From the NCBI RefSeq assembly GCF_002572525.1, contig NZ_PDBS01000001.1:3410001-3474000 (forward strand): a DNA stretch of 64,000 nucleotides. Direction: 5' to 3'. The notes beneath the pieces were generated by a model. The model saw nothing but the letters and a program-made list of their open reading frames with translations. It made no database searches and had not been told where the DNA came from. This stretch comes from Natrinema sp. CBA1119. Its GTDB lineage: Archaea; Halobacteriota; Halobacteria; Halobacteriales; Natrialbaceae. The position numbers were made by a program, and so were the translations under genes. Below, piece by piece: positions 1 to 64,000 of this stretch (its first letter is position 1; each line of letters begins with the position of its first letter).

Positions 1-1
1 G

Positions 2-874
2 CTGCTCCTGCCGTTTTCCGGGGACTACTTCGGATTGTTGCAGTGGACGCTCACGCACCCCCTCCGCGTCGCCATCGCGAGCGGGATTCCACTGCTCCCG
101 GTCCTCTACTACTGGCCGGTCCGGGACGAAATCCGAGAGTTCCAGGCGGAACTCGGCAAAGCGGGCGCGCCGGCGTCCGAAACCCATCCCGAACTGGCGG
201 CGGTGGCCCGTCGGCTCGCCCAGCAGGGAGACGTCCCGGAGCCGGCGGTCTACGTCGCCGATCGCCGACGGCCGGCGTCCTACGCCGTCGGCGGCCGCTC
301 GAGCGGGACCGTCATCGTCACCACGGGGCTCGTCAATCGGCTCTCGGCGGCGGAGCGGGAAGCGGTGCTCGCACACGAGCTCAGCCACCTCGCGAACGGC
401 GACAGTCGCATCATGAATCTCGTACTCGTTCCGATGCTGGTCGCCGAACACGTGGGGTCGGACGATCCGCCGTCTCGAAAACTACTGGTCTCCCAGCCGC
501 TCGCCTATCTGGCCCGGCTCGTCCTGTGGGCGCTCCTGACGGTCGTCACAACGGGACAGCGACTGTGCTGTCAGTTCGGGATCGCCATCCTCTCGCGCGG
601 TCGGGAGTTCGCGGCCGACAGGGGGGCCGCGGAACTGACGGGCGCGCTGTGCGACCTCGCCAGCGCGCTCGAGACGCTCTCGGACGACCGCTCACGACCC
701 AGCGAGGACAAGCGCACCTGGGCGAAGTCGGCGAGCGCGCTGGATATTCTTCCGCGCGAGGGGGCGGCCGCATCGGCGGGCCCGTTTCGGACCCATCCGA
801 GCACCGAGCAGCGGATCGAGCGCCTCGAGCAGTTGGTCGTCGAGCGGGTGAGGGGTGCCGCCAGCCGCGAGTAG
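2..874 (+). CDS. M48 family zinc metalloprotease, 5' end outside window
   Basis: Membrane-associated metallopeptidase of the HtpX/Ste24 (M48) type, a family that degrades or processes proteins at the membrane. The zinc motif HELSH is encoded at 374-388, and the third-ligand helix (SRGREFAADRGAAE) follows about 75 codons later, as expected. Hydrophobic stretches flank the active site. The frame is open back to base 2 (LLLPFSGDYFG...), so the TTG at 35 is not a credible start and the N-terminal membrane segments lie upstream. The C-terminal PFRTHPSTEQRIERL is the usual M48 tail. Family assignment is firm; substrate is unknown. Confidence 0.9.
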   Translation: MLLPFSGDYFGLLQWTLTHPLRVAIASGIPLLPVLYYWPVRDEIREFQAELGKAGAPASETHPELAAVARRLAQQGDVPEPAVYVADRRRPASYAVGGRSSGTVIVTTGLVNRLSAAEREAVLAHELSHLANGDSRIMNLVLVPMLVAEHVGSDDPPSRKLLVSQPLAYLARLVLWALLTVVTTGQRLCCQFGIAILSRGREFAADRGAAELTGALCDLASALETLSDDRSRPSEDKRTWAKSASALDILPREGAAASAGPFRTHPSTEQRIERLEQLVVERVRGAASRE

Positions 875-1014
875 CGGTTCCGCGTTCCCGCGGTCGGCGA
901 CGGGCGGCTTACCCGCCGAACAAGGGATGCGGCGCTGAGGGACGCTGAAACGACTACTTGGCAGTAATAGGGCCAGAGAGTTGCAGTTTTATCCTTGCGG
1001 TCGCATACCCATGT

Positions 1015-1482
1015 ATGGCTTCGGCAGACGAGACTAACGAAACTGATCTGGGGGAGGTGGTCGACATTTTATTGGTCGAGCCGAATCACGGCGACGTGCG
1101 GCTCTTCGAGGAGAACTTCGAGGATGGGAAAATCGCGAACGCCGTTCACACGGTCTCCGACGGCGAGGCGGCGCTCGATTTCGTTCATCAACGCGGCGAC
1201 TACGGGGACGTCCCGCAGCCGGATCTCATCCTGCTCGAGCCCCAACTCCCCGGCAAGAGCGGGATGGAGGTCCTCGCGGAACTGAAGGATGAACCGGTAC
1301 TGAACGAGATTCCCGTCGTCGTCCTCACGAGTTCGAAGATGGGCGAAGACATCGTGCGAACGCACGGCCTCGAGGCGGACGAGTACATCCGAAAACCGGT
1401 GGAAACCGACGAGTTCGTCGAGTTCGTCCAGTCAATCGAGGACTTCTGGTTCGCGATCATCAAAACCGACGGCGACGACTGA
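1015..1482 (+). CDS. Single-domain response regulator (receiver only) with Glu at the phosphoacceptor position
   Basis: A 155-residue stand-alone receiver (CheY/Rcp-like) with no output domain. Haloarchaea carry many such proteins that relay signals from sensor kinases. The start is the ATG at 1015; the in-frame sequence back to 958 has no domain match. The fold is complete: ILLVEPNHGDV at the N-terminus, the LTSS switch Thr/Ser and the RKP lysine. However, the residue after DLILL that should be the phosphorylated Asp is Glu75 (GAG, 1237-1239), and one of the acidic-pocket residues is Pro (VEPN). It may therefore act as a phosphorylation-independent or constitutive form. That is inference. 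Confidence 0.85.
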   Translation: MASADETNETDLGEVVDILLVEPNHGDVRLFEENFEDGKIANAVHTVSDGEAALDFVHQRGDYGDVPQPDLILLEPQLPGKSGMEVLAELKDEPVLNEIPVVVLTSSKMGEDIVRTHGLEADEYIRKPVETDEFVEFVQSIEDFWFAIIKTDGDD

Positions 1483-1651
1483 TTCGGCGCGCTCCCTCGA
1501 AAGTCAGGCCGCAATCGCGATATCGGCCGGTTCGATTACTGCAGATAGCTGCCCCATCGATACGCCCCCGCACGCGCCGTAAGACCGATTCGAGATGTTC
1601 CGAGAACCGATATTCCGGGAACGGGACCGGACTCGGGCGGTTCGGTCGCGG

Positions 1652-2959
1652 CTATTGGCTCCAGTGAATGCTCGTTTCCGCACTCGCGTATCCGTTCGAC
1701 CACTCGCCGATCAACTCGAGATCGGCTGGGGCTATCGAACTTGGGACATCGAATCGGAGGACGCCGGCTATCGTTTCCCCTGCGCCGATGGTCCCGTACG
1801 TGCCGTACTCCCCGTCCTCTATGGGATCGACGTAGCTCGCGCTGATACCCACGTCGAGGGACGCGGTATCGTACACCGATCCGTTGGCGGAGAGATCCAG
1901 GTCCGACGACCGAGGGGCCGACAACCGGTTGCGACTGGTGTTTTGCACTTCGAATTCGAAAAACACGAACGACCCGTCCGCCTGAACGGTCTCGGTGCCG
2001 TAGTACGAATCAGCCTCGAACGAATCCGTAACGATGGGGTCGCTGATCGTGATCTGTGGCAACCCGTCGACGGCTACCGTCTCACCGAACGCGGTCGTCA
2101 GGGGAGTCACTTCCACCGACTTCGAGACGCTGTATTCTCCGAGGGTGACGGTGAACGATCCCGTCATCAGCGGAGTGAATGAATGTTGTGCGCTCGCGGT
2201 GTCTTCGGCGGGGACGGTGACCTCGAACGACTCGGTGTCGGTCGATCCGCCGGGACGTTCGGCTTCGAGGGCGGTTTCGACCGTGTATTCGGTGCCACCG
2301 GCGTTCTCCAGGACGACTTCGGCCGCGATTTCGTCACCGATGGCGACCGTCTCCGGGAGGTTCAACTCGAGGAATCCGACATCGGGCAGCTCCGCGGGGT
2401 CCAGCGCGAGGTCCCACGACGCTTCGTCCCTGGCTTCCTCGTCTTCATCGGCTTCGGAGTCGCCGGCTCCCGCCCACGACAGCGTCGCGGACTCGGTCGT
2501 GTCCGGGATCGAAAACGCGAGCCATCCGCCCGCGGAGACGTCCTGTCGAGCGTCGGTGGGAGCGTCGTACCCCTCGCCCGAAACGGGGGACGCGAGACTC
2601 GAGAGGACGGCGCTGTCATACTGTTCGCCTCCGGTGACGAGTTTGAAATTCTCGGCGCGAGGGAGATCCTGCGTTTCCTCGCTCCTGTTCGCGACTGCGA
2701 CGTTCGCGAGCACCCACATTTCGCCCTCGTTCGACTCGCGACGCTCGCCGTCGTCGGTCTCGAGTTCGATCGCGAGTTCCACGTCGGCGAGCGTCAGTTC
2801 GACACCGCCGGTTTCGATCGTCATCCCGACGTCGCCCTGTGACTCCGCGTCGTTCTCCCCGTTTCCGTCCGCGTCATCGGTGTCGGAACTCGAGGTGCAC
2901 CCGGCCACGAGGGCCAGCGGAACGGTGGTCGTCGCCTGCAAGATCGTTCGTCTGTTCAT
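1652..2959 (-). CDS. Tat-exported haloarchaeal lipoprotein with beta-rich domains
   Basis: A 435-residue secreted protein. The N-terminus MNRRTILQA carries the twin-arginine motif, followed by a hydrophobic stretch and the lipobox LVAGC, so it should be folded before export and lipid-anchored outside the membrane. A low-complexity acidic/Ser linker follows. Residues from about 45 (VELTLADVELAIEL...WVLANVAVANRSEE) resemble the DUF4352/telokin-like immunoglobulin fold, and a similar segment recurs near the C-terminus (FVFFEFEVQNTSRNRLS). Between them is a CARDB-like region (VAAEVVLENAGGTEY style). No catalytic motif is visible and function is unknown. It is transcribed alone. Confidence 0.8.
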   Translation of the reverse strand: MNRRTILQATTTVPLALVAGCTSSSDTDDADGNGENDAESQGDVGMTIETGGVELTLADVELAIELETDDGERRESNEGEMWVLANVAVANRSEETQDLPRAENFKLVTGGEQYDSAVLSSLASPVSGEGYDAPTDARQDVSAGGWLAFSIPDTTESATLSWAGAGDSEADEDEEARDEASWDLALDPAELPDVGFLELNLPETVAIGDEIAAEVVLENAGGTEYTVETALEAERPGGSTDTESFEVTVPAEDTASAQHSFTPLMTGSFTVTLGEYSVSKSVEVTPLTTAFGETVAVDGLPQITISDPIVTDSFEADSYYGTETVQADGSFVFFEFEVQNTSRNRLSAPRSSDLDLSANGSVYDTASLDVGISASYVDPIEDGEYGTYGTIGAGETIAGVLRFDVPSSIAPADLELIGEWSNGYASAETSIHWSQ

Positions 2960-3134
2960 AAAACGACACTCTCCGGATTACGTTAATATCTATTGGCAGA
3001 TCACCCGCCGGCGGCGGTGTCCAGGAGCATGATAGCGCGTCAGTTCGGGCCGATCGGCGGGTTCCGCCGGTCGGTCCTCGAGCGGGCTCGGTGCCGTCTC
3101 CGGAGCGATACCGTCCCCGGAGCGGGCGTGGCGA

Positions 3135-3275
3135 TCACGGTATTCGCTCGCCGTCATCGCCGACCGCGATCGCGCAGTCGTCACAGAGCCACCAGCCCAC
3201 CAGCGGGTCGCGTTCGGGGAGCGCCGCGTCGCAGTCCGGACACCGCACGGCCGGCTCGGCTCGAGTCCCGGTCAT
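3135..3275 (-). CDS. 46-residue zinc-finger microprotein coupled to the PadR-like regulator
   Basis: A short reading frame starting at the ATG at 3273-3275 and ending with TGA at 3135-3137. Its ATG overlaps the TGA of the upstream PadR-like gene (ATGA), indicating translational coupling. It encodes a compact protein with CPDC near residue 12 and CDDC near residue 31, the four cysteines of a treble-clef or rubredoxin-like zinc site, and a hydrophobic LVGWWL in between. Small zinc-finger proteins of this kind are abundant in haloarchaea and mostly uncharacterised. The coupling suggests it works with the regulator. Confidence 0.7.
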   Translation of the reverse strand: MTGTRAEPAVRCPDCDAALPERDPLVGWWLCDDCAIAVGDDGERIP

Positions 3276-3703
3276 CCGTTCTCACCCGCCCCTCGAGCGC
3301 TCGAGTCGACCGCGTCGGAATCGGGCGCGCCGATCTCGCAGGCGACCGCGAGGCGTTCGGCGCGCTGGATGAGGAGGGCGCGGCCGTCGTCGGTGAGCGG
3401 GTACTCACACCGGTGTGCCTCGAGTCGCCGCTTTTCGAGGAGGCCGTGGCCCACGAGCACGTGCAGGTTCGGATCGAGTCTGGTGCGGGTGACGCTGGGG
3501 TAGGCGCGCTCGAGTTCGTCGATGATCGCGGGTTCGCGAGCGGGGATGTGGGTTCGCTCGAGGCGGGTGACGGCCTCGAGACAGTCGCGCTGGAAGGCGG
3601 TGAGTTCGATCCACGCGGTGCGGCCGTCGGGCGCGGGGTAGTTTTGGGGTGGTTCGGTCGCTCGAGTGGGGTGGTCGCGGTTTCGCGGATTTTTGTCGGG
3701 CAT
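3272..3703 (-). CDS. PadR-like winged-helix transcriptional regulator
   Basis: A 143-residue protein. After a charged N-terminus it shows the PadR/haloarchaeal winged-helix pattern: LTAFQRDCLEAVTRLE (helix 1), AIIDELERAYPSV (helix 2), RTRLDPNLHVLVGHGLLEKR (recognition helix and wing entry) and CEYPLTDDGRALL (wing). PadR-type proteins bind promoter palindromes and often repress efflux or stress genes. The last codons overlap the start of a 46-residue zinc-finger protein, so the two form a bicistron. The target is unknown. The ATG at 3703 gives a disordered, proline-rich extension of about 30 residues, so a later start is possible. Confidence 0.75.
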   Translation of the reverse strand: MPDKNPRNRDHPTRATEPPQNYPAPDGRTAWIELTAFQRDCLEAVTRLERTHIPAREPAIIDELERAYPSVTRTRLDPNLHVLVGHGLLEKRRLEAHRCEYPLTDDGRALLIQRAERLAVACEIGAPDSDAVDSSARGAGENG

Positions 3704-3924
3704 GGGTTTCGGAGGGTGGTTTCGGGAACTGTTGAGGGATCCGGTGTCTGAAGCACTGGATCGATGCTTTCTGGTCTGTGAGAGACCTTTCTACACAGCC
3801 CCTATCTAACATTCATTAGTCAATACCTACTAATAGTTTGCTCAAACATGATTCTAGAACGCTCACAACAACCAAAAGAGGTGTATTCGTGGGTTATAGG
3901 CAGGTTTGAGTCGTATCGAGGGTA

Positions 3925-4191
3925 ATGAGATTGGATGCGGGTTGGATGGTGCGAGCGGACGACCGGATCTTAGAATTTCTCGAGGAGGAAGGACCGCACC
4001 CACCCTCGAAAATGGAAACCGATGAGCGAATTAAATTCGGCGCAGAATATCTTGGAAGACGGTGCAGAGAGTATCTTTGTCCTCATGGTCTCGTGAAGAA
4101 TCTCGGAAACGGTGTTTATGCGATCACTGAGGATGGAGTCTCATATCTGGATGGCGAATTAGATGTTAGTCAAATAAACCCTCGAGAGTGA
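3925..4191 (+). CDS. phiH1-repressor-like winged-helix DNA-binding protein
   Basis: An 88-residue protein of the haloarchaeal family related to the halovirus phiH1 repressor: MRLDAGWMVRADDRILEFL, a middle helix-turn-helix (LGRRCREYLCPHGLVKNLGNGVYAITEDG) and the typical ending YLDGELD. Such genes are numerous on haloarchaeal proviruses, plasmids and integrated elements, where they act as small repressors. The start is fixed by the characteristic N-terminus. It opens a stretch of lower GC content that runs to the tRNA-Trp gene, consistent with an acquired segment. The regulated promoter is not identifiable. Confidence 0.8.
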   Translation: MRLDAGWMVRADDRILEFLEEEGPHPPSKMETDERIKFGAEYLGRRCREYLCPHGLVKNLGNGVYAITEDGVSYLDGELDVSQINPRE

Positions 4192-4527
4192 TTGGCTTCA
4201 CTTCCTACCTTCGCGAATTCGACTTGAAACGAAAGCGACTTGACGATATGTATAGTCTCCGTCGATTCTGATTTGCTTACCCGTACACACGATCCTTGGA
4301 ATTCTAGTTCCCGGACTTACTGAATAGCCTATTTCGCCCCTAAACGACTGAATTTGTCTATTGTTGAAAGGAAAATATGGTCACAAATGATCGACTGATT
4401 CGAGATATGCACACAAGAATCAGGATATTGTGTGTACTCACAGAGATTGTATTCTGTCAACGTGTAACCCGAGGGAGGTGTGAAGAACCGACAAAAGAAG
4501 AAGCAGCAGCAGCACTAAACCAACTAT
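4192..4527. other. AT-rich intergenic stretch without a supported gene
   Basis: This 336-bp gap separates the phiH1-like regulator from the convergent AT-rich gene. A 72-codon plus-strand open frame beginning at 4377 runs through it into that gene, but it has no family features and looks accidental. No RNA structure or repeat was recognised. Confidence 0.5.
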
Positions 4528-5619
4528 TCACCTCCAATCATATAGGTCGGAATAATAATCTTCGAATCCATCAATTTCAGACTCCACCCAAGTAATTACA
4601 TCGTCAATCACTTGAACAGGAGAATCATCAAATTCAAATACTCGTATATACTTACTGCTGAATTCTTCGTGTGCAATCATTCGAGTGGATCCAGACCCCT
4701 TTTTTCGAAGTATAGCTAATAATATCCCTTCATTTTTCAAATCAGAATACTCAACTAAATGGCCTGACGGATCTCGGTCAATTATTACACAGAAGCGAGA
4801 TGCGATCGCCCATAATTTGACCTTTCTCGGCATTGAATGACTTGGATGGCTAGGGAGATCCTTAATCAAAGGTGCTTGGTATCCTCGTGCCTCAAGTGCA
4901 TTAGATACCTCTTCGAGTTGTCGTTCCAACTCATCATTGTCATATTTCCCCAAAACGATCGCTGTATCATCCACTCGTGATAAGATATTTTGTCGACGAG
5001 TTGTTTTTGTCTCATAATAGTCGCCCCATCCTGACACATATGTTGTTTCTATTATACTATATAGCTCCTTAGCAGATGGTTTTATCAAGTTATCTGGATT
5101 GTCGAAAAAATAGTCATGGACATATAGAGCAGCAGGTATAAAGCTTGTACCCATATAATCACCAGCATTATCAAGCTGTAAAAATAGATTGCTAACAGAG
5201 AAGGGATTCGGTATTTCGTGTGGTTGTGAAGCAAGAAGCATTATTTCTGGTGGTATATTTATTGTAGAGCCACCATCCTCCCCCCGTTGTCCAGTGAGTG
5301 TTGTGAATTTCACGCCATTCTGAGTTTCAAGAGAATGTTCTGGTAGTTCTAAAGCGGATTTATTAACATCCTCGTAGTTGATATCGAAATACAGTTCTGT
5401 GTCAGACACTATATCATCATAATATTCAAAATTATCACCACCAGCTCCATCCGAAATAAGAAGCAAGTTTTGACCTCGATAAGAGGCGGCTTTAATGCTT
5501 GCTGATCGAACCCATGGTGGAAAACGATCCGGATCTAGTTTTCTTTTAGAAGTAATCTCCCGAGATAGGTCTATGACCCTCTTAGCATAGGTTTCGAGAG
5601 CTTTTTCATTCATATTCAC
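4528..5619 (-). CDS. Orphan AT-rich protein with a possible TIR/SLOG-like C-terminal domain
   Basis: A 363-residue protein with codon use clearly AT-richer than its neighbours, suggesting recent transfer. The N-terminal half (about 1-210) is not recognised. From about residue 218 a Rossmann-like pattern appears: strand TAIVLGKYD, a helix (ELERQLEEVSNALEARGY), strand APLIKDLP, then KVKLWAIASRFCVIID followed by PSGHLVEY, and a later GSGSTRMI. From memory this resembles a C-terminal domain found in scattered prokaryotic proteins of suspected defence or signalling function. That likeness is an inference. It stands alone, between a phiH1-type regulator and tRNA-Trp. No signal peptide or membrane segment is present. 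Confidence 0.6.
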   Translation of the reverse strand: MNMNEKALETYAKRVIDLSREITSKRKLDPDRFPPWVRSASIKAASYRGQNLLLISDGAGGDNFEYYDDIVSDTELYFDINYEDVNKSALELPEHSLETQNGVKFTTLTGQRGEDGGSTINIPPEIMLLASQPHEIPNPFSVSNLFLQLDNAGDYMGTSFIPAALYVHDYFFDNPDNLIKPSAKELYSIIETTYVSGWGDYYETKTTRRQNILSRVDDTAIVLGKYDNDELERQLEEVSNALEARGYQAPLIKDLPSHPSHSMPRKVKLWAIASRFCVIIDRDPSGHLVEYSDLKNEGILLAILRKKGSGSTRMIAHEEFSSKYIRVFEFDDSPVQVIDDVITWVESEIDGFEDYYSDLYDWR

Positions 5620-6229
5620 TTATCAGTATCCGCATCTGTAAAATCTATCGTCTCAAATAAGATTGCCCGTAGGAGAGACACAATAGTGACAATACCCCCG
5701 TTTCATGTGCTTCAACTGGAGTTCTGCGTGCGGAGGCGGGGGCGGGGCGCTGTAATTTTTTGGTTCAGTCCCCTTGGGGACACCCGCCAAGGGGGCTTTC
5801 GCGCGAAGCGCGAAACGACCCCGCCGGCGTTGCGGTGCGATCGCGGTGCCAACCCCGCCCTCGAGTCGGAGGCTACAACCCGAGTTGTCTAAGCAGGGAT
5901 GTTATTCAAGGAAACTTGCTGAAAGCAACGAAAACGGGAGCGTTGCCACTATCGAGGTCGGTTCAGTGATCGGCAACAGCGCCGACGAACCCGGTTTCAG
6001 TGCCACCGGCCGGAGTCTTCCAGGTGAACTCGACGCCACGGAGTACGGTCGGATCGTTCCCCGATCGCGATCACTTCTCGAGGGCCTTGCTCGCGAGCAC
6101 CTGGACGTTCTCGAAACAGTCTGCCTTCAATCTGGAGAGAATCAGATCGATCCGCATTCGCCGGGGATCGCCCTGACGTCGAACTCGAGAGTGGACACAC
6201 GATAGTTCGCTACCCGAAGAAAGCACAGT
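5620..6229. other. Gene-free segment with GC-rich hairpins
   Basis: No convincing gene was found. The sharp switch from AT-rich (before about 5700) to GC-rich sequence marks a compositional boundary. Around 5768-5815 there are strong palindromes (gtccccttggggac, and ttcgcgc-gaa-gcgcgaa) next to a run of six T, which could be a mobile-element end or a terminator. A 143-codon plus-strand frame (5774-6205) crosses the segment, but it is arginine/serine-rich and has no recognisable domain. Confidence 0.45.
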
Positions 6230-6238
6230 CGAGTCGAC

Positions 6239-6286
6239 GGGATTTGAACCACGGTCGCAGCGAAGCTGCTCCCTGATTCAAATCCC
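6239..6286. repeat. Inverted repeat carrying two copies of a tRNA T-arm-like motif
   Basis: The ten bases at 6239-6248 (gggatttgaa) are perfectly inverted at 6277-6286, with a second inner hairpin at 6257-6269 (gcagc-gaa-gctgc). The 12-base string gggatttgaacc at 6239-6250 is identical to the T-arm of tRNA-Trp at 6342-6353, about 100 bp away. This could be a decayed attachment-site duplicate or a structured intergenic element. Confidence 0.5.
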
Positions 6287-6301
6287 TCCTCTTGCATACC
6301 T

Positions 6302-6325
6302 GCCGCTCGCGAGTTTGCGAGCGGC
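6302..6325 (-). terminator. Hairpin just downstream of tRNA-Trp
   Basis: A 9-bp perfect stem (gccgctcgc / gcgagcggc) with a 6-base loop begins 7 bases past the 3' end of tRNA-Trp on the minus strand. Position and strength fit a 3'-end processing or termination structure, although archaeal termination does not normally need a hairpin. Confidence 0.4.
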
Positions 6326-6331
6326 GAGGAA

Positions 6332-6506
6332 TGGGGTCGGAGGGATTTGAACCCCCGATCTACTGATATCTCCGGTGCGCCTCGGAACTCCAGAGGGTCA
6401 TCACACGAACACTGATCAGGTGTCCGATCAGTATATCAGTCTGGAGTGTCGTCCCGGGCGCGGTGCCTCTGGAGTCAGCCGCCATGCCTGGCTTGGCCAC
6501 GACCCC
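6332..6506 (-). tRNA. tRNA-Trp (anticodon CCA) with a ~101-nt intron
   Basis: Read on the minus strand, exon 1 (6506-6468) has acceptor GGGGTCG, D-arm GCCAAGCCAGGCATGGC and anticodon loop CTCCAGA. Exon 2 (6366-6332) has TCAGT closing the anticodon stem (with one G-T pair), variable AGATC, T-arm GGGGG-TTCAAAT-CCCTC, acceptor CGACCCC and discriminator A. CCA is not encoded. The intron interrupts the anticodon loop after the base 3' to the anticodon region, the classical position of haloarchaeal tRNA-Trp introns. A TATA-like CTTTAGGG lies about 30 bp upstream. The exact splice sites may be off by one or two bases. Confidence 0.95.
6367..6467 (-). ncRNA. tRNA-Trp intron acting as box C/D 2'-O-methylation guide
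   Basis: The intron holds a C box GTGATGA (6404-6398) followed by a guide complementary to the anticodon region and a D-like box CCGA (6385-6382). Ten intron bases (CCTCTGGAGT) pair with ACTCCAGAGG of the precursor, and the fifth base before the box faces C34. A second guide (ACTGATAT) before CTGA (6431-6428) pairs with ATATCAGT, and its fifth base before the box faces U39. This matches what is known for Haloferax volcanii, where the tRNA-Trp intron guides Cm34 and Um39 methylation with fibrillarin/Nop5/L7Ae. Confidence 0.85.
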
Positions 6507-6564
6507 TCGAGTCTTCGTTGGGCGATCCACCCTAAAGTGGTTTCGATTCGGTACTGAAACCGCA

Positions 6565-7479
6565 CTACAGCCACGGAGCCCGTCCCGCGGTATCCGTCCC
6601 GTCGTCGCCCGGATACGCGTTCGACTCCTCTTCCTCGCTTTCGGCGGCCGGCGGCTCGCTCGAGTCCTCGACGTCCCCGCCGTCGGCCACCGCGCCCATC
6701 TGTGCGGCCGCCGAACCCGAATCGGCTCCGGAACTCGAGTCCGCGTCGGAGCCGCCCCACGGGAGGTCGACGGCGAACAGGGCGGCGACGAGCAGCGCGG
6801 CCAGCGGGGCCTGTCCGAAGGCCATCCCGAGCAGGGATAGCGGCAGCAATCCGAGCGCGACCGCGCTCCCGAAGCGGAACCGGTCGATGTCCATGTACTC
6901 CCGCAGGTACGGTCCGGTGAGGGCGATGGTCAGCGCGAACGCCACGCCGACGGCCGCCGCCAGCGTCGCGTGGACGACGAGGACGGGATCGGTCATCACG
7001 ACGAACGTCGCCCCCGAGGGATCGATACTCGCGACCAGTCCCAGCCCGATGACGACGACGGGGTTGGGGAGGTAGTCCCCGATGGTCGCGCTGGCGGTCT
7101 TGGCCGCGATAGCGGCGATCACCAGCGCCGCGAACCGCTCGAAGATGACGATATCGAGCACGCTCTCGATCGCCGGCGCGAGTGCGGCCTGGACCGCCGC
7201 GAGCAGTATCAGCGGGATCCCGACGAGCAAGACGACGGTCGCCTGCTCTCGAGGCGTGCCGTTCATCTCCGCTAAAATCACGGCGACGGTGGCGCTCCCA
7301 CCGAAGATCAACAGGCCGACCTGCAACGCACCCAGCGGCTCGTCGAGCGCGCCGGCCAGGATCAACGCGGGGAAAACGCCGTCGACTAACGGCAGCATCA
7401 TCACCAGCGCAAGGAGCCGCGCGTCACCCCCGACGATGCGCTCCATCTGGAGCGCGACCGGGTGTTGTGACGTACTCAT
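6565..7479 (-). CDS. DUF5794-type haloarchaeal integral membrane protein
   Basis: A 304-residue protein starting MSTSQHPVALQMERIVGG with about seven hydrophobic segments between residues 20 and 240 and a long acidic cytoplasmic-type tail rich in Ser/Asp/Glu. Conserved-looking signatures are LPLVDGVFPALI, FGGSATVAVILAEM(N/D)GTPRE and LGLVASIDPSGATF. I recognise this as the haloarchaeal DUF5794 family, whose function is unknown. It is transcribed toward tRNA-Trp and away from guaB. There is no catalytic motif, and the membrane location is the only safe statement. Confidence 0.75.
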   Translation of the reverse strand: MSTSQHPVALQMERIVGGDARLLALVMMLPLVDGVFPALILAGALDEPLGALQVGLLIFGGSATVAVILAEMNGTPREQATVVLLVGIPLILLAAVQAALAPAIESVLDIVIFERFAALVIAAIAAKTASATIGDYLPNPVVVIGLGLVASIDPSGATFVVMTDPVLVVHATLAAAVGVAFALTIALTGPYLREYMDIDRFRFGSAVALGLLPLSLLGMAFGQAPLAALLVAALFAVDLPWGGSDADSSSGADSGSAAAQMGAVADGGDVEDSSEPPAAESEEEESNAYPGDDGTDTAGRAPWL

Positions 7480-8042
7480 CGGTCAGGGCCGATGGCCATG
7501 ACCCGAGGCCTGTGGGCGATATGACGGGCGATCCCGTACCGACCGGTCCGCACACCAGTCGATCGCATTGGAAGTAGGGCCTCGCGCTGTGAGTTTCTGT
7601 GTAACATTCCCGAAGGCGAAGGCGGCGACGAAGTCGGAACTCGTCCGGCCATCGGTTCGGGCGGCGGCTGCACTCACAGCGTACATACCCAAATACACGA
7701 GCGGACTGTCAATAAACGTTGTGTGGGACTGCATTTCACGATTCGGCAGTGTTTCAGCAGTAGCACCCAGATCCGTACGGAAACGCACAGATCTGGCTTG
7801 GATGTCGGCACTCGTCGCTGGAATCGCCGCGATTTGTGACACCGACTGTGACTCTCGCACCGCCGAAATGTTTGGACAAGAACCCGACGACTCGAGGACG
7901 AGCGCAGACATTTCGAGCGGAGAGCGAGCGTGGCCTGACGACGTCTGACCGGCCGACCGATTCGCCCACTGAGGCCTCCGTCAACCGTTCGCACCCGGCT
8001 ATATCTCGCAACCCTTTTTGCTCGGGGGTCCGGACGGTTTAC
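7480..8042. other. 563-bp intergenic region upstream of guaB
   Basis: Open frames of about 130 codons exist on both strands, but they are mutual shadows with no recognisable domain and no convincing start. The DUF5794 gene and guaB diverge from it, so it must hold both promoters. The sequence ctatatctcgcaaccc at about 7999-8014 is a plausible TATA region for guaB. Nothing else was recognised. Confidence 0.4.
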
Positions 8043-9545
8043 ATGGCGAACGACGTTCCAGAGCAAGAGCCCTATTCTTCGAAACTGCAGGTACCGGAAG
8101 CGCTAACGTTCGACGACGTCCTTCTCCGCCCGAAGGAGAGCCGCGTCGAACCCGACGACGCCGACCTCACGTCGAACGTCTCGAAAAACGTCGAGGTCTC
8201 CGTTCCCATCCTCTCGGCGGCGATGGACACCGTCACCGAGAGCAGCATGGCGATCGCGATGGCCCGCCACGGCGGCCTCGGCGTTCTCCACCGCAACATG
8301 AACATCGACGAGATGGTCGAGGAGATCGGGCGCGTCAAGAGCGCCGACGAACTCATCATCCCCCTCGACTCGGTGGTGACCGCCGATCCCGAGATGTCCG
8401 TGCGCGAGGTCGACGAGCGAATGGCCCGTAAGGGCGTCGGCGGCGCGCCCGTCGTCAACACCAACGGCGAAGTCCTGGGGATCATCTCGAGTACGGACAT
8501 CCGGCCCCACCTCGAGGTCAACGAGGACGACCCGGTCACCGAGGCGATGACCGACGAGGTCATCACGGCCCCCGAGGACATCGACTCCCGCGATGCCTTC
8601 GAGATGATGTACGATCACAAGATCGAGCGCGTCCCGGTCGTCGACGACGAGAACTTGCTCGTCGGTCTCGTGACGATGCAGGGGATCCTGCAGCGCCGCG
8701 AGTACAAGGAGGCCGTCCGCGACGAGGACGGTCGCCTCCGCTGTGGCGTCGCCGTCAGCCCGTTCGAGCACGACCGCGCGACGGCCGCCGACGAGGCCGA
8801 TGCCGATGTCCTCTTCATCGACACCGCACACGCGCACAACCTGAACGTCGTCGAGGGCGCTCGAGACATCAAGGAGTCCGTCGACGCGGACGTCGTCGTT
8901 GGAAACATCGGCACCCGCGAGGCGGCCGAGGACCTCGTCGACTTCGCGGACGGCCTCAAGGTCGGCATCGGCCCGGGCTCGATCTGTACCACCCGCATCG
9001 TCTCGGGGTCGGGGATGCCACAGATCACGGCCGTCGCGCAGGTCGCCGACGTCGCGAGCGACCACGACGTGCCGGTGATCGCCGACGGCGGCATCCGGTA
9101 CTCCGGCGACGCGATTAAGGCGGTCGCCGCCGGCGCGGACGCGGTCATGCTCGGCTCCTACTTCGCCGGCACGGAGGAAGCACCCGGTCGCGTCGTCACG
9201 ATGAACGGGAAGAAGTACAAACAGTACCGCGGCATGGGATCCGTCGGCGCGATGAAGTCCGGTGACAGCGACCGATACCTCAAGGACGAACCCGACGAGG
9301 ACGACGAGTACGTTCCGGAGGGCGTCGAGGCCGCGACGCCGTACAAGGGGACGCTCAAGTCCGAACTCCACCAGCTCGCTGGCGGCATGCAGTCGGGCAT
9401 GGGCTACGTCGGCGCGGAAACCGTCCCCGCATTCAAGGAGCGCTCGGAGTTCGTCCGCGTCTCCGCGGCCGGGCAGGCCGAGAGCCACGCCCACGACGTC
9501 GTCATCACCGACGAAGCGCCGAACTACTCCCCCGACAGCGAGTAA
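8043..9545 (+). CDS. guaB: IMP dehydrogenase
   Basis: Catalyses NAD-dependent oxidation of IMP to XMP, the committed step of GMP synthesis, in the cytoplasm. The 500-residue product has the IMPDH barrel start (ALTFDDVLLRP), two CBS domains inserted at about 100-215, the catalytic Cys315 in GPGSICTTR, the IMP phosphate loop GGIRYSGD, and the flap/active-site GMGSVGAMKSGDSDRY. The length is normal. The start is the ATG at 8043; the in-frame sequence upstream lacks homology. An upstream AT-rich element allows leaderless transcription. It is monocistronic. Confidence 0.97.
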   Translation: MANDVPEQEPYSSKLQVPEALTFDDVLLRPKESRVEPDDADLTSNVSKNVEVSVPILSAAMDTVTESSMAIAMARHGGLGVLHRNMNIDEMVEEIGRVKSADELIIPLDSVVTADPEMSVREVDERMARKGVGGAPVVNTNGEVLGIISSTDIRPHLEVNEDDPVTEAMTDEVITAPEDIDSRDAFEMMYDHKIERVPVVDDENLLVGLVTMQGILQRREYKEAVRDEDGRLRCGVAVSPFEHDRATAADEADADVLFIDTAHAHNLNVVEGARDIKESVDADVVVGNIGTREAAEDLVDFADGLKVGIGPGSICTTRIVSGSGMPQITAVAQVADVASDHDVPVIADGGIRYSGDAIKAVAAGADAVMLGSYFAGTEEAPGRVVTMNGKKYKQYRGMGSVGAMKSGDSDRYLKDEPDEDDEYVPEGVEAATPYKGTLKSELHQLAGGMQSGMGYVGAETVPAFKERSEFVRVSAAGQAESHAHDVVITDEAPNYSPDSE

Positions 9546-9641
9546 CGGACGCGGTCCGTTTCGACCGGCCGCGACCGCCGTCACCGTGACGAGGTCGCGT
9601 TCGATGCTCGAGGCCCCGTCGAATCCCCCCTCGAGCCGATT

Positions 9642-10253
9642 TTAGGGATCGAGTTCGGGAGTCGTGAACGCTCCCTCGTCCGCTTCGGGACCGTACTCCT
9701 CGATGGCCGTTCGGACGAGCGAGAACACGCCGTGCTTGCTCCAGCGGGCGGTATTGATGTGGAGGTCGTAGAACGTCTGATTGCCGATATCGATCTCGTA
9801 GTAGGACTGATAGCGGCCGGCTTCGCTCACCTCGCGGACGCGCATTTCGGCGTCGGTTTCGCCGCGGTCGTCGATCCGCTCGAGGCGGACGTCTTCGGGC
9901 GCGTCGAGCCAGATCCGTAGGTCGGCGCGCTCGCCGGCTAGCCAGCCCGCGAGCCGGGACTCGAGAATGAACGGCTTGTTGGCCATCCCCCACTTCTCGG
10001 CGATCTGCTGGAGGCGTCGGTCGAGCGCGCGGTCGATGTCGGCGGAGCCGTCGGCCTCCGCGGTGAGCTGGTTGAGGCTCATGTCGCGGTCGTCGGCGAG
10101 TTCGCGGAAGATGTCGCCGCCGGAGACGTAGGGACAGCCCATCGCGTCGGCGAGGCGTTGACAGAGCGTCGTCGCCCCGCAGCCCGGCGGCCCGGAAACG
10201 GTGATGAACAGTCTCGTGTCGATCTCCGCGTTCGAACCGTCTGCTGTGGCCAT
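9642..10253 (-). CDS. cmk: Cytidylate kinase (archaeal (d)CMP kinase)
   Basis: Phosphorylates CMP/dCMP with ATP. The 203-residue product begins MATADGSNAEIDTRLFITVSG, with the P-loop SGPPGCGATT (Thr/Ala replacing the usual GKS/T, a variation that merits checking), the CMP-binding YVSGGDIFRELA, the LID-type ESRLAGWLA and a basic (R-rich) nucleotide-binding segment around RLERIDDRGE. Residues near the C-terminus (YDLHINTARWSK) are typical of archaeal cmk. The start at 10253 removes an arginine-rich upstream extension. Adjacent genes are unrelated. Confidence 0.9.
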   Translation of the reverse strand: MATADGSNAEIDTRLFITVSGPPGCGATTLCQRLADAMGCPYVSGGDIFRELADDRDMSLNQLTAEADGSADIDRALDRRLQQIAEKWGMANKPFILESRLAGWLAGERADLRIWLDAPEDVRLERIDDRGETDAEMRVREVSEAGRYQSYYEIDIGNQTFYDLHINTARWSKHGVFSLVRTAIEEYGPEADEGAFTTPELDP

Positions 10254-10381
10254 ACGTTGATCCACTCGGTCCCCCCTGAAAAGGTTCCGGCCGCGATCGA
10301 ATCCGATCGTCGCTCGCGAGCGCGATATCTCGGCGGCGGACACGGGTCACGTTCGCGACTCCTCGAGCCCGTCCCCCGATA

Positions 10382-10858
10382 TTAGGGCGTAAACGAGTTG
10401 CCACACTCGGTACACGTCAGCCGGAAGGCACCGTCATCCGTCAGTTCGAGGCCGTGGCCGACCTCGTCCTCGCAGTCCTGACAGTAGAGTATCGACTCGA
10501 TCTGGTCCCAGTCGTGTTTCGACTTGGGCGCACCGAAGGCGAAGCCGACGACCCGCTCGTCGGTGTCGTTGTAGCCGTGCTGGAAGTCACCGGGCGCGAA
10601 CCGAATCACCTCGTCCTCGTCGACCGTCACCTCCCCTTCTTCCATGTCGAATGTCGCCGTCCCCTCCTGGACGTAGAAGACCTCCTCCTGATCGTGATGG
10701 GTGTGCAGGCCGCCCGAAAAGGACTCTCCCGGCTCGAGTTCGAAGTAGTTCATCGCAAAGTCCGAAAATCCGAGCGCGTCCGAAACCGGCCGTCTGATCG
10801 AGTGAACGTCCATCGGGTTGGTTTCGATGTCAACGTCGTCGATAGCGACTTTCTCCAT
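10382..10858 (-). CDS. Cupin-domain protein with C-terminal zinc ribbon
   Basis: A 158-residue protein starting MEKVAIDDVDIETNP. A single cupin barrel spans about residues 35-115: GLHTHHDQEEVFYVQEGTATF supplies the His-His-Glu metal ligands of motif 1, and APGDFQHGYN gives the motif 2 His. The tail has CQDCEDEVGHGL...CTECGNSF, a four-cysteine zinc ribbon. Small haloarchaeal cupins of this type have no assigned reaction. The combination suggests a metal-dependent enzyme or sensor. The start at 10858 is preferred because upstream residues are not conserved-looking. Confidence 0.85.
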   Translation of the reverse strand: MEKVAIDDVDIETNPMDVHSIRRPVSDALGFSDFAMNYFELEPGESFSGGLHTHHDQEEVFYVQEGTATFDMEEGEVTVDEDEVIRFAPGDFQHGYNDTDERVVGFAFGAPKSKHDWDQIESILYCQDCEDEVGHGLELTDDGAFRLTCTECGNSFTP

Positions 10859-11012
10859 GCCTTGTCGTTCGGGTCGGGATGCAAAAATCCCGTGGATGAG
10901 GATATCTACCGAGACCGGTCCCCGGCCCGACCGATCGGCCGCCGAGTCAGTCGTGGACATCGGGGAGACCGGAAGAGTAACGCATACAGTCGTTCGACAC
11001 TGACGAGTACAC

Positions 11013-11555
11013 GTGAACCGTCGGACGGTACTTCGAACCGCGGGGGTGGCCGCGACGATCGCGCTCTCAGGCTGTGCCGACGCGCTCCAAGAGCACTACG
11101 AGGGCACGTTCCAGGGCCTGGTCCCGATCGAGATCCACAGTGAAGCCGAGAGTCACTACGATGTCACGCTCGAGGCGTACAAGCCGGGGACGAACCGCCA
11201 GACCTACGACGAGAGTTATACGATCACGGCCAACCAGTCGGCCACGCCGCCCCATCTCGAGGCGACCGAGCAACATCTCCGCGTGACCAAGTACGAACGG
11301 CAGAGCGAAGAACAGACCACCGAGGAGGCGATGATCACGCCGAACACCAAGTCGGTGATCATCAGGATTACCGGCGACGATCTGACAATAGAACTCAGCA
11401 GCGACGACGGCGAATCCTCCGGGCCGGCCGCTGAACCGGGAGCAGAGGGTTCCGGGACGGACGGGCCCGGGACGACAGATCCCGAACCGAACGACTCCGA
11501 GCGGACCGACGGCGGAACGAACGAGACTGATTCTGCGGCGGATACCGGCGCATAA
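11013..11555 (+). CDS. Tat-exported lipoprotein with acidic, Gly/Pro-rich tail
   Basis: A GTG-started 180-residue protein. MNRRTVLRTAGVAATIALSGC gives a Tat motif and lipobox, so it is an extracytoplasmic lipid-anchored protein. Residues about 30-125 form a small beta-rich domain (IEIHSEAESHYDVTLEAYKPGT...SVIIRITGDDLTIEL). The last 50 residues are disordered and rich in Gly, Glu, Asp, Pro and Thr, typical of haloarchaeal cell-surface proteins. No known domain was recognised and function is unknown. The divergent neighbour is the cupin gene. Confidence 0.75.
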   Translation: MNRRTVLRTAGVAATIALSGCADALQEHYEGTFQGLVPIEIHSEAESHYDVTLEAYKPGTNRQTYDESYTITANQSATPPHLEATEQHLRVTKYERQSEEQTTEEAMITPNTKSVIIRITGDDLTIELSSDDGESSGPAAEPGAEGSGTDGPGTTDPEPNDSERTDGGTNETDSAADTGA

Positions 11556-11598
11556 CGCGAATCCGATACCTGGCCCCGACGGGCGAACCGCTCCAGGT

Positions 11599-13362
11599 TC
11601 AGGGATACGGATGAAACGCCCGCTCGAGGCGCGGTTCGAAGCCGAGGTCGTCCGGTACCGTCCGCGCGCGTTCGCCGAAGAACGACTCGTCGGTGAACAG
11701 CGGCTGGGCACCGGGGACGACGACTCGGACCGCCTCGAAGTCGATCGACTCGACATCGCGCGTCGTCAAGCGCGCAGCAAATGGCGTCAGCCCTGCGTCG
11801 GCCGTCCGCGAACACAGCGTCTCGAGGCGGTCGAGACCGGTCGGGACGGAGTCGGGACCGACGCTCGCTGCGGGAACCATCCGGTCGGCGTCGACGAACT
11901 CGCGCGCGCGCTCGGGAAACGACGCGTACTCGCCGATCGCGCCACCGGCGTCGGCCGCATCGTCGGGGCCGAGACTGCGCAGTTCCATCCAGTTTTGGAG
12001 CGCCTCCTCGAGCGCCGCAGTCGCGGCCGCCGCGGCGTCGAGGCCGGCCGCCGAGCCGACCGCGAAAGCCGGCCACGCGTCGTCGGTCGCCGAAATCGGC
12101 TCGTCGCCCTCGAGTGCGTTTGGCTCGCGATGCACGGCCACGGCGACGACGGGCACGTCGATATCCTGCGTGACGAGCAACGGCGTCACCGAGAGTCCCT
12201 CGCTCCGGGCGCGGCGCTCGAGTGTCGCGAAAGCGTCCGTCTCGACCGACAGCCCGAGCGGCTCAAATGTCGAGTACCAGGCGAGCATCGTCGCGTCGCG
12301 CTCGATCACCTCGGTCAACCCGGATACGAGCGCGTCGACCGTCGAGGAGCCAAGTCCCAGCCCGGTCGTGATCGCCGGGACCAGCGACGCGCCCGGCTGG
12401 GGGAACTGGACCGCCGCGGCGGGCAGGTGTGTCGGTTCTCCGGTCTCGAGGGCCTCGCCCGGCACCCAGCGGTGTTCATCGCCGGAGTCGTACGCCGGTG
12501 CGTCGTCTGGCCGAACGAGCTCAGTCGGCGCGACCGCGTTCTCGAGGTTGTCCTCGCTCGCGCGGACGAACTCCGCGTCGCGATAGACGCCCGCGCAGTA
12601 GCGCTCGAGTCCCTCGCCGACCGCTTTCATCAGGGCAGCGTTCCAGTCGTCGGCGACGCCGGCGGCCTGCCGGGGCGCGCTCGCGTCGCTGAAGGCGGTC
12701 GTCTCCGCCACGGTCGCCAGGTAGTAGGGGGCCGGGAACGACTCGACCTCGGCGATGCTCGAGACGGGACCGACGCGGTTGTCGATCGCCCGCTCGGCGC
12801 GTTCGACCGCTGCATCGAGGCCGAGCGTTTCGGCATCGCGCTCGAGCGATCGATCCCGATCCGTATCGGCGCACGCACAGCCCGGAACGGGCAGGAACTC
12901 CCGGCGGGCGTGTGGTACTTCGCGTACCTGCCCGATGATCGAGCGCTCGTCGCCCGAGAGGACGCGAACGCACTCCCGACCGGCGATCGCACCGGCGAGT
13001 CGTGCTCCGGCGCGATCGGCCTGCGGGGCGTCGGCTCGCTCCTCGAGATTCGACGCGACCCGCGAACGGAGACAGTCGAAGCAGCCGGTGGCGGGCGCGA
13101 ATCCCGAGATAGCGGCGTCGACAGCCGAAAGCGGGTGGCCGCCGATCCCGCCGATCTCGACGGCGATCCAGGGCGTTCCGCCCGAACGGGCGGCCTCGTT
13201 CGCCTGATCGAACGTCGCCGAGCCGGCGACGTCGCTGACGACGGCGAAGCGGGCATCGGAGAGGGACGACGGCTCGGCGTCACGGACGCCGATATCGACG
13301 TCATCGAGCGCGGCGACGACCGCCTCGCGGACGGGATCGTCACCCACGACGTGGACTTGCAT
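11599..13362 (-). CDS. YcaO-family cyclodehydratase fused to an N-terminal E1-like zinc domain
   Basis: A 587-residue protein. Residues 1-165 look like the ThiF/E1-like or leader-binding domain of TOMM cyclodehydratases, with a zinc tetrad CFDC (94-97) and CAC (162-164). Residues about 205-580 are a YcaO domain with the ATP-binding signatures GEGLERY (about 250), GLTEVIERDATM and ALEEALQNWMELR. The C-terminus FHPYP recalls the proline-rich tail needed by azoline-forming YcaO proteins. YcaO enzymes use ATP to activate peptide amides, making azolines, thioamides or amidines. No precursor peptide, TfuA or dehydrogenase gene is adjacent, so the substrate is unknown. Confidence 0.88.
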   Translation of the reverse strand: MQVHVVGDDPVREAVVAALDDVDIGVRDAEPSSLSDARFAVVSDVAGSATFDQANEAARSGGTPWIAVEIGGIGGHPLSAVDAAISGFAPATGCFDCLRSRVASNLEERADAPQADRAGARLAGAIAGRECVRVLSGDERSIIGQVREVPHARREFLPVPGCACADTDRDRSLERDAETLGLDAAVERAERAIDNRVGPVSSIAEVESFPAPYYLATVAETTAFSDASAPRQAAGVADDWNAALMKAVGEGLERYCAGVYRDAEFVRASEDNLENAVAPTELVRPDDAPAYDSGDEHRWVPGEALETGEPTHLPAAAVQFPQPGASLVPAITTGLGLGSSTVDALVSGLTEVIERDATMLAWYSTFEPLGLSVETDAFATLERRARSEGLSVTPLLVTQDIDVPVVAVAVHREPNALEGDEPISATDDAWPAFAVGSAAGLDAAAAATAALEEALQNWMELRSLGPDDAADAGGAIGEYASFPERAREFVDADRMVPAASVGPDSVPTGLDRLETLCSRTADAGLTPFAARLTTRDVESIDFEAVRVVVPGAQPLFTDESFFGERARTVPDDLGFEPRLERAFHPYP

Positions 13363-13458
13363 ACCCCTACCTGCTGGCGCGGGCGGCAAAAACGCCCCGC
13401 TCGAGCGTGGCCAGGACGGCGACCGGCTCGACGAGTGGCGATGAGCCGCGACCGGTGC

Positions 13459-14697
13459 TCAGTCCTCGGTCGCGATCGCCGAATCGACGTAGACGAGTTC
13501 GTCCGCCGCCTCGAGCAGGCCCACGCCCCAGGTGACGGTCACGGGGACGAGCGCGGTCGTAAAGACCGCGATGAAGACGAGAATCGAGAACAGTTCCGCG
13601 TCGATAACGCCGGCCTCGTAGGCGACCTGTGCGATGATGATCTCGACGGTCCCGCGACCGTTCATGCCGAAGCCGACGACCAACCCCTCGAGCGAGGTGA
13701 GCGACGTCGGGAGCGAGAACAGCCAGGAGCCGATGATCTTGCCGAAGAACGCGATGGCGACCAGGACGGCGAGCACGACGAACGAGTCGAAGAAGACGTC
13801 GAACGTGATCTGAAAGCCGACCGTGACGAAGAAGACCGGTGCGAACAACCCCATCGCGAGGTCGTACATGACCGTGTGCATGTGCTCGTAGAGCCCGGGT
13901 TCCACGTCGGACTGCCGGAGGAACATTCCCGCCATGAAGCCGCCGATGATCATGTGCAGGTCCGCGAGCGTCGCGAGTTGTGCGAACAGCAAGGAGACGA
14001 GCAGCGCGAACGTGAACGCGGTCGTCCGATCGACGAACCCGTAATGCTCGCGCTGACGCTCAATATACCGCCACGCGATCGGCAGGAACCGATAGCCGAT
14101 CAGTAGCGTCACCGCGAAGAAGCCAAACGCCTGCAGGAGGATCACGCCGATCTCGTTCGGATCGAGTCCGCCGGCGGTGACGTAGCTATCGACGCCCGCG
14201 AACGCGATGAGCACGCCCACGTCGGAGGCGAGCGCGCCGCCGAGCAACACGTTCGCGATCCGAGTGTCCAGTAGCTCGAGGTCGGCGAGGATCCGGGACT
14301 TCGTCGCGAGCGACGTGGCGGCCATGGCGAGTCCGAGAAAGAGCGCCGCACCGACTGAGATGCCAAGCCAGATGCCGGCCGCATAGCCGAGTCCGAACGG
14401 GATGACGAACGCGCCGAAGGCGATCAGCAGTGACTGGGAACCGAGCTCGAACAGTTCGCGGAGGTCGACCTCCATGCCGACGTAGACCATGAGGAGGAAG
14501 ACGCCGAGTTCCGAGAGGACCGACAGCAGTTCCGAGGGGCGCAAGAGACCGAGCAGGGCGGGGCCGAAGGCGATGCCGGCGAACAGCTCCCCCATCATCG
14601 TCGGGTAGCCGAGGCGCTCGGCGAGCGCGCCGAACACCCAGGCGACCGACAGGACGAGCAGGAGGCTCAGGATATCGATACTGACGGTCTCGACCAT
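13459..14697 (-). CDS. CPA2-family cation:proton antiporter
   Basis: A 412-residue integral membrane protein with about 12 hydrophobic segments, e.g. LERLGYPTMMGELFAGIAFGPALLGL (N-terminal CPA signature) and GGALASDVGVLIAF, the ion-binding helix containing the conserved Asp. The C-terminal MNGRGTVEIIIAQVAYEAG is the usual CPA2 ending. It lacks the KTN/TrkA-C regulatory domain of KefB-type proteins. It probably exchanges Na+ or K+ for protons across the cytoplasmic membrane, a core need for a salt-in halophile. Substrate ion cannot be told from sequence. Confidence 0.9.
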   Translation of the reverse strand: MVETVSIDILSLLLVLSVAWVFGALAERLGYPTMMGELFAGIAFGPALLGLLRPSELLSVLSELGVFLLMVYVGMEVDLRELFELGSQSLLIAFGAFVIPFGLGYAAGIWLGISVGAALFLGLAMAATSLATKSRILADLELLDTRIANVLLGGALASDVGVLIAFAGVDSYVTAGGLDPNEIGVILLQAFGFFAVTLLIGYRFLPIAWRYIERQREHYGFVDRTTAFTFALLVSLLFAQLATLADLHMIIGGFMAGMFLRQSDVEPGLYEHMHTVMYDLAMGLFAPVFFVTVGFQITFDVFFDSFVVLAVLVAIAFFGKIIGSWLFSLPTSLTSLEGLVVGFGMNGRGTVEIIIAQVAYEAGVIDAELFSILVFIAVFTTALVPVTVTWGVGLLEAADELVYVDSAIATED

Positions 14698-14845
14698 CGA
14701 CTACCTCCGCGCAGCGCAACTCGAGCGGTTCGCTCGCCGTGCTCGGTCGTCGGCCCGCCAGTACGAACTGTCGAGGGGGAATCGCATAGTGACTCGGCTC
14801 GTGAGTTCGTCACCTCACGGGCACTTTACTGAATGGGGTGGTCCG

Positions 14846-16333
14846 TTAGTCGTTCGTGCTCGCGTCCGTCTCACCGACCTCGAGGTTGTCGCCGAGACCG
14901 GGAGCCGGCGGCCCGTCGGTAACGTCGGCGTCGCGCCAGGTCCCTCTGCGGTACCAGCCGTAGGCGAGGCCGGCACCGACGGCGTTCGAGGCGGCGAACG
15001 CGAGCCAGATTCCGCGGTACTCCATCGTCGTTTGCGAGAGGACGTAGGCGATCGGGAGTCGGATGACTGCGTAGGTCACGAGAACGATCGCCGCGGCGGT
15101 GAGTGTCTTCCCGGTGCCGCGGAAGCTTCCGTTGTAGGCTCGCATCACGCCGATGAAGCCGAACGAGGGCGCGACGTACCGGAGGAACGTGACGCCGACC
15201 TCGATGACCGCGGGATCGTCGGTGAACACGGCGGTGATGGGCCGTGCGCCGAGCCACGCCACGACGCCGAGCGCGCCGAGGATAACGAACATGGTTTTGG
15301 CGGCGAAGTTGGCGGCCGCTTCCGCGCGTTCCGGTTTGTCGGCACCGACGTTCTGTCCGGTCATCGTCTCGACGCCGCGGGCGACTGCGATCGCCGGCAG
15401 GAAGATGACCGAGAACACGCGGGTACCGATGCCGTAGGCCGCGACGACGTAGGTTGGGAACAGGCCGACGATCACCAGCAGGAGATTGATCGACAGGGCT
15501 CTGCCCATGCCCTCGATCGACGCCGGAAACCCGATTCGAACGAGTTTCGTGGCAAACGAGAGGTCCGGACGCATCTGGCGGAGCCGAATCCGGACGCCTC
15601 GCGTCCCGCGGAACATGATCACCAGCCCGACGACGAGCGCGAGGGCGCGGGAGAAGACCGTGGCGATCGCCGCCCCCTCGATGCCGAGTTCGGGGAACGG
15701 CCCCCAGCCGAAGATCAGGAACGGGTCGAGGATGACGTTGAGGAGAACGGAGCCGAGCATCACCAGCATCGGCGTGATCGTGTCGCCATAGCCCCGCATC
15801 AGCGCGATGAAGACGAAGAATCCGAACATGAAGGGCATCCCGAGCGAGATGACCTCCATGTAGTCGGTCGCTAGCGGCAACACGTCCGGCGACGCGCCGA
15901 GGAGTCCGAGGAGTCCGTCGACAAAGACGTAGCCGACCAGACCCAAGACCACCGCACCGAGCAACGACAGGGCGACGGTCTGCGAGGCGGCGTACTCCGC
16001 CTCGCTCTCCTCATCTGCGCCGATGTGCTGGGCGACGAGCACGCTCCCGGCGACGGACAGCCCCATGCCGACCGAGATAAGCAGGAAGACCATCGGGAAC
16101 GCGAAGCTGATGGCCGCGAGCGCTTCGGTGCTATACTGACCGAGCCAGAACGTGTCGATGAGGTTGTAGGCCGTCTGCAACAGATTCGTCACGATGATCG
16201 GCAGCGAGAGGTAGAACAGCGGACCAGCGATATCGCCCGAGGTCAGATCGAACTCGTCGCGGCCCTTGAACAGTCCGGAGAGTCGATCGAGACGGCGCGA
16301 GAGCCAGCCCACGAGGCGATCGATGAGGCTCAT
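14846..16333 (-). CDS. MATE family multidrug/toxin efflux transporter
   Basis: A 495-residue membrane protein with 12 predicted helices and two MATE halves: GDIAGPLFYLSLPIIVTNLLQTAYNLIDTFWLG at the N-terminus with a matching FPASIEGMGRALSINLLLV segment mid-protein. MATE proteins expel cationic drugs or metabolites using Na+ or H+. The ATG overlaps the stop of the TetR-family gene upstream by four bases (16330-16333), so both are co-transcribed and probably co-regulated. The tail is short and acidic. Confidence 0.93.
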   Translation of the reverse strand: MSLIDRLVGWLSRRLDRLSGLFKGRDEFDLTSGDIAGPLFYLSLPIIVTNLLQTAYNLIDTFWLGQYSTEALAAISFAFPMVFLLISVGMGLSVAGSVLVAQHIGADEESEAEYAASQTVALSLLGAVVLGLVGYVFVDGLLGLLGASPDVLPLATDYMEVISLGMPFMFGFFVFIALMRGYGDTITPMLVMLGSVLLNVILDPFLIFGWGPFPELGIEGAAIATVFSRALALVVGLVIMFRGTRGVRIRLRQMRPDLSFATKLVRIGFPASIEGMGRALSINLLLVIVGLFPTYVVAAYGIGTRVFSVIFLPAIAVARGVETMTGQNVGADKPERAEAAANFAAKTMFVILGALGVVAWLGARPITAVFTDDPAVIEVGVTFLRYVAPSFGFIGVMRAYNGSFRGTGKTLTAAAIVLVTYAVIRLPIAYVLSQTTMEYRGIWLAFAASNAVGAGLAYGWYRRGTWRDADVTDGPPAPGLGDNLEVGETDASTND

Positions 16334-16962
16334 TCGCCGGCCTCCCCGTCCACGTCAGTCGTCGCCGTGTCTCGCTCGGTCGCCTCGTCCGGCCGCAGGG
16401 TCTCGTCGATGTACTCGTGGACGTACTGGCGCGTCCGTTCGGGCGGCCGATCGACCGCGGCCGCTCGCGTCTGTGCGCCGTGAAACAGCGTGACGAGAAA
16501 GTCGGCCGTCTCGTCCGGATCGATATCCGCACGGAACTCCCCCGCCTCGAGGCCGTCCGCGACGAGGGTCGCGATGCGCGCTTGAAGCGCGCGGTCGAAC
16601 GCACTCAGTTTCTCCCGGAAAACCTCGTTGTACGGCGCTTGCGCCTTGATTTCGAGGATCGCCGTCCGAAACTCCTCGGCGGAGCCCTCGTCCGCCGGCG
16701 TCAACAATTCCTCGAGAAATTCGTGGAGACGTTCGGCCGGCGTCTCGCCCGGAATCGTCTCGGTTCGCTCCTCGAACCGGTTCAGGAGAAACGCCAGAAA
16801 CGACTCGAGGAGGTCCTGCTTGCCCTCGAAGTGATAGTGGAGCGTCCCCTTGCTTTTGGTCGATTCCGCGGCGATATCCTGCATCGTCAGATCCGCGTAG
16901 CCGTGCGTACAGAGCGCTCGATACGTCGCCTCCATAATATCGTCGATCGTCTCGTCCGTCAT
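16330..16962 (-). CDS. TetR/AcrR family repressor of the adjacent MATE gene
   Basis: A 210-residue regulator with an N-terminal TetR helix-turn-helix (IMEATYRALCTHGYADLTMQDIAAES.. then KGTLHYHFEGKQDLL) and an all-helical ligand-binding domain to about 190. It precedes the efflux gene with an ATGA overlap. A 14-bp perfect palindrome sits 22 bp upstream of the start, the position of an autoregulatory operator. By analogy with QacR/AcrR systems, ligand binding should release the operator and induce both genes. The ligand is unknown. Confidence 0.92.
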   Translation of the reverse strand: MTDETIDDIMEATYRALCTHGYADLTMQDIAAESTKSKGTLHYHFEGKQDLLESFLAFLLNRFEERTETIPGETPAERLHEFLEELLTPADEGSAEEFRTAILEIKAQAPYNEVFREKLSAFDRALQARIATLVADGLEAGEFRADIDPDETADFLVTLFHGAQTRAAAVDRPPERTRQYVHEYIDETLRPDEATERDTATTDVDGEAGE

Positions 16963-16983
16963 TCAATGCGTATCTGAACTAAC

Positions 16984-16997
16984 TGACTGGCCAGTCA
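16984..16997. promoter_or_regulatory. Perfect palindrome, probable TetR operator
   Basis: TGACTGGCCAGTCA is a perfect 14-bp inverted repeat located 22-35 bp before the start of the TetR-family gene. It overlaps where the core promoter of the TetR-MATE operon should lie, so binding would block transcription. Binding is inferred from position and symmetry only. Confidence 0.7.
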
Positions 16998-17201
16998 AAA
17001 GCCCTTCGTACCCGGCGGATCACGTTCGGTCAGATCGATGAGTCGTGCCCGGCGAATCGGGTTCGGTCGGATCGGCACGTTCCGCTGGCGGCCGAGAGCA
17101 ACGGGACGCGGCAGGTCGGCTGCCGCGGCTGAACGGTCGAAAGCGGCCAAAAACCGCGTCCGTTACTGAGTGCGCAGCGACCCGACAGCGAGGGGGGGGG
17201 G

Positions 17202-17648
17202 TTATTCCTGCTCGCGCAGCCGCTCGAGGACATCTTCGGCGTTTTCGACGGCCTGTTCCTTCTTCGCCGGGTAGGCCTCGACCTTTCCGCGGAAGGTGAT
17301 CCCCTCTCCGAGGCGGACATCGCCCGCGAAGGCCGCTTGCTTGTCGAGTCGGAGAAACAGTTCGGTGTTCTCGGTGACCCGCTCGTCGAGTTCGTCGATC
17401 AGCTCGTCAAAGGACTCGAGGTCGGCCAGCCGCGAAAGGACATGGCGGACGTCGTCTGCCTTCTCCACGCGTGCCGAGAGGACGAGGATGCGGTCGCCGT
17501 AGTGGCCCTCGCTCTCGGCGCGTTCGATCTCGAACGGCTCGTCGTCGTCGGGAAGGAACGTTCGGAGGGCCTCTTCGACGCGTTTCTCATCCTCGGTAGC
17601 GTAGCAAAACGTCCGTAAATCGACGTAGTGAAGCGGGATTTGTGGCAT
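17202..17648 (-). CDS. Archaeal RNA-binding protein (COG1325-like)
   Basis: A 148-residue acidic protein starting MPQIPLHYVDLRTFCYATED. Features include an N-terminal region of alternating strands, a middle ILVLSARVEKADDVRHVL and the C-terminal LFLRLDKQAAFAGDVRLGEGITFRGKVEAYP. The last motif (FLRLDKQ.A..G) is typical of the archaeal COG1325 'exosome subunit/RNA-binding' family, related to ribosomal L5-like folds. The start at 17648 is chosen because the 144 in-frame residues upstream are arginine-rich shadow sequence. A related-orientation DUF1918-like gene lies 95 bp upstream and may be co-transcribed. Confidence 0.85.
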   Translation of the reverse strand: MPQIPLHYVDLRTFCYATEDEKRVEEALRTFLPDDDEPFEIERAESEGHYGDRILVLSARVEKADDVRHVLSRLADLESFDELIDELDERVTENTELFLRLDKQAAFAGDVRLGEGITFRGKVEAYPAKKEQAVENAEDVLERLREQE

Positions 17649-17743
17649 CTGCGATTCGAAGTGTGGTGTGGTTTGCGGGCGCGGTGTCGTCGGTCCGGTG
17701 CGGTCGGCGAGTAGACTCGAGCGAACCGACTCGCGAGCGGTAG

Positions 17744-17956
17744 TTATTCTTCGTCTGCGTCCGTCTCCTCGTCGGCGTCGTCGGCCGCCTCGAGGTCGTC
17801 TTCGGGGACGCCGGCTTCCTGGCCGTCGTCGAAGCTGATGGTGTAGGTGACGTCGCCGAACATCGACTCCATCGTCTGGGAGACGGTGCCGGTTTCGCCG
17901 TCGAACTCGCTGTGCTCGTCGTGGAGGACCACGCGGTCGTCTTCCTCGAAGCTCAT
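17744..17956 (-). CDS. DUF1918-like small acidic protein
   Basis: A 70-residue protein starting MSFEEDDRVVLHDEHSEFDGETGTV, with an SH3/KOW-like barrel pattern (DRVVLHDEHSEFDGETG..TYTISFDDGQEAGVPEDDLE) followed by a run of Asp/Glu. The pattern is a compact nucleic-acid- or protein-binding barrel common in haloarchaea; the DUF1918 label is from memory. The ATG at 17956 is preferred over 18007. It lies just upstream of an RNA-binding protein gene on the same strand. Confidence 0.75.
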   Translation of the reverse strand: MSFEEDDRVVLHDEHSEFDGETGTVSQTMESMFGDVTYTISFDDGQEAGVPEDDLEAADDADEETDADEE

Positions 17957-18054
17957 GAGAGGTGATTCCCCGTCTGCGTGTAAAAAGGGACTGATTCGTT
18001 GCAACACGAACCGTCACGAGCGATCGTCCATCGGTCGCGGTCGAGCAGTCGTCC

Positions 18055-18405
18055 TTACAGTCGCTCGCTCGAGTCGCCACCCCTCCGACCGCACCACCAC
18101 TCGTAACCGAAGCCGGCGACGGCGGCGATGCCGGCGGTACCGCCGAGGAACGGCACCCAGTAGACCCAGAAATCGAGGCGCGGCGAGATGGCGTTGCCGA
18201 TCGCAGTCCCGATGGTGAAAATCAGGTAGCCCGGCAACGCGAGCGGCGAGAAAAGCCGCGTCTCGAACCAGCCCAGTCCGAACGGGACGACCAGGAGCGC
18301 GAACGTGGCGAGCGTCACTGGACTCGTTGCGATCCGACGAAGGGATACGGGTAGTCGCCCGTCGCGCTCACCGTCGCTGCCCGCGCGTCGGCTGCTACCA
18401 GTCAT
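18055..18405 (-). CDS. Small membrane protein, three helices
   Basis: A 116-residue protein with a polar N-terminus (about 25 residues) and three hydrophobic segments (VTLATFALLVVPFGLGWF, LFSPLALPGYLIFTIGTAIGN, WVYWVPFLGGTAGIAAVAGF). No family was recognised. Its ATG overlaps the TGA of the upstream M14-like gene (ATGA at 18402-18405), so the two are translationally coupled. The final residues are basic and acidic, as for a cytoplasmic tail. Confidence 0.7.
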   Translation of the reverse strand: MTGSSRRAGSDGERDGRLPVSLRRIATSPVTLATFALLVVPFGLGWFETRLFSPLALPGYLIFTIGTAIGNAISPRLDFWVYWVPFLGGTAGIAAVAGFGYEWWCGRRGGDSSERL

Positions 18406-19214
18406 GCGCCACCTCCGACCTCGAGCAAGCCGTGCAACTCGAGGACGTGTGCGGCCGCCAGTCGCGACAGTTCAACCATCGCGGAGTGATCGAGCAGGAA
18501 CTCGGTGGTCTCGAAGAGGTAGGCGCTCGCCCCGAGTTCGCGCGCGGTGTGCTGGAAGAGCAACGGCCCGGTGAGGGAAGTCTCTCCGGCCGTGAATTTG
18601 TGGAACGGCAAATACCACGGGACGGCATCCTCGTTGAGGCGGTCGGCGAGCCGTTCGCCGCGGGCGTCGGGCGAGTGAAAGATCGCCTGCCCGACGAATT
18701 CCCGATGAAGGCTATAGATTCCGAGCGACCGATGAAGGTCGAGCACGACGTCCGGCTCGTGGGCCTCGACGGCGTCCCAGATGCCCGCTGCGAGTTCGCT
18801 CTGGGGCTCACGGTCGGCCGGAAACTGTCGATTCAGGTCACCGTCGACGCCGCGGCGCTCGTTGTTTTCGACGGCCACGCGATTGGTCTCGGGAACGACG
18901 ACGAGCGTCCCCGCGTCGGGACGCCAGTCGGAGATTTCTCGAGCGGCCTCGATCCCGCCCCGTTCGTCGCCGTGGACGCCGCCGAAGACCATCGCGGTCG
19001 GTCCGTCGTTCGGCGCGTCGATCTCGTAGAGCGGCGTCTCGTGGTCGGTTCCCGGAAGGATCGTCTCCGTGTTCGAACTCCCCTCGTCGGCATCGGGTGA
19101 TTCGCGAGCCGCCTCGAGCAGGCGCTCGTTGTTCGGCGGTCGACTCACAAAGCCAGACACGGCAATCCCCGCGAGCACGCTCGCGCCGCCGGCTAGATAC
19201 GTCCGACGTCTCAT
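18402..19214 (-). CDS. Tat-exported M14-type (succinylglutamate desuccinylase/aspartoacylase-like) zinc hydrolase
   Basis: A 270-residue protein. MRRRTYLAGGASVLAGIAVSGFV is a Tat signal without an obvious lipobox. The zinc site follows the M14/AstE-AspA plan: GGVHGDERGG (HxxE), then DLHRS giving the third ligand, and a late catalytic-type Glu in AYLFETTEF. ETNRVAVENNERRGVDGDLNRQFP matches the substrate-binding Asn-Arg motif. It should cleave an amide or acyl bond outside the cell. The substrate is unknown. It is coupled to a small membrane protein downstream. Confidence 0.85.
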   Translation of the reverse strand: MRRRTYLAGGASVLAGIAVSGFVSRPPNNERLLEAARESPDADEGSSNTETILPGTDHETPLYEIDAPNDGPTAMVFGGVHGDERGGIEAAREISDWRPDAGTLVVVPETNRVAVENNERRGVDGDLNRQFPADREPQSELAAGIWDAVEAHEPDVVLDLHRSLGIYSLHREFVGQAIFHSPDARGERLADRLNEDAVPWYLPFHKFTAGETSLTGPLLFQHTARELGASAYLFETTEFLLDHSAMVELSRLAAAHVLELHGLLEVGGGA

Positions 19215-19308
19215 TGGACGGGAGAAGAACGGATATCCTAAAGCCCCTTCTCATTCGTGACGCGAACAGTGTCAATTCGGACTCAGGTCAACACAGGGTG
19301 ATCGTCGC

Positions 19309-19485
19309 TTACCGCACGTTTTCGAGCGCGACGGCGGCGTCCGACATGAGCCACGCGTCCTCGCTGTCGACGCGTTCGATACTGAGCGCGAAAAACGACT
19401 CCCGTCCGTCGTCGACGGTGATGCGGTAGCCGCGACTCCGTACTGATCCGGGCTGTGCAGCGGTGTTCGATTCAGCGGGAACCAC
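19309..19485 (-). CDS. DUF7331-type haloarchaeal microprotein
   Basis: A 58-residue reading frame with a GTG start at 19483-19485 and TAA at 19309-19311. It encodes a Ser/Gly/Arg-rich N-terminus followed by GYRITVDDGRESFFALSIER and DSEDAWLMSDAAVALENVR. The WLMSD motif and beta-strand pattern match a conserved haloarchaeal family that I recall as DUF7331. Function is unknown. It lies alone between the M14-like gene and the DJ-1/PfpI gene, all on the minus strand. Confidence 0.75.
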   Translation of the reverse strand: MVPAESNTAAQPGSVRSRGYRITVDDGRESFFALSIERVDSEDAWLMSDAAVALENVR

Positions 19486-19542
19486 AGGTACCCCTGGGAT
19501 GGCGCGCGTATAACGGACTCGGATCGAGCGGGCCGAGTCGGA

Positions 19543-20220
19543 TCAGACGTCCAGTTCCTCGAGCAGGGTCTCGGCCGCGGCGCTCGAGGAGCCGGGGCCG
19601 CGGGCGGTGACGAGGTCGCCATCGACGGTGACGCTGGTGTCGGAATCGAGTTCGGCGTCCCAGTTGCCGCCCGCTTCTTTCACTTCGTCCTCGACCCAGT
19701 AGGGGAGCTTGCGGCCGTCGGGCATGCGGTCGGCCTCGTCGACGATGCCCTCCTCCCACTCGTTGGGGAAGCCGGTCACATCCCGGCCGTTAACGATGAA
19801 CGCGCCGTGACTGTCGCGGGCGAAGCCGAGCATGCCGACGGCGTGGCAGACGACGAGCGCCTTGCCGTCGCCCTCGACGATATCGCGGAGGAGTTCGCGG
19901 GCGTGTTTGTCCTGATTGATGTCCCACTCGGTGCCGTGGCCGCCGGGGAAAACGACGGCGTCATACCCCTCGGCGTCGGCCTGTGCGATCGGGATCGGAT
20001 CGTTCAGTCGATCGTCAGTCTCGGCGACCTCACGGACGTGTTCGGCGGTCTCCTCGCCGACCTGTTCCGGATCGAGCGATCGCTCGTCGACGACCGGCGG
20101 ATCGCCCGACGGTGTCGCGACCGTGATCTCGACGCCCGCTTCGGTGAGCGCCTCGAGCGGCTCGACGCATTCCTCTCCCCAGTACCCTTCTTCGCTGACG
20201 ACGAATAGTGCGTCCGTCAT
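19543..20220 (-). CDS. DJ-1/PfpI superfamily protein, Hsp31-like
   Basis: A 225-residue protein of the class I glutamine amidotransferase-like fold. The nucleophile elbow is ALVVCHAVGML, with Cys followed by His as in Hsp31/DJ-1. AVVFPGGHGTEWDI gives the oxyanion region, and SEEGYWGEE near the N-terminus supplies the conserved Glu. Length and the long internal region (NEWEEGIVDEADRMPDGRKLPYWVEDE) fit Hsp31-type glyoxalase III/deglycase-chaperones more than PfpI proteases. It probably detoxifies glycated or methylglyoxal-damaged molecules in the cytoplasm. Confidence 0.88.
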   Translation of the reverse strand: MTDALFVVSEEGYWGEECVEPLEALTEAGVEITVATPSGDPPVVDERSLDPEQVGEETAEHVREVAETDDRLNDPIPIAQADAEGYDAVVFPGGHGTEWDINQDKHARELLRDIVEGDGKALVVCHAVGMLGFARDSHGAFIVNGRDVTGFPNEWEEGIVDEADRMPDGRKLPYWVEDEVKEAGGNWDAELDSDTSVTVDGDLVTARGPGSSSAAAETLLEELDV

Positions 20221-20370
20221 ATCCGTTCCTAGGACGAGCAGCGTAAAAACGACCAGCCCACCCCTCGGTTCTGCCGCAATCTCTCGGGAACACGTTCGTC
20301 GGGGAGACAGTCACTCCGACCGAGGGTGGCCTTTTTCGCCGTCGATCGTCTACGTTCGATAGGTGCTACC

Positions 20371-20835
20371 ATGGCAGATCGACCGCGTCCGTTCGACGGT
20401 ATCGACGACCTGCTCGACCGACTCAATCGCCAGATCGAGACGGCGGCCCGATCGTGGGAAACGCAGGTGGACAACCGGAGCCGACTCGATCTCTCGACGG
20501 GCGGCTCGACGACGAGTCTGGACCTCGCCGACGAGGGCGACGGGTTCGTCGTCACCGTCGACGTCCCCGGCTACGAGAGCGACGACCTCGAGTTGCGCCT
20601 CTCCGGCGAGTCGCTGGCCGTTTCCGGGCAGCGAGAACACAGTCAGGAGATGGGCGGCGACGAAGAGAATTACATCCGTCGGGAACGGAAGACTGAGTCA
20701 TTCAGCCGGCAGATTCGGCTTCCCGAACCGGTCGACGCCGACGCGGTTCAGGCCAGCGTCAACAACGGCATCCTGACCGTGCGGCTGCCAAAGCGCGAGG
20801 CGGACGAGGAGGCGCACTCGATCGACATCGACTGA
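20371..20835 (+). CDS. Hsp20/alpha-crystallin small heat-shock protein
   Basis: A 154-residue chaperone. The alpha-crystallin domain runs about 45-140: GDGFVVTVDVPGYESDDLELRLSGESLAVSGQRE..., FSRQIRLPEPVDADAVQASVNNGILTVRLPK. The motif NGILTVRLPK is the canonical end of the domain. The N-terminal 45 residues form the variable oligomerisation arm. The start is the ATG at 20371 (MADRPRPF). Such proteins hold unfolding proteins without ATP. No operon partner is apparent. Confidence 0.95.
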   Translation: MADRPRPFDGIDDLLDRLNRQIETAARSWETQVDNRSRLDLSTGGSTTSLDLADEGDGFVVTVDVPGYESDDLELRLSGESLAVSGQREHSQEMGGDEENYIRRERKTESFSRQIRLPEPVDADAVQASVNNGILTVRLPKREADEEAHSIDID

Positions 20836-21035
20836 GACGGACTGCTGTCAGTCAGTTCCGGCGCACCCGCAGGGCGGTTCGCGGTTGCGCCGGGACATCG
20901 GTACAACAGACCGTATGAGTGCACCGCATCGGTCGAACAGCCGGCGCGAGTATCACGTCGGTCGAACGGCCATTGACGAGTCGAGTGTCGATCGAACGCC
21001 GAGTCGATGAGTCGGGCCGTTCGTCGGTTTCGACA

Positions 21036-22034
21036 TCAGTCGTCGAGGTTCAGCGCGTCGAAGAACCGACGGGTGAGCCGTCCGCCGACGAACTCGAGGA
21101 GTGCGCCGTCGTCGTCGTCGTCGTCCGCGAAGAGCCCCAGTTCGATCCGGCCGCCGGCCATGTCATGGTGGCCGCCGACCGCACCGAGTTCGTCGAACCC
21201 CTCCGCCAGCGTCTCGCCCATGTGAACTCGCGGATCGATCGAGCGGCCGCTCAGCCGAATCGCGTCGCCGACGACGCCGTAGACCAACACGGTGTCCACC
21301 CCCTCGAGGTTGAGCAGGTAGTCCGCCGCCTGGGGAAGCGCGTCGGTCTCGCCGGTCTTACCGACGCTCGCGACGAGGGACGAGCCCCGGCGCTCTCGAC
21401 TGGCGATCGCTCGGCCGATCGCGTCGAGCGTCCCCGGCGAGAACGCGCTGCCGTACAGCTGCTCGAGGATCTCGAGGTCGGCGTCGGGATAGACGGCGAG
21501 CGCGGCCTCGTACTCGCGTCGCGTGGGTTCGCGGACGAAATCCAGCCGCTCGCGGTGGAGCGCGAAGAGGAGCGCGGAGGCGAGCCGCGTCGTCAGGTCG
21601 ACCTCGAGTTCCTGCAGATACTCGATGAAGATGGTCGCGGTCGCACCGTATTCGTCGCGAACGTCCTCGAACGCGGCGTCGACCGACTCGCCGGGGTGGT
21701 GATCGACGACGATGTCGGGAGTGACGTCCGCCGGCACTTCGGTGTTCGCCCCCGGTCTGGTGTGGTCGACGAAGCTCACGCTGTCGTACTCCTCGATCGC
21801 GGTCCTCGAGAGCGTCCGGAGACTGATCTCGAGGAGGTTGACGAACGCGCGGTTTTGCTGGTGGGAGATCTCGCCGCCGTAGGCGATCGTCACCTCCTCG
21901 ACATCGTGGTCTCGCGCGATCGCTTCGAGCGCGAGCGCGCTGGCGAGACAGTCCGGATCCGGATTGTCGTGGCAGACGATCGCCAGCGAGTCCGTGGCCT
22001 CGAGGACGGACACGAGCTCGGCCGCGCGTGACAT
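21036..22034 (-). CDS. DHH-family phosphoesterase (NrnA/RecJ-like)
   Basis: A 332-residue protein starting MSRAAELVSVLEATDSLAIVCH. The catalytic motifs are DNPDPD (motif I variant), SVSFVDHTRPG (motif II) and IVVDHHPG (motif III DHH), giving a two-metal phosphoesterase. The C-terminal DHHA1 domain has GAVGGHHDMAGGRIE, the GGHxxAAG-like substrate-binding loop. Related proteins hydrolyse nano-RNA, pAp or cyclic dinucleotide products. There is an Asp-rich loop (DDDDDDG) near the C-terminus. It diverges from the thiolase gene. Confidence 0.9.
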   Translation of the reverse strand: MSRAAELVSVLEATDSLAIVCHDNPDPDCLASALALEAIARDHDVEEVTIAYGGEISHQQNRAFVNLLEISLRTLSRTAIEEYDSVSFVDHTRPGANTEVPADVTPDIVVDHHPGESVDAAFEDVRDEYGATATIFIEYLQELEVDLTTRLASALLFALHRERLDFVREPTRREYEAALAVYPDADLEILEQLYGSAFSPGTLDAIGRAIASRERRGSSLVASVGKTGETDALPQAADYLLNLEGVDTVLVYGVVGDAIRLSGRSIDPRVHMGETLAEGFDELGAVGGHHDMAGGRIELGLFADDDDDDGALLEFVGGRLTRRFFDALNLDD

Positions 22035-22184
22035 ACCGGAGATACGGTGACGAGACGCTTGAATCCCGCGTCGAGTCTCATGGAGTACGACTGGCCCGCC
22101 GGCTCGAGGAGCGGACGGGCGTTCGTGATCATCGATCGTCACAAAGCGTACAGTTATTTCACACCGGACGACCGAAGAACGAGT

Positions 22185-23363
22185 ATGCGAGACGCGTACC
22201 TCGTCGGTGCGGGGCAGTCGGATTACGGGGCTTTCCCGTCGGAGAGCTACCGATCACTGTTCCGGACGGCGTTCGATGCGGCGACGGACAGCGTACCGAA
22301 GGAACTCGAGGCCGACGACGTCGACGAGGCGTTCGTCGGTAACCTCGGCGTCGGCGGCCGCCAGCTCGGCCTCTCCGGACCCGCGGTAACCGAACACGTC
22401 GGCCTCGACGGCGTCCCCTGTACCCGGGTCGAAAACGCCTGCGCGGCCAGCGGCTTTGCGGTGCGACAGGCCGTGCAGGCCGTCAAATCGGGAATGGCGG
22501 ACGTCGTCCTCGCGGGCGGCTTCGAGATCATGTCGGATATGAGCTCGGACGCGACGAAGTACTGGCTCGGGGTCTCGGGCGAGACCGAGTGGGAACGCCT
22601 CTCCGGAACCACGTTCTCCGGCGTCTACGCCCAGATGGCCAGCGTCCACATGGAACGGTACGGGACCACGCGCGAACAGCTCTCCCGGGTCGCCGTCAAG
22701 AACCACTCGAACGGCGCGAAGAATCCCCACGCCCAGTTGGGATTCGAGTGCTCGCTCGAGGACGCCCAGTCCGCCCCGGTCGTCGCGGACCCACTCAATC
22801 TCTATCACTGCTGTCCGACTTCGGACGGCGCGGCGTGTGCGCTGATCGTCAGCGAGGACGTCGTCGACGACTACACGGACGACCCGATCCGGGTCGCCGG
22901 CGTCGGTGCCGGCAGCGACACCGTCGGCCTCTTCCAGCGCGATACGTACACCGGCGTGCCGGCGAGCCAGCGGGCGGCCGAATCGGCCTACGAGATGGCC
23001 GACGTCGCACCCGATGAGCTCGACTTCGCGGAGGTCCACGACTGCTTTGCGATCGCGGAACTGCTGGCCTACGAGGATCTCGGATTCTGTGAGGAAGGTG
23101 AGGCCGGACAACTCATCGAGTCCGGCGCGACCGAACTCGGCGGCGAGTTGCCGGTCAACACGTCGGGTGGCCTCAAGTCGAAGGGCCATCCCATCGGCGC
23201 GACCGGTGCCGGCCAGGTCGTCGAGGCCTACAAGCAACTCTCCGGCGCGGCCGGTGAGCGACAGGTCGAAAACCCCACACGCGGGCTGACTCACAACGTC
23301 GGCGGCAGCGGCGGTGCATCCGTGATTCACATTTTCGAGAAGGAACGGGAGGTGAGCGCGTGA
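22185..23363 (+). CDS. Archaeal thiolase (acetyl-CoA acyltransferase/SCPx-like)
   Basis: A 392-residue thiolase starting MRDAYLVGAGQSDYGAF. It contains the acyl-accepting Cys in ENACAASGFA, the His in GHPIGATGAGQ and the second cysteine in EVHDCFAIAE. This type lacks the loop of bacterial biosynthetic thiolases and resembles archaeal ones that form a channelling complex with HMG-CoA synthase and a DUF35 protein. The next gene, encoding exactly such a fusion, overlaps by one base (TGATG). It condenses or cleaves acyl-CoAs; acetoacetyl-CoA is the likely product or substrate. Confidence 0.92.
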   Translation: MRDAYLVGAGQSDYGAFPSESYRSLFRTAFDAATDSVPKELEADDVDEAFVGNLGVGGRQLGLSGPAVTEHVGLDGVPCTRVENACAASGFAVRQAVQAVKSGMADVVLAGGFEIMSDMSSDATKYWLGVSGETEWERLSGTTFSGVYAQMASVHMERYGTTREQLSRVAVKNHSNGAKNPHAQLGFECSLEDAQSAPVVADPLNLYHCCPTSDGAACALIVSEDVVDDYTDDPIRVAGVGAGSDTVGLFQRDTYTGVPASQRAAESAYEMADVAPDELDFAEVHDCFAIAELLAYEDLGFCEEGEAGQLIESGATELGGELPVNTSGGLKSKGHPIGATGAGQVVEAYKQLSGAAGERQVENPTRGLTHNVGGSGGASVIHIFEKEREVSA

Positions 23364-24814
23364 TGACGGCCGCGATCACCGGCGTCGGCGCGTATGCACC
23401 GCGGTTCCGAATCAGCAGCGAAGCCTTCGAGGAGGCCTGGGGGCAGTTCCACGCCGCCGGCGTGACCGAGAAGGCCGTTCCCTCGGCCGACGAGGACACC
23501 CTGACGATGGCCTACGAGGCCGCGACGCGAGCGCTCGAGGCAGCGGCGACCGACCCCGACGACATCGACTGGCTGGGCGTCGCGTCCTCGCGACTGCCGG
23601 CGGCCGAGGAGGACCTGACCGTCCGGCTCGGGGCGATGCTATCCCTCTCCGAGTCGGCGACCGGACAGCTCTTCAGCGGCAGCACCCGTTCCGGCACCCG
23701 CGCGCTGTGGGCCGGTATGGACGCGCTCGAGGCCGACTCGACGACCGCGCTCGTCGTCGCAGCCGACGCACCGCGGGGCGACCCCGACGACGGGATGGAT
23801 CACGCCGCCGGGGCCGGCAGTGCTGCGTTCGTCCTCGAGTCCGACGGGCCGGCCGAGATCACCGACCGCGCCGAGTACGCCGCGCCCTATCCGGGAACGC
23901 GGTTCCGCAATACCGGCGAGGACGAGACCCGGGGTCTGGGCGTCACCCAGTACGACCGGCAGGCGTTCACCGAGACGATCGGCGGTGCCGTCGACGGCCT
24001 CGAGGTCGAACCGGACACCGAAGCGGCCGCGATCCAGGCCCCCGACGGCAAACTGCCCTATCGCGCGGCCGGTGCGGCCGGCGTCAGCACGGACGAGATC
24101 CAGGCCGCCGCGACGGTCCACGAGCTGGGCGACCTCGGTGCCGCGAGCGTCCCGCTGTCGCTCGCGCGGGCACTTGCGGACGGCTACGAGTCGATCCTCG
24201 CGGTCTCCCACGGGAGCGGCGCGGGTGCGGATGCATTCGTCGTCAGCGTTGCGTCGGCGACGCAGCGAAGCGAGGGCGAGGTGCCCGCCGTGACCGCACT
24301 CGAGGGCGACGACCCGCTCACGTACGCCGAGTACCTCCGCCAGCGCGGCGTCGTCACCACGGGACCGCCGTCGGGCGGCGGCGCGTACGTCAGCGTCCCC
24401 TCCTGGCGGCGCTCGCTTCCCCAGCGCTACCGACTCGAGGCCGGTCGGTGTTCGGAATGCGGTGCCCTTTCCTTCCCGCCGGAAGGGGCCTGTGACGACT
24501 GCGGTGCGCTCGCCGACTACGAGGCCATCGAACTCGCCGGCGAGGGAACGATCGAAGCCGTGACGACCATCTCGCAGGGCGGCGCGCCGCCGGAGTTCGC
24601 CGAACAGCAGGCTCGCTCGGGCGACTACGCGGCCGCGATCGTCGCGCTAGAAACCGATAGCGGCGACGAGACCGTCAGCGCCCCGGCGATGGGGACCGAC
24701 GCCGATCCCGCCGACTTCTCGGTCGGCGACCGAATCGAGACGACGATCCGCCGGATTTACACGCAGGAAGGCGTCACCCGGTACGGATTCAAAATTCGGC
24801 CCGCCAGCGAGTAG
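23363..24814 (+). CDS. HMG-CoA-synthase-like protein fused to a DUF35 zinc-ribbon/OB domain, catalytic Cys absent
   Basis: A 483-residue protein. Residues 1-320 follow the HMG-CoA synthase/KAS III thiolase fold (GVGAYAPRFRISSEAFEEAW..., LVVAADAPRGDPDDGMDHAAGAGSAAFVLE). Residues about 345-483 are a DUF35 module: CSECGALSFPPEGACDDCG (zinc ribbon) and an OB fold (GEGTIEAVTTISQ...). In archaea these three activities (with thiolase) form one complex. Here two are fused, and the gene overlaps the thiolase gene. The position of the acylated Cys (CKAGT in true synthases) reads TRSGT, so normal HMG-CoA synthase activity is unlikely. A start at the GTG at 23360 is also possible. Confidence 0.85.
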   Translation: MTAAITGVGAYAPRFRISSEAFEEAWGQFHAAGVTEKAVPSADEDTLTMAYEAATRALEAAATDPDDIDWLGVASSRLPAAEEDLTVRLGAMLSLSESATGQLFSGSTRSGTRALWAGMDALEADSTTALVVAADAPRGDPDDGMDHAAGAGSAAFVLESDGPAEITDRAEYAAPYPGTRFRNTGEDETRGLGVTQYDRQAFTETIGGAVDGLEVEPDTEAAAIQAPDGKLPYRAAGAAGVSTDEIQAAATVHELGDLGAASVPLSLARALADGYESILAVSHGSGAGADAFVVSVASATQRSEGEVPAVTALEGDDPLTYAEYLRQRGVVTTGPPSGGGAYVSVPSWRRSLPQRYRLEAGRCSECGALSFPPEGACDDCGALADYEAIELAGEGTIEAVTTISQGGAPPEFAEQQARSGDYAAAIVALETDSGDETVSAPAMGTDADPADFSVGDRIETTIRRIYTQEGVTRYGFKIRPASE

Positions 24815-24919
24815 CGGGCTCAATCTACGGGCGGAGCAGGTCGAGTGTCTCGGGGTCGTCCGAGAATCGGAGGTTCTCGGGATGACGAGAGAGCGTCGCT
24901 CTCTCGAACCACTTGACCT

Positions 24920-24979
24920 CGAGGCGGTTCACAGACGGTTCGAGGCGGTTCACAGACGGTTCGAGGCGATTCACACCCG
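24920..24979. repeat. 21-bp tandem repeat, about 2.8 copies, within a possible gene remnant
   Basis: The unit cgaggcggttcacagacggtt occurs at 24920-24940 and 24941-24961, with a diverged partial copy after it. On the minus strand the repeat is an exact seven-codon unit, and a frame ending at TAG 24825-24827 stays open across it. Its last 30 residues (VKWFERATLSRHPENLRF...) look protein-like, so a decayed 3' gene fragment is possible. The rest of the 24815-25083 gap holds nothing I recognise. Confidence 0.5.
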
Positions 24980-25083
24980 CGATCGGACGGGTCGTCGACG
25001 TTCCGTGGTAGGAATGGGGGGCTATCGTTGCAACTGGCGGTCGATACCCCGTGAAAAATTCGCCGTCCGTCTCAGTGCGGCGC

Positions 25084-25743
25084 CTACTCCGCGACGAGTC
25101 GAATGTCGTCGAAGAACCGCCGAACGCCGGTCTCCCAGACGACGTTCATGCCGACGGCGAGCGTCACGATCCCTTCGAGACCGCTCACCGAATACGAGTA
25201 CGTCTTCCATCCCGCGTGGTCTTCGATGACCTTCTCGCGGTTGAAGTCTCCCTCCGAGAGCCCGTCGCGTGGCTTCTTCCCGGCAAAAAAGGCCACCTGT
25301 GACATTCGGTTGAACGACTTTTGTTGACTGTAGACATCGACGGTCACCGCGTCGACGTGCGTGATGTTCACCGGTTGTTCGACCCAGATCGTCCCATCAT
25401 CGGCGACGCCGTCGATGAACAGCGCCATCGACCGTTCGCCGTCCGCCGCCCGTTCGGCGGTGATCGCGACGGAATGGTTGACCGGATCGGTCAACTCACC
25501 GGGAACCGTCGGGAGGTCCGCGCCGACGCTCCACCCGTCGAGGTATTCCTCGAACGACGGGTTTTGCAGACACGCGGGGGACGGCGTCGGATGCGCGATT
25601 CCCGAAGCCGGTTCCGAGTCGTCGGATTCGTTTCGCTGGTCAGTTCCATCGTTCGAGTCACCGCGACCGAACGGTACGACGTTGGCGAGGCCGACTGCGA
25701 TGGCACCGCCGAACCCTGTCATGTACGATCGTCGTCGCATCAT
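25084..25743 (-). CDS. Tat-exported carbohydrate-binding-like protein
   Basis: A 219-residue secreted protein. MMRRRSYMTGFGGAIAVGLANVV is a Tat signal. A Ser/Asp/Glu-rich linker (about 28-60) precedes a jelly-roll-like domain beginning CLQNPSFEEYLDGWSVG, the common opening of CBM4/CBM6-type 'NPSFE..GW' modules, and ending FFDDIRLVAE, the matching 'DDI.l' last strand. Such modules bind polysaccharide or calcium. No catalytic domain is present. It is a stand-alone gene with no related neighbour. Confidence 0.75.
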   Translation of the reverse strand: MMRRRSYMTGFGGAIAVGLANVVPFGRGDSNDGTDQRNESDDSEPASGIAHPTPSPACLQNPSFEEYLDGWSVGADLPTVPGELTDPVNHSVAITAERAADGERSMALFIDGVADDGTIWVEQPVNITHVDAVTVDVYSQQKSFNRMSQVAFFAGKKPRDGLSEGDFNREKVIEDHAGWKTYSYSVSGLEGIVTLAVGMNVVWETGVRRFFDDIRLVAE

Positions 25744-25866
25744 CTACTCCCAAATCGGCGAGGCGCAGTAAATGTCACACAAGCTTAAATAGCGATTTGA
25801 GTAACCGGCCGAACCGTTTCCCCTCCGCGCCGGGCACACCGACCGTCCCGATCGGCTCTCGAGGGC

Positions 25867-26175
25867 TCAGTTCCCCGTCAAGGCCTCGCTCGCCGGCGAG
25901 AACTCGATTTGGGTGCCGAACTCCTTCTCCCGTGCGCGCCCGTAGAGCAGGGACGCCACCGCGACCGTCTCGATGCCCGTCCCGCCGCTATCGAAGACCG
26001 TGATTTCGTCGTCGCTCCGCCGGCCGGGCGCGTTCCCGGCGATGATCTCGCCCAGTTCCGCGTGAATGTGATCCTCCGCACGCTGTCGATAGCCGTCGCG
26101 AACGGCGTCGGCGTAGTCGGTCGGTGTCGCGAGGTCTGCGACGGCATCGCTGGTCAGAAACAGGGTCGCTGTCAT
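25867..26175 (-). pseudogene. Internally deleted ornithine cyclodeaminase/alanine dehydrogenase-family gene
   Basis: The 102-codon frame joins the first ~32 residues of the family (MTATLFLTSDAVADLATPTDYADAVRDGYRQR) directly to its C-terminal ~65 residues (HIHAELGEIIAGNAPGRRSDDEITVFDSGGTGIETVAVASLLYGRA). The family is normally about 330 residues, so roughly 230 central residues, including most of the NAD-binding domain, are missing without loss of frame. It cannot be a working dehydrogenase. It is either a deletion relic or, less likely, a repurposed fragment. Confidence 0.8.
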
Positions 26176-26265
26176 AACCGAGACGAGGGACCGAAGCGAC
26201 GAAACGGAACCGGAAGCGGGTATACGGGAAAACGAGTGAGAGAGAGAGAAAATGACCGGAATTCC

Positions 26266-26478
26266 TTAGTCCGCGTGCGGGGGACGCGCAGACCGGGGCT
26301 CGTCGGCAGCCTCGGCCGGCGTGTTGACAAACATTGCGTGTCCGATAATCGTCATCGCCACAAGCGAACCGATCGGCACCGCCGCAGTCAACGAAATCCC
26401 CACGACGGTCAGGGCTGCGGTGATACCGAGCAGTGCGACTGGGATGAGGCCGAGAACAATGTCGTAATATCCAGTCAT
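26266..26478 (-). CDS. Small two-helix membrane protein
   Basis: A 70-residue protein starting MTGYYDIVLGLIPVALLGITAAL. Two hydrophobic helices (about 7-27 and 31-52) are followed by a short charged tail. An AT-rich element (ataaccatataag on the plus strand near 26502-26514) lies 25-35 bp upstream, fitting a TATA box for leaderless expression. Similar short proteins are widespread in haloarchaea. Function is unknown. The ATG at 26478 is preferred over the in-frame one at 26523. Confidence 0.75.
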   Translation of the reverse strand: MTGYYDIVLGLIPVALLGITAALTVVGISLTAAVPIGSLVAMTIIGHAMFVNTPAEAADEPRSARPPHAD

Positions 26479-26761
26479 AATGTATCCTGTAGTATGGGAA
26501 ATAACCATATAAGTGTTTCCCATAATCGGCTCGTGGTGGATCTGTCCCTAATTGATATCCATAGGGTTGTATCCTCATAACTTATGGATCAGATACGGAT
26601 CTTGCATTTTCCGTCGAGTACGCCTCTCTCAGACCATCACATAATATATTTTATATCTACCTCCTCTATATTCGCCATCAAAAGAGAGATATCAACCAGT
26701 GTCGATATTCAAGTATGAATGCTGAACACTCCACGTCGGCCCGTTTCGGCGAAACCAGTTA

Positions 26762-26841
26762 TAGCAGCCACTACAAGTCATTGCACACCTGATCGAACGA
26801 CAGCTATACGATCAGTATGTGAATCATTTCAGTGGCTACTA
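26762..26841. mobile_element. MITE-like palindromic element, copy A
   Basis: An 80-bp palindromic unit whose ends (GCAGCCACT... and ...AGTGGCTAC) are imperfect inverted repeats of about 35 bp, flanked on both sides by TA. Three further copies lie at 45.6, 54.2 and 61.2 kb. The inner arms carry cctgatcg and cgatcag. It has no coding capacity and sits in the intergenic region downstream of the DUF3054 gene. Confidence 0.75.
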
Positions 26842-26856
26842 TCGAAGGAATGTGAC

Positions 26857-27306
26857 CTACCGCAATCGTGAGCGGAATAGGGCGTATCCGAGCCGCCAAC
26901 CGAGCAAGGCGACGAGCACGATACCGGTAATGACGACCGGAAACGGCCAGGTCGTACCACCCTCGAACAACGGCGATCCACGAAGCATGAGCCCGACGTT
27001 CGCCGCCGCGATCCATGCGGTCGCCGTCAGACGAACGCCATCGGTCCCGATGAGATTGTCGCGCGTGTACACGCCTGCGAGCGCTGCGACGGCGATCCAC
27101 CCGATCACGAACGGGGCGACCGTCTCGAGCGAGGCGAGCGGTTCGGCAATCGGGTTGCCACCGTGTTCGACGTTCCCGAGGAGAACGAGGCCGACGACGA
27201 TGCCCAGGTCGACGACGCCGATACCGACCCGTTCGCTGTCGATCGATCCGTCCCGGGAGCCGGTCTGAACTGCCGTGTCCATACCGGTACTCGGCATCGG
27301 AGTCAT
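26857..27306 (-). CDS. DUF3054 family membrane protein
   Basis: A 149-residue membrane protein with four hydrophobic segments. The family features are visible as VDLGIVVGLVLLGNVEHGGNPIAEPLASLETVAPFVIGW and a closing RLGYALFRSRLR. DUF3054 proteins are found in actinobacteria and haloarchaea with no known role. The start at 27306 (MTPMPSTG) is chosen; the ATG 24 bases downstream is an alternative. A palindromic MITE-like element lies 15 bp past its 3' end. Confidence 0.85.
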   Translation of the reverse strand: MTPMPSTGMDTAVQTGSRDGSIDSERVGIGVVDLGIVVGLVLLGNVEHGGNPIAEPLASLETVAPFVIGWIAVAALAGVYTRDNLIGTDGVRLTATAWIAAANVGLMLRGSPLFEGGTTWPFPVVITGIVLVALLGWRLGYALFRSRLR

Positions 27307-27631
27307 ATCGGTTTCCCGATTCCGATCGGCGCGAACGAACCTGACAGGAGAGGTGGAACCCGGCGACGGCGAGCCGCCGAGTACCATCCAACGGACGGAG
27401 CGTCTCCGTGCGAGGGGGGCCTCGCACAAGCTAGCGGTCGGCGCATGGCCACTTTGTTATCGATTCCGTTCAGGCTCGGTCGTCGGACGGCCCGAGGGGT
27501 GTTCCGCGAGTAATTAGTTGCTACACGGACCGATTCCGACGGGTATCGTGTTGAGACGACACCCCGAACTGATGCCAACCATGACTGTCAGCAGAAGAAC
27601 TAATAAAGGACGAACACGAACTGATGGCGTG

Positions 27632-28345
27632 ATGGCTGCCGTCGGCGACGAACCGGCCGGCTGTGATGGCTGTGGTCGAACGACTCCGCTCGAGGAACTG
27701 ACGACAGTGACGATGCCGGACGGCGAACAGGTCGTCTGCTGTCAGCACTGTGAGCCACACGCCAGAGCGGCCGCCGAAAGAGGCGGTTCGCTCGACCAGC
27801 GTCGGGACACGTGCGACGGCTGTACCGGCACGTTCCGTCTGGCCGAACTCGAGGACGTGGTGCTCGACGACGGGACCGTGGTGACCTGCTGTCCGTCGTG
27901 TGTCGCCGATGCTCCGAGTCGCGACGGTGGTGGAACGTCCGGTACTGACGGCACTGCTAACGGAACTATAGAGGAATCCACAGCCGTGACCGACTCCGAG
28001 CGTTCCACCGAAGCGGGTCCGGACGAGGACCGACGCCGCTGTAGTCAGTGTCGCGAGCGGGTCTCCGAAGAGCTCTTTCGCGTTACCACGATCGACGAGC
28101 GCACGGAACGGTTGTGTGCCGACTGCAAGTCCGACGCCGAGGAGCGCGGTATCGTCACCGACGTTGAGATGCGAAAGACGAGGGCTCGCGAGGTTCTCGA
28201 CGTGGACGCCGGCGCGAGCGACGAGACGCTCCGCAAAGCGTATCACGAGCAGGTCAAACGCGCCCATCCCGACCGCTCGAGCGGTAGTCGATCCGCCTTC
28301 GGGCTCGTCACGGACGCTTACGAACGGCTTCGGGACGGCGATTGA
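27632..28345 (+). CDS. J-domain protein with three zinc-finger modules
   Basis: A 237-residue protein. Three cysteine modules occur at the N-terminus and middle (CDGCGR...CCQHC, CDGCTG...CCPSC, CSQCRE...CADC), then a C-terminal J-domain from about 180 (AREVLDVDAGASDETLRKAYHEQVKRAHPDRS...) with the HPD tripeptide that stimulates Hsp70 ATPase. The arrangement is reversed relative to DnaJ (J-domain last), so it is a haloarchaeal J-protein rather than DnaJ itself. The start at 27632 (MAAVGDEPAG) is chosen. Its 3' end overlaps the convergent TIR-domain gene by 28 bp. Confidence 0.85.
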   Translation: MAAVGDEPAGCDGCGRTTPLEELTTVTMPDGEQVVCCQHCEPHARAAAERGGSLDQRRDTCDGCTGTFRLAELEDVVLDDGTVVTCCPSCVADAPSRDGGGTSGTDGTANGTIEESTAVTDSERSTEAGPDEDRRRCSQCRERVSEELFRVTTIDERTERLCADCKSDAEERGIVTDVEMRKTRAREVLDVDAGASDETLRKAYHEQVKRAHPDRSSGSRSAFGLVTDAYERLRDGD

Positions 28346-28956
28346 CGATCGATTCCGTCTTTGCGGCCCAAAAATCCGATCGTCGCCGGGTTGAAGTAGT
28401 ACGTCGACTCACAGACCGCACACGACGTCGTCAGGTGTTTCCCGTGGCTGTGGAGTTTCCAGAGTTTCGTCTGTCCGTGCTCGAGTTCGAGCGTGACCGG
28501 GTGGCCGCAGTCGGGGATCGTACACGGGAATCGGATGTACCAGTTCGGTACCGAGAGCGCCCCCAGCGGTGAGAGTTCACTCCGGAGTCGGGAGAGCAGG
28601 TTGAAAATCGTGACCGAGAGGTCCCCCCGATCGATCGTCAGTCCGTCGACGTCGCCGACGTATCCGCGACGGCTAACTCCCTCGTCGCGAAGCGGCACGA
28701 CGGGAATCCCTTTGGCCACCGCGTAACCGATTTCCTGATCGATCCAGGTGTTGTCGGCCGCGTCCTCGGTCAGCACCGCGACGACCACGTCGCTGTTGGC
28801 GAGACGCCCCTCGAGTCGCTTTCGTGATCGCCCGGACTCGATCTCCTCGAGCGCGAGGTGGACGCCGAACGGGAAATTTTTGACCGTCGAGAACAGGTCC
28901 TGGGCGAGCTCGAGGTCACCTGGCGCGTGTGAAACGTACACCTGTTCTCCGGTCAT
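28318..28956 (-). CDS. TIR-domain protein with C-terminal zinc motif
   Basis: A 212-residue protein. Residues 3-125 are a TIR domain: QVYVSHAPGDLELAQDLF, a middle SGRSRKRLEGRLANSDVVVAVLTEDAADN, then WIDQEIGYAVAKGIPVVPL, in which Glu75 occupies the place of the NADase catalytic glutamate. The C-terminal part has paired cysteines (FPCTIPDCGHPV and SCAVCESTYYF) forming a likely zinc site around YFNPATIGFLG. Prokaryotic TIR proteins often cleave NAD+ or make signals in defence. No partner defence gene is adjacent. It is convergent with a J-domain gene, overlapping 28 bp. Confidence 0.82.
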   Translation of the reverse strand: MTGEQVYVSHAPGDLELAQDLFSTVKNFPFGVHLALEEIESGRSRKRLEGRLANSDVVVAVLTEDAADNTWIDQEIGYAVAKGIPVVPLRDEGVSRRGYVGDVDGLTIDRGDLSVTIFNLLSRLRSELSPLGALSVPNWYIRFPCTIPDCGHPVTLELEHGQTKLWKLHSHGKHLTTSCAVCESTYYFNPATIGFLGRKDGIDRQSPSRSRS

Positions 28957-29014
28957 TGAATCGTCTACGACAAGAAGGCGCGTGAAGCGTTATTAATCTA
29001 TCTCCACGGCGTAT

Positions 29015-29449
29015 TTAACGGCCGTCGTGTTCGCTTCGGTAATTTTTTATGGTTTTTAACACGCGCTGGGAAAACTCGAGTTGTGAGAGGTCCGAACCGA
29101 GGCGCTCGAACCACTCGCGTTCGGCGTACCACCAGCCGCGGGTCTCTCCGTCGGTCGTCAGCGATGTTGCTTCGAGGCGTCCCGGTGTCCACTCCCGTTC
29201 GTCGCCGATCGTCAGCAGCGCCCGCACCACCGCGCCGACTTCGTCTCTCGTGATCGCGGGCGATTCGGATACGGTCTCGTACTCGAGTTCGATCCCGGTC
29301 CCGTCGTCGGCGGGGGGTTCGGTTGGTTCCATCCACGTGAACGACGTTACATAGATCCCGTGGCTCATCAATCGATTCTCGAGCGCGACGGCCACGGGTC
29401 GCTCCCCGGCCGCCGGATCAGCCACGGACTCGGGCCCGTCGTCGGTCAT
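29015..29449 (-). CDS. Conserved haloarchaeal protein of unknown function
   Basis: A 144-residue acidic protein (MTDDGPESVADPAAGERPVAV...). The central part has an alternating strand/helix pattern (LMSHGIYVTSFTWMEP, GIELEYETVSESPAITRDEVGAVVRALLTI) and an aromatic stretch RGWWYAEREWFERL. No signal peptide, membrane segment or cysteine motif was seen. It looks like a soluble haloarchaea-only family. It is flanked by the TIR-domain gene and tpiA on the same strand, with gaps too large to prove an operon. Confidence 0.65.
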   Translation of the reverse strand: MTDDGPESVADPAAGERPVAVALENRLMSHGIYVTSFTWMEPTEPPADDGTGIELEYETVSESPAITRDEVGAVVRALLTIGDEREWTPGRLEATSLTTDGETRGWWYAEREWFERLGSDLSQLEFSQRVLKTIKNYRSEHDGR

Positions 29450-29526
29450 ACCTCCTCTACGACGGACGGGGAGAAAAGTCGGTCGGCGACGTGCGCTCGT
29501 CGATCGGTCTACGTTCGCGGGCCGGT

Positions 29527-30171
29527 TCAGAGCGGCGCGACGAGGTCCTCCAGAGCCGCTTTCGGATCGTCGGCCTTCGCGACGCCGCTTGCGAGGAGGA
29601 CGCCCCCGGCACCGAGATCGCCAGCAGCAACGACGTCAGCACCCGTACTAATGCCCGCGCCACAGAGGACCGAGACCTCGGAGTCGACGTTCGCGGCGGC
29701 GTCGACGGCGTCCTCGACGACGTCTGGATCGGCCTGGCTAACCGGTGTGCCGGTTCCGATGAGCGCCGGCGGTTCGACGGCGACCGCGTCCGGCCCTACC
29801 GCGGCGGCAGCGCCGATCTGGGCCGGGTTGTTCGCGCAGACGATCGTCTCGAGGTTCGCTCGCTCGGCCGCCCGGACGGCACCGTCGATGTCGGCCAGTT
29901 TCAGTCGCCGTTCGGAGTGGTTGAGCAGCGTCCCGACCGCGCCCGCGTCGGCGACGCTCTCGGCGAGCGATTGCCCGGTGTTACTCCCGTGTTCGATCGA
30001 ATCGACGTGCTGGGCCCACGTCTCCGCGCCCGTTTGTGCGACTCGCTCGAGGTGGGTCGCCTGTGGCGCGACGGCGAGCCGGGCGTCAGTGGTCTCGTCG
30101 ACGTCACGGACAGCTTCTGCGACGGCGATCGGATCGCACGGATATGTCTTCAGGTTAACGAGGACGAACAT
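29527..30171 (-). CDS. tpiA: Triosephosphate isomerase (archaeal type)
   Basis: Interconverts dihydroxyacetone phosphate and glyceraldehyde 3-phosphate. The 214-residue length is the short archaeal form. The catalytic residues are visible: Lys in VLVNLKTYP, His in LLNHSERRL (electrophile) and Glu in [12 protein letters not shown] (base). The phosphate-binding loops AGISTGAD and [12 protein letters not shown] close the C-terminus. The start is the ATG at 30171 with the expected MFVLVNLK. The MBF1 gene lies 76 bp upstream in the same direction. Confidence 0.96.
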
Positions 30172-30247
30172 ATCGGCAACCCCACCCGCCCGAAAGAAAT
30201 AGCTTGCGAGTCAGCGACGCTAACGAGAGCGGAAGCGAAGACCCGCT

Positions 30248-30790
30248 TCAGTCCTTGCGCTTGACGACGTCGCCCAGCGTGTAACTCCCCGTCGAGGAGC
30301 CGCCGGACCACTCCGAGTCCTCGCCGGAACTCCCCTCGGCGTTCAGATCGATCTCGAGGAAGTTCTCGAGTTTCGTCTGGACGCGATCGCTCGGAAGGGT
30401 GTCGCCGCGCTCGATCTTGCGAATCAGGCTGGCCTTCTCGTTGAGTTCGTTCGCGAGATCGGACTGGCTCAGTCCGTTGTTTTCACGAGCGTTACGGACT
30501 CGCTCGTCGTAATCGGTCGCCAGTTCGTCCATGTCGTCGAACATGTCCGACCGGCGCTGACTCGAGCCGCCCGAACTCGAGGAACTCGCGCTCGAACCGG
30601 TGGACTGGCCACCGCTCGACGAGGACGAACTCGAGTCGGTCGAGTACTTCGTCGACGAACCCGAACTCGAGGTCTGTTTGACTTCAGTGCCGAAGTCCGT
30701 GCAGTCCGAACACACGTCTAGCTTCGCGCCCTCGACTTTGATGGTTTTCGGGGACGACGTCTCGGCCCCACACATCTCGCACTGAACCAT
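30248..30790 (-). CDS. Multiprotein bridging factor aMBF1
   Basis: A 180-residue archaeal MBF1. An N-terminal zinc ribbon (CEMCGAE...LDVCSDC) is followed by a long Ser/Gly-rich linker (about 40-80) and a Cro/C1-type helix-turn-helix (DYDERVRNARENNGLSQSDLANELNEKASLIRKIERGDTLP). MBF1 proteins associate with the small ribosomal subunit and/or basal transcription factors in archaea. The linker of more than 30 serines is unusually long. The order MBF1-tpiA is common in haloarchaea from memory. Confidence 0.93.
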   Translation of the reverse strand: MVQCEMCGAETSSPKTIKVEGAKLDVCSDCTDFGTEVKQTSSSGSSTKYSTDSSSSSSSGGQSTGSSASSSSSGGSSQRRSDMFDDMDELATDYDERVRNARENNGLSQSDLANELNEKASLIRKIERGDTLPSDRVQTKLENFLEIDLNAEGSSGEDSEWSGGSSTGSYTLGDVVKRKD

Positions 30791-30873
30791 GTCCGTTCCT
30801 ATATCGCGGTAAGGGATAAAGGATGCGACGCGGCTCCATTCAGTCAGACGCCCCGTTCAGCGGGGTGAAATGG

Positions 30874-31491
30874 CTATCGCTCGAGGGCGATCCACGAGTA
30901 GTAAAACCGCTGCAGCGCGGTCAGATGGCCGACGACCGCGAGGAAGACCAGCAGCAAGCCGACGAGGGTGAAATCGCCGACGATCGGCCCCGAGAGCGGA
31001 TAGGCGAGGAAGCCGGCGACGCCGATGATCGCCAGCCGGTCGGCCCGACCCACGAGTCCGCCGTAGACCCGGTCGAGACCGACTGCCTGGGCCTGCGTCC
31101 CGAGGTAGGAGGTCATCACGACTCCCGTGACGGCGGCGAAACCGAGCAGGTAGTCCTCGAGCCCCGCGGCCAGCCCGGCGATGACGACGATGTCCGCGTA
31201 CCGATCGAGGACGTGATCCAGCAGGTCGCCGCCGGCCGAGGCGACCTCCTGTTCGCGTGCCAGCGCACCGTCGACGATGTCGAGCCAGCCGTTCAGAAAG
31301 ACCAGCGTCGCCGCGACGGCGTACCAGATCGGATCCTCGAGCCCGCCGAGTGCGAACGCCACCGCGGCCAGAATCGCCATCCCGAACGCGACCACGCTCA
31401 CGCCGTTGGGCGTCATTCCGACGCGGTCGAACCCCTTGACGAACGGGTCGAGGAATCGCGACACGTACGGGCGGAACTTGTCGAGCGTCAT
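30874..31491 (-). CDS. CDP-alcohol phosphatidyltransferase (archaetidylinositol phosphate synthase-like)
   Basis: A 205-residue membrane enzyme with six hydrophobic segments. The CDP-alcohol transferase signature D-G-x2-A-R-x8-G-x3-D-x3-D reads DGALAREQEVASAGGDLLDHVLD. It makes a polar headgroup by transferring a phosphatidyl (archaetidyl) group from a CDP-activated ether lipid to an alcohol such as inositol phosphate. Its ATG overlaps the stop of the adenylate kinase-like gene by four bases, placing it last in the hisC operon. Confidence 0.88.
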   Translation of the reverse strand: MTLDKFRPYVSRFLDPFVKGFDRVGMTPNGVSVVAFGMAILAAVAFALGGLEDPIWYAVAATLVFLNGWLDIVDGALAREQEVASAGGDLLDHVLDRYADIVVIAGLAAGLEDYLLGFAAVTGVVMTSYLGTQAQAVGLDRVYGGLVGRADRLAIIGVAGFLAYPLSGPIVGDFTLVGLLLVFLAVVGHLTALQRFYYSWIALER

Positions 31492-32042
31492 GTCAGGTAC
31501 CCCATGTAGTCGACCTCACCGGCACTCGGCTCGCGTTTACCGCCCGCGACCGCCGCGAGTTCGTCCGCGACGGCGTCGGGGTCGCGGTCGGTCGTGTCGA
31601 TTTCGTACACCGACTCGAGGCCGTGCTCCTCGACCGCTTCGGACAGAATGACGTCCAACGCCTCGCTCTCTGCGTTCTCGCGAGCTTTCGCCTCGGTTTC
31701 GCCCCGCTCGAGCAATCGTTCCTCGAGCGTCTCCGGCCGACACCGCAGTACTGCGACCCGATCAGCATCGAAGTGATGTGCGAGATGGGATTCGATCACG
31801 ACGTCGTCGCGCCCGTCGAGCCACTCGCTCAGTGCCGCGAGGTCGGCGACCTTGCTCTCGCGGTCGGCGTCGACCTCGGTGTAGAGTGCTTCATCCTCGA
31901 GCACCCGGTTGAGGTGGATCACCTCCAGAGCCGGCGTCGACGCGTCGTCGGGCGCGTCATCGGAGTCGGCCAGCCGGGACTCGAGTAACTCGGTCGCGGT
32001 CGTCTTCCCGGTCCCGGGGGTGCCGGTGACGGCGACTCTCAT
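31488..32042 (-). CDS. Adenylate kinase-like NTPase (Fap7/hCINAP family)
   Basis: A 184-residue P-loop enzyme. MRVAVTGTPGTGKTTATELL carries the Walker A GTPGTGKT, and EVIHLNRVLEDEALYTEVD plus VVIESHLAHHF give the family's Fap7-type motifs. RLLERGETEAKARENAESEALD is the LID-like helix. Related archaeal/eukaryotic proteins act in small ribosomal subunit maturation and have adenylate kinase activity. It shares four-base overlaps with hisC upstream and the CDP-alcohol transferase downstream, so all three are translationally coupled. Confidence 0.92.
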   Translation of the reverse strand: MRVAVTGTPGTGKTTATELLESRLADSDDAPDDASTPALEVIHLNRVLEDEALYTEVDADRESKVADLAALSEWLDGRDDVVIESHLAHHFDADRVAVLRCRPETLEERLLERGETEAKARENAESEALDVILSEAVEEHGLESVYEIDTTDRDPDAVADELAAVAGGKREPSAGEVDYMGYLT

Positions 32043-33193
32043 GGATCGGCCACCTCCGCGTCCGGGTCATCGGCCTCGTCCGTCGGGTCCGTCTCGAGTC
32101 CGAGATCGTCGAGCACCTCGTTGAGGGTTGCGACGGCTCGCTCGGTCTCCTCCTCGGTGCCGCAGGTGATGCGGAGACAGCCCGGGAGACCAAAACTCGA
32201 GCAGTCGCGAACGATGACGCCCCGTTCCTGCATTTCCCCGGCGACCACCGAGGCGTCGCCGACGTCGACGAGCGCGAAGTTGCCCTCGCTCTCCCAGACG
32301 TGGGTTTCGATCGTGTCCCGCATGTACGCGCGTGACTCGCGGGCCGTCTCGACGGTTCGCTCGACGTGTTCCTCGTCGTCGACGGCGGCGAGACCGGCTC
32401 GACAGGCGAGTTCGCTCGCCGCGAAGGGGGTGTTCACGCGGGCGTAGGCGTCGGCCCACTCGTCGGGGACGACGGCGTACCCGAGTCGGACCCCGGCCAG
32501 CCCGTAGGCCTTCGAGAACGTCCGCAGGACGGCGACATCGTCGCGGGCGTCGAACCCGTCGCGGCCCTCGAGCAGGGCGACGGCGCTGTCCCGGTCGGCG
32601 AACTCGCCGTAGGCCTCGTCGACCACGACAAGCGTCTCGTCGTCGGTTTCGTCGGCGAGGCGCTCGATTTCCTCGAGCGGCATCGTCGAGCCGGTGGGGT
32701 TGTGCGGGCTCGTGAGCCAGACGATCCGCTCGCCGCTGTAAGCCTCGAGGACGACATCTGCGTCTTGATCGAAGTCGTCGGCCCTCGAGAGTTCGTACTC
32801 GGTGACCTCGCCATGGTGGAATCGGGCGCTCATGCCGTAATACGCGAATCCCGGCGTCGGGACGATGACCTCGTCCCCCGGTTCGAGGGTCGCCCGGTGG
32901 AGGTAATCGATGGCCCCGTCGCCGCCGTTGGCCAGCCAGACTTGCTCGTCGGAGACGTCCCAGCGGTCGGCGACGGCGCTCGTGAGGTCAGCGTGAGCGG
33001 CCTTCGGGTAGGAACTCACGCTCGAGGCCGTCTCGCGGATGGCCACGGCGGCGGCCGGCGAGGGGCCGTGCGGGTTCTCGTTCGAGGCGAGTTTGACGAA
33101 TTCGGAGGGATTGCGCCCGAGTTCACGGGCGACCTCCTCGATGCCTCGACCCGCCTCGTATGCGACGTGATCGGACAGGTCGCGCGGTTGCAT
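32039..33193 (-). CDS. hisC: Histidinol-phosphate aminotransferase
   Basis: A 384-residue PLP aminotransferase of histidine biosynthesis, converting imidazole acetol phosphate to histidinol phosphate. Signatures: LASNENPHGPSPAA (N-terminal), TSPHNPTGS (cofactor region), VVDEAYGEFAD and RTFSKAYGLAGVRLGY, which contains the PLP Lys. The start MQPRDLSDHVAYEAGRGIEEV is typical of archaeal HisC. It leads an operon with an adenylate kinase-like gene and a lipid headgroup transferase, joined by four-base overlaps. Confidence 0.95.
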   Translation of the reverse strand: MQPRDLSDHVAYEAGRGIEEVARELGRNPSEFVKLASNENPHGPSPAAAVAIRETASSVSSYPKAAHADLTSAVADRWDVSDEQVWLANGGDGAIDYLHRATLEPGDEVIVPTPGFAYYGMSARFHHGEVTEYELSRADDFDQDADVVLEAYSGERIVWLTSPHNPTGSTMPLEEIERLADETDDETLVVVDEAYGEFADRDSAVALLEGRDGFDARDDVAVLRTFSKAYGLAGVRLGYAVVPDEWADAYARVNTPFAASELACRAGLAAVDDEEHVERTVETARESRAYMRDTIETHVWESEGNFALVDVGDASVVAGEMQERGVIVRDCSSFGLPGCLRITCGTEEETERAVATLNEVLDDLGLETDPTDEADDPDAEVADP

Positions 33194-33330
33194 ACGCGAA
33201 TCCTGTTTCCCGTGGCTCTTAAGGGTGCTTACATGTGGTCAGTCGCGACCAACTGACTGTCCGCAAACTACCGTGCCCGCTCCCGTCCGAGGACGATTCC
33301 CTCACCCGGCCGCGTCGATTCGCGGCCGCC

Positions 33331-33504
33331 TTATCCCGCCCGTTTCAGTATCTGCGGGACGACGGTAATCTCGAGAACGGCGAGCCCGAGCACGAGCCAT
33401 CGCGCCGTTCCGTCGAGGAAGGCGAAGGCGACGACCGTCAGTATCGCGGCACTGCTGAGGCCCATCCCGTAGCGGATCGCTGGACTGTCGAACGCGGAGG
33501 ACAT
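33331..33504 (-). CDS. 57-residue two-helix membrane microprotein
   Basis: A short frame from ATG 33502-33504 to TAA 33331-33333. The product starts MSSAFDSPAIRYGMG and has hydrophobic segments SAAILTVVAFAFL and WLVLGLAVLEITVVPQIL separated by DGTAR. A strongly AT-rich promoter-like block (ataatatattattttatatttat on the plus strand) lies 15-45 bp upstream. Similar small integral membrane proteins recur in haloarchaea with no assigned role. It lies between hisC and the DNA ligase gene. Confidence 0.75.
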   Translation of the reverse strand: MSSAFDSPAIRYGMGLSSAAILTVVAFAFLDGTARWLVLGLAVLEITVVPQILKRAG

Positions 33505-33579
33505 ACGCGGTAATAATTATCCACCCAATATATTATTTTATATTTATCTCCCACAACACGTAGGGCCCGCCAGTCGTGA

Positions 33580-35367
33580 TCACTGTTCCTGCAACCGCTC
33601 GAGGCGCTCGAGCGAATCCGCATCCCCCGGATCCTTGTCGGACCGCACGCCGACGAACCGCGGGAATCGGAGCGCATACCCCGACGAGTAGGTCGGTGAG
33701 GACTGGATCTCCTCGTAGCCGACCTCGAAGACGACCGCCGGCTCGAGGTCCACCTCCTGACCCGCTTCGGCTGCGATATGGGGCTCGAGCAGTTCCGTCA
33801 GCTCCGCCAATTTCTCGTCGGTGATCCCGGTCGCGACCTTGCCGACGGTCTCGAGGGCATCGCCCGCCCGTACGGAGAGTTCGAAGGTCCCGAGGAAGGT
33901 CGCGCGCCGACCCTCACCCCACTCCGCGCCGGTCACCACGCAGTCGAGCGTCTCCACGTCCGGTTTGCGCTTGCGCCAGTGCTTGCCGCGCCGGCCCGGC
34001 GAGTACGTTGAGTCGGGGTCTTTGAGCATGATCCCCTCGTGGCCCGCCTCGAGGGCGTCGGCGTCGATCGACTCGATCTCGTCGGGATCGTCGGTACGCC
34101 AGAGCAGGGAGAGGCCCTCGATGTCTGCGTCGTCTACGCGGTCGGCGTTGGAATCGGAACCGGCGTCCACCAGCACTGATCGAAGCCTGTCGTGGCGCGT
34201 CGTCAGCTGCTCTGCGAGCAGGTCCTCCCCCGCCGCGTGCAGACAGTCGAAGAAGACCGGACGGACCGTCACGTCCTCGCGGGCCTTCGCCACGTCGTGT
34301 TTCCGTCGGAACCGCTTGAGCACCTCCTGGAAGGGCAGCGGAGAGCCGTCGTCGTCGATCGCGACGACCTCGCCGTCGAGGATCGCAGGCACCTCGAGGT
34401 GTGACTCGGCGAATTCGACCACCTCCGGAAGCGCGTCCGTCACCTCCTCCATGTTCCGCGAGAAGACACGAGTCTCCGCATCGGCGCGAGGGTCGTAATG
34501 CAACTGGACCCGCGCTCCGTCGTATTTCCACTCGACTCCGGCAACCTCCCACTCCTCGAGCGCGTCGGTCACCGTCCCCGCTTGGGCGAGCATCGCCTGA
34601 ACCGGCCGTCCGACCGCGAGATCCAGCGCGTCGAGGCCGTCGATTCCCTCGTCGCGGGCGATCCGGGCGACCTGCCCGTAATCGTTCGAGACCTGCAGCG
34701 CGCGCTCGACTCGATCCTCGGGAACGCCGAAGGCCGCCGAGATCGCGTCTCGCACCGCCCCTTCGCCGACGCCAATTCGCATCTCCGAGAGCACGATCCG
34801 GGCGAGGTAACGCGCCTCCTCGCTCGAGCAGCGATTAAAGAGCCCGAAGAGCAGATCGACCTTGCGGTCCTGACTGCCCGAGCCTTCGGCAGCGGCGAGT
34901 TCCTCGAGGGTGTCGTAGACCTCGCGAACGGTGAGGCCACCGCCGGTCTCGCTCCCGCCGCCACCGCTATCAGCACCGCCACCGCTGCCGCCGGTGAACG
35001 CACCCAACCCCTGCTGACCGCCGAACTCGTAACCCGCCGCCACGTCGCCGATCTCGCCGATCTCCGCGAGCCGATCCTCGACGTCGTCGCTGCTCACGTT
35101 CGTTCCCGCTGCGCGAGCGATCGCCTCGTAACACGCGCTCGGTCCGATATCGAGCGTCGTCGAGTCCCAGGCCGGGAATACCCGTCCCTGTGCGAAGCGC
35201 GCGACGATCTCGAGGGTCTGTGGGTCCACCGCAGCGCCCGCGGAACGTCGTTTCTCGCTTTCGTCTCCCGCCTTGGCGAGCAGCTCCCGAACGTGGGCCA
35301 CGATCTCGAGGTCGGCGGGTTCGGCGTCGATCGTCCCGGCGCGGTCGGCGAACGTGGCGAACTCCAT
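33580..35367 (-). CDS. ATP-dependent DNA ligase
   Basis: A 595-residue archaeal/eukaryal ligase I-type enzyme that seals nicks in replication and repair. The N-terminal DNA-binding domain is residues 1-250, interrupted by a Gly/Ser-rich loop at about 120-145 (GGSGGGADSGGGG). The adenylation domain has the active-site Lys281 in EWKYDGARVQL, and motif VI-like GRRGKHWRKRKPD follows. The OB domain ends near the C-terminus (FEVGYEEIQSSPTYSSGYALRFPRFVGVR). The start at 35367 (MEFATFAD) removes a Ser/Arg-rich false extension. Confidence 0.96.
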   Translation of the reverse strand: MEFATFADRAGTIDAEPADLEIVAHVRELLAKAGDESEKRRSAGAAVDPQTLEIVARFAQGRVFPAWDSTTLDIGPSACYEAIARAAGTNVSSDDVEDRLAEIGEIGDVAAGYEFGGQQGLGAFTGGSGGGADSGGGGSETGGGLTVREVYDTLEELAAAEGSGSQDRKVDLLFGLFNRCSSEEARYLARIVLSEMRIGVGEGAVRDAISAAFGVPEDRVERALQVSNDYGQVARIARDEGIDGLDALDLAVGRPVQAMLAQAGTVTDALEEWEVAGVEWKYDGARVQLHYDPRADAETRVFSRNMEEVTDALPEVVEFAESHLEVPAILDGEVVAIDDDGSPLPFQEVLKRFRRKHDVAKAREDVTVRPVFFDCLHAAGEDLLAEQLTTRHDRLRSVLVDAGSDSNADRVDDADIEGLSLLWRTDDPDEIESIDADALEAGHEGIMLKDPDSTYSPGRRGKHWRKRKPDVETLDCVVTGAEWGEGRRATFLGTFELSVRAGDALETVGKVATGITDEKLAELTELLEPHIAAEAGQEVDLEPAVVFEVGYEEIQSSPTYSSGYALRFPRFVGVRSDKDPGDADSLERLERLQEQ

Positions 35368-35470
35368 CGGCCGTGTGTACCGCTGGGGGGAGTAAAACGG
35401 TTCTGAGACCGAGCCGGAACCGCGACTCGAGAAACGTGCTTTCAAGGCGTTTGCGCGCAGAGCCCGAGGT

Positions 35471-37024
35471 ATGCCAGAGGAGGAACTCGCCGCGCGGGTC
35501 GCTGACGTCCTGCGGGTCGATCCCGACGACTTCCGGGAGCGGGCCGAGGCGGACGCCGAGGTGATCAAAGACGCCGTCGAGGAGGGGGTGTTCGACAACC
35601 CGCAGGCGATCGTCGGCCTCGAGTACGAGTTCTACGCCGTCAAGGCCGACGACTGTACGCTGCGGCGAGTCCCGCGCCGACTGCTCGAACTGATCGGCTT
35701 CGAGAAGGAGCTCGGACTCCACAACGCCGAGATGACGACGAGTCCGCAGCCGCTGAACGCCCACGGACTGCGGGCTCAGGAGTCGGAGGTGAAGTCCAGG
35801 TTACGGACGGCGCTGGACGTGACCCAGTCCGAACGGATGCGGCTGGTGAGCGACGCGCTCTGGACGATCCCGCCGGAGGGCGAGGCGACGAGCACCTATC
35901 TCACGGACAGCGTCGAACGGACGGCGACCGCGCCGGACGGGACGGAACGGACCGTCCGCATCGCGACGAACATGAGCGATTCGGCCCGCTATCACGCGAT
36001 GGCGAACACGGCCCAGGCCGACTCCGCGGGGATGTGTATCGACGCGCCGCACGTCTCGCTGCAGGACGATACCGTCATGCCCGAGAGCCTCATCACGTCG
36101 ATCCAGCCCCATTACCAGGTTTCACACGCTCCCGACCTCCCCGAGTACTTCAACTACGCCCTCCGAGTCGCGGGCCCGCTGCTCGCACTCGGCGTCAACT
36201 CCCCATTTTTCCCCGCCGATCTGTACGATGAGGACGCGACCGCCGACGAGATCCTTCGAGACGGTTGGATGGAACACCGCATCAGCGTCTTCGAGACCGT
36301 CCTCAATGACCCGACCACGGGGGAAGGAAAGGTCCGCTTCCCGCGCGACCTCGCGGACGTCGACGAAGCGATCGACCGGATCGCCACCGACGATACGATC
36401 GTCCCCATGCCGGTCGAGTCGGGTGAACGCTTCGACGACCAGTTCCCCCATTTCAGCCGCAAGCATGGCACCTACTGGCGGTGGGTCCGGCCGGTTTTCG
36501 GCGGGCCGACGCGCTCGGCCGCCAACGCCCGCATCGAGTTCCGGCCGATCCCCGCCCAGCCCACGGTCCGCGATTCGGTCTCCTTCCTCGCCGCCTTCGC
36601 CGGCCTGATGGAGAGCCTGACCCGCCTCGAGCACCCCGTCGTCGAACTCGACTGGCAGCTCGCCCGGGAGAACTTCTACGCCGCGATGGTCGACGGCCTC
36701 TCGGCCGACCTGACCTGGGTCACCAACGACGGCAAGGAGACCACCGACTGCCTCGCGCTCTACGAGGACCTGTTGGCCCACGCCGAGGACGGACTGACCA
36801 ACCGCGGGCTGAGCGAGGAGGAGGCCGCGAAGTACCTCTACCCGCTCCGACGGCGCGTCCGCCAGCGGGTGACGCCGGCCAGCTGGAAGCGCGAGCAGGT
36901 GCAAGCGGCGCTCGAGGACGGTGACGACCTCGCCGAAGCCATCGAGGGAATGCAACAGCGGTACGTCGCTCGGCAGTCGGAGACGCTGCTCGAGGGGAGT
37001 TTCGCGGACTGGATCGGCGACTAA
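35471..37024 (+). CDS. Glutamate-cysteine ligase-related carboxylate-amine ligase
   Basis: A 517-residue protein with the GCS2/YbdK-like signature GLEYEFYAVKADD near residue 48 (compare GIEEEFFLVD), then LGLHNAEMTTSPQPLN, a DDQFPHFSRKHGTYWRWVRP region and NARIEFRPIPAQPT, the last resembling the substrate/Mg-binding ExRxxD-like strand. It is likely an ATP-dependent ligase making an amide bond. Haloarchaea make gamma-glutamylcysteine, but this protein is longer than the usual haloarchaeal enzyme, so it may act on another acceptor. It diverges from the DNA ligase gene. Confidence 0.75.
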   Translation: MPEEELAARVADVLRVDPDDFRERAEADAEVIKDAVEEGVFDNPQAIVGLEYEFYAVKADDCTLRRVPRRLLELIGFEKELGLHNAEMTTSPQPLNAHGLRAQESEVKSRLRTALDVTQSERMRLVSDALWTIPPEGEATSTYLTDSVERTATAPDGTERTVRIATNMSDSARYHAMANTAQADSAGMCIDAPHVSLQDDTVMPESLITSIQPHYQVSHAPDLPEYFNYALRVAGPLLALGVNSPFFPADLYDEDATADEILRDGWMEHRISVFETVLNDPTTGEGKVRFPRDLADVDEAIDRIATDDTIVPMPVESGERFDDQFPHFSRKHGTYWRWVRPVFGGPTRSAANARIEFRPIPAQPTVRDSVSFLAAFAGLMESLTRLEHPVVELDWQLARENFYAAMVDGLSADLTWVTNDGKETTDCLALYEDLLAHAEDGLTNRGLSEEEAAKYLYPLRRRVRQRVTPASWKREQVQAALEDGDDLAEAIEGMQQRYVARQSETLLEGSFADWIGD

Positions 37025-37059
37025 CGCGTCGGTAGCGATGTGGCGCGTAAAAGGTGAAA

Positions 37060-38457
37060 TTACCGAGCCGGCTCGACGTTCTGATTCATCCGGAACAGGT
37101 TATCCGGATCGTACGCGGCCTTGATCTCAGCCAGCCGATCGTAGTTCTCGCCGTACCCGAGATCTTCCTCGCCCTCGTCCTCGCTGATGAAGTTTACGTA
37201 GACGCCGCCGGTCGCGTACGGGGCCATCGCGTCGAAGAACTCTCGAGCCCAGGTGATGCATTCGTCGTCCATCGCGGGATCCTCCCAGCGCGTGTGGACG
37301 TTCATTCCGTATTCCGCGTCGCGGTGTGGGAACGCCGTCGCGTCCGACGGCACTCGTCCCATCGCGCCGCCGATCTGTCCGAAGAAGATCTCGGACAGCG
37401 GTGACGGGAGCCGTCGTGCGTAGTCGACGACGGTATCGATAGCGCCGTCCGGGATCGCCCTGAAGTTGTGTGACTTCCAGTAGTTCCGAGCGCCTTCGGT
37501 CAGCAGCGGATCGAACGCCTGCTGGAACTCGGCGTACCGGTGTGGGCCGACGACGTCGGCGATCGGTTCGCCGTACTCCCGAACGGGGGCCAGCACCGCT
37601 TCTCCCTCGGCGATATCGCCGGCGTAGAACGGCACCACGACGATGACGTCTTCGCCGTGCACGTCCTCGGGGAGAAACGGCAGCGGTGGTGCCTTCCGGA
37701 GGACGATCCAGACGGTCGCCTCGTCCGGCGCGTCCTCGTTGAAGTCCCGCACGTGCCGGAGGACGTCCGGCGCATCCGCGCCGCGATAGACGACCATTCC
37801 GGCGAGTACTTCCGGACCGACCTCGTGGAGGTCGAACTCGAACGACGTGACGACGCCGAAATTGCCGCCGCCGCCGCGGACTCCCCAGAAGAGATCCGGA
37901 TTCTCGTCATCGCTCGCGTGACGCAGTTCGCCGTCCGCGGTGACGATGTCGACCGAGCGCAGGTTATCCACGGTCATGCCGAACTTGCGGGTAAGCCAGC
38001 CGAATCCACCGCCGAGCGTGAGCCCTGCGACGCCGGTCGTCGAGTTAATCCCGAGCGGCGTCGCCAGCCCGAACGCCTGCGCCTCGTGGTCGAAGTCCGC
38101 GAGGGTCGCCCCCGGCTCGACGCGAGCGGTCTTTCCCTCCGGATCAACGTGAACCGACCGCATCGCCGAGAGATCGAGCATCAGCCCGTCGTCGCAGACC
38201 GCGTTCCCCGCGATGTTGTGCCCGCCGCCGCGAACCGCGAGCGGCAGGTCGTGCTCCCGGGCGAAGGTCACCGCCGCGATCACGTCCGACACGCCCATCG
38301 CTCGAACGATGAGTGCCGGCCGCTTGTCGATCATTCCGTTCCAGATAGCTCGAGTCTCGTCGTAGTTCGGATCCTCGGGACGGAGCAACTCGCCGTGAAG
38401 CCCTTCGCCGAATCCGTCTATTGCACCGTCGTCTACGGGTGTGGTTGTCACTGCCAT
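37060..38457 (-). CDS. FAD-binding (BBE-type) oxidoreductase
   Basis: A 465-residue flavoprotein of the PCMH/BBE family. The FAD domain has LPLAVRGGGHNIAGNAVCDDG, in which the His of RGGGHN is the usual 8-alpha-histidyl FAD attachment site, and TGVAGLTLGGGFGWLTRKFGMT. The C-terminal BBE segment reads GGVYVNFISEDEG...YGENYDRLAEIKAAYDPDNLFRMNQN. Substrates in the family include sugars, alkaloids and nicotine derivatives. A divergent paralogue starts 258 bp away, and the two promoters share that AT-rich gap (tatagttatacataattaatag at about 38500). Confidence 0.9.
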   Translation of the reverse strand: MAVTTTPVDDGAIDGFGEGLHGELLRPEDPNYDETRAIWNGMIDKRPALIVRAMGVSDVIAAVTFAREHDLPLAVRGGGHNIAGNAVCDDGLMLDLSAMRSVHVDPEGKTARVEPGATLADFDHEAQAFGLATPLGINSTTGVAGLTLGGGFGWLTRKFGMTVDNLRSVDIVTADGELRHASDDENPDLFWGVRGGGGNFGVVTSFEFDLHEVGPEVLAGMVVYRGADAPDVLRHVRDFNEDAPDEATVWIVLRKAPPLPFLPEDVHGEDVIVVVPFYAGDIAEGEAVLAPVREYGEPIADVVGPHRYAEFQQAFDPLLTEGARNYWKSHNFRAIPDGAIDTVVDYARRLPSPLSEIFFGQIGGAMGRVPSDATAFPHRDAEYGMNVHTRWEDPAMDDECITWAREFFDAMAPYATGGVYVNFISEDEGEEDLGYGENYDRLAEIKAAYDPDNLFRMNQNVEPAR

Positions 38458-38714
38458 TGTCCCTCAGTATTCGTACGCCTCGCTCGGAGATATAGTTATA
38501 CATAATTAATAGTTAAGATATGATGCCGATCGAGACACACTCGAGAGTCGGCACTTCGACTGCCGGAACGGGAGCGATTGGTTCCCCTAGAAATCGCTTC
38601 CCCGACGGCCGCTCCGGACACTATTCGATCGGTGAGCTTCCAACATATCTGCCGAACTGATCGTCGTGCTGGACTGACTACTGGTTTATCTCCGGCGGAC
38701 GCGTACAGCGCTAT

Positions 38715-40148
38715 ATGGGAACACTACATAAACACCGCGGCGAGGTGGCGCTCGAGCAGCTTCCGGACGACGCCGTTCGATCCCTCGTCACGCGATTCCA
38801 CGGTGACGTACTGCGCCCGTCCGACGAGGAGTACGACGACGCTCGCCGCGTCTGGAACGGGATGATCGAGAGGCATCCGGCGCTCGTCGCGCGCTGTGCC
38901 GACATCCCCGACGTCGTTGCGGCCGTGACCTTCGCTCGGGAGCAGGACCTGCCGCTCGCGGTTCGCGGCGGCGGGCACAACGTTGCCGGGACGGCCGTCT
39001 GCGACGGCGGTGTCGTCGTCGATCTCTCGGGAATGAACGGCGTCCGGGTCGACCGTGAGAAGGGAACCGTCCGCGCCGAAGGCGGGGCGACGCTGGGCGA
39101 CGTCGATCGGGAGACGCAGCGCTTCGGCCTCGCGACCGCCCTCGGCGCGGTGTCCCAGACCGGGATCGCCGGACTGACGCTCAACGGCGGTTACGGTCAC
39201 CTGAGCCGCGAGTACGGGCTGGCGCTGGACAACCTGGTCAGCGTCGACGTCGTGACGGCCGACGGTCGGGTCCGCACCGCCAGCGAGACGCGAAACGAAG
39301 ACCTGTTCTGGGGGATCCGCGGCGGCGGCGGGAACCTCGGCGTCGTCACGTCGTTCGAATACGACCTTCACGAGGTCGGTCCCGAGGTGTACGCCTGCTT
39401 CGTCTGGTTCCGCGGCGACGACGCCGTTGCGGTGCTGACCGCGTTCCGGGAGTGGACGGAGACCGCGTCGCGAGACGCCGGCGTCCTCGCGTTCACCGCT
39501 CACGTCCCCGATCTCGAGGAGTTCCCTGAGGAGTCGTGGGGCGAGCCGACGGTCGCGTTGCTCGGTTCCTATCGCGGCGACCCGGCGGACGCCGACGAAA
39601 TATTCGGGCCGCTCCGCGAGAGCGCGACGCCCGTCGCCGACCTGAGCGGCCCGATGAGCTACGTCGACCTGCAGTCGATGCTCGACGAGGACTACCCGGA
39701 CGGATTGCGCTACTACTGGAAGTCGATCTTCCTCGAGGAACTCACCGACGAGGTGTTCGACCTCGTGGTCCGGTATACCGACTCGGCCCCGTCGGCGCTC
39801 TCGACGATCGACTGCTGGCACCTCGGCGGCGCTGTCGCCGACGTTCCGCGGGACGCGACCGCGTTCTGGCACCGCGACAAGCCCTACATGCTCACCGTCG
39901 AGGCGAACTGGGAGGACAGCGAGGGCGACGACGCGAACGTGAGCTGGGCACGCGAGTTGTTTGCGGACGTTCGGTCGCTATCGGTTTCGTCGGGCCGCTA
40001 CGGAAACTTCCCGGGGATGAACGAAGACCCCGCGAAACTGCTCTACGGCGAGAACTACGACAGACTGGTCGACGTCAAGACGAAATACGACCCGGACAAC
40101 CTGTTCCGATCGAACGCGAACGTCCCGCCGCGGACGACCGGTGCCTGA
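38715..40148 (+). CDS. FAD-binding (BBE-type) oxidoreductase, paralogue
   Basis: A 477-residue relative of the divergent neighbour with the same motifs: LPLAVRGGGHNVAGTAVCDGG, TGIAGLTLNGGYGHLSREYGLALDNL, FWGIRGGGGNLGVVTSFEYDLHEVGP, and C-terminal YGENYDRLVDVKTKYDPDNLFRSNANV. The His for covalent FAD is present. Differences in the central substrate region (VPDLEEFPEESWG...) suggest a different substrate. A TATA-like tatat immediately precedes the ATG, so the true promoter element is probably further upstream in the shared divergent region. Confidence 0.9.
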   Translation: MGTLHKHRGEVALEQLPDDAVRSLVTRFHGDVLRPSDEEYDDARRVWNGMIERHPALVARCADIPDVVAAVTFAREQDLPLAVRGGGHNVAGTAVCDGGVVVDLSGMNGVRVDREKGTVRAEGGATLGDVDRETQRFGLATALGAVSQTGIAGLTLNGGYGHLSREYGLALDNLVSVDVVTADGRVRTASETRNEDLFWGIRGGGGNLGVVTSFEYDLHEVGPEVYACFVWFRGDDAVAVLTAFREWTETASRDAGVLAFTAHVPDLEEFPEESWGEPTVALLGSYRGDPADADEIFGPLRESATPVADLSGPMSYVDLQSMLDEDYPDGLRYYWKSIFLEELTDEVFDLVVRYTDSAPSALSTIDCWHLGGAVADVPRDATAFWHRDKPYMLTVEANWEDSEGDDANVSWARELFADVRSLSVSSGRYGNFPGMNEDPAKLLYGENYDRLVDVKTKYDPDNLFRSNANVPPRTTGA

Positions 40149-40210
40149 GGGCACTGGCCGTTCCGAACCGGCCGAAAGCGATTAAGTAGCCTCGCTCGAG
40201 AGTTGTGCGT

Positions 40211-41203
40211 ATGGTAACCTTCCTCTCCGGGGGCACCGGAACGCCGAAGCTGTTGGACGGCGCCGCTGCCGCGTTCTCGCCGGAGGAGACCACGGTCGTC
40301 GCCAACACGGGCGACGACATCGAGCTCGGCGGGCTCTTCGTCTCGCCGGACGTCGATACGCTGCTGTTTCAGGGTGGTGGGATCCTCGACCGCGAGACGT
40401 GGTGGGGAATCGAGGGCGACACGCATCGGACGAACTCGGCGCTGCTGGATATCGCGACGGCCGCGGGGCTTCCCGACGGCCCGCAGTACCTTCCCGAGGA
40501 GAAACAGACCGACGGCCGACGGCTCGCGAACTGGCGGCGCTTTTCGGGAGTCGCCGAGTTCATGACCATCGGTGACCGCGACCGGGCAGTCCACATCACG
40601 CGGACGAGTCTCCTCGACGAGGGGAAGACGTTGAGCGAGGCGACCGAGCGACTCGCGAGCGCGTTCGGACTCACGATCGATCTCTTCCCGATGAGCGACG
40701 ATCCGGTCGCCAGCCTGGTTCACACGGACGAGGGACTCATGCACTTCCAGGAGTACTGGGTCGCCCACCGCGGCGAGCCGACCGTGGACACCGTCGAGTT
40801 CCGGGGCTCCTCGAACGCCGAGCCCGCGCCGGGCGTGCTCGAGGCGCTGTCCGACACCGTCGTCATCGGCCCGTCGAACCCGGTCACCAGCATCGGACCG
40901 ATGCTCGCGCTACCGGGCGTGGCGGACGCACTCGCGCAGGCCACGGTGATCGCCGTTTCGCCGTTCCTCGGCGACGACGCCTTCTCGGGACCCGCGGGAG
41001 ACCTCATGTCGGCCGTCAACGCAGAGCCCAGCACCGAGGGACTCGCGACCGCCTACCCGTTCGCGGACGCATTCGTAATCGACGCCGAGGACGACGCTGA
41101 CTTCGACCGGCCGACGATCCAGACCGATATCAAAATCGACTCCCGCGAGGACGCCGCGCGCGTGATCCGCGCGGTCGACGACGCGATCGATCGCGTGAGC
41201 TGA
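40211..41203 (+). CDS. cofD: 2-phospho-L-lactate transferase (coenzyme F420 biosynthesis)
   Basis: Transfers lactyl phosphate (or phosphoenolpyruvate) to Fo, forming F420-0. The 330-residue product has the CofD opening [44 protein letters not shown], and [32 protein letters not shown], then [21 protein letters not shown]. The ATG at 40211 is preferred over the GTG at 40205. The dus-like gene follows after one intervening base, so the two are co-transcribed, an arrangement I recall from other haloarchaea. Confidence 0.96.
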
Positions 41204-41204
41204 G

Positions 41205-41966
41205 ATGACCGGACACGCCCCGTTCGCGACGCCACTCGCGCTCGCGAGCCTCAGCGGTGAAGCCGACGCCGACTGGGCGCGGGCCGGTGCGGCGTATGCG
41301 GGTGGCGCGTTCCTCGGCGGGATCGCCCTCGATGCGGACTCGAGAGCGGCTGCACGCGACCTCGTCGAACGGGATCGGAACGAGTTCCTGCCTGACGATC
41401 CGCTCGCGTTCATCGACCGCGAACTCGAGGCGCTCGCCGACGTGCCGATCCAGCCGGCGTTCAACGTCCGGAGTGCGACCGCCGAACCGATCGCAGAGGC
41501 CGCTCGCGTCTGCCGGGATCGAGACGCCTTCCTCGAGATTAACGCTCACTGCCGACAGGAGGAACTCTGCGCCGTCGGCTGCGGCGAGACGCTCCTGCGA
41601 GACGGCGACCGGCTCGCGGAATACGTCGACCGAGCGGCCGAGACCGGCGCGACCGTCGGCGTGAAGGTCCGCGCCGAGGTTCCCGGCGTCGACCTGCCGG
41701 CACTGGCTCGAGAACTCGAGCGCGCGGGGGCCGACTTCGTTCACGTCGACGCGATGGATACCGAGTCCGTGATTGCTGACATGGTCGACGCGACGGATCT
41801 GTTCGTGATCGCCAACAACGGCGTCCGGGACGACGAGACCGTCCGCGAATACGTCGAGTACGGGGCCGACGCGGTCAGCGTCGGCCGGCCCAGCGATAAT
41901 CCGAGAGTACTCGAACGGGTTCGGTCGGCCGTGGACCGGCAGTTCGGGCTCGAGACGGTCCGATAG
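41205..41966 (+). CDS. tRNA-dihydrouridine synthase family protein
   Basis: A 253-residue FMN-dependent TIM-barrel protein. It starts MTGHAPFATPLALASLSGEAD, has FNVRSATAEPIAEAARV, INAHCRQEELCAVGCGETLLRD (the Dus-like Cys and FMN region), TGATVGVKVRAEVPGVD, and FVIANNGVRDDETVREYVEYGADAVSVGRPS, the final FMN-phosphate loop. It probably reduces uridine in tRNA, though this haloarchaeal branch is divergent and shorter than bacterial Dus. It is co-transcribed with cofD. Confidence 0.85.
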   Translation: MTGHAPFATPLALASLSGEADADWARAGAAYAGGAFLGGIALDADSRAAARDLVERDRNEFLPDDPLAFIDRELEALADVPIQPAFNVRSATAEPIAEAARVCRDRDAFLEINAHCRQEELCAVGCGETLLRDGDRLAEYVDRAAETGATVGVKVRAEVPGVDLPALARELERAGADFVHVDAMDTESVIADMVDATDLFVIANNGVRDDETVREYVEYGADAVSVGRPSDNPRVLERVRSAVDRQFGLETVR

Positions 41967-41984
41967 TCGAGTTCGTCGGAACTG

Positions 41985-42182
41985 CTACGCGTCGGTCAGC
42001 TCCGGCCGGAGTTCGAGAACGAGTCTGACTGCGCCGACGGCCAGCGCGAAGAGCACGATTCCGACGCCGGTTCCGCCCGAGTTGAGTTCGAAAATACCGC
42101 CCATCAGCATCAGCAGTATCGCGAACCGCTGGAGCGCAGCGCCGATCATGACGGTACGAAACGGAGAGTCGATCAAATACAT
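41985..42182 (-). CDS. Small two-helix membrane protein
   Basis: A 65-residue protein starting MYLIDSPFRTVMIG. Hydrophobic segments cover FAILLMLMGGIFEL and GVGIVLFALAVGAVRLVLEL. The ending ELRPELTDA is charged. The start at 42182 is chosen because the in-frame region upstream overlaps the neighbouring large gene and is arginine-rich. It is convergent with the dus gene. Function is unknown. Confidence 0.7.
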   Translation of the reverse strand: MYLIDSPFRTVMIGAALQRFAILLMLMGGIFELNSGGTGVGIVLFALAVGAVRLVLELRPELTDA

Positions 42183-42231
42183 TGTGATTCTAACGTGTCC
42201 GATCGAACGGTCCAGTCGAAGGGCGTTCCAG

Positions 42232-45200
42232 TCAAAGGGCGCGGGCGAGCAACTCGACGGGATGTGCCGGCCGATCGTATCCCTCGAAGTCGCCGATCTG
42301 CGTCCGACAGGAGGTTCCGGGTGCCACGACAGCCGTCCCGTCACGTTCGCCCGTCTCTGTCCCATCGCGCGTAGAGCCGCGGTTCCGGCTCTCCTCGAGT
42401 TGGTCCCGTAACAACGAGCCGATCGCCTTCGAGAGGTCGTAGTGTTCGGCTTCGTAGCCGAAACTCCCGGCCATGCCACAGCAGCCCGAGTCGACGGGGT
42501 CGACGGCGTAGCCCGCGCGCCGAAGGACGCCGACCGCGTGGTGGTCCGCGCCGCGAGCTTTCTGGTGGCAGTGGCCGTGGAACGTCACCTGCGCCGCTGC
42601 GGTCTCACCCTGGTCGAACGACAGTTCCTCGTCCAGCCGGTTCCGGTCGAGGTACTCGCAGACGCCGAAGGCGTTCGCCGCGAGCGTCTCGACCCGTTCG
42701 TCCCCGAGCAGCGAGCGGTACTCGTCGACCACCATCGCGGCGTCGGAGGGCTCGATGAACAGGACCGACCACCCGCGCTCGAGGTACGGCTCGAGGTCCT
42801 CGAGTAACGCCTCACCCTGTTCGGCGGCGACCTCGAGCATCCCCGTGGAGTATGCCGCGCGTCCGGTCGGTCCGAGATCTGGAATCGCGACGCGGATGTT
42901 CGCGGCCTCGAGCACCTCGACGGCGGCCTTCCCGACTGCCGGATTGGCGTAGTTGGTGTCCGTGTCGGGGAAGAGGACGACGCCCGCAGTGGCCGATTCG
43001 GGATCGACGCGAGAGCCTCGCTTCGCTCGCGGCGCTGCCGTCGTCTCGCGGTGGTTCGGAAGCCGCTTTGCGGCTTCCGTCATCACGAGACGGCTTTGCC
43101 GTCTCGAACGACTCTGCCGCTCGACTGTTCGCGGAACGTCGTTCCGCGCTACTCGCGTTTCCGAGGGTCCGTCGGAACCTCGCGACTCGAACCAGTCGAC
43201 CAGCGACTCCCGCCGGAACGTCGGGAGGGTCCGGTCGGCCGCAATCCCGGCCGTTTTCTCGAGGGCCGCCCGCGCGCCCGGGAGTTTCGCGGCGCGGTTC
43301 GCCAGCGGCGCGAACGCGCTCCCCAGCGCCGCCAGCCGGTCGATGTCCGCGAACAGCCGCTCCCGGTGGCTCGTCCCCTCGCGGTCGTGGTACTGGTGTT
43401 TGACTTCGGCCTTGAGCTTCGCGAGGTCGACCCCCGTGGGACAGTCGCTCTGACAGCCCTTACAGCCGATACAAAGGTCGAGCACCTCCTCCTGGAACCG
43501 CTCGCCGTACAGTTCCTCGGGATCGATCTCGCCGCTGATGGCCGCCCGGAGCAGGTTGGCTCGCCCGCGCGTGGTCGCGATTTCCTCCTCGGTCGCCCGA
43601 TACGTGGGGCACATCACGTCACCGTCGGTCTGCCGGCAGGTGCCACAGCCGTTACAGAGCTCGACGACGTGCGAAAAGCCGCCCTCGTCGTCGAAATCCA
43701 GCGTCGTCCGTGGCTCGAGCGAGGCGTAGTCCGGACCGTATCGCAGATGTCCGCGGATATCCGTCGGCTCCTCCTCGCGGTAGACGACCTTGCCGGGGTT
43801 CATCCGCCAGTCCGGATCGAAGGTCGATTTGAGGTCCTGAAACGCGTCCCAGAGCTCGGGGCCGTACAGCTTGGGGTTGAACTCCGTTCGCGCGAGGCCG
43901 TCGCCGTGCTCTCCGGAAAAGGAACCGTTGTGTTCGGAGACGAGGTCGGTGACGTCGTCGGCGATCGCACGCATCTTCTCGACATCGCCGCCCTCCTTGA
44001 GGTTCAGGACCGGCCGGATGTGGAGCGTACCGACCCCTGCGTGTGCGAAGTACGCGGCCGTGGTGTCGTGTTTCTCGAGGATCTCCTGAAAGCCCGCGAC
44101 GTACTCGGCGAGTTCCTCGGGCGGAACGGAGGCGTCCTCGACGAAGGGGTACGGCTTCGGGTCGCCCTCCATGCTCATCAACAGCGGGATCGCGGCCTTC
44201 CGGAGCTTCCAGAGCCGGTCTTGCGCTACGGGACCAACTGCCTCGATCGAGTCGAACGCCGCTCCGTCGTCCACGATTCGGGTCGTCGCCCCAGCGATCG
44301 CGTCCGGGAGGTCGTCGACGACCTCGGAATCGAACTCGAGCATCAGCGCCGCCTCGGTCCCCTCGGGGATCGGTTCGGCGTACTCGGCGTACTCCGCCGA
44401 CTCGGCGGCCAGCCGGAACACCTCCCGATCCATCAGCTCGACCGCGCTGGCCTCGAGCGCGAGGGCCTCGGGAACGGCGGTCAGCGCCTCGATCAACTCG
44501 TCGTAACAGCAGACGACCAGCGCGGTCTCGTCGGGTCGGGTCACGAGCGAGAGAGTGGCTTCGACGACGACGCCGAGGGTTCCTTCGGCACCGACGAGTA
44601 GTTTCGAGAGATTCACAATTCGATTTCCGTCGGCATCCGTCCGGATCACCTTCTGCAGATTGTAGCCGCTGACGCTGCGCTTGAGTTTCGGATACCGCTC
44701 CTCGATTTCCGCGGCATTGTCCTCGACCAGTCGCCGGACCGTTCGATAGATCGCGGCCTCGCGGTCGTCTTTCGAGACGATTCGCTCCCATTCCGGTCCG
44801 TCGAGGACGACGTCTCGAGTCCGGATCCTCGATCCGTCGGCGAGGACGACTTCACATTCTTCGACGTAGGCGTCCGTGATACCGTAGCGCACCGAGTGTG
44901 CACCCGTCGAGTTGTTTCCGATCCCGCCGCCGATCGTGGCCCGGTTTGAGGAGGCCGGATCCGGTGGGAATTTGAGGCCGTGGGGCTCGAGTGCGGCGTC
45001 GAGATCGTCCTGGACGACGCCGGGCTGGACGACGGCGGTCCGCTCGTCGGGGTCGATACTTCGGATATCGTCCATGTGTCGCGACAGATCAAGGACGACA
45101 CAGTTCGGGCCGACGGCCTGCCCGGCGAGCGATGAGCCCGCCCCTCGCGGCAGGACCGGCGCGTCGTAGTCGGCCGCAACGCGCACGGCTGCGCGAACAT

Positions 45201-45435
45201 CGGCAGTGTCCTGGGGGATGACGACGCCCGCGGGCTGTGCGCCGTAGATGCTGCCGTCCGTCGCGTAGAGGACGCGGGCGTACTCGTCGAATCGCACGTC
45301 ACCGTCGCAGGCGGCCCGAAGGTCGGCCGCCAGTGCCTCATTGCTGGGTTCTCGTTCCGTCTCGAGCGCTGATCCCCGTCGCGTTCGGTCTCGATCCTCA
45401 ACCGTCGTACCGATGCTGCTATCCTCGGCGACCAT
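42232..45435 (-). CDS. Giant D-lactate dehydrogenase/glycolate oxidase-like fusion (FAD + Fe-S + CCG domains)
   Basis: A 1067-residue fusion. The GlcD-like FAD domain (about 40-560) starts with PAGVVIPQDTADVRAAVRVAADYDAPVLPRGAGSSLAGQA. Two [4Fe-4S] motifs follow (CNGCGTC, about 597; CIGCKGCQSDCP), then a GlpC-type C-terminal part with HGHCHQKARGADHHAV and DSGCCGMAGSFGYE, the CCG motif of heterodisulfide reductase-like subunits. It should oxidise a 2-hydroxy acid such as D-lactate and pass electrons to the membrane quinone pool. An Arg/Ser-rich linker of about 30 residues near 762-792 coincides with three DNA hairpins. The start at 45435 is chosen (MVAEDSSIG). Confidence 0.93.
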   Translation of the reverse strand: MVAEDSSIGTTVEDRDRTRRGSALETEREPSNEALAADLRAACDGDVRFDEYARVLYATDGSIYGAQPAGVVIPQDTADVRAAVRVAADYDAPVLPRGAGSSLAGQAVGPNCVVLDLSRHMDDIRSIDPDERTAVVQPGVVQDDLDAALEPHGLKFPPDPASSNRATIGGGIGNNSTGAHSVRYGITDAYVEECEVVLADGSRIRTRDVVLDGPEWERIVSKDDREAAIYRTVRRLVEDNAAEIEERYPKLKRSVSGYNLQKVIRTDADGNRIVNLSKLLVGAEGTLGVVVEATLSLVTRPDETALVVCCYDELIEALTAVPEALALEASAVELMDREVFRLAAESAEYAEYAEPIPEGTEAALMLEFDSEVVDDLPDAIAGATTRIVDDGAAFDSIEAVGPVAQDRLWKLRKAAIPLLMSMEGDPKPYPFVEDASVPPEELAEYVAGFQEILEKHDTTAAYFAHAGVGTLHIRPVLNLKEGGDVEKMRAIADDVTDLVSEHNGSFSGEHGDGLARTEFNPKLYGPELWDAFQDLKSTFDPDWRMNPGKVVYREEEPTDIRGHLRYGPDYASLEPRTTLDFDDEGGFSHVVELCNGCGTCRQTDGDVMCPTYRATEEEIATTRGRANLLRAAISGEIDPEELYGERFQEEVLDLCIGCKGCQSDCPTGVDLAKLKAEVKHQYHDREGTSHRERLFADIDRLAALGSAFAPLANRAAKLPGARAALEKTAGIAADRTLPTFRRESLVDWFESRGSDGPSETRVARNDVPRTVERQSRSRRQSRLVMTEAAKRLPNHRETTAAPRAKRGSRVDPESATAGVVLFPDTDTNYANPAVGKAAVEVLEAANIRVAIPDLGPTGRAAYSTGMLEVAAEQGEALLEDLEPYLERGWSVLFIEPSDAAMVVDEYRSLLGDERVETLAANAFGVCEYLDRNRLDEELSFDQGETAAAQVTFHGHCHQKARGADHHAVGVLRRAGYAVDPVDSGCCGMAGSFGYEAEHYDLSKAIGSLLRDQLEESRNRGSTRDGTETGERDGTAVVAPGTSCRTQIGDFEGYDRPAHPVELLARAL
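43057..43148. repeat. Three palindromic hairpins inside the lactate dehydrogenase-like gene
   Basis: Three perfect stem-loops occur within 92 bp: 43057-43079 (10-bp stem, TTT loop), 43086-43106 (9-bp stem, TTT loop) and 43130-43148 (8-bp stem, 3-base loop). They keep the reading frame and encode only an Arg/Ser/Ala-rich linker. They resemble intergenic palindromic elements and look like an in-frame insertion. Confidence 0.75.
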
Positions 45436-45759
45436 GTGGGAGGTGTGATCGTCTCGCACGCAGTTAAACGATGGTACTCACTTACAGTTCTGACGCAGAT
45501 GGTCGGCCTCAATAGAGTTCGCTCTGTAACCGAATGGGCCGCTCAACGAAGCAAGCGTGATTCGAGTCGGTCGAATCGCTACGCAGTAGCCACTGAAACG
45601 GGTATACACTACTCGCACCGCCATCGTGTGATCAGGTGGCCAGTGGCCTTCGGTGGCTACCATAGAATCAGTGATACGATCGGTTCTGACAGCGGTAGTA
45701 GGAAATCGAACCACTCACGTTTTCTCTTCTGCTGGTCGGATCTATAGTAGGGATTAGAA
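45436..45759. other. Intergenic stretch holding one MITE-like element
   Basis: This 324-bp gap lies between the lactate dehydrogenase-like gene and the decayed IS630 transposase. It holds the MITE-like copy B and, at 45741-45752, an isolated ctatagtaggga string that resembles the MITE end. No gene was recognised. Confidence 0.5.
45584..45662. mobile_element. MITE-like palindromic element, copy B
   Basis: A 79-bp relative of copies A, C and D, with GTAGCCACTGAAAC at the left end and TTCGGTGGCTAC at the right. Its two-base flanks are CA on both sides. Because TA is its own reverse complement but CA is not, identical CA flanks argue for a true 2-bp target duplication. It is more diverged internally than copies C and D. 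Confidence 0.7.
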
Positions 45760-46687
45760 TTAATCACTCACCTTTGGTATAGAGAGTCGATCAAGAGCGG
45801 TATCAATCGCTGTTGTGAGTTCAGAAAGTGAATCAAAGAACTGGTTGCTTAGCGCTGATTAAAGTTGTCCCCAGCACTCTTCGACCGGATTGACCTCTGG
45901 CGAATACGCCGGCACTCTCACGAAGGAGAGGTCGTCACGGGCCGCCAGGTCCGTGACGGCCGACGCCCGAAAATACGGTGCTCCGTCCAGCACAATACTC
46001 AGATTATCTAAAAATTCGTTGCATACTACGAGAATGAAATGTTTCGCGTATTCGGCAGTCACGTACTCTTCGAATCGAGAGAAAAAGCGATCACCGTCTT
46101 CGGGAATCGCGCCCAACAGACACGTCCAATCGCGTTGGCCAGATAATTCAACAGCTGGCCACGTGCCGCGCGGAAACCACCCGGTACGCGGCTCGACCTG
46201 CACTGATTTCTTGGTTTGATCGATACGGACTACTGTGGCGTCCATCTCCCGCCGCTTTTTTGAGTTCCTCGCGGAACGTTTGCTGTTCGTCAGCATCAGA
46301 CTCGACGGCTGTACGGCGTGGTTTTTGATAACTCAATCCCGCTTTGTTGAACAACTGCCGACAGCTCGGGATTGAGTACTCGACATCGGACGTCTCCTCC
46401 AGATACTGCTGGACAAGCGCCGGCGTCCACGCCGGCGCGTCGATCCCAACTTCCGCAGGAGATTTGTGGACGGTTTCTTCGAACATCTTTTGATGATATT
46501 CTGAAGGATTTTGTTTTATCCCAGATAAGTGATCATCAGTCATGGCCTGTTCAAGCGACTCGTCGGTCTCAAGTCGCTTGAGCCAGCTATAGATTGTCCG
46601 TCGCTGAACGCCGTACCACTCGGCTAGTTCAGTTTGTGTAAGACCATTTTTGTACGCTATTGCCGCTAAGAGCCGTTGTGTCGACAT
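45760..46687 (-). pseudogene. IS630-type transposase, frameshifted and with a premature stop
   Basis: The first frame (from 46687, MSTQRLLAAIAYKNG) has the N-terminal HTH (LTQTELAEWYGVQRRTIYSWLKRL) and linker. At about 46250-46260 the frame shifts at a run of six A (minus strand AAAAAAG), and the DDE part continues in another frame: VRIDQTKKSVQ, LSIVLDGAPYFRA, YSPEVNPVEECWGQL. A TAA (45859-45861) then interrupts, but the same frame continues with a normal-looking tail (SALSNQFFDSLSELTTAIDTALDRLSIPK) to TAA at 45760-45762. AAAAAAG could be a programmed slip site; the nonsense codon still indicates decay. Confidence 0.85.
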
Positions 46688-46810
46688 CTTTTCCCTCAAC
46701 GTTGTCGGGGGTAACTTTCAACCTTTCGACATAAATCTCGTCAAGGTTATCTATTATATCCGGCTACAGTTACTGAGTAGAAAGTTCTAACGGATATTGG
46801 AGTACGCGGG

Positions 46811-46827
46811 TTTATAAGCTTTAAATA
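46811..46827 (+). promoter_or_regulatory. TATA-rich promoter of the TBP gene
   Basis: The stretch tttataagctttaaata lies 19-35 bp before the ATG of the TBP gene. It contains two overlapping TATA-like cores in an otherwise GC-rich genome and suits leaderless or near-leaderless transcription. Confidence 0.65.
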
Positions 46828-46845
46828 CATATTTTTGAACGTCAT

Positions 46846-47406
46846 ATGGCTGACCCGAAGGAATCCATCAACATCGAAAACGTGGTGGCGTCGACCGGCA
46901 TCGGGCAGGAGCTCGATCTCCAGAGTGTCGCAATGGACCTCGAGGGGGCCGACTACGACCCGGAACAGTTCCCCGGTCTCGTCTACCGCACCCAGAATCC
47001 CAAGTCCGCCGCACTGATCTTCCGTTCGGGAAAGATCGTCTGTACCGGCGCGAAAAGCACTGACGCCGTCCACGAGAGTCTCAATATCGTCTTCGACGAA
47101 CTCCGCGAACTCCAGATCCAGGTCGAAGCGGACCCCGAGATCATCGTCCAAAACATCGTCAGCAGCGCTGATCTCGGCCGGAACCTCAACCTGAACGCGA
47201 TCGCCATCGGGCTGGGCCTCGAGAACATCGAGTACGAACCGGAGCAATTCCCCGGACTCGTCTATCGCCTCGATGAGCCAAAAGTCGTCGCCCTCCTCTT
47301 TGGCTCCGGGAAACTGGTTATCACCGGCGGGAAGAAGGTGGAAGACGCCAGTCAGGCCGTCGATGTGATCGTTACCCGCCTCGAGGAGCTCGGCCTGCTC
47401 GAGTAA
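46846..47406 (+). CDS. tbp: TATA-binding protein (TBP)
   Basis: A 186-residue TBP with two direct-repeat halves. The first half reads INIENVVASTGIGQELDLQSVA...DPEQFPGLVYRTQNPKSAALIFRSGKIVCTGAKS, and the second IIVQNIVSSADLGRNLNLNAIAIGL...EPEQFPGLVYRLDEPKVVALLFGSGKLVITGGKK. It binds TATA boxes and recruits TFB and RNA polymerase. Haloarchaea often have several TBPs. This one lies among transposase remnants and tandem repeats. The sequence is intact and acidic, with no sign of decay. Confidence 0.97.
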   Translation: MADPKESINIENVVASTGIGQELDLQSVAMDLEGADYDPEQFPGLVYRTQNPKSAALIFRSGKIVCTGAKSTDAVHESLNIVFDELRELQIQVEADPEIIVQNIVSSADLGRNLNLNAIAIGLGLENIEYEPEQFPGLVYRLDEPKVVALLFGSGKLVITGGKKVEDASQAVDVIVTRLEELGLLE

Positions 47407-47526
47407 CGCGGCTTCGTCCGTCGCTGAACGGATTTGCTTGTACCGGTGCCCGCTTCAGAGGCTCGAGTAACTACTGGAACGATTCACGCCGACCGCCGTC
47501 CGCGATTCTCGTCACCGTGATCGCTT

Positions 47527-47756
47527 TCGGCTCGCTTCGCTCACCGTTCGCGTTCCCGCGGTTCTCGCTCACTGCGTTCGCTCACGGCTCACTTCGGCTC
47601 GCCGTTCGCATTCCCGCGGTTCTCGCTCACTGCGTTCGCTCACGGCTCACTTCGGCTCGCCGTTCGCATTCCCGCGGTTCTCGCTCACTGCGTTCGCTCA
47701 CGGCTCACTTCGGCTCGCCGTTCGCATTCCCGCGGTTCTCGCTCACTGCGTTCGCT
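47527..47756. repeat. 58-bp tandem repeat, three full copies plus partial ends
   Basis: Copies begin at 47560, 47618 and 47676 (exact 58-bp period), with a truncated fourth at 47734 and a diverged partial unit before 47560. The unit starts ggttctcgctcactgcgttc and is strongly biased for C, G and T. Copies are almost identical, so the array is recent or homogenised. 58 is not a multiple of three, arguing against coding. Confidence 0.9.
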
Positions 47757-47832
47757 CCGAACCGCGCACGCTCCAAACCGCGCACGCTCCAAACCGCGCA
47801 CGCTCCAAACCGCGCACGCTCCGAACCGCGCT
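47757..47832. repeat. 16-bp tandem repeat, about 4.75 copies
   Basis: Units cc(g/a)aaccgcgcacgct occur at 47757, 47773, 47789 and 47805, with a truncated unit at 47821. They follow directly on the 58-bp array. No spacers separate them, so this is not a CRISPR array. Confidence 0.9.
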
Positions 47833-47989
47833 ACTATCGTGCGAGCGAGTATCCATTGGCTTTCAGCTGCTATCGGGCCAGAACCCGTTGTGATACGTAT
47901 AGACAACGGCGTTATCGCGAGCACCTGCAAACGTACTGCAAACGTAGTGAGCACTTCACGAGTCATCGACCAGCAGAATACCGGATGCG

Positions 47990-48316
47990 CTACGATCCTG
48001 TTTCGATGAGTTCCGCTTCTCCGTACGTCTCGTCGACAGTGGTAACTCGAACCGTGGCCTCGATCGCTGCAATGTCTTCCTCGAGAAAGAGGACGAATCC
48101 GCTCTCGGTTTTGCAGACGAGCGTTCCGTCGGGTTTCTCATCGACGATATCGACGGTGACCTCTTCTCCGGGCTCGGGTTTCCCGCCGAGGGGCTCCCCG
48201 CACCGCCAGCAGTCAGTTTCGTATTCTGCGGACCCTTCTGGGGCATTGTTTGCCCCACATCGAGGCGTATCACACTTGATGAACGAGTCGTGTTTCCCTG
48301 GATGGTAGCGTCCCAC
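47990..48316 (-). CDS. Zinc-ribbon/TRAM-domain protein
   Basis: A 108-residue protein with a GTG start at 48314-48316. A four-cysteine ribbon (IKCDTPRCGANN...TDCWRCGEPLGG) is followed by a TRAM-like beta-barrel (GEEVTVDIVDEKPDGTLVCKTESGFVLFLEEDIAAIEATVRV...), a fold that binds RNA and is found in small archaeal RNA chaperones. The GTG is preferred over the ATG at 48361 because a TATA-like catattttta lies about 27-35 bp before it. Exact RNA partners are unknown. Confidence 0.75.
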   Translation of the reverse strand: MGRYHPGKHDSFIKCDTPRCGANNAPEGSAEYETDCWRCGEPLGGKPEPGEEVTVDIVDEKPDGTLVCKTESGFVLFLEEDIAAIEATVRVTTVDETYGEAELIETGS

Positions 48317-48418
48317 GTCGCAACCGATGCCGGTAGTCCGTAAAAATATGCCGCTGATCACCCGGGATGCTGTTCAGAGTAGAGTGTGAAGGAGTGAGGC
48401 GGTGGAATTCGTTGTGCT

Positions 48419-48980
48419 ATGCCAGAATTTGACCGCCTCGACGATCTAGTATCGGGATCGAGTTGGATTTTGTGGAGCGCGAGCAGACACCGCGCAAGCT
48501 CATGGAACGCAGTATCCAGCTCCAGTTGTGTGAATCGTCACTTATAGATACTATCTCTGTCTTAGAGTATTTCGGTGTCGAACGGGCGCGCTTGACAGTT
48601 CACAAGTGGGTCCAAAAGGCTGACGTACAGCCGACAGACGGTGCCCAGCCGGATCACATCGCGCTCGACGTGACCGTTTAATTTCGACGATCAGCGCTAC
48701 TGGCTGTACGCTGCTGTCGATCCCGAAACGAACAAATTTCCCCACACCAGGCTGTTTCCGACGCGGAGCGAGGGTGTTACCTCGATCTTTCTCTCTGAAC
48801 TCACCGAGAAACACGATGTCGATGACGCCGTGTTTCTCATCGATTCCGGACACTGACTGGAAGCTGCACGCAACCGACACGGCCTCCGATTTCGTCACGA
48901 GACACACGGAAATCGGAACGCCGCCGAACGTCTCTTTCAAGAAGCAAAACTGCAAACCTATCAGTTCAAAATTGCTTTAG
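48419..48980 (+). pseudogene. IS6-type transposase remnant
   Basis: The order of fragments matches a haloarchaeal IS6-family transposase: MPEFDRLDDL, then in another frame IELDFVEREQTPRKLMERSIQLQL, VLEYFGVERARLTVHKWVQKADVQ and PDHIALDVTV, a stop, then DQRYWLYAAVDPETNKFPHTRLFPT, TEKHDVDDAVFLIDSGH, another stop and RHGLRFRHETHGNRNAAERLFQEAK. At least two frameshifts and two in-frame stops are present, and the catalytic DETV is changed to DVTV. It cannot encode an active enzyme. Terminal repeats were not identified. Confidence 0.85.
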
Positions 48981-49261
48981 AAACGCCGAACCGAATACCA
49001 CCGAAACGTGGCTCCAGCGCGACGCGTACGTATGCAATCAACGAAATTGAACACGGCCGGTTCTCGAACCTGCGCTTCGGTACGACAGCCGAACGGAACT
49101 CGATCGGGATATCCGTTCCCGACAGATCCGTTCTCACTATCATCTCCAGCCCCCACTGGCGACCTGAATTCCATTCGGTTTCGTTCATCCGAATTCGCAT
49201 AATTAACCCAGTAGAGTGACAAACCGACGTTCTTATTTGTTTTGGGGGAGTATTAACTCCA

Positions 49262-49846
49262 ATGAGCGAGTATGGATGTAAAGTTTGTCGAGTATTAGAT
49301 GAATACGATATGGAGCGATACGAGGAACAATTACTCGAACAATGGCAAGCGGATTCGTCCCAGCGAAAGGGATATCGGAAACTTTCCAAGTGGTTTAATA
49401 CACTTATGCTGCGCCGCGAAATGGACCGTGCGGGGCTCTCGACTCTCGGAGACGAAGCCGAGTCGAAATACGAGCGATTGCAATCCGACGAGGCGATTGC
49501 AGCGGAGGTCGCGACAGAGTTAGCGAACACGGGCGTTCCGATCGAACAGTTACGGGACGATTTCGTCTCGTACGGCGTGATCCGGACACATCTGAAGGAG
49601 TGTCTGGAGTCCGATGTAGATCTCTCGAGCGGGGAGTGGGAACGGGACGCGATCGATATTTCACGGAATCACGCCGAAACGAAGATAACGGAGGCCGTTC
49701 GATCGTTACGGAATAAAGAACAGTTGACTGCCGGCGGTGACGTCACCGTTTCCGTTACCGTAGAACTGGAATGCGAGAACTGTCACGCTCGCGTCCCCGC
49801 TGACCGTTCGATTCGACGCGGATACGTCTGCCGCTGTAACAACTAA
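49262..49846 (+). CDS. RdfA-like protein (rod-determining factor family)
   Basis: A 194-residue protein matching the haloarchaeal RdfA pattern: YGCKVCRVLDEYDMERYEEQLLEQW, then KLSKWFNTLMLRREMDRAGLS, LANTGVPIEQLRDDFVSYGVIRTHLKECL and a C-terminal zinc site with cysteines 171, 174, 190 and 192 (CENC...CRC). As I recall, RdfA in Haloferax volcanii is needed for rod-shaped cells and lies beside an SMC-like gene. Here too an SMC-like gene follows after 2 bp. The extra N-terminal CKVC is a variation. This lies in an IS-rich patch, so it may be an accessory paralogue with another role. Confidence 0.8.
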   Translation: MSEYGCKVCRVLDEYDMERYEEQLLEQWQADSSQRKGYRKLSKWFNTLMLRREMDRAGLSTLGDEAESKYERLQSDEAIAAEVATELANTGVPIEQLRDDFVSYGVIRTHLKECLESDVDLSSGEWERDAIDISRNHAETKITEAVRSLRNKEQLTAGGDVTVSVTVELECENCHARVPADRSIRRGYVCRCNN

Positions 49847-49848
49847 CT

Positions 49849-51696
49849 ATGGCTGAAAAAACACTTCACCTCGAACTAGAGAATATCGGTGGTATCAAAC
49901 GAAAAGAGATAACCCTCACAGGAGGACCGACGTTCATCCAGGGGCCGAACGCCGCGAACAAGAGTTCGCTACTCAGGGGACTCCTCTTCGCGCTCGGATC
50001 CAGTACGGTTCCGATCCGAAGCGGAGCGGACGAGGCTCGCGCAGTGCTGTCATCAGACGAGACGCAAATCGAGAGGGTTGCCCGCCGAACCGATAACGGT
50101 GTCGAAACGAGCGGCGAAGCGTGGATCGAAGACCCAGATGACGTCACTCTCCTCGAGCGATTCGCGGCGTTACTGGAGACGAATTCGCTTCGAAGTGCCG
50201 TGGCGCGCAACGAAGACGTCGAGCCGCTACTGAAAGGGCCGATGAATATCGAGTCACTTGAGGAGGAGCGGGCGACGAAAATGCGCCGGAAACGAGAGCT
50301 CACTACGGAAATCGAGTCTGTCGGTGATGTCGACGACAAGCTCGAGGACCGACAGCGCGAACTCGAAACCAAACGGGAACGACTCGATGAACTCGAGTCG
50401 AAACTCGAGGAATTGTACGACGAGCAAGACGATACCGACAGCGACGACGGTCTTCAGGAGCTACGCGAGAAGCGGGCCGATCTGCGCTCCGATGAGGCCG
50501 AGAGCGAGGCCCAGATCGAACAACTCGAAACCGCAATCGACCGACTCGAGGACCGGAAACACGAGATCAGCGCGGAACTCGAGGAGGCGCGCGAAGCCGT
50601 TGAAGAGACCGATATTGAATCGCTCAAACAGAAGCGAAAATCGCTTCGGTCTGAACTCGACGATGTAACGAAGCGTCTCGACGTTCTGCAGTCGGTCTTG
50701 ACCGCGAATCGGGAAATGCTCAACTCCGAGTTCACGGGCGCTCTCGGTCGCGATAGCGGGTTGATGGGAGAGGAAGTGACCTGCTGGACCTGTGGTCAAT
50801 CAGCCTCGATCGACGAGTTAGATGAGACGGTTGAAGAACTGACGACGCTGGTCAAAGCGGACAAACGGCGCAAACGGGAACACGAACCAAAGATTGATGA
50901 AATATCGGAACAGATAGAGCAGGTTCGACGATCGGAGACAAAGATTCAGGAACTCGAGGCAGAAAAGCAGGACATCGAGCAGAAGCTGGCGAGCCGTCGC
51001 GACTCTCTCGACGAACGCCAAGAGCAGTGTCAGAACGTTCGTGAACGTCTTACTGAACTGGACGAAGAAATCGCTGACCGAAACGCCGACCAGCGCTCCG
51101 AGCAGTCGGAACTCACTGGCGAAATCGAGGAAACGCGCGTCGAGATCCGGACGATCCGCCGAGACATCGAGCGGCTGGAGGAGGCGTGTGAATCCCTCCG
51201 CGAAACGCGTGCCGACGTGGAGCGCAAACGTGACGAGGTGGCACAATTGTCCGAGGAGATCACGACGTTAACGGATCAGATCGAAAATCTCGAGAGCGAA
51301 CTTCGGGCTGTGTTCAACGAGACAATGGATGAACTGTTGGATGCTCTCGAGTTCGAACGGATCGAACGTGTCTGGCTCGACGGCGAGTTCGAGCTGGTAA
51401 TCGCTCGGGAAGTCGACGGTCGAACCCAGTCGGATTCGATCGAACACCTTGCCGAAAGTGAGCGCGAGATGATCGGACTCGTCCTCGCGCTCGCCGGATT
51501 CGTCACGTACGACGTTGACGACGTGACGCCGGTACTCGCCCTCGACTCACTGGGTGCGTTCGACGCTGAACGCACTCGCCGACTTGTCGATTACTTCGCC
51601 AACAAAACCGACTTCCTGGTTGCAACGGTTCATCCGGAGTCCACTGTCGACACCGCATTCGACACGATACTGTTTGAACCGGCCGTTCAGAACTGA
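49849..51696 (+). CDS. Archaea-specific SMC/Rad50-related ATPase with zinc hook and variant Walker motifs
   Basis: A 615-residue SMC-like protein. The N-terminal ATPase half has Walker A GPNAANKSS (32-40), lacking the usual GKS/T glycine. Coiled coils run about 140-290 and 325-470 around a Rad50-type zinc hook CWTC (312-315). The C-terminal half has the signature-like LAESEREMIGLVLALAG (about 535) and Walker B LALDS, where the catalytic Glu after Asp566 is Ser567. Such proteins dimerise through the hook and clamp DNA, but ATP hydrolysis here is doubtful. It is coupled to the RdfA-like gene, indicating a joint function. Confidence 0.85.
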   Translation: MAEKTLHLELENIGGIKRKEITLTGGPTFIQGPNAANKSSLLRGLLFALGSSTVPIRSGADEARAVLSSDETQIERVARRTDNGVETSGEAWIEDPDDVTLLERFAALLETNSLRSAVARNEDVEPLLKGPMNIESLEEERATKMRRKRELTTEIESVGDVDDKLEDRQRELETKRERLDELESKLEELYDEQDDTDSDDGLQELREKRADLRSDEAESEAQIEQLETAIDRLEDRKHEISAELEEAREAVEETDIESLKQKRKSLRSELDDVTKRLDVLQSVLTANREMLNSEFTGALGRDSGLMGEEVTCWTCGQSASIDELDETVEELTTLVKADKRRKREHEPKIDEISEQIEQVRRSETKIQELEAEKQDIEQKLASRRDSLDERQEQCQNVRERLTELDEEIADRNADQRSEQSELTGEIEETRVEIRTIRRDIERLEEACESLRETRADVERKRDEVAQLSEEITTLTDQIENLESELRAVFNETMDELLDALEFERIERVWLDGEFELVIAREVDGRTQSDSIEHLAESEREMIGLVLALAGFVTYDVDDVTPVLALDSLGAFDAERTRRLVDYFANKTDFLVATVHPESTVDTAFDTILFEPAVQN

Positions 51697-52755
51697 TCCT
51701 GTGCTGTAATCCGATTCACTGATCAGTCGAGTGAAACAGGAGTGGTGGCTCGAACGATAGATTCGCGAATCTTGTATTTTCAGCGAGTGATTAATAAACT
51801 AAAAACAGTTTCTGATGTTTACGGCTTGCTCCGTCTCGATAAAGTGGTCGATCTCGTTCACCTGATCGATCGCCTGTAATCGGCGGAGTAAGTCGTCGAT
51901 CTCCGCGTTGGATTTCGCAGTGGAGATTCCGTACAAATCGACGGTTTTGATCCCCTCGGCAACGAACTAGAAGTCCATATTCGACATGACGTCGAAGCTG
52001 TTTTGCTTCGAATTCGTATCGCTAGCAGTCGTGACCGTAACGAGGACGATTTCCCAACTGTTGCGCTCCGACCGCGATAAGAAAAACTCGTCATGGGCCC
52101 TATTGAATTCACGGAACTGGCGATACCATGCAAGCGCTCGAACGGTAGACTGTCCGAGCCCTTGATCACCGAGTTCACGGTTTCACAGACCGAGCGCTGG
52201 TTGTAGAGTTTATCCTCGATTCGCACAGTGTGCGTGTGATCGTAAGGTATGAAGACGCGAAATGCAAGACAGCATGCTTCCAGACCGGTAACTCCGTTGC
52301 CGGTAGGATGGCTGATCTGAATCAGCATTGCATCAGTAACTTTTCGTGCGATCGAGACAGCCTGTTTAACGAAGCGGAAGAGAAAGCGTTGTGCAAAAGA
52401 CTCTCTTCCGCTTCTATTCAATCCGTATAGCGACGTACCCCGACGTTGTCGGTGAGTTCAATAGAACCGCATCAAACAACACCGTGGTTTGGGAATTCGC
52501 ATCCGTAACAGGTGTGGCGAGTCGATGATAACGAACTGAGTGTGTTATTGAATGGGAAACGGTCGCTTACGAAATGACCAGATACTGGGTATAAAACAGT
52601 TCGAGGTAGTGCTCGATAGTCTCGATGTGTCAACTCTCGTCTTCCTATAGCAGCTGGCGATGTCGAACGACCGCACGAATACGGGTACGATTGGGGACGG
52701 CGACCGATCTACCGCCGTCAACTGACGTGTGCGATGTCGTCGACGCGTATACGGC
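51697..52755. other. 1.06-kb region of broken reading frames
   Basis: Between the SMC-like gene and the phosphotransferase there is no intact gene. The middle (51799-52330) holds minus-strand pseudogene fragments described separately. The remaining 52331-52755 contains no protein-like frame or recognised structure beyond moderately AT-rich sequence. Confidence 0.5.
51799..52330 (-). pseudogene. Fused relics: transposase fragment and an unidentified regulator-like tail
   Basis: Read on the minus strand, IEDKLYNQRSVCETVNSVI followed, after a frameshift, by GQSTVRALAWYRQFREF resembles the C-terminal part of an IS5-type haloarchaeal transposase. It runs on into HDEFFLSRSERNSWEIVLV...VMSNMDF, an in-frame TAG, and then FVAEGIKTVDLYGISTAKSNAEIDDLLRRLQAIDQVNEIDHFIETEQ, ending at TAG 51799-51801. 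The last part recalls an Lrp/AsnC-type ligand domain. The whole is decayed; the join may be a recombination scar. The identity of the second part is uncertain. Confidence 0.5.
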
Positions 52756-53832
52756 TTATATCCGGTCGTCTTCAATGAGATCCAGCATGTCTTCTATCAG
52801 CCCTGGAACGATGTACTGGAACCAGGCATCCCGAACGTCGTCGCTATCGTCAGCGTGGAATCGCCGAGCGCCGCCCACTCCGCCGTTCATCATCCGGAAC
52901 GCGCTAAATACGCGCCAGTATCGAAGCCGCTCGCGGTCGACAGTTCGACCGGTTCGCGCCTCGTATTCGTCGTAGTACCATTCGCGCTCGAGCAGCGAGC
53001 CGGCGAGTTCCGGTCTCTCGGTCGGCTCGACGAGCTTGCCGGCGAAGTACTGTAGGGACGAATACGCGAGGTCGAACATCGGATCGCCAATCTGTGAGAG
53101 TTCCCAGTCCAGCACGGCCGAAATGGAGTCGTCGTGGAACAACATGTTCCCGACTCGGAAATCACCGTGAACTAGCGTCGTTTCCGGAACGTGGGGCTTG
53201 TTTTCGTGGAGCCAGTTGAGGATCTCGTTTACTGCCGGTTCGTCGACGAGTTTCAGTTCCTCGTAGTTGAACTCTTGTTGTTCGAGGTTCGCAGCGATCA
53301 CCTCGTCGGGGCTTCGCGACTCGAGACAGGGGACATCATCGCTATCGAGTTCGTGGATGTTCGCGATGATGTCGACGAACTGGTTGGGTAACGGTTTGCC
53401 GTCGCGATCCCACGACTCGTATAGCGACTGTCGGTCTCGGGGGTTCCACGTGACCGGTGCGGACCCCGGACAGTGTCCGACGAGGAAGAACGATCCACCG
53501 AGGACCGATGTGTCGGATTCGAACCAGTACGGTTCGGGAACGGGAACGTCGACGTCGGCCTCGTGGACGCTTTCGATCGTTTCGAACTCCGTACTGATAT
53601 CGTTCCGGTAGTCGAGCGGTCGGTCGTCCCCTTGATCGGGATCGACGCGGGCGACGAGTCGGTCCGAACGATCCGTGCCCGATTCGGCCCAACTGGCGGT
53701 AAACGACATGGTTTGCCGCGACCAGCCTTCGGTGTGCCGTTCGAGGTCCGTTACCGAAACATCTCCATTACTCAACCGTCCGGAGAGATACGACTCTAAC
53801 TGGCCTGAAATATCGTCAATATCGAGTGTCAT
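52756..53832 (-). CDS. Kinase-like phosphotransferase family protein (APH/ACAD10-type)
   Basis: A 358-residue kinase-fold protein. The aminoglycoside phosphotransferase-like catalytic motif is TLVHGDFRVGNMLFHDD, followed by SAVLDWELSQIGDPMFDLAYSSLQYF, which supplies the Mg-binding Asp. The N-lobe has DRLVARVDPDQGDDRPL and the lid SVLGGSFFLVGHCPGSAPV. This subfamily commonly accompanies acyl-CoA dehydrogenases (ACAD10/11) and phosphorylates 4-hydroxyacyl-CoAs, routing unusual acids to beta-oxidation. The neighbouring acyl-CoA genes fit that role. The substrate here is inferred only. Confidence 0.82.
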   Translation of the reverse strand: MTLDIDDISGQLESYLSGRLSNGDVSVTDLERHTEGWSRQTMSFTASWAESGTDRSDRLVARVDPDQGDDRPLDYRNDISTEFETIESVHEADVDVPVPEPYWFESDTSVLGGSFFLVGHCPGSAPVTWNPRDRQSLYESWDRDGKPLPNQFVDIIANIHELDSDDVPCLESRSPDEVIAANLEQQEFNYEELKLVDEPAVNEILNWLHENKPHVPETTLVHGDFRVGNMLFHDDSISAVLDWELSQIGDPMFDLAYSSLQYFAGKLVEPTERPELAGSLLEREWYYDEYEARTGRTVDRERLRYWRVFSAFRMMNGGVGGARRFHADDSDDVRDAWFQYIVPGLIEDMLDLIEDDRI

Positions 53833-54392
53833 TGGAACGTTGTGTACTCAGTCGGATCGTTCGCCGAGAAATTTCTCCCTGTGCGCGGCGGATGGCTCGC
53901 GCGTTCGTTACTATCGGGTGCCGCCGTCTCCCCGACGCAGGCGTTCGCATTCGCCGAGATCACCGTACCTCACCCACCGATAGTTCGACTGCCATTCGGT
54001 AGCATCATTGATACGGAACGGCAAAGGTGTTTCGTTCGCCCCCGAAACGGCAGTTCGACGGCGATTCCGTCGCTCTACTGGTCTTCCGAGGACCGATTCG
54101 TTTCTCGAAGCAGTGTGGAAGTTCCACACGGTCGGTGGCAGTACTGCAATCCGCGTGACCCCTGTCCCCGTCCGAGGGGTCCCGCGCTTCCGTCCAGTGT
54201 CTATAGTAGCCACTGAAACGAATTCACATACTGATCGCAACGCCACCGTACGATCAGGTGTGCAGTGACTTTCAGTGGCTACTATTTCACTCCGATTTCG
54301 TACTTGCGGACGAAACCCGGACCCGGCCGGTGACATCGGGGCGTTTCAATCGATAGTTTCACAATAGGCCGTGTCAAACGTCGACACTACGC
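53833..54392. other. 560-bp divergent promoter region with a MITE-like element
   Basis: Lies between the phosphotransferase gene and the acyl-CoA synthetase gene, which diverge from it. It contains MITE-like copy C (54204-54284) and the promoters. Open frames of about 100 codons cross it without recognisable domains. Confidence 0.45.
54204..54284. mobile_element. MITE-like palindromic element, copy C
   Basis: An 81-bp element with GTAGCCACTGAAACG at the left and CTTTCAGTGGCTAC at the right, both flanked by TA. Its left arm (reverse complemented) is nearly identical to the right arm of copy D. It lies in the upstream region of the acyl-CoA synthetase gene. Confidence 0.8.
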
Positions 54393-55937
54393 ATGGAACG
54401 AGAAGACTTCTACGGGAGCGGCACCGAAAACGTCGGAGCACTTCACGACATCACGGTCGAGGAATACGGGGATACGCCGGCAATTACGATGGGCGACCGC
54501 ACCATGACACACGCGGAATTGCGCGATCGTTCGGCGGCGTTTGCGGGCGGGCTCGCGGAGCGGGGGATCGAGCCGGACGACAGAGTACTGGTATACGTCC
54601 CTAACTGTCCGGAGTTCGTCATCACGCTGTTCGGCGCACTGAAGGCGGGGGCGCCGTTTTCGCCTGCGAACCCGCAGTACCAGTCACGCGAGTTGGCTCA
54701 CCAGCTCACGGACTCCGGCGCGGAGGCGATCGTCACCCACGAGTCCCTTCGAGACACCGTCGCAGACACGCTCGAGGAGACCGGGCTCGATCCCCTCGTG
54801 ATTACGGTCGGTGGTGGACGCGAGGACGACGTTCCGTTTGAAGCGGTCGACGGCGAACCACTCTGTGTCGAACGGGACACCGACGATGTCGCTACCCAGT
54901 TATACACGAGCGGGACGACTGGCAAACCGAAGGGCGTTCTCTCGACGCACGGCAACCTACGCGCGCAGGCGTTTGCCGGCCTCGATACGGGCGTCGACGA
55001 CCCCGATGACCAGCGGACTCTGGTATTCCTACCGCTGTATCACACGACGGGAGTCTATCACTGCACCTGGCAACCGCTGTTGAAAGGCGGCCACATGTTC
55101 CTTCGAAACCCCGACAATTGGGATCCCGCCGACGCGATGGCCGCGATGGAAGCGCACGAAATAACGTCGTTCAACGGGGTCACCGCGATGTACGTCGATA
55201 TGGTGAATCACGAGTCGTTCGGTGAGTACGACCTCTCGAGCCTGGAATCGGTCGGCGAAGGCGGGGCCAAGATGTCCGTGACCGTCCAGGAGGAGTTCGA
55301 ATCGGTTGCCGGGGTCAATATGTACGAGGGGTATGGTCTCACCGAGACCAGCGGTGCGACGCATGCCGGCCACGAATCCACGTTCGGGCCGCGACTGGGG
55401 TCCATCGGGCAACCCTTCCGAATGACCGACTGCAAAATCGTCGACGACGAGGGCAACGAGGTCAAGACCGGCGAAGAGGGCGAGTTGCTGATTCGGGGCC
55501 CACACGTGATGAAAGCGTATCACAACCTGCCCGAAAAGACCGAGCAGGCCTTCGACGAACTGGGATATTTCCGGACCGGTGATCTGGCTCGACGGGACGA
55601 GGATAACTACTACGAAATCGTCGATCGGGCCAAGGACGTTGTCGTTACGTCGGGGTACAATATCTACCCGAGCGAGGTGGAAGACCTGCTACGTGAACAC
55701 GAGGCAGTGACGGACGTTGCCGTGGTCGGCGTGCCGGACGAGCGACGAAACGAAGTACCCAAAGCGTTCGTCGTAACAGCAGCGGACATCGTTCCCGGGA
55801 CCGACGTGACCGAAGACAAGATCAAAGAGTTCGCCCTCGATAACCTCGCGGCGTACAAGCACCCCAGGGAAGTCGAGTTTATCGACGAACTGCCACGGAC
55901 TGCAAGCGGAAAGGTCCGGAAAATAGAGCTCGAATAG
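54393..55937 (+). CDS. AMP-forming acyl-CoA synthetase (fatty acid-CoA ligase)
   Basis: A 514-residue ANL-superfamily enzyme that activates a carboxylic acid to its CoA thioester via an acyl-AMP. The P-loop reads LYTSGTTGKPKGVLSTHGN, the A5 region MYEGYGLTETSG, the A7 hinge YFRTGDLARRDEDNYYEIVDRAKDVVVTSGYNIYP, and the A10 catalytic Lys is in LPRTASGKVRKIE. Length and motifs are complete. Surrounding dehydrogenase and hydratase genes suggest it feeds beta-oxidation. The chain-length preference cannot be told. Confidence 0.95.
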   Translation: MEREDFYGSGTENVGALHDITVEEYGDTPAITMGDRTMTHAELRDRSAAFAGGLAERGIEPDDRVLVYVPNCPEFVITLFGALKAGAPFSPANPQYQSRELAHQLTDSGAEAIVTHESLRDTVADTLEETGLDPLVITVGGGREDDVPFEAVDGEPLCVERDTDDVATQLYTSGTTGKPKGVLSTHGNLRAQAFAGLDTGVDDPDDQRTLVFLPLYHTTGVYHCTWQPLLKGGHMFLRNPDNWDPADAMAAMEAHEITSFNGVTAMYVDMVNHESFGEYDLSSLESVGEGGAKMSVTVQEEFESVAGVNMYEGYGLTETSGATHAGHESTFGPRLGSIGQPFRMTDCKIVDDEGNEVKTGEEGELLIRGPHVMKAYHNLPEKTEQAFDELGYFRTGDLARRDEDNYYEIVDRAKDVVVTSGYNIYPSEVEDLLREHEAVTDVAVVGVPDERRNEVPKAFVVTAADIVPGTDVTEDKIKEFALDNLAAYKHPREVEFIDELPRTASGKVRKIELE

Positions 55938-56170
55938 CGACGATTCGTTCGGTCGGATTTCGGCACGAAGCGGTCACTGTAACGGCCGTCGACCGGCCCT
56001 CGAGGTTGTACGCGGTTTCCCCCTTCCGCTTTTGAAACACTTCGACAGGAGGTGCGTACGGCGTAACAGTGATGGTGCTACTGTCGCGTTCATGTGTGGC
56101 TTTCATTCCACGGGTATACGATACCGACTCGTGTACAACCTCCCAAACGACGTTGACGAGGTTCCCGTCC

Positions 56171-56965
56171 TTACTGCCCTTCGAACTCGGGCGATCGATT
56201 GTTCAGGAACGCCTGTACGCCTTCCTCGTGATCGTCGGTTTCGAAGATAATCCCCTGGGCGACCGCCTCGTCGATCATCGCCTGGTCGAGCGACTTGTTG
56301 CTCCCCTCGTCGATGAGACGCTTTGCGTGCTTCAATGCGACCGTCGGGCCCGACGCGATCGAGTCGATGATTTCGTCGGCTTTCTCGTCGAACTCCGCCG
56401 CGGGAAACACGTGATTGAATAGACCGAGGTCTGCTGCTTCTTCTGCGCCGACTATCCGGCCGGTGAAGACGAGTTCCTTGGCGACGTTCTCGCCGACGAG
56501 TCGCGGTAAGCGATACGACGTTCCCGTATCGACCCCGAGGCCGACCTGGCGGAAGACGAAGCCGATCGCCGCACGGTCGCTCGCGATCTGTATGTCACAC
56601 AGTATCGCCATGTTTCCGCCCGCTCCGACGGCTGGCCCGTCGACTTTCGCGATCGTCGGGAGCGAAAACTCGCCCAGTTGTCGCATCACGTCGTTTGTCG
56701 ACTCCAGTAGTCCGTCGACGCGGTCGTCGATCGGGACGTCGTTCTCTATCGCTTCGACCATGCTACTGATGTCGCCGCCCGCGGAGAAGGCTTCGCCCGC
56801 TCCCTCGATGACGAGACACCGCGCATCGCTTCGTTCCACCTCCTCGAGGGCTCCTCGTAATCCGTTCGCGAGTTCTTCCGATAGTGCGTTTCTCCGGTCG
56901 GGATCGTTAAGCGTCGCAGTCGCGACGCCGTCTTCGATACGAAGCTTGACTATGTCCTCGCTCAT
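56171..56965 (-). CDS. Enoyl-CoA hydratase/isomerase family protein
   Basis: A 264-residue crotonase-fold protein. Signatures: DGVATATLNDPDRRNALSEEL, GAGEAFSAGGDISSM (oxyanion hole), and IAKVDGPAVGAGGNMAILCDIQIASDRAAIGFVFRQVGLGVDTG, with Glu/Asp positions typical of hydratases being less certain (Asp in the second site). It most likely hydrates trans-2-enoyl-CoA. The start at 56965 (MSEDIVKL) is chosen. It diverges from the acyl-CoA dehydrogenase pair, sharing a short promoter region. Confidence 0.9.
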   Translation of the reverse strand: MSEDIVKLRIEDGVATATLNDPDRRNALSEELANGLRGALEEVERSDARCLVIEGAGEAFSAGGDISSMVEAIENDVPIDDRVDGLLESTNDVMRQLGEFSLPTIAKVDGPAVGAGGNMAILCDIQIASDRAAIGFVFRQVGLGVDTGTSYRLPRLVGENVAKELVFTGRIVGAEEAADLGLFNHVFPAAEFDEKADEIIDSIASGPTVALKHAKRLIDEGSNKSLDQAMIDEAVAQGIIFETDDHEEGVQAFLNNRSPEFEGQ

Positions 56966-57108
56966 CGCGGCTGCATGTTCCTCGTCAACAGTTGTAATAG
57001 TTTCTATGACGGAGGATGTGGGTATCAATATCACGTGTGTCCCTGGCATGGAATAATTTATATGATCCGACGCCTTCTACACGAGAAGGAGGTCAATCGA
57101 CGGAAATC

Positions 57109-58314
57109 ATGGACTTCAGTTACACTGACGCCCAGGAATCGTTCCGAGACGAACTACGGGTATGGTTAGAGGAGAATTTACCGGACGGATGGCTCGACGG
57201 CGAGCGTGAGCTCCCGTCGGACGACGACGAACGGCTTGCCTTCCTGAGAGACTGGCAACGGACGCTGGCGGACGGCGACTGGGCGGGCATTCACTGGCCC
57301 GAAGCGTACGGCGGTCGCGGGGCATCGCTAGTGGAGCAAACGATTTATCGGGAGGAAATGGCGCGTGTCAACGCACCGCCGCAAGTCAACGTTATCGGCA
57401 TCAACCTCATCGGTCCGACGCTGATCGAAGCCGGAACGGAAGAACAGAAAAGCCGATTCGTGCCGAATATCCTCAGCGGTGAGGAGATCTGGTGTCAGGG
57501 GTACTCCGAGCCCGAAGCCGGCTCCGACGTGGCGAGCCTGACGACTCGTGCGGAACGGAACGGCGACGAATGGGTCATCAACGGCCAGAAAATCTGGACG
57601 AGTTATGCGCATAACGCCGACTGGTGTCTCCTGGTAACCCGAACCGACGCCTCGGGCGAAAAACACGAGGGGCTGACTGTCCTCCTCGTCGACATGGACC
57701 AGGAGGGGGTGGAAACCGACCCCATTCACCAGGCGAACGACGATCGAAGTTTCAACCAAGTGTATTTCAACGATGCAACCACCACCAGCGACTTGGTGCT
57801 CGGCGAGGTCGATGAGGGATGGGACATCGTCATGACGCTCTCGGCGTACGAACACGCCATGACTTCGATCTACACGATCGAACAGCGATACCTCGACCTG
57901 CTCGAGTATTGCAAAACCGAGACGCGCGGCGGGACGCCGTTGATCGAGAAACCGGAGATACGCCAACAGCTGGCCGACTTCGATGCGCGGATTCAGGCCG
58001 CGAAGGTGAGCCACTATCGTAACGTGAGCAAGCAGATCGAAACGGGTCGACCCGGCCCCGAAGGGTCGATGGACCTCGTCGTTAGCGACGAACTCAGAAT
58101 CGATCTTCTGAACTTCGCCGTCGACGTGCAGGGGCCTGCCACCTCGTTGTGGGAGAACGGTGACGCCGCCTTCGACGAGACGACCGGCTACCTTCGTTCG
58201 TACGGGTCGTGGATTGCAGCCGGAACCGGCGACATCCAGCGAAACATCATCGGTGAGCGAGTGCTCGGGCTCCCGAAAGACAAAAAGAGCAAAACGAGCC
58301 ACAGGAGTGAGTGA
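57109..58314 (+). CDS. Acyl-CoA dehydrogenase, catalytic-type subunit of a coupled pair
   Basis: A 401-residue flavoenzyme that forms trans-2-enoyl-CoA. Domain order is N-terminal helical (FSYTDAQESFRDEL), beta (QGYSEPEAGSDVASL, FAD binding) and C-terminal helical. It ends AAGTGDIQRNIIGERVLGLP, where the usual EGT glutamate is Ala. A catalytic Glu is instead plausible at Glu248 in SAYEHAM, matching the base position of actinobacterial heteromeric FadE alpha-subunits. AAGGAGGTC at 57086-57094 is an unusually good Shine-Dalgarno for this genome. The next dehydrogenase gene starts 2 bp downstream, so both are co-translated. Confidence 0.92.
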   Translation: MDFSYTDAQESFRDELRVWLEENLPDGWLDGERELPSDDDERLAFLRDWQRTLADGDWAGIHWPEAYGGRGASLVEQTIYREEMARVNAPPQVNVIGINLIGPTLIEAGTEEQKSRFVPNILSGEEIWCQGYSEPEAGSDVASLTTRAERNGDEWVINGQKIWTSYAHNADWCLLVTRTDASGEKHEGLTVLLVDMDQEGVETDPIHQANDDRSFNQVYFNDATTTSDLVLGEVDEGWDIVMTLSAYEHAMTSIYTIEQRYLDLLEYCKTETRGGTPLIEKPEIRQQLADFDARIQAAKVSHYRNVSKQIETGRPGPEGSMDLVVSDELRIDLLNFAVDVQGPATSLWENGDAAFDETTGYLRSYGSWIAAGTGDIQRNIIGERVLGLPKDKKSKTSHRSE

Positions 58315-58316
58315 CT

Positions 58317-59471
58317 ATGGATGCGAGATTGACTGAGGAACACCAACGAGTACAGGAAACCGCACGCGATTTCATCGAATCGGAAGGCGGCATGGAACTC
58401 GCCAGGCGACAGCTGAACGGCGAGGATGTCGTCGACCGCCTGTGGGACGAACTCGCGGAACTCGATTACACTGCGATCACGGTCCCACTCGAGCACGGCG
58501 GGTTCGGAGAAGGTATGGTGTACCTTTCGGCGCTGCTCGAAGCCGCGGGGCGGTACGCGCTTCCCGGACCGCTTCCGGAGACGGCCGCGTTCGCGGTCCC
58601 GCTTATTTCCGATCTTGGGAACGAAGAACAGAAATCAGCCTATTTGCCCGCGATCGCCGACGGGAACTGCAAGGTAAGCGTCGCGGTCTACGACGACGAA
58701 ACGGAATCGCTCCCCGAGAGCATCCAACTTCGCGCGGCCCCGGTTGAGACGAACGACGGAACCGGCTACCGACTCGACGGAACGAAAACGCTCGTTCCAT
58801 ACGGCGGCGACGCCGACACGGTAATCGTCGCGGCCAGAACCCGCGACAGCCGGGGATACGACGGAATTTCGTTGTTCCTCGTCGATACCGCCCACGACGC
58901 CGTTGACGCCAGGCAGTTAGACAGCCTCGACTGGGCACGGCCGATGTACGAGCTGACGTTCGATAACCTCACGGTCGGTCCCGATGCCCTACTCGGCCCG
59001 CTGCACGGCGGCGGCGGCCCCCTCGTCGACGCGGTCGATAGATACTCGGTCGCGGCGATAGCGATGCTCACGGGTGCCGCCGATCGCGCGGTCGAACTCT
59101 CTTCGGAATACGGGAACGAACGGGAACAGTACGGGCAACCGATCGGTATGTTCCAGGCCGTCAAGCATCGGGCGGCGGACATGTGGATCGACATGCAGAG
59201 CGCCCGATCGCTGGTCTACTACGCTTCGTGGGCCCTCGATACCGACGAACCCGATGCCGGCCGAGCCGTTGCGGCGACAAAATCGTACGCGGCCGACCGC
59301 CTCCACCGGGTGTTCGCCGACGATATGAAAAACCACGGCGGAATGGGCTTTACGTGGGATCACGATGCACACATTTACCTCAAACAGGCCAAGAGCTGGC
59401 GGAACTTCCTTGGCTCACCCGAGGCGTACCGCGATCGACTCATCGAGTCGCGACTTGCCGAGTCGGAGTAG
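58317..59471 (+). CDS. Acyl-CoA dehydrogenase-like partner subunit
   Basis: A 384-residue acyl-CoA dehydrogenase homologue beginning MDARLTEEHQRVQETARDFIES. It has the FAD-region WARPMYELTFDNLTVG and C-terminal GMGFTWDHDAHIYLKQAKSWRNFLGSPEAYRDRLI, the pattern of FadE27/FadE29-type beta-subunits, but I find no catalytic Glu at either known position. Its ATG is 2 bp after the stop of the preceding dehydrogenase. The pair probably forms a heterotetramer as known for cholesterol-catabolic enzymes, with only one subunit supplying the base. Confidence 0.9.
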   Translation: MDARLTEEHQRVQETARDFIESEGGMELARRQLNGEDVVDRLWDELAELDYTAITVPLEHGGFGEGMVYLSALLEAAGRYALPGPLPETAAFAVPLISDLGNEEQKSAYLPAIADGNCKVSVAVYDDETESLPESIQLRAAPVETNDGTGYRLDGTKTLVPYGGDADTVIVAARTRDSRGYDGISLFLVDTAHDAVDARQLDSLDWARPMYELTFDNLTVGPDALLGPLHGGGGPLVDAVDRYSVAAIAMLTGAADRAVELSSEYGNEREQYGQPIGMFQAVKHRAADMWIDMQSARSLVYYASWALDTDEPDAGRAVAATKSYAADRLHRVFADDMKNHGGMGFTWDHDAHIYLKQAKSWRNFLGSPEAYRDRLIESRLAESE

Positions 59472-59838
59472 ACCGACTCCGAAGCGCAACCAGCGGACGG
59501 TATCCGTAATCAGTCCTTTTTGTTCGATCAGGTAGCCACCGTGTACAGCTGATCGCTATGATGTGTTTCGGAACGACCCCTGTGTGTTTCCCGCTTTTAC
59601 GCCTGTGCTCGGCGTCCTGACTGGGCCGGATCTTGGAGTACTGTTTGTCGGTGGTACCGAGCCGTCTCAGGGAATCGGCCGATTTTATAGGTAGTGCGGG
59701 GGATACGAGGAAGCGTGACCCCAAGACAGTTGCCGTGTATGGATCCTACGATCGCCGGTGGCCAGTTAACGCGGCGGACGATCCGTTCGCCTCCAGTACC
59801 ACTCATCTTTATGTGATTGTGTGGTGTCAACTCACAAC
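59472..59838. other. Intergenic region with a possible half MITE
   Basis: A 367-bp gap before the next dehydrogenase. GTAGCCAC...TGATCG at about 59532-59553 resembles one arm of the palindromic family but has no mate. The motif actcatctttatgtga (about 59801-59816) is a TATA-type element 25-35 bp before the downstream start. No gene was recognised. Confidence 0.45.
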
Positions 59839-61041
59839 ATGGATTTCAGTGAACCCGAGGAAGCGACGCAACTCAAGGACGAACTCTCGACGTTCATCGA
59901 AGACGAAATCGAGCCGCTCGAGGAAGAGCACGCACGGTTTCTCGGTCCTGACGCGGAACGACATATCTTCGACGATTCGTTCGAGCAGGTTCCCGAGTAT
60001 CTCGAGTTGAAGGAAACGATCCGGAAGCGGTCGGCCGAAGCCGGTTTCTGGGGAATGAACATGCCGGAGGAAGTCGGTGGACGGGGGATCGACACGCTTA
60101 CCGACGCGATCATCGCCGAGTTTCTCGAGAACCGTCCCCCGGGTCTGCACACGTACGCCGTTCGGGGCGCCGGCGGCGGCCCGACGCCGATCCTGCTGGC
60201 CTGCGACGAACGACAGCGTGACCGGTATCTCGATCCCCTGATGGCCGGCGAGAAAACGACGTGTTTCGCGCTCACGGAGCCAAACCACGGAAGCGATCCG
60301 AACCTGCTCGAAACGACCGCGGAGACGGACGGTGACGAGTGGGTCATCAACGGACGGAAGTCGTGGATCAGCAACGGCCCGTACGCCGATTTCGCCATGG
60401 TCTTTGCACGGACGAGCGGTCAGCCCGGCCGGATCGACGGGATTTCGTGTTTCCTCGTCGACGCCGATACGCCGGGGTTCGAGGTTGGCGACATTCACCG
60501 ACCGATGGGGCACGCATGGGTCGCTCCGTCGGAACTCGAGTTCGACGACTGCCGGGTCGGCGAGGATGCGCTCCTCGGTGAGGAGGGGAAGGGGTTCTAC
60601 CAAGCGATGGACTGGATCGGTAACGCGCGGTTGGGCGTCGCCGCCGGGTGTGTCGGCTCGGCCCAATTCCTCATCGAGAAGGCCGTCGACTATGCCGAAG
60701 AGCGTGAGACGTTCGGCGAGCCCTTGATCGACCGGCAGGGGATTTCGTTTCCGCTAGCGGAGGTTGCGGCCGACATCGAGCGAACGCGGCAACTCTATCG
60801 CTATGCGGCGTGGAAGGGCGATACCGGCCGCGATGCACGCAAGGAGACCGCGATGGCGAAACTCTCGGCGGCGAACCTCGAGAACGACGCTGCAGACGTC
60901 TCGATGCAAGTCCATGGCGGGAAGGGCTATTCGCGGCGTGAGCCCATCGAGGAGCGATATCGGTCCTCTCGCGGGAAACGACTTACCGAAGGCACCGACG
61001 AAATGCAAAAGCGAACCATCGTCCGAGAGCTTCGGGACTAA
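59839..61041 (+). CDS. Acyl-CoA dehydrogenase
   Basis: A 400-residue homomeric-type acyl-CoA dehydrogenase. The start is the ATG at 59839 (MDFSEPEEATQLKDEL); the six upstream in-frame residues are not needed. FAD-binding CFALTEPNHGSDP and the Rossmann-like middle are present. The C-terminal RGKRLTEGTDEMQKRT carries the EGT glutamate that acts as catalytic base in MCAD-type enzymes. RYAAWKGDTGRDARKETAMAKL is the typical helix before it. Substrate chain length is unknown. Confidence 0.94.
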   Translation: MDFSEPEEATQLKDELSTFIEDEIEPLEEEHARFLGPDAERHIFDDSFEQVPEYLELKETIRKRSAEAGFWGMNMPEEVGGRGIDTLTDAIIAEFLENRPPGLHTYAVRGAGGGPTPILLACDERQRDRYLDPLMAGEKTTCFALTEPNHGSDPNLLETTAETDGDEWVINGRKSWISNGPYADFAMVFARTSGQPGRIDGISCFLVDADTPGFEVGDIHRPMGHAWVAPSELEFDDCRVGEDALLGEEGKGFYQAMDWIGNARLGVAAGCVGSAQFLIEKAVDYAEERETFGEPLIDRQGISFPLAEVAADIERTRQLYRYAAWKGDTGRDARKETAMAKLSAANLENDAADVSMQVHGGKGYSRREPIEERYRSSRGKRLTEGTDEMQKRTIVRELRD

Positions 61042-61416
61042 TCGCATTTCGTCCGTGTAACTGCCATGGACGGCCTATCGAAACCGGTCCGCGACGCGCG
61101 GTCATGGGGTGTACCTACTCAATCGAGCATCTGATGCAAACGAGCGAAACATCGTCCGTGATATCATCGGCCACCGCTTCACCGTGGCCGTCTCTATAGT
61201 AGCCACCGAAAGCCACGCCACGCCAGATCGCACGACTGCATTGCGATCAGTGTGTGAATCGTTTCAGTGGCTACTATCGCTATTCGTCGCGAGAACTGAC
61301 GAAATTATGATCGAAACGATCGTAACGCGATACGGCGTCGGTACGTGTACAGCTGACCACGAGTGGCGGCCGTCTGTGAACCCGCTGTAACGAACGGCTC
61401 GGCGGTTCGGAGCGGA
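61042..61416. other. Intergenic stretch with a MITE-like element
   Basis: This 375-bp gap between two convergent acyl-CoA genes contains MITE-like copy D and no gene that I can support. Short frames on both strands lack domains. Confidence 0.5.
61197..61276. mobile_element. MITE-like palindromic element, copy D
   Basis: An 80-bp element with GTAGCCACCGAAAGCC at the left and CGTTTCAGTGGCTAC at the right, flanked by TA on both sides. It sits between convergent genes, where insertion would be tolerated. Confidence 0.8.
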
Positions 61417-62994
61417 CTACGATTCCCACCCAACCATGACACCGTCTTCGTCGGCCAGGGAACTTTTCAAGACTTTTCCAGTCGGGTTTCGCGGGAGCGA
61501 TTTCAGGAAGATGAACTCTCTGGGCTTTTTGTAGTCAGCCAGGCGCTCACCGACGTAGTCCTGGAGTTCCTCCGCCGAGGGTTCCTCGTCATCGACGGGA
61601 ACGACCGCAGCTTTGATTCGTTCGCCCCATTTCTCGTCCGGCGCGCCGATGATAGCGACCTCGTCGATGGCCGGATGTTCGTGCAGTACCTCCTCGATCT
61701 CGGCCGGGTAGACGTTTTCGCCCCCCGAAATGATCATATTGTCGGATCGCCCGACGAACTCGATGAACCCCTCTTCGTCTTGCCGGATCAGATCGCCGGA
61801 AATGAAGAAGCCATCGTCGTCGAACGCCTCTTCGGTTCGTTCGGGCATCTGGTAGTAACCCGAAAACATCGTGGGCCCTCTATAGCAGGCCTGGCCGATT
61901 TCGCCCGGTCCGACCTCCTCGTGAGTGTCCGGATCGATGATTTTAAACATGACGTTCATGACCGGCCGACCGACGCTGTCGGGATGATCGAGGGCCTGAC
62001 TCGGCTGGAGCAGCGACACGACCGGTGACATCTCGGTCTGACCGAACGCCTCCTGTAACTCGGCATCGAACGCTTTCGAGATCGTCTGTTTGAGTTCCTT
62101 TCCGGACGGTGCAGCACCGATTCCGAACTCCTCGAACTCGGAGAGATCGTATTCCTCGAAGTCGTCGACGGCGAGCAGCGCACGGGCCATCATCGGCACG
62201 AAGAAGCCGTTCGTCACCGATTCGGACTCGAGGATCTCCATCACCCGGTCAGGATCGAACCCGTTCATGAGAACGGTCGTTGCTGAGGCGTAGTAGTTGT
62301 TGATGAACATGCCGAAGGCGGAGATGTGGAACAGCGGCGTCACGATGATTCCGCGGCCGTCGACACGGACATTTCGGCCTTCGAACGCCTTTTCCACGAT
62401 CCCGTTGACGGTCATCTGGATGATGTTGTCGTGTGTGAGAATACAGCCCTTCGGCTTGCCGGTCGTCCCCGACGTGTACATGAGCATCGCCTGGTCTGTG
62501 CGCGACGAAACGATCTCGACGGACTCGTCTGATGCCCCGTCTCGGAACTCGCCGTAGTCGGCCGCGTATGTGGGCGTCGAGTCCCCCGAGAAAAGCATCT
62601 CGTCTGGCATTACCTGATCGTCGTGGATCTGATCAACGATTTCAGTCGCTTGGTCGTCGAAGAGGAGGAGTTCGGCCCCGGAGTCCTCGAGGACGTACTT
62701 GACCTCATCCGCCTTGAATCGGTGGTTGACCGGCACGGGGATCGCACCGATTCGCATTGCGCCCAGGAACATCTCGAGCATCGGAATCGAGTTCGCGGTG
62801 TAGACGGCCACTTTGTCGTGGCGTTCGATACCGCGCTCACTGAGCGCGTTCCCGACCCGATCGATTCGCTCGTTGAAAGTGGCGTTCGTAACCGCCGTCC
62901 GTCCACCCTCCACTGGCGTCATCACTATCGCTTCTTTTTCGGGGAATTTGTACGCGTTACGCTCTGCCAGCCAGCTAATGGTCATCCCATTCAT
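61417..62994 (-). CDS. AMP-forming acyl-CoA synthetase
   Basis: A 525-residue ANL enzyme, second of the window. Motifs: LMYTSGTTGKPKGCILTHDN (P-loop), LQEAFGQTEMSPVVSL (A5), FFISGDLIRQDEEGFIEFVGRSDNMIISGGENVYP (A7 hinge) and SLPRNPTGKVLKSSL with the catalytic Lys. Fatty- or aryl-CoA formation is expected. It diverges from an acyl-CoA dehydrogenase gene, sharing a 159-bp promoter region. The start MNGMTISWLAERNAYKFP is typical of fatty-acyl ligases. Confidence 0.95.
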   Translation of the reverse strand: MNGMTISWLAERNAYKFPEKEAIVMTPVEGGRTAVTNATFNERIDRVGNALSERGIERHDKVAVYTANSIPMLEMFLGAMRIGAIPVPVNHRFKADEVKYVLEDSGAELLLFDDQATEIVDQIHDDQVMPDEMLFSGDSTPTYAADYGEFRDGASDESVEIVSSRTDQAMLMYTSGTTGKPKGCILTHDNIIQMTVNGIVEKAFEGRNVRVDGRGIIVTPLFHISAFGMFINNYYASATTVLMNGFDPDRVMEILESESVTNGFFVPMMARALLAVDDFEEYDLSEFEEFGIGAAPSGKELKQTISKAFDAELQEAFGQTEMSPVVSLLQPSQALDHPDSVGRPVMNVMFKIIDPDTHEEVGPGEIGQACYRGPTMFSGYYQMPERTEEAFDDDGFFISGDLIRQDEEGFIEFVGRSDNMIISGGENVYPAEIEEVLHEHPAIDEVAIIGAPDEKWGERIKAAVVPVDDEEPSAEELQDYVGERLADYKKPREFIFLKSLPRNPTGKVLKSSLADEDGVMVGWES

Positions 62995-63017
62995 ACCACT
63001 CGTATTTATTCCAACCC

Positions 63018-63025
63018 ATATAAAT
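63018..63025 (-). promoter_or_regulatory. TATA box of the minus-strand acyl-CoA synthetase
   Basis: The sequence atataaat (plus strand) reads ATTTATAT on the minus strand, 24-31 bp upstream of the ATG at 62994. It is a standard haloarchaeal TATA position for a leaderless or short-leader transcript. Confidence 0.6.
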
Positions 63026-63120
63026 CATGTTGTTGTATTGTTGATTTGACTGTGAGACGGTCGACGGCGTTTGCTCGCGACGGTTCACCTCGGTCCCGGC
63101 AGGGACTGACTAAATACGAG

Positions 63121-63130
63121 GATATTTATA
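63121..63130 (+). promoter_or_regulatory. TATA box of the plus-strand acyl-CoA dehydrogenase
   Basis: gatatttata lies 24-33 bp before the ATG at 63154, fitting a leaderless or short-leader transcript. Together with the box at 63018-63025 it defines a divergent promoter pair. Confidence 0.6.
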
Positions 63131-63153
63131 TTGGTCCGAGAGAAAGGCGAAGT

Positions 63154-64000
63154 ATGTCAAACACCAAAACGGAAGTACACGATTTGATCAGGGATTCCGT
63201 CCGTGACCTGGCCGCAAACTACGATGCGGACTACTGGCGCGAGCACATCGACGAGAAGCGGTTCCCGGAATCATACTGGCAGGACCTCGCGGACAACGGG
63301 TGGCTCGGTGTGGCCATCGACGAGGAATACGGCGGTGAAGGCATGGGAATGGAGGAGATGGCGATCGTCATCGAGGAACTGTCACGCGCCGGTGGCCAGG
63401 GCGGGATCATTTTCATTCTGACGCCCGTGTTCGGCGGGATCAGCATTCAACGCCACGGGACCCGAGAACAGAAACAGGAGTTCCTCCCGCGTATCGTCAA
63501 CGGCGACCTTCGCTTCTGTATGGGCCTGACTGAACCCAACGCGGGGACAAACACGCTCGCCATCGATACGACCGCCCGGCGTGACGGCGACGAATTCGTG
63601 ATCGACGGCGAGAAGACCTTTATCAGCAGCGTCGAGAACGCGGACAAGATGTTGCTCGTCGCCCGGACGTCGCCGTTCGACCCCGAGAACCCGTCGCACG
63701 GGGGGACACTCTTTCTCGTCTCCGACCCGTCGTCCCGCGATGGAATCACCCTCTCGAAACTCGATACGGCGGTCCCCTGGTTCGAACATCAGTACCAGGT
63801 CAACATCGACGGGTTACGCGTTCACGAGGACGACATTCTCGGCGCTGAGGACCAGGGGTTCAGGCTCATGTTCGACACGCTCAACACCGAACGAATCGCC
63901 GGTGCAGCCAGCGCGCTCGGCGATGGCCTCAGAGCAGTCGACCTCGCTGTCGACTACGCGAACGACCGCAACGTGTTCGGGGACCCGATCGGGTCACATC
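63154..64000 (+). CDS. Acyl-CoA dehydrogenase, 3' end outside window
   Basis: A partial acyl-CoA dehydrogenase, 282 codons visible. It starts MSNTKTEVHDLIRDSVRDLAANYD, has the N-terminal YWQDLADNGWLGVAIDEEYGGEGMGMEEM, the FAD motif CMGLTEPNAGTNTLAIDT and the C-terminal helical domain beginning GFRLMFDTLNTERIAGAASALG. TERI at the domain start supplies the Glu of isovaleryl/FadE-type enzymes, so the base could be here; the EGT motif would lie beyond the window. The frame stays open to base 64000. It shares a divergent promoter with the acyl-CoA synthetase gene. Confidence 0.93.
   Translation, partial: MSNTKTEVHDLIRDSVRDLAANYDADYWREHIDEKRFPESYWQDLADNGWLGVAIDEEYGGEGMGMEEMAIVIEELSRAGGQGGIIFILTPVFGGISIQRHGTREQKQEFLPRIVNGDLRFCMGLTEPNAGTNTLAIDTTARRDGDEFVIDGEKTFISSVENADKMLLVARTSPFDPENPSHGGTLFLVSDPSSRDGITLSKLDTAVPWFEHQYQVNIDGLRVHEDDILGAEDQGFRLMFDTLNTERIAGAASALGDGLRAVDLAVDYANDRNVFGDPIGSH

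Follow-up and report, generated by a model that had tools for sequence, protein, structure and literature searches.

The rdfA-sph gene pair at 49262-51696 of the window, which is the whole 64-kb stretch of Natrinema sp. CBA1119 DNA analysed here, is read by us with a probability of about 0.5 as an accessory, mostly megaplasmid-borne RdfA-Sph subtype. Together with a dedicated regulator of the AsnC/Lrp type, it would make up a module of three genes, usually in acyl-CoA and sometimes in peptide/amino-acid catabolic clusters, and would act as a regulator-controlled, nutrient-tied, slowly hydrolysing clamp together with RdfA, with an output in cell shape or genome maintenance. The observed part of this reading is that the pair is intact, the clade is distinct, co-occurrence and linkage with asnC are near-obligate, and catabolic neighbours are found at most loci. 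Haloarchaeal RdfA-Sph pairs as such were already known; the distinct window-type clade and its AsnC link are new. In the open-licence papers searched, no report of the AsnC link or of the missing Walker B Glu was found.

The upstream gene (49262..49846, plus strand) encodes a 194-aa RdfA-family protein with a C-terminal CxxC...CxC arrangement. Its assignment is based on PF21811 (E 7e-52, 176.5 bits versus a gathering score of 27, residues 6-193 of 194), alignment, and dN/dS. The downstream gene (49849..51696, plus strand) encodes a 615-aa SMC-like Sph protein, which matches NF045487 (archaea-specific SMC-related proteins, ASRP) with 478.8 bits at a curated cut-off of 300; motif alignments, a motif census, and a coiled-coil model were added to this match. 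Both ORFs are intact and are separated by 2 bp, and the coupled RdfA/SMC-like pair described in the earlier note was thus recovered from ORF coordinates and profiles. In the genome of CBA1119, an rdfA-family gene precedes each of the four sph genes, and there is one extra RdfA-like match; the pair is thus, as had been supposed, an accessory RdfA/Sph paralogue. A conserved rdfA core promoter is located at 49220..49261 (plus strand; AAACCGACGTTCTTATTTG), with BRE/TATA-like sequence about 25-40 bp upstream of the ATG, and homology to close relatives begins at about 49222. In several relatives, a GAACN4GTTC-like element overlaps the rdfA BRE; it is not invariant.

We surveyed 391 Halobacteria genomes, one per species. 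A window-type Sph was present in 18 of them, at an identity of 42-100%; all other Sphs are sharply set apart, with at most ~37%, and the clade received a support of 100/100 in a maximum-likelihood tree of 46 proteins. The matching RdfA occurs in the same 18 genomes, in line with the co-occurrence expected earlier; the two genes are adjacent in 16 and about 42 kb apart in two. Ranked by the identity of their Sph or of their RdfA to the respective window protein, the genomes come in nearly the same order (rho 0.95 over the 18 genomes, whose ranks are not independent). Locus L047, from another family of the order, nests beside Natrialbaceae sequences in the Sph tree, which suggests transfer. Many members of the clade are on secondary replicons or megaplasmids, the replicon identity of draft contigs being uncertain, and several copies, including that of the window, are on main chromosomes. 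Pairwise dN/dS is ~0.10-0.17 for sph and ~0.06-0.11 for rdfA (rough values, as synonymous sites are near saturation); both genes evolve under purifying selection. Because the pair is kept in 18 genomes and its dN/dS is low, it is genuine and not a chance arrangement. On a plasmid of Natrinema sp. SYSU A 869 (L122, 9001-10853), the annotation divides sph into two pieces that overlap, a hint of a frameshift.

The Walker A motif of the window Sph is GPNAANKSS. In the alignment, Lys38 is kept and the Gly before it is replaced by Asn, which results in NK(S/T) and not GK(S/T). In Walker B (LALDS), D566 is followed by Ser567, and the catalytic Glu is missing also in a proper alignment; Ser567, as well as the Walker A reading of the earlier note, stood when a corrected alignment was examined for a normal Glu. 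The signature is LAESE (534-538), and H595 aligns with the H-loop position. The canonical SMC/Rad50 ATPase positions can hence be aligned and are degenerate. In a two-sequence AlphaFold model, the zinc hook C312WTC315, also proposed before, is placed between the coiled-coil arms 134-293 and 321-499, both of which are confident; the coiled coil is modelled well, and the head is without a confident model.

A motif census of 79 aligned Sph/ASRP proteins puts these residues into context. In all 44 common haloarchaeal Sphs, Walker A contains NR, and the Walker B Asp is followed by Ser. The window-type Sphs (n = 18) all have NK, with Ser at the position after the Asp in 17 and Thr in one, LAESE in 17 of 18, and a His aligned with the H-loop in 17 of 18. 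A third, short class of haloarchaeal Sphs (L100, L101, L113, L115-L117, and others) has GK, an LSEGE signature, and, in most cases, Gly in place of the Walker B Glu; the short haloarchaeal Sph L032 has Glu there. The five relatives from outside the haloarchaea carry GK and DE. As the departure is seen throughout the common haloarchaeal and window-type Sphs, whereas the non-haloarchaeal relatives have Glu, the atypical motifs are an old, common departure of haloarchaeal Sphs that is not special to the window pair. In Walker A, the window-type Sph is the less degenerate form. The earlier expectation of unusual ATP cycling was right in that the Glu is truly missing, which makes ordinary cycling doubtful, and has to be given up as a property of this pair in particular. 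From the SMC/ABC mechanism, the Sph ATPase probably hydrolyses slowly.

For RdfA, a profile search gave no relative of known structure, and AlphaFold modelled the protein alone with a pLDDT of 46. The four cysteines of the C-terminal zinc site suggested before (171/174/190/192) are all present in the window protein; within the family, only C171 is invariant in the alignment, which also contains two RdfA relatives without the C-terminal cysteines other than C171. The RdfA proteins of L051 (8270-8842) and L054 (10866-11444), which come from a single genus, lack most of the zinc cysteines through loss; hence, the site seems to be dispensable in some members. An N-terminal CKVC (residues 6 and 9, window 49277-49288) is conserved in the clade, and this cysteine pair is absent from three other RdfAs compared. 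It might provide another site for metal binding or redox chemistry.

The third gene of the proposed module encodes a regulator which, by its DNA-binding domain, is assigned to the AsnC/Lrp type; the Pfam AsnC-type helix-turn-helix was found in three of the linked regulators. In a genome-wide search at E 1e-25, this AsnC clade was present in 31 of 391 genomes: 18 of 18 pair-bearing genomes versus 13 of the 373 others (Fisher p 4e-23, uncorrected for relatedness). AsnC adjoins the pair in 15 of the 18 genomes and is on the same contig, ~14-25 kb away, in the other three. All eight plasmid records with a window-type Sph have RdfA and AsnC within ~1.7 kb. None of the 20 larger control loci has AsnC within ~9 kb of another Sph, and only two of 70 control Sph loci have it close by; in both, a window-like RdfA adjoins AsnC. 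In Halocatena, RdfA directly follows AsnC, with no Sph in the stretch shown. Among the matches listed, eight of the 13 non-pair AsnC-bearing genomes are without a window-like RdfA beside AsnC.

The arrangement differs between clades. In nine close relatives, asnC is convergent and directly downstream of the pair. It is upstream of rdfA on the same strand in L050, L052, L053, Haladaptatus, Halorussus, Halomarina PSR21, and N. gelatinilyticum; the gaps in asnC-rdfA-sph are 26 and 4 bp in Halorussus and 53 bp followed by a 4-bp overlap in Haladaptatus. In the two genomes with distant genes, asnC is upstream of sph, and rdfA is ~42 kb away. No shared operator was identified across the pair loci, and the window shows no enrichment of the Haloferax CsmR motif TATCAN4TGATA (9 sites versus 6 expected).

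In the window, the linked asnC is a pseudogene (51802..52086, minus strand), which corresponds to residues 64-156 of 161 with 69% identity and contains one internal TAG; the N-terminal DNA-binding half is gone. Homology to relatives stops at about 52095. Joined to the pseudogene is an IS/transposase-like sequence (52087..52421, minus strand), a likeness noted by eye, which is nearly single-copy in this genome. The earlier note had placed the pair between broken transposases in an IS-rich patch. Upstream this is correct, as a frameshifted, multi-copy IS6-like transposase remnant is found at 48380..49058 (plus strand; the best other copy is 88% identical). Downstream, a part of the supposed transposase is the pair's own regulator, because AsnC residues 64-156 can be recognised there, and the following 12 kb contain mostly acyl-CoA genes; the patch is therefore not chiefly made of transposon debris. 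Just upstream of the IS6-like remnant lies an extra gene for a TATA-binding protein (46846-47406; PF00352, E 3e-61), and a DDE_3 transposase fragment (45859-46293, minus strand) likewise points to IS activity next to the pair. An intact asnC (83%) is present ~78 kb from the window pair, at L131 and L134 (G000:C1, about 3532000-3540000). It is accompanied there by another part of the plasmid-type acyl-CoA cluster, with orthologues of its LLM oxidoreductase, its ligase, and, in broken form, its acyl-CoA dehydrogenase, but without rdfA-sph.

The acyl-CoA metabolism genes beside the pair (54393..62994) encode AMP-binding ligases, an enoyl-CoA hydratase, and three acyl-CoA dehydrogenases. Window-type pairs have more acyl-CoA genes in their surroundings than the other Sph pairs do (Mann-Whitney p 0.0017, with relatives that are not independent). 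Only the counts differ; presence or absence is not significant (14 of 18 versus 12 of 20, p 0.31). The four of 18 case loci without a nearby acyl-CoA gene are the relatives L052, L053, and L055 and plasmid L127. The Halorussus, G221, and Haladaptatus loci have peptide, racemase, or transporter genes instead. In the two split genomes, which belong to one genus (G086:C1:1532550-1576950 and G168:C43:600-45101), asnC-sph and rdfA are on the same strand, and acyl-CoA genes are spread across the ~42-kb stretch between sph and rdfA. A provirus was considered for this stretch and dropped, as acyl-CoA genes are found throughout.

Related systems have been studied in Haloferax volcanii, where RdfA (HVO_2174) and Sph3 (HVO_2175) are each required for rods and the deletions lose rods (PMC10869688), so the link to shape factors that the earlier note drew for Haloferax is published. 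In 24 genomes, 42 of 54 RdfA genes adjoin an SMC-like gene (PMC10869688). Another report describes Sph3 with a rod role in its abstract and as plate-promoting in its introduction (PMC13286277); we follow the primary deletion paper (PMC10869688). Deletion of sph2 versus sph3 moves Haloferax shape in opposite directions, and deletion of any of the four sph genes impairs intermolecular gene conversion (PMC11276520). CsmR, a factor of the Lrp/AsnC family with rdfA and sph3 in its regulon, controls shape in Haloferax and also regulates motility (PMC13286277). The ASRP family includes Sph and coalescin (ClsN), with a zinc hook in most members, and coalescin organises chromosome compartments (PMC9389158).

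On this basis, we propose that a metabolite is sensed by the AsnC protein, which would then control rdfA-sph. With Lys38 kept, Sph should bind ATP, and it is predicted from its sequence to dimerise through the zinc hook and the heads. For want of the Walker B Glu, hydrolysis would be slow, and Sph, partnered by RdfA, would for this reason serve as a clamp or scaffold that depends on ATP and lasts for a long time. Its output may resemble that of the studied paralogues, i.e., cell shape or motility and genome-copy maintenance, tied here to the nutrient state. In CBA1119, whose linked asnC is defunct, control in trans could come from the intact homologue at a distance of 78 kb. The control of rdfA/sph3 by CsmR in Haloferax counts as a precedent for AsnC control of window-type pairs. 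Several points count against the module: asnC may govern the catabolic genes only, with the pair carried along, and the window's own asnC is a pseudogene. The same holds for the four case loci without a nearby acyl-CoA gene, the eight AsnC-bearing genomes listed without a window-like RdfA beside AsnC, and the failure to identify a shared operator. A related form, which we consider a long shot, is that AsnC switches on the hydrolysis-poor SMC-like clamp with RdfA, which would organise or silence the catabolic island locally as coalescin does, or couple substrate use to cell shape. The clearest case of this form would be given by the two split genomes, with asnC-sph on one side of the ~42-kb acyl-CoA-rich stretch and rdfA on the other.

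Of the rival explanations, the one we take most seriously, while holding it to be unlikely, is that asnC is a local regulator of the catabolic cluster and that rdfA-sph is an independent plasmid pair travelling with it by chance. Acyl-CoA clusters are frequent on these plasmids, and some asnC relatives (Halomarina BCD28, Halalkalicoccus) are beside catabolic genes or transporters without rdfA-sph. However, asnC stays with rdfA even without a window-type Sph (Halocatena, Halolamina, and others), and the two keep company next to differing catabolic genes (peptide/racemase versus acyl-CoA). The order also varies by clade (convergent downstream or co-directional upstream), so the adjacency of asnC and the pair is not one frozen arrangement. 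With incidental catabolic neighbours, the pair might also be a replicon-specific factor for genome or plasmid maintenance (copy equalisation, segregation, or local chromosome architecture). Efficient gene conversion requires all four Haloferax sph genes (PMC11276520), coalescin of the same family organises chromosome compartments (PMC9389158), and many relatives are on secondary replicons, but this explanation leaves the tight asnC link unexplained, and several copies, also that of the window, are on main chromosomes. We thus regard it as rather improbable.

Decay of the pair in CBA1119, with the regulator lost and the pair heading for loss, would fit the asnC pseudogene and the number of unique changes in the window Sph, which is about double that of its nearest relative (63-65 versus 26-34). 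It is made very improbable by the two intact ORFs, the retained promoter core, dN/dS values of 0.06-0.17, and an rdfA rate that is not clearly raised. The defence or DNA-clamping module suggested in the earlier note is the explanation to which we give the least credence. SMC-like ATPases are found in defence systems, and IS-derived sequence adjoins the window copy, yet PADLOC gave no match for RdfA and only weak Sph matches, mainly in the coiled coil. Phage records contained no RdfA relative, viral contigs gave only generic SMC/Rad50-like matches, and the annotated neighbourhoods of the relatives are metabolic.

The window-type clade offers two handles on the Sph/RdfA mechanism, namely the linked Lrp/AsnC-type regulator, which echoes the recently described Lrp/AsnC control of rdfA/sph3 in Haloferax, and the lost Walker B Glu, whose family-wide absence opens the ATPase question to direct tests. 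Should the three-gene module be nutrient-controlled, archaeal cell shape or genome organisation would be tied to catabolism.

Compared with known systems, the window pair is closest in composition to RdfA-Sph3 of Haloferax volcanii, with the same two families in adjacent genes (PMC10869688). It differs in belonging to a distinct clade with ~30% identity to the common Sphs, in keeping the Walker A Lys, and in having its own linked AsnC and catabolic neighbourhood. With the ASRP proteins Sph and coalescin (ClsN), the window Sph shares an NF045487 score over the cut-off, the zinc hook, and the head-coil-hook layout (PMC9389158). The window and other haloarchaeal Sphs are without the Gly before the Walker A Lys position and without the Walker B Glu, whereas the non-haloarchaeal ASRPs examined have GK and DE. 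CsmR is likewise an Lrp/AsnC-type factor with rdfA-sph genes in its regulon (PMC13286277), a likeness by family class; the window-type asnC, in contrast, is physically linked to rdfA-sph and catabolic genes. Like Rad50/SbcC, the window Sph has a CxxC zinc hook and, by sequence profile, an ABC-type head, but it lacks the Walker B Glu, has LAESE and not an LSGGQ-like signature, comprises 615 aa, and has RdfA as its genetic partner.
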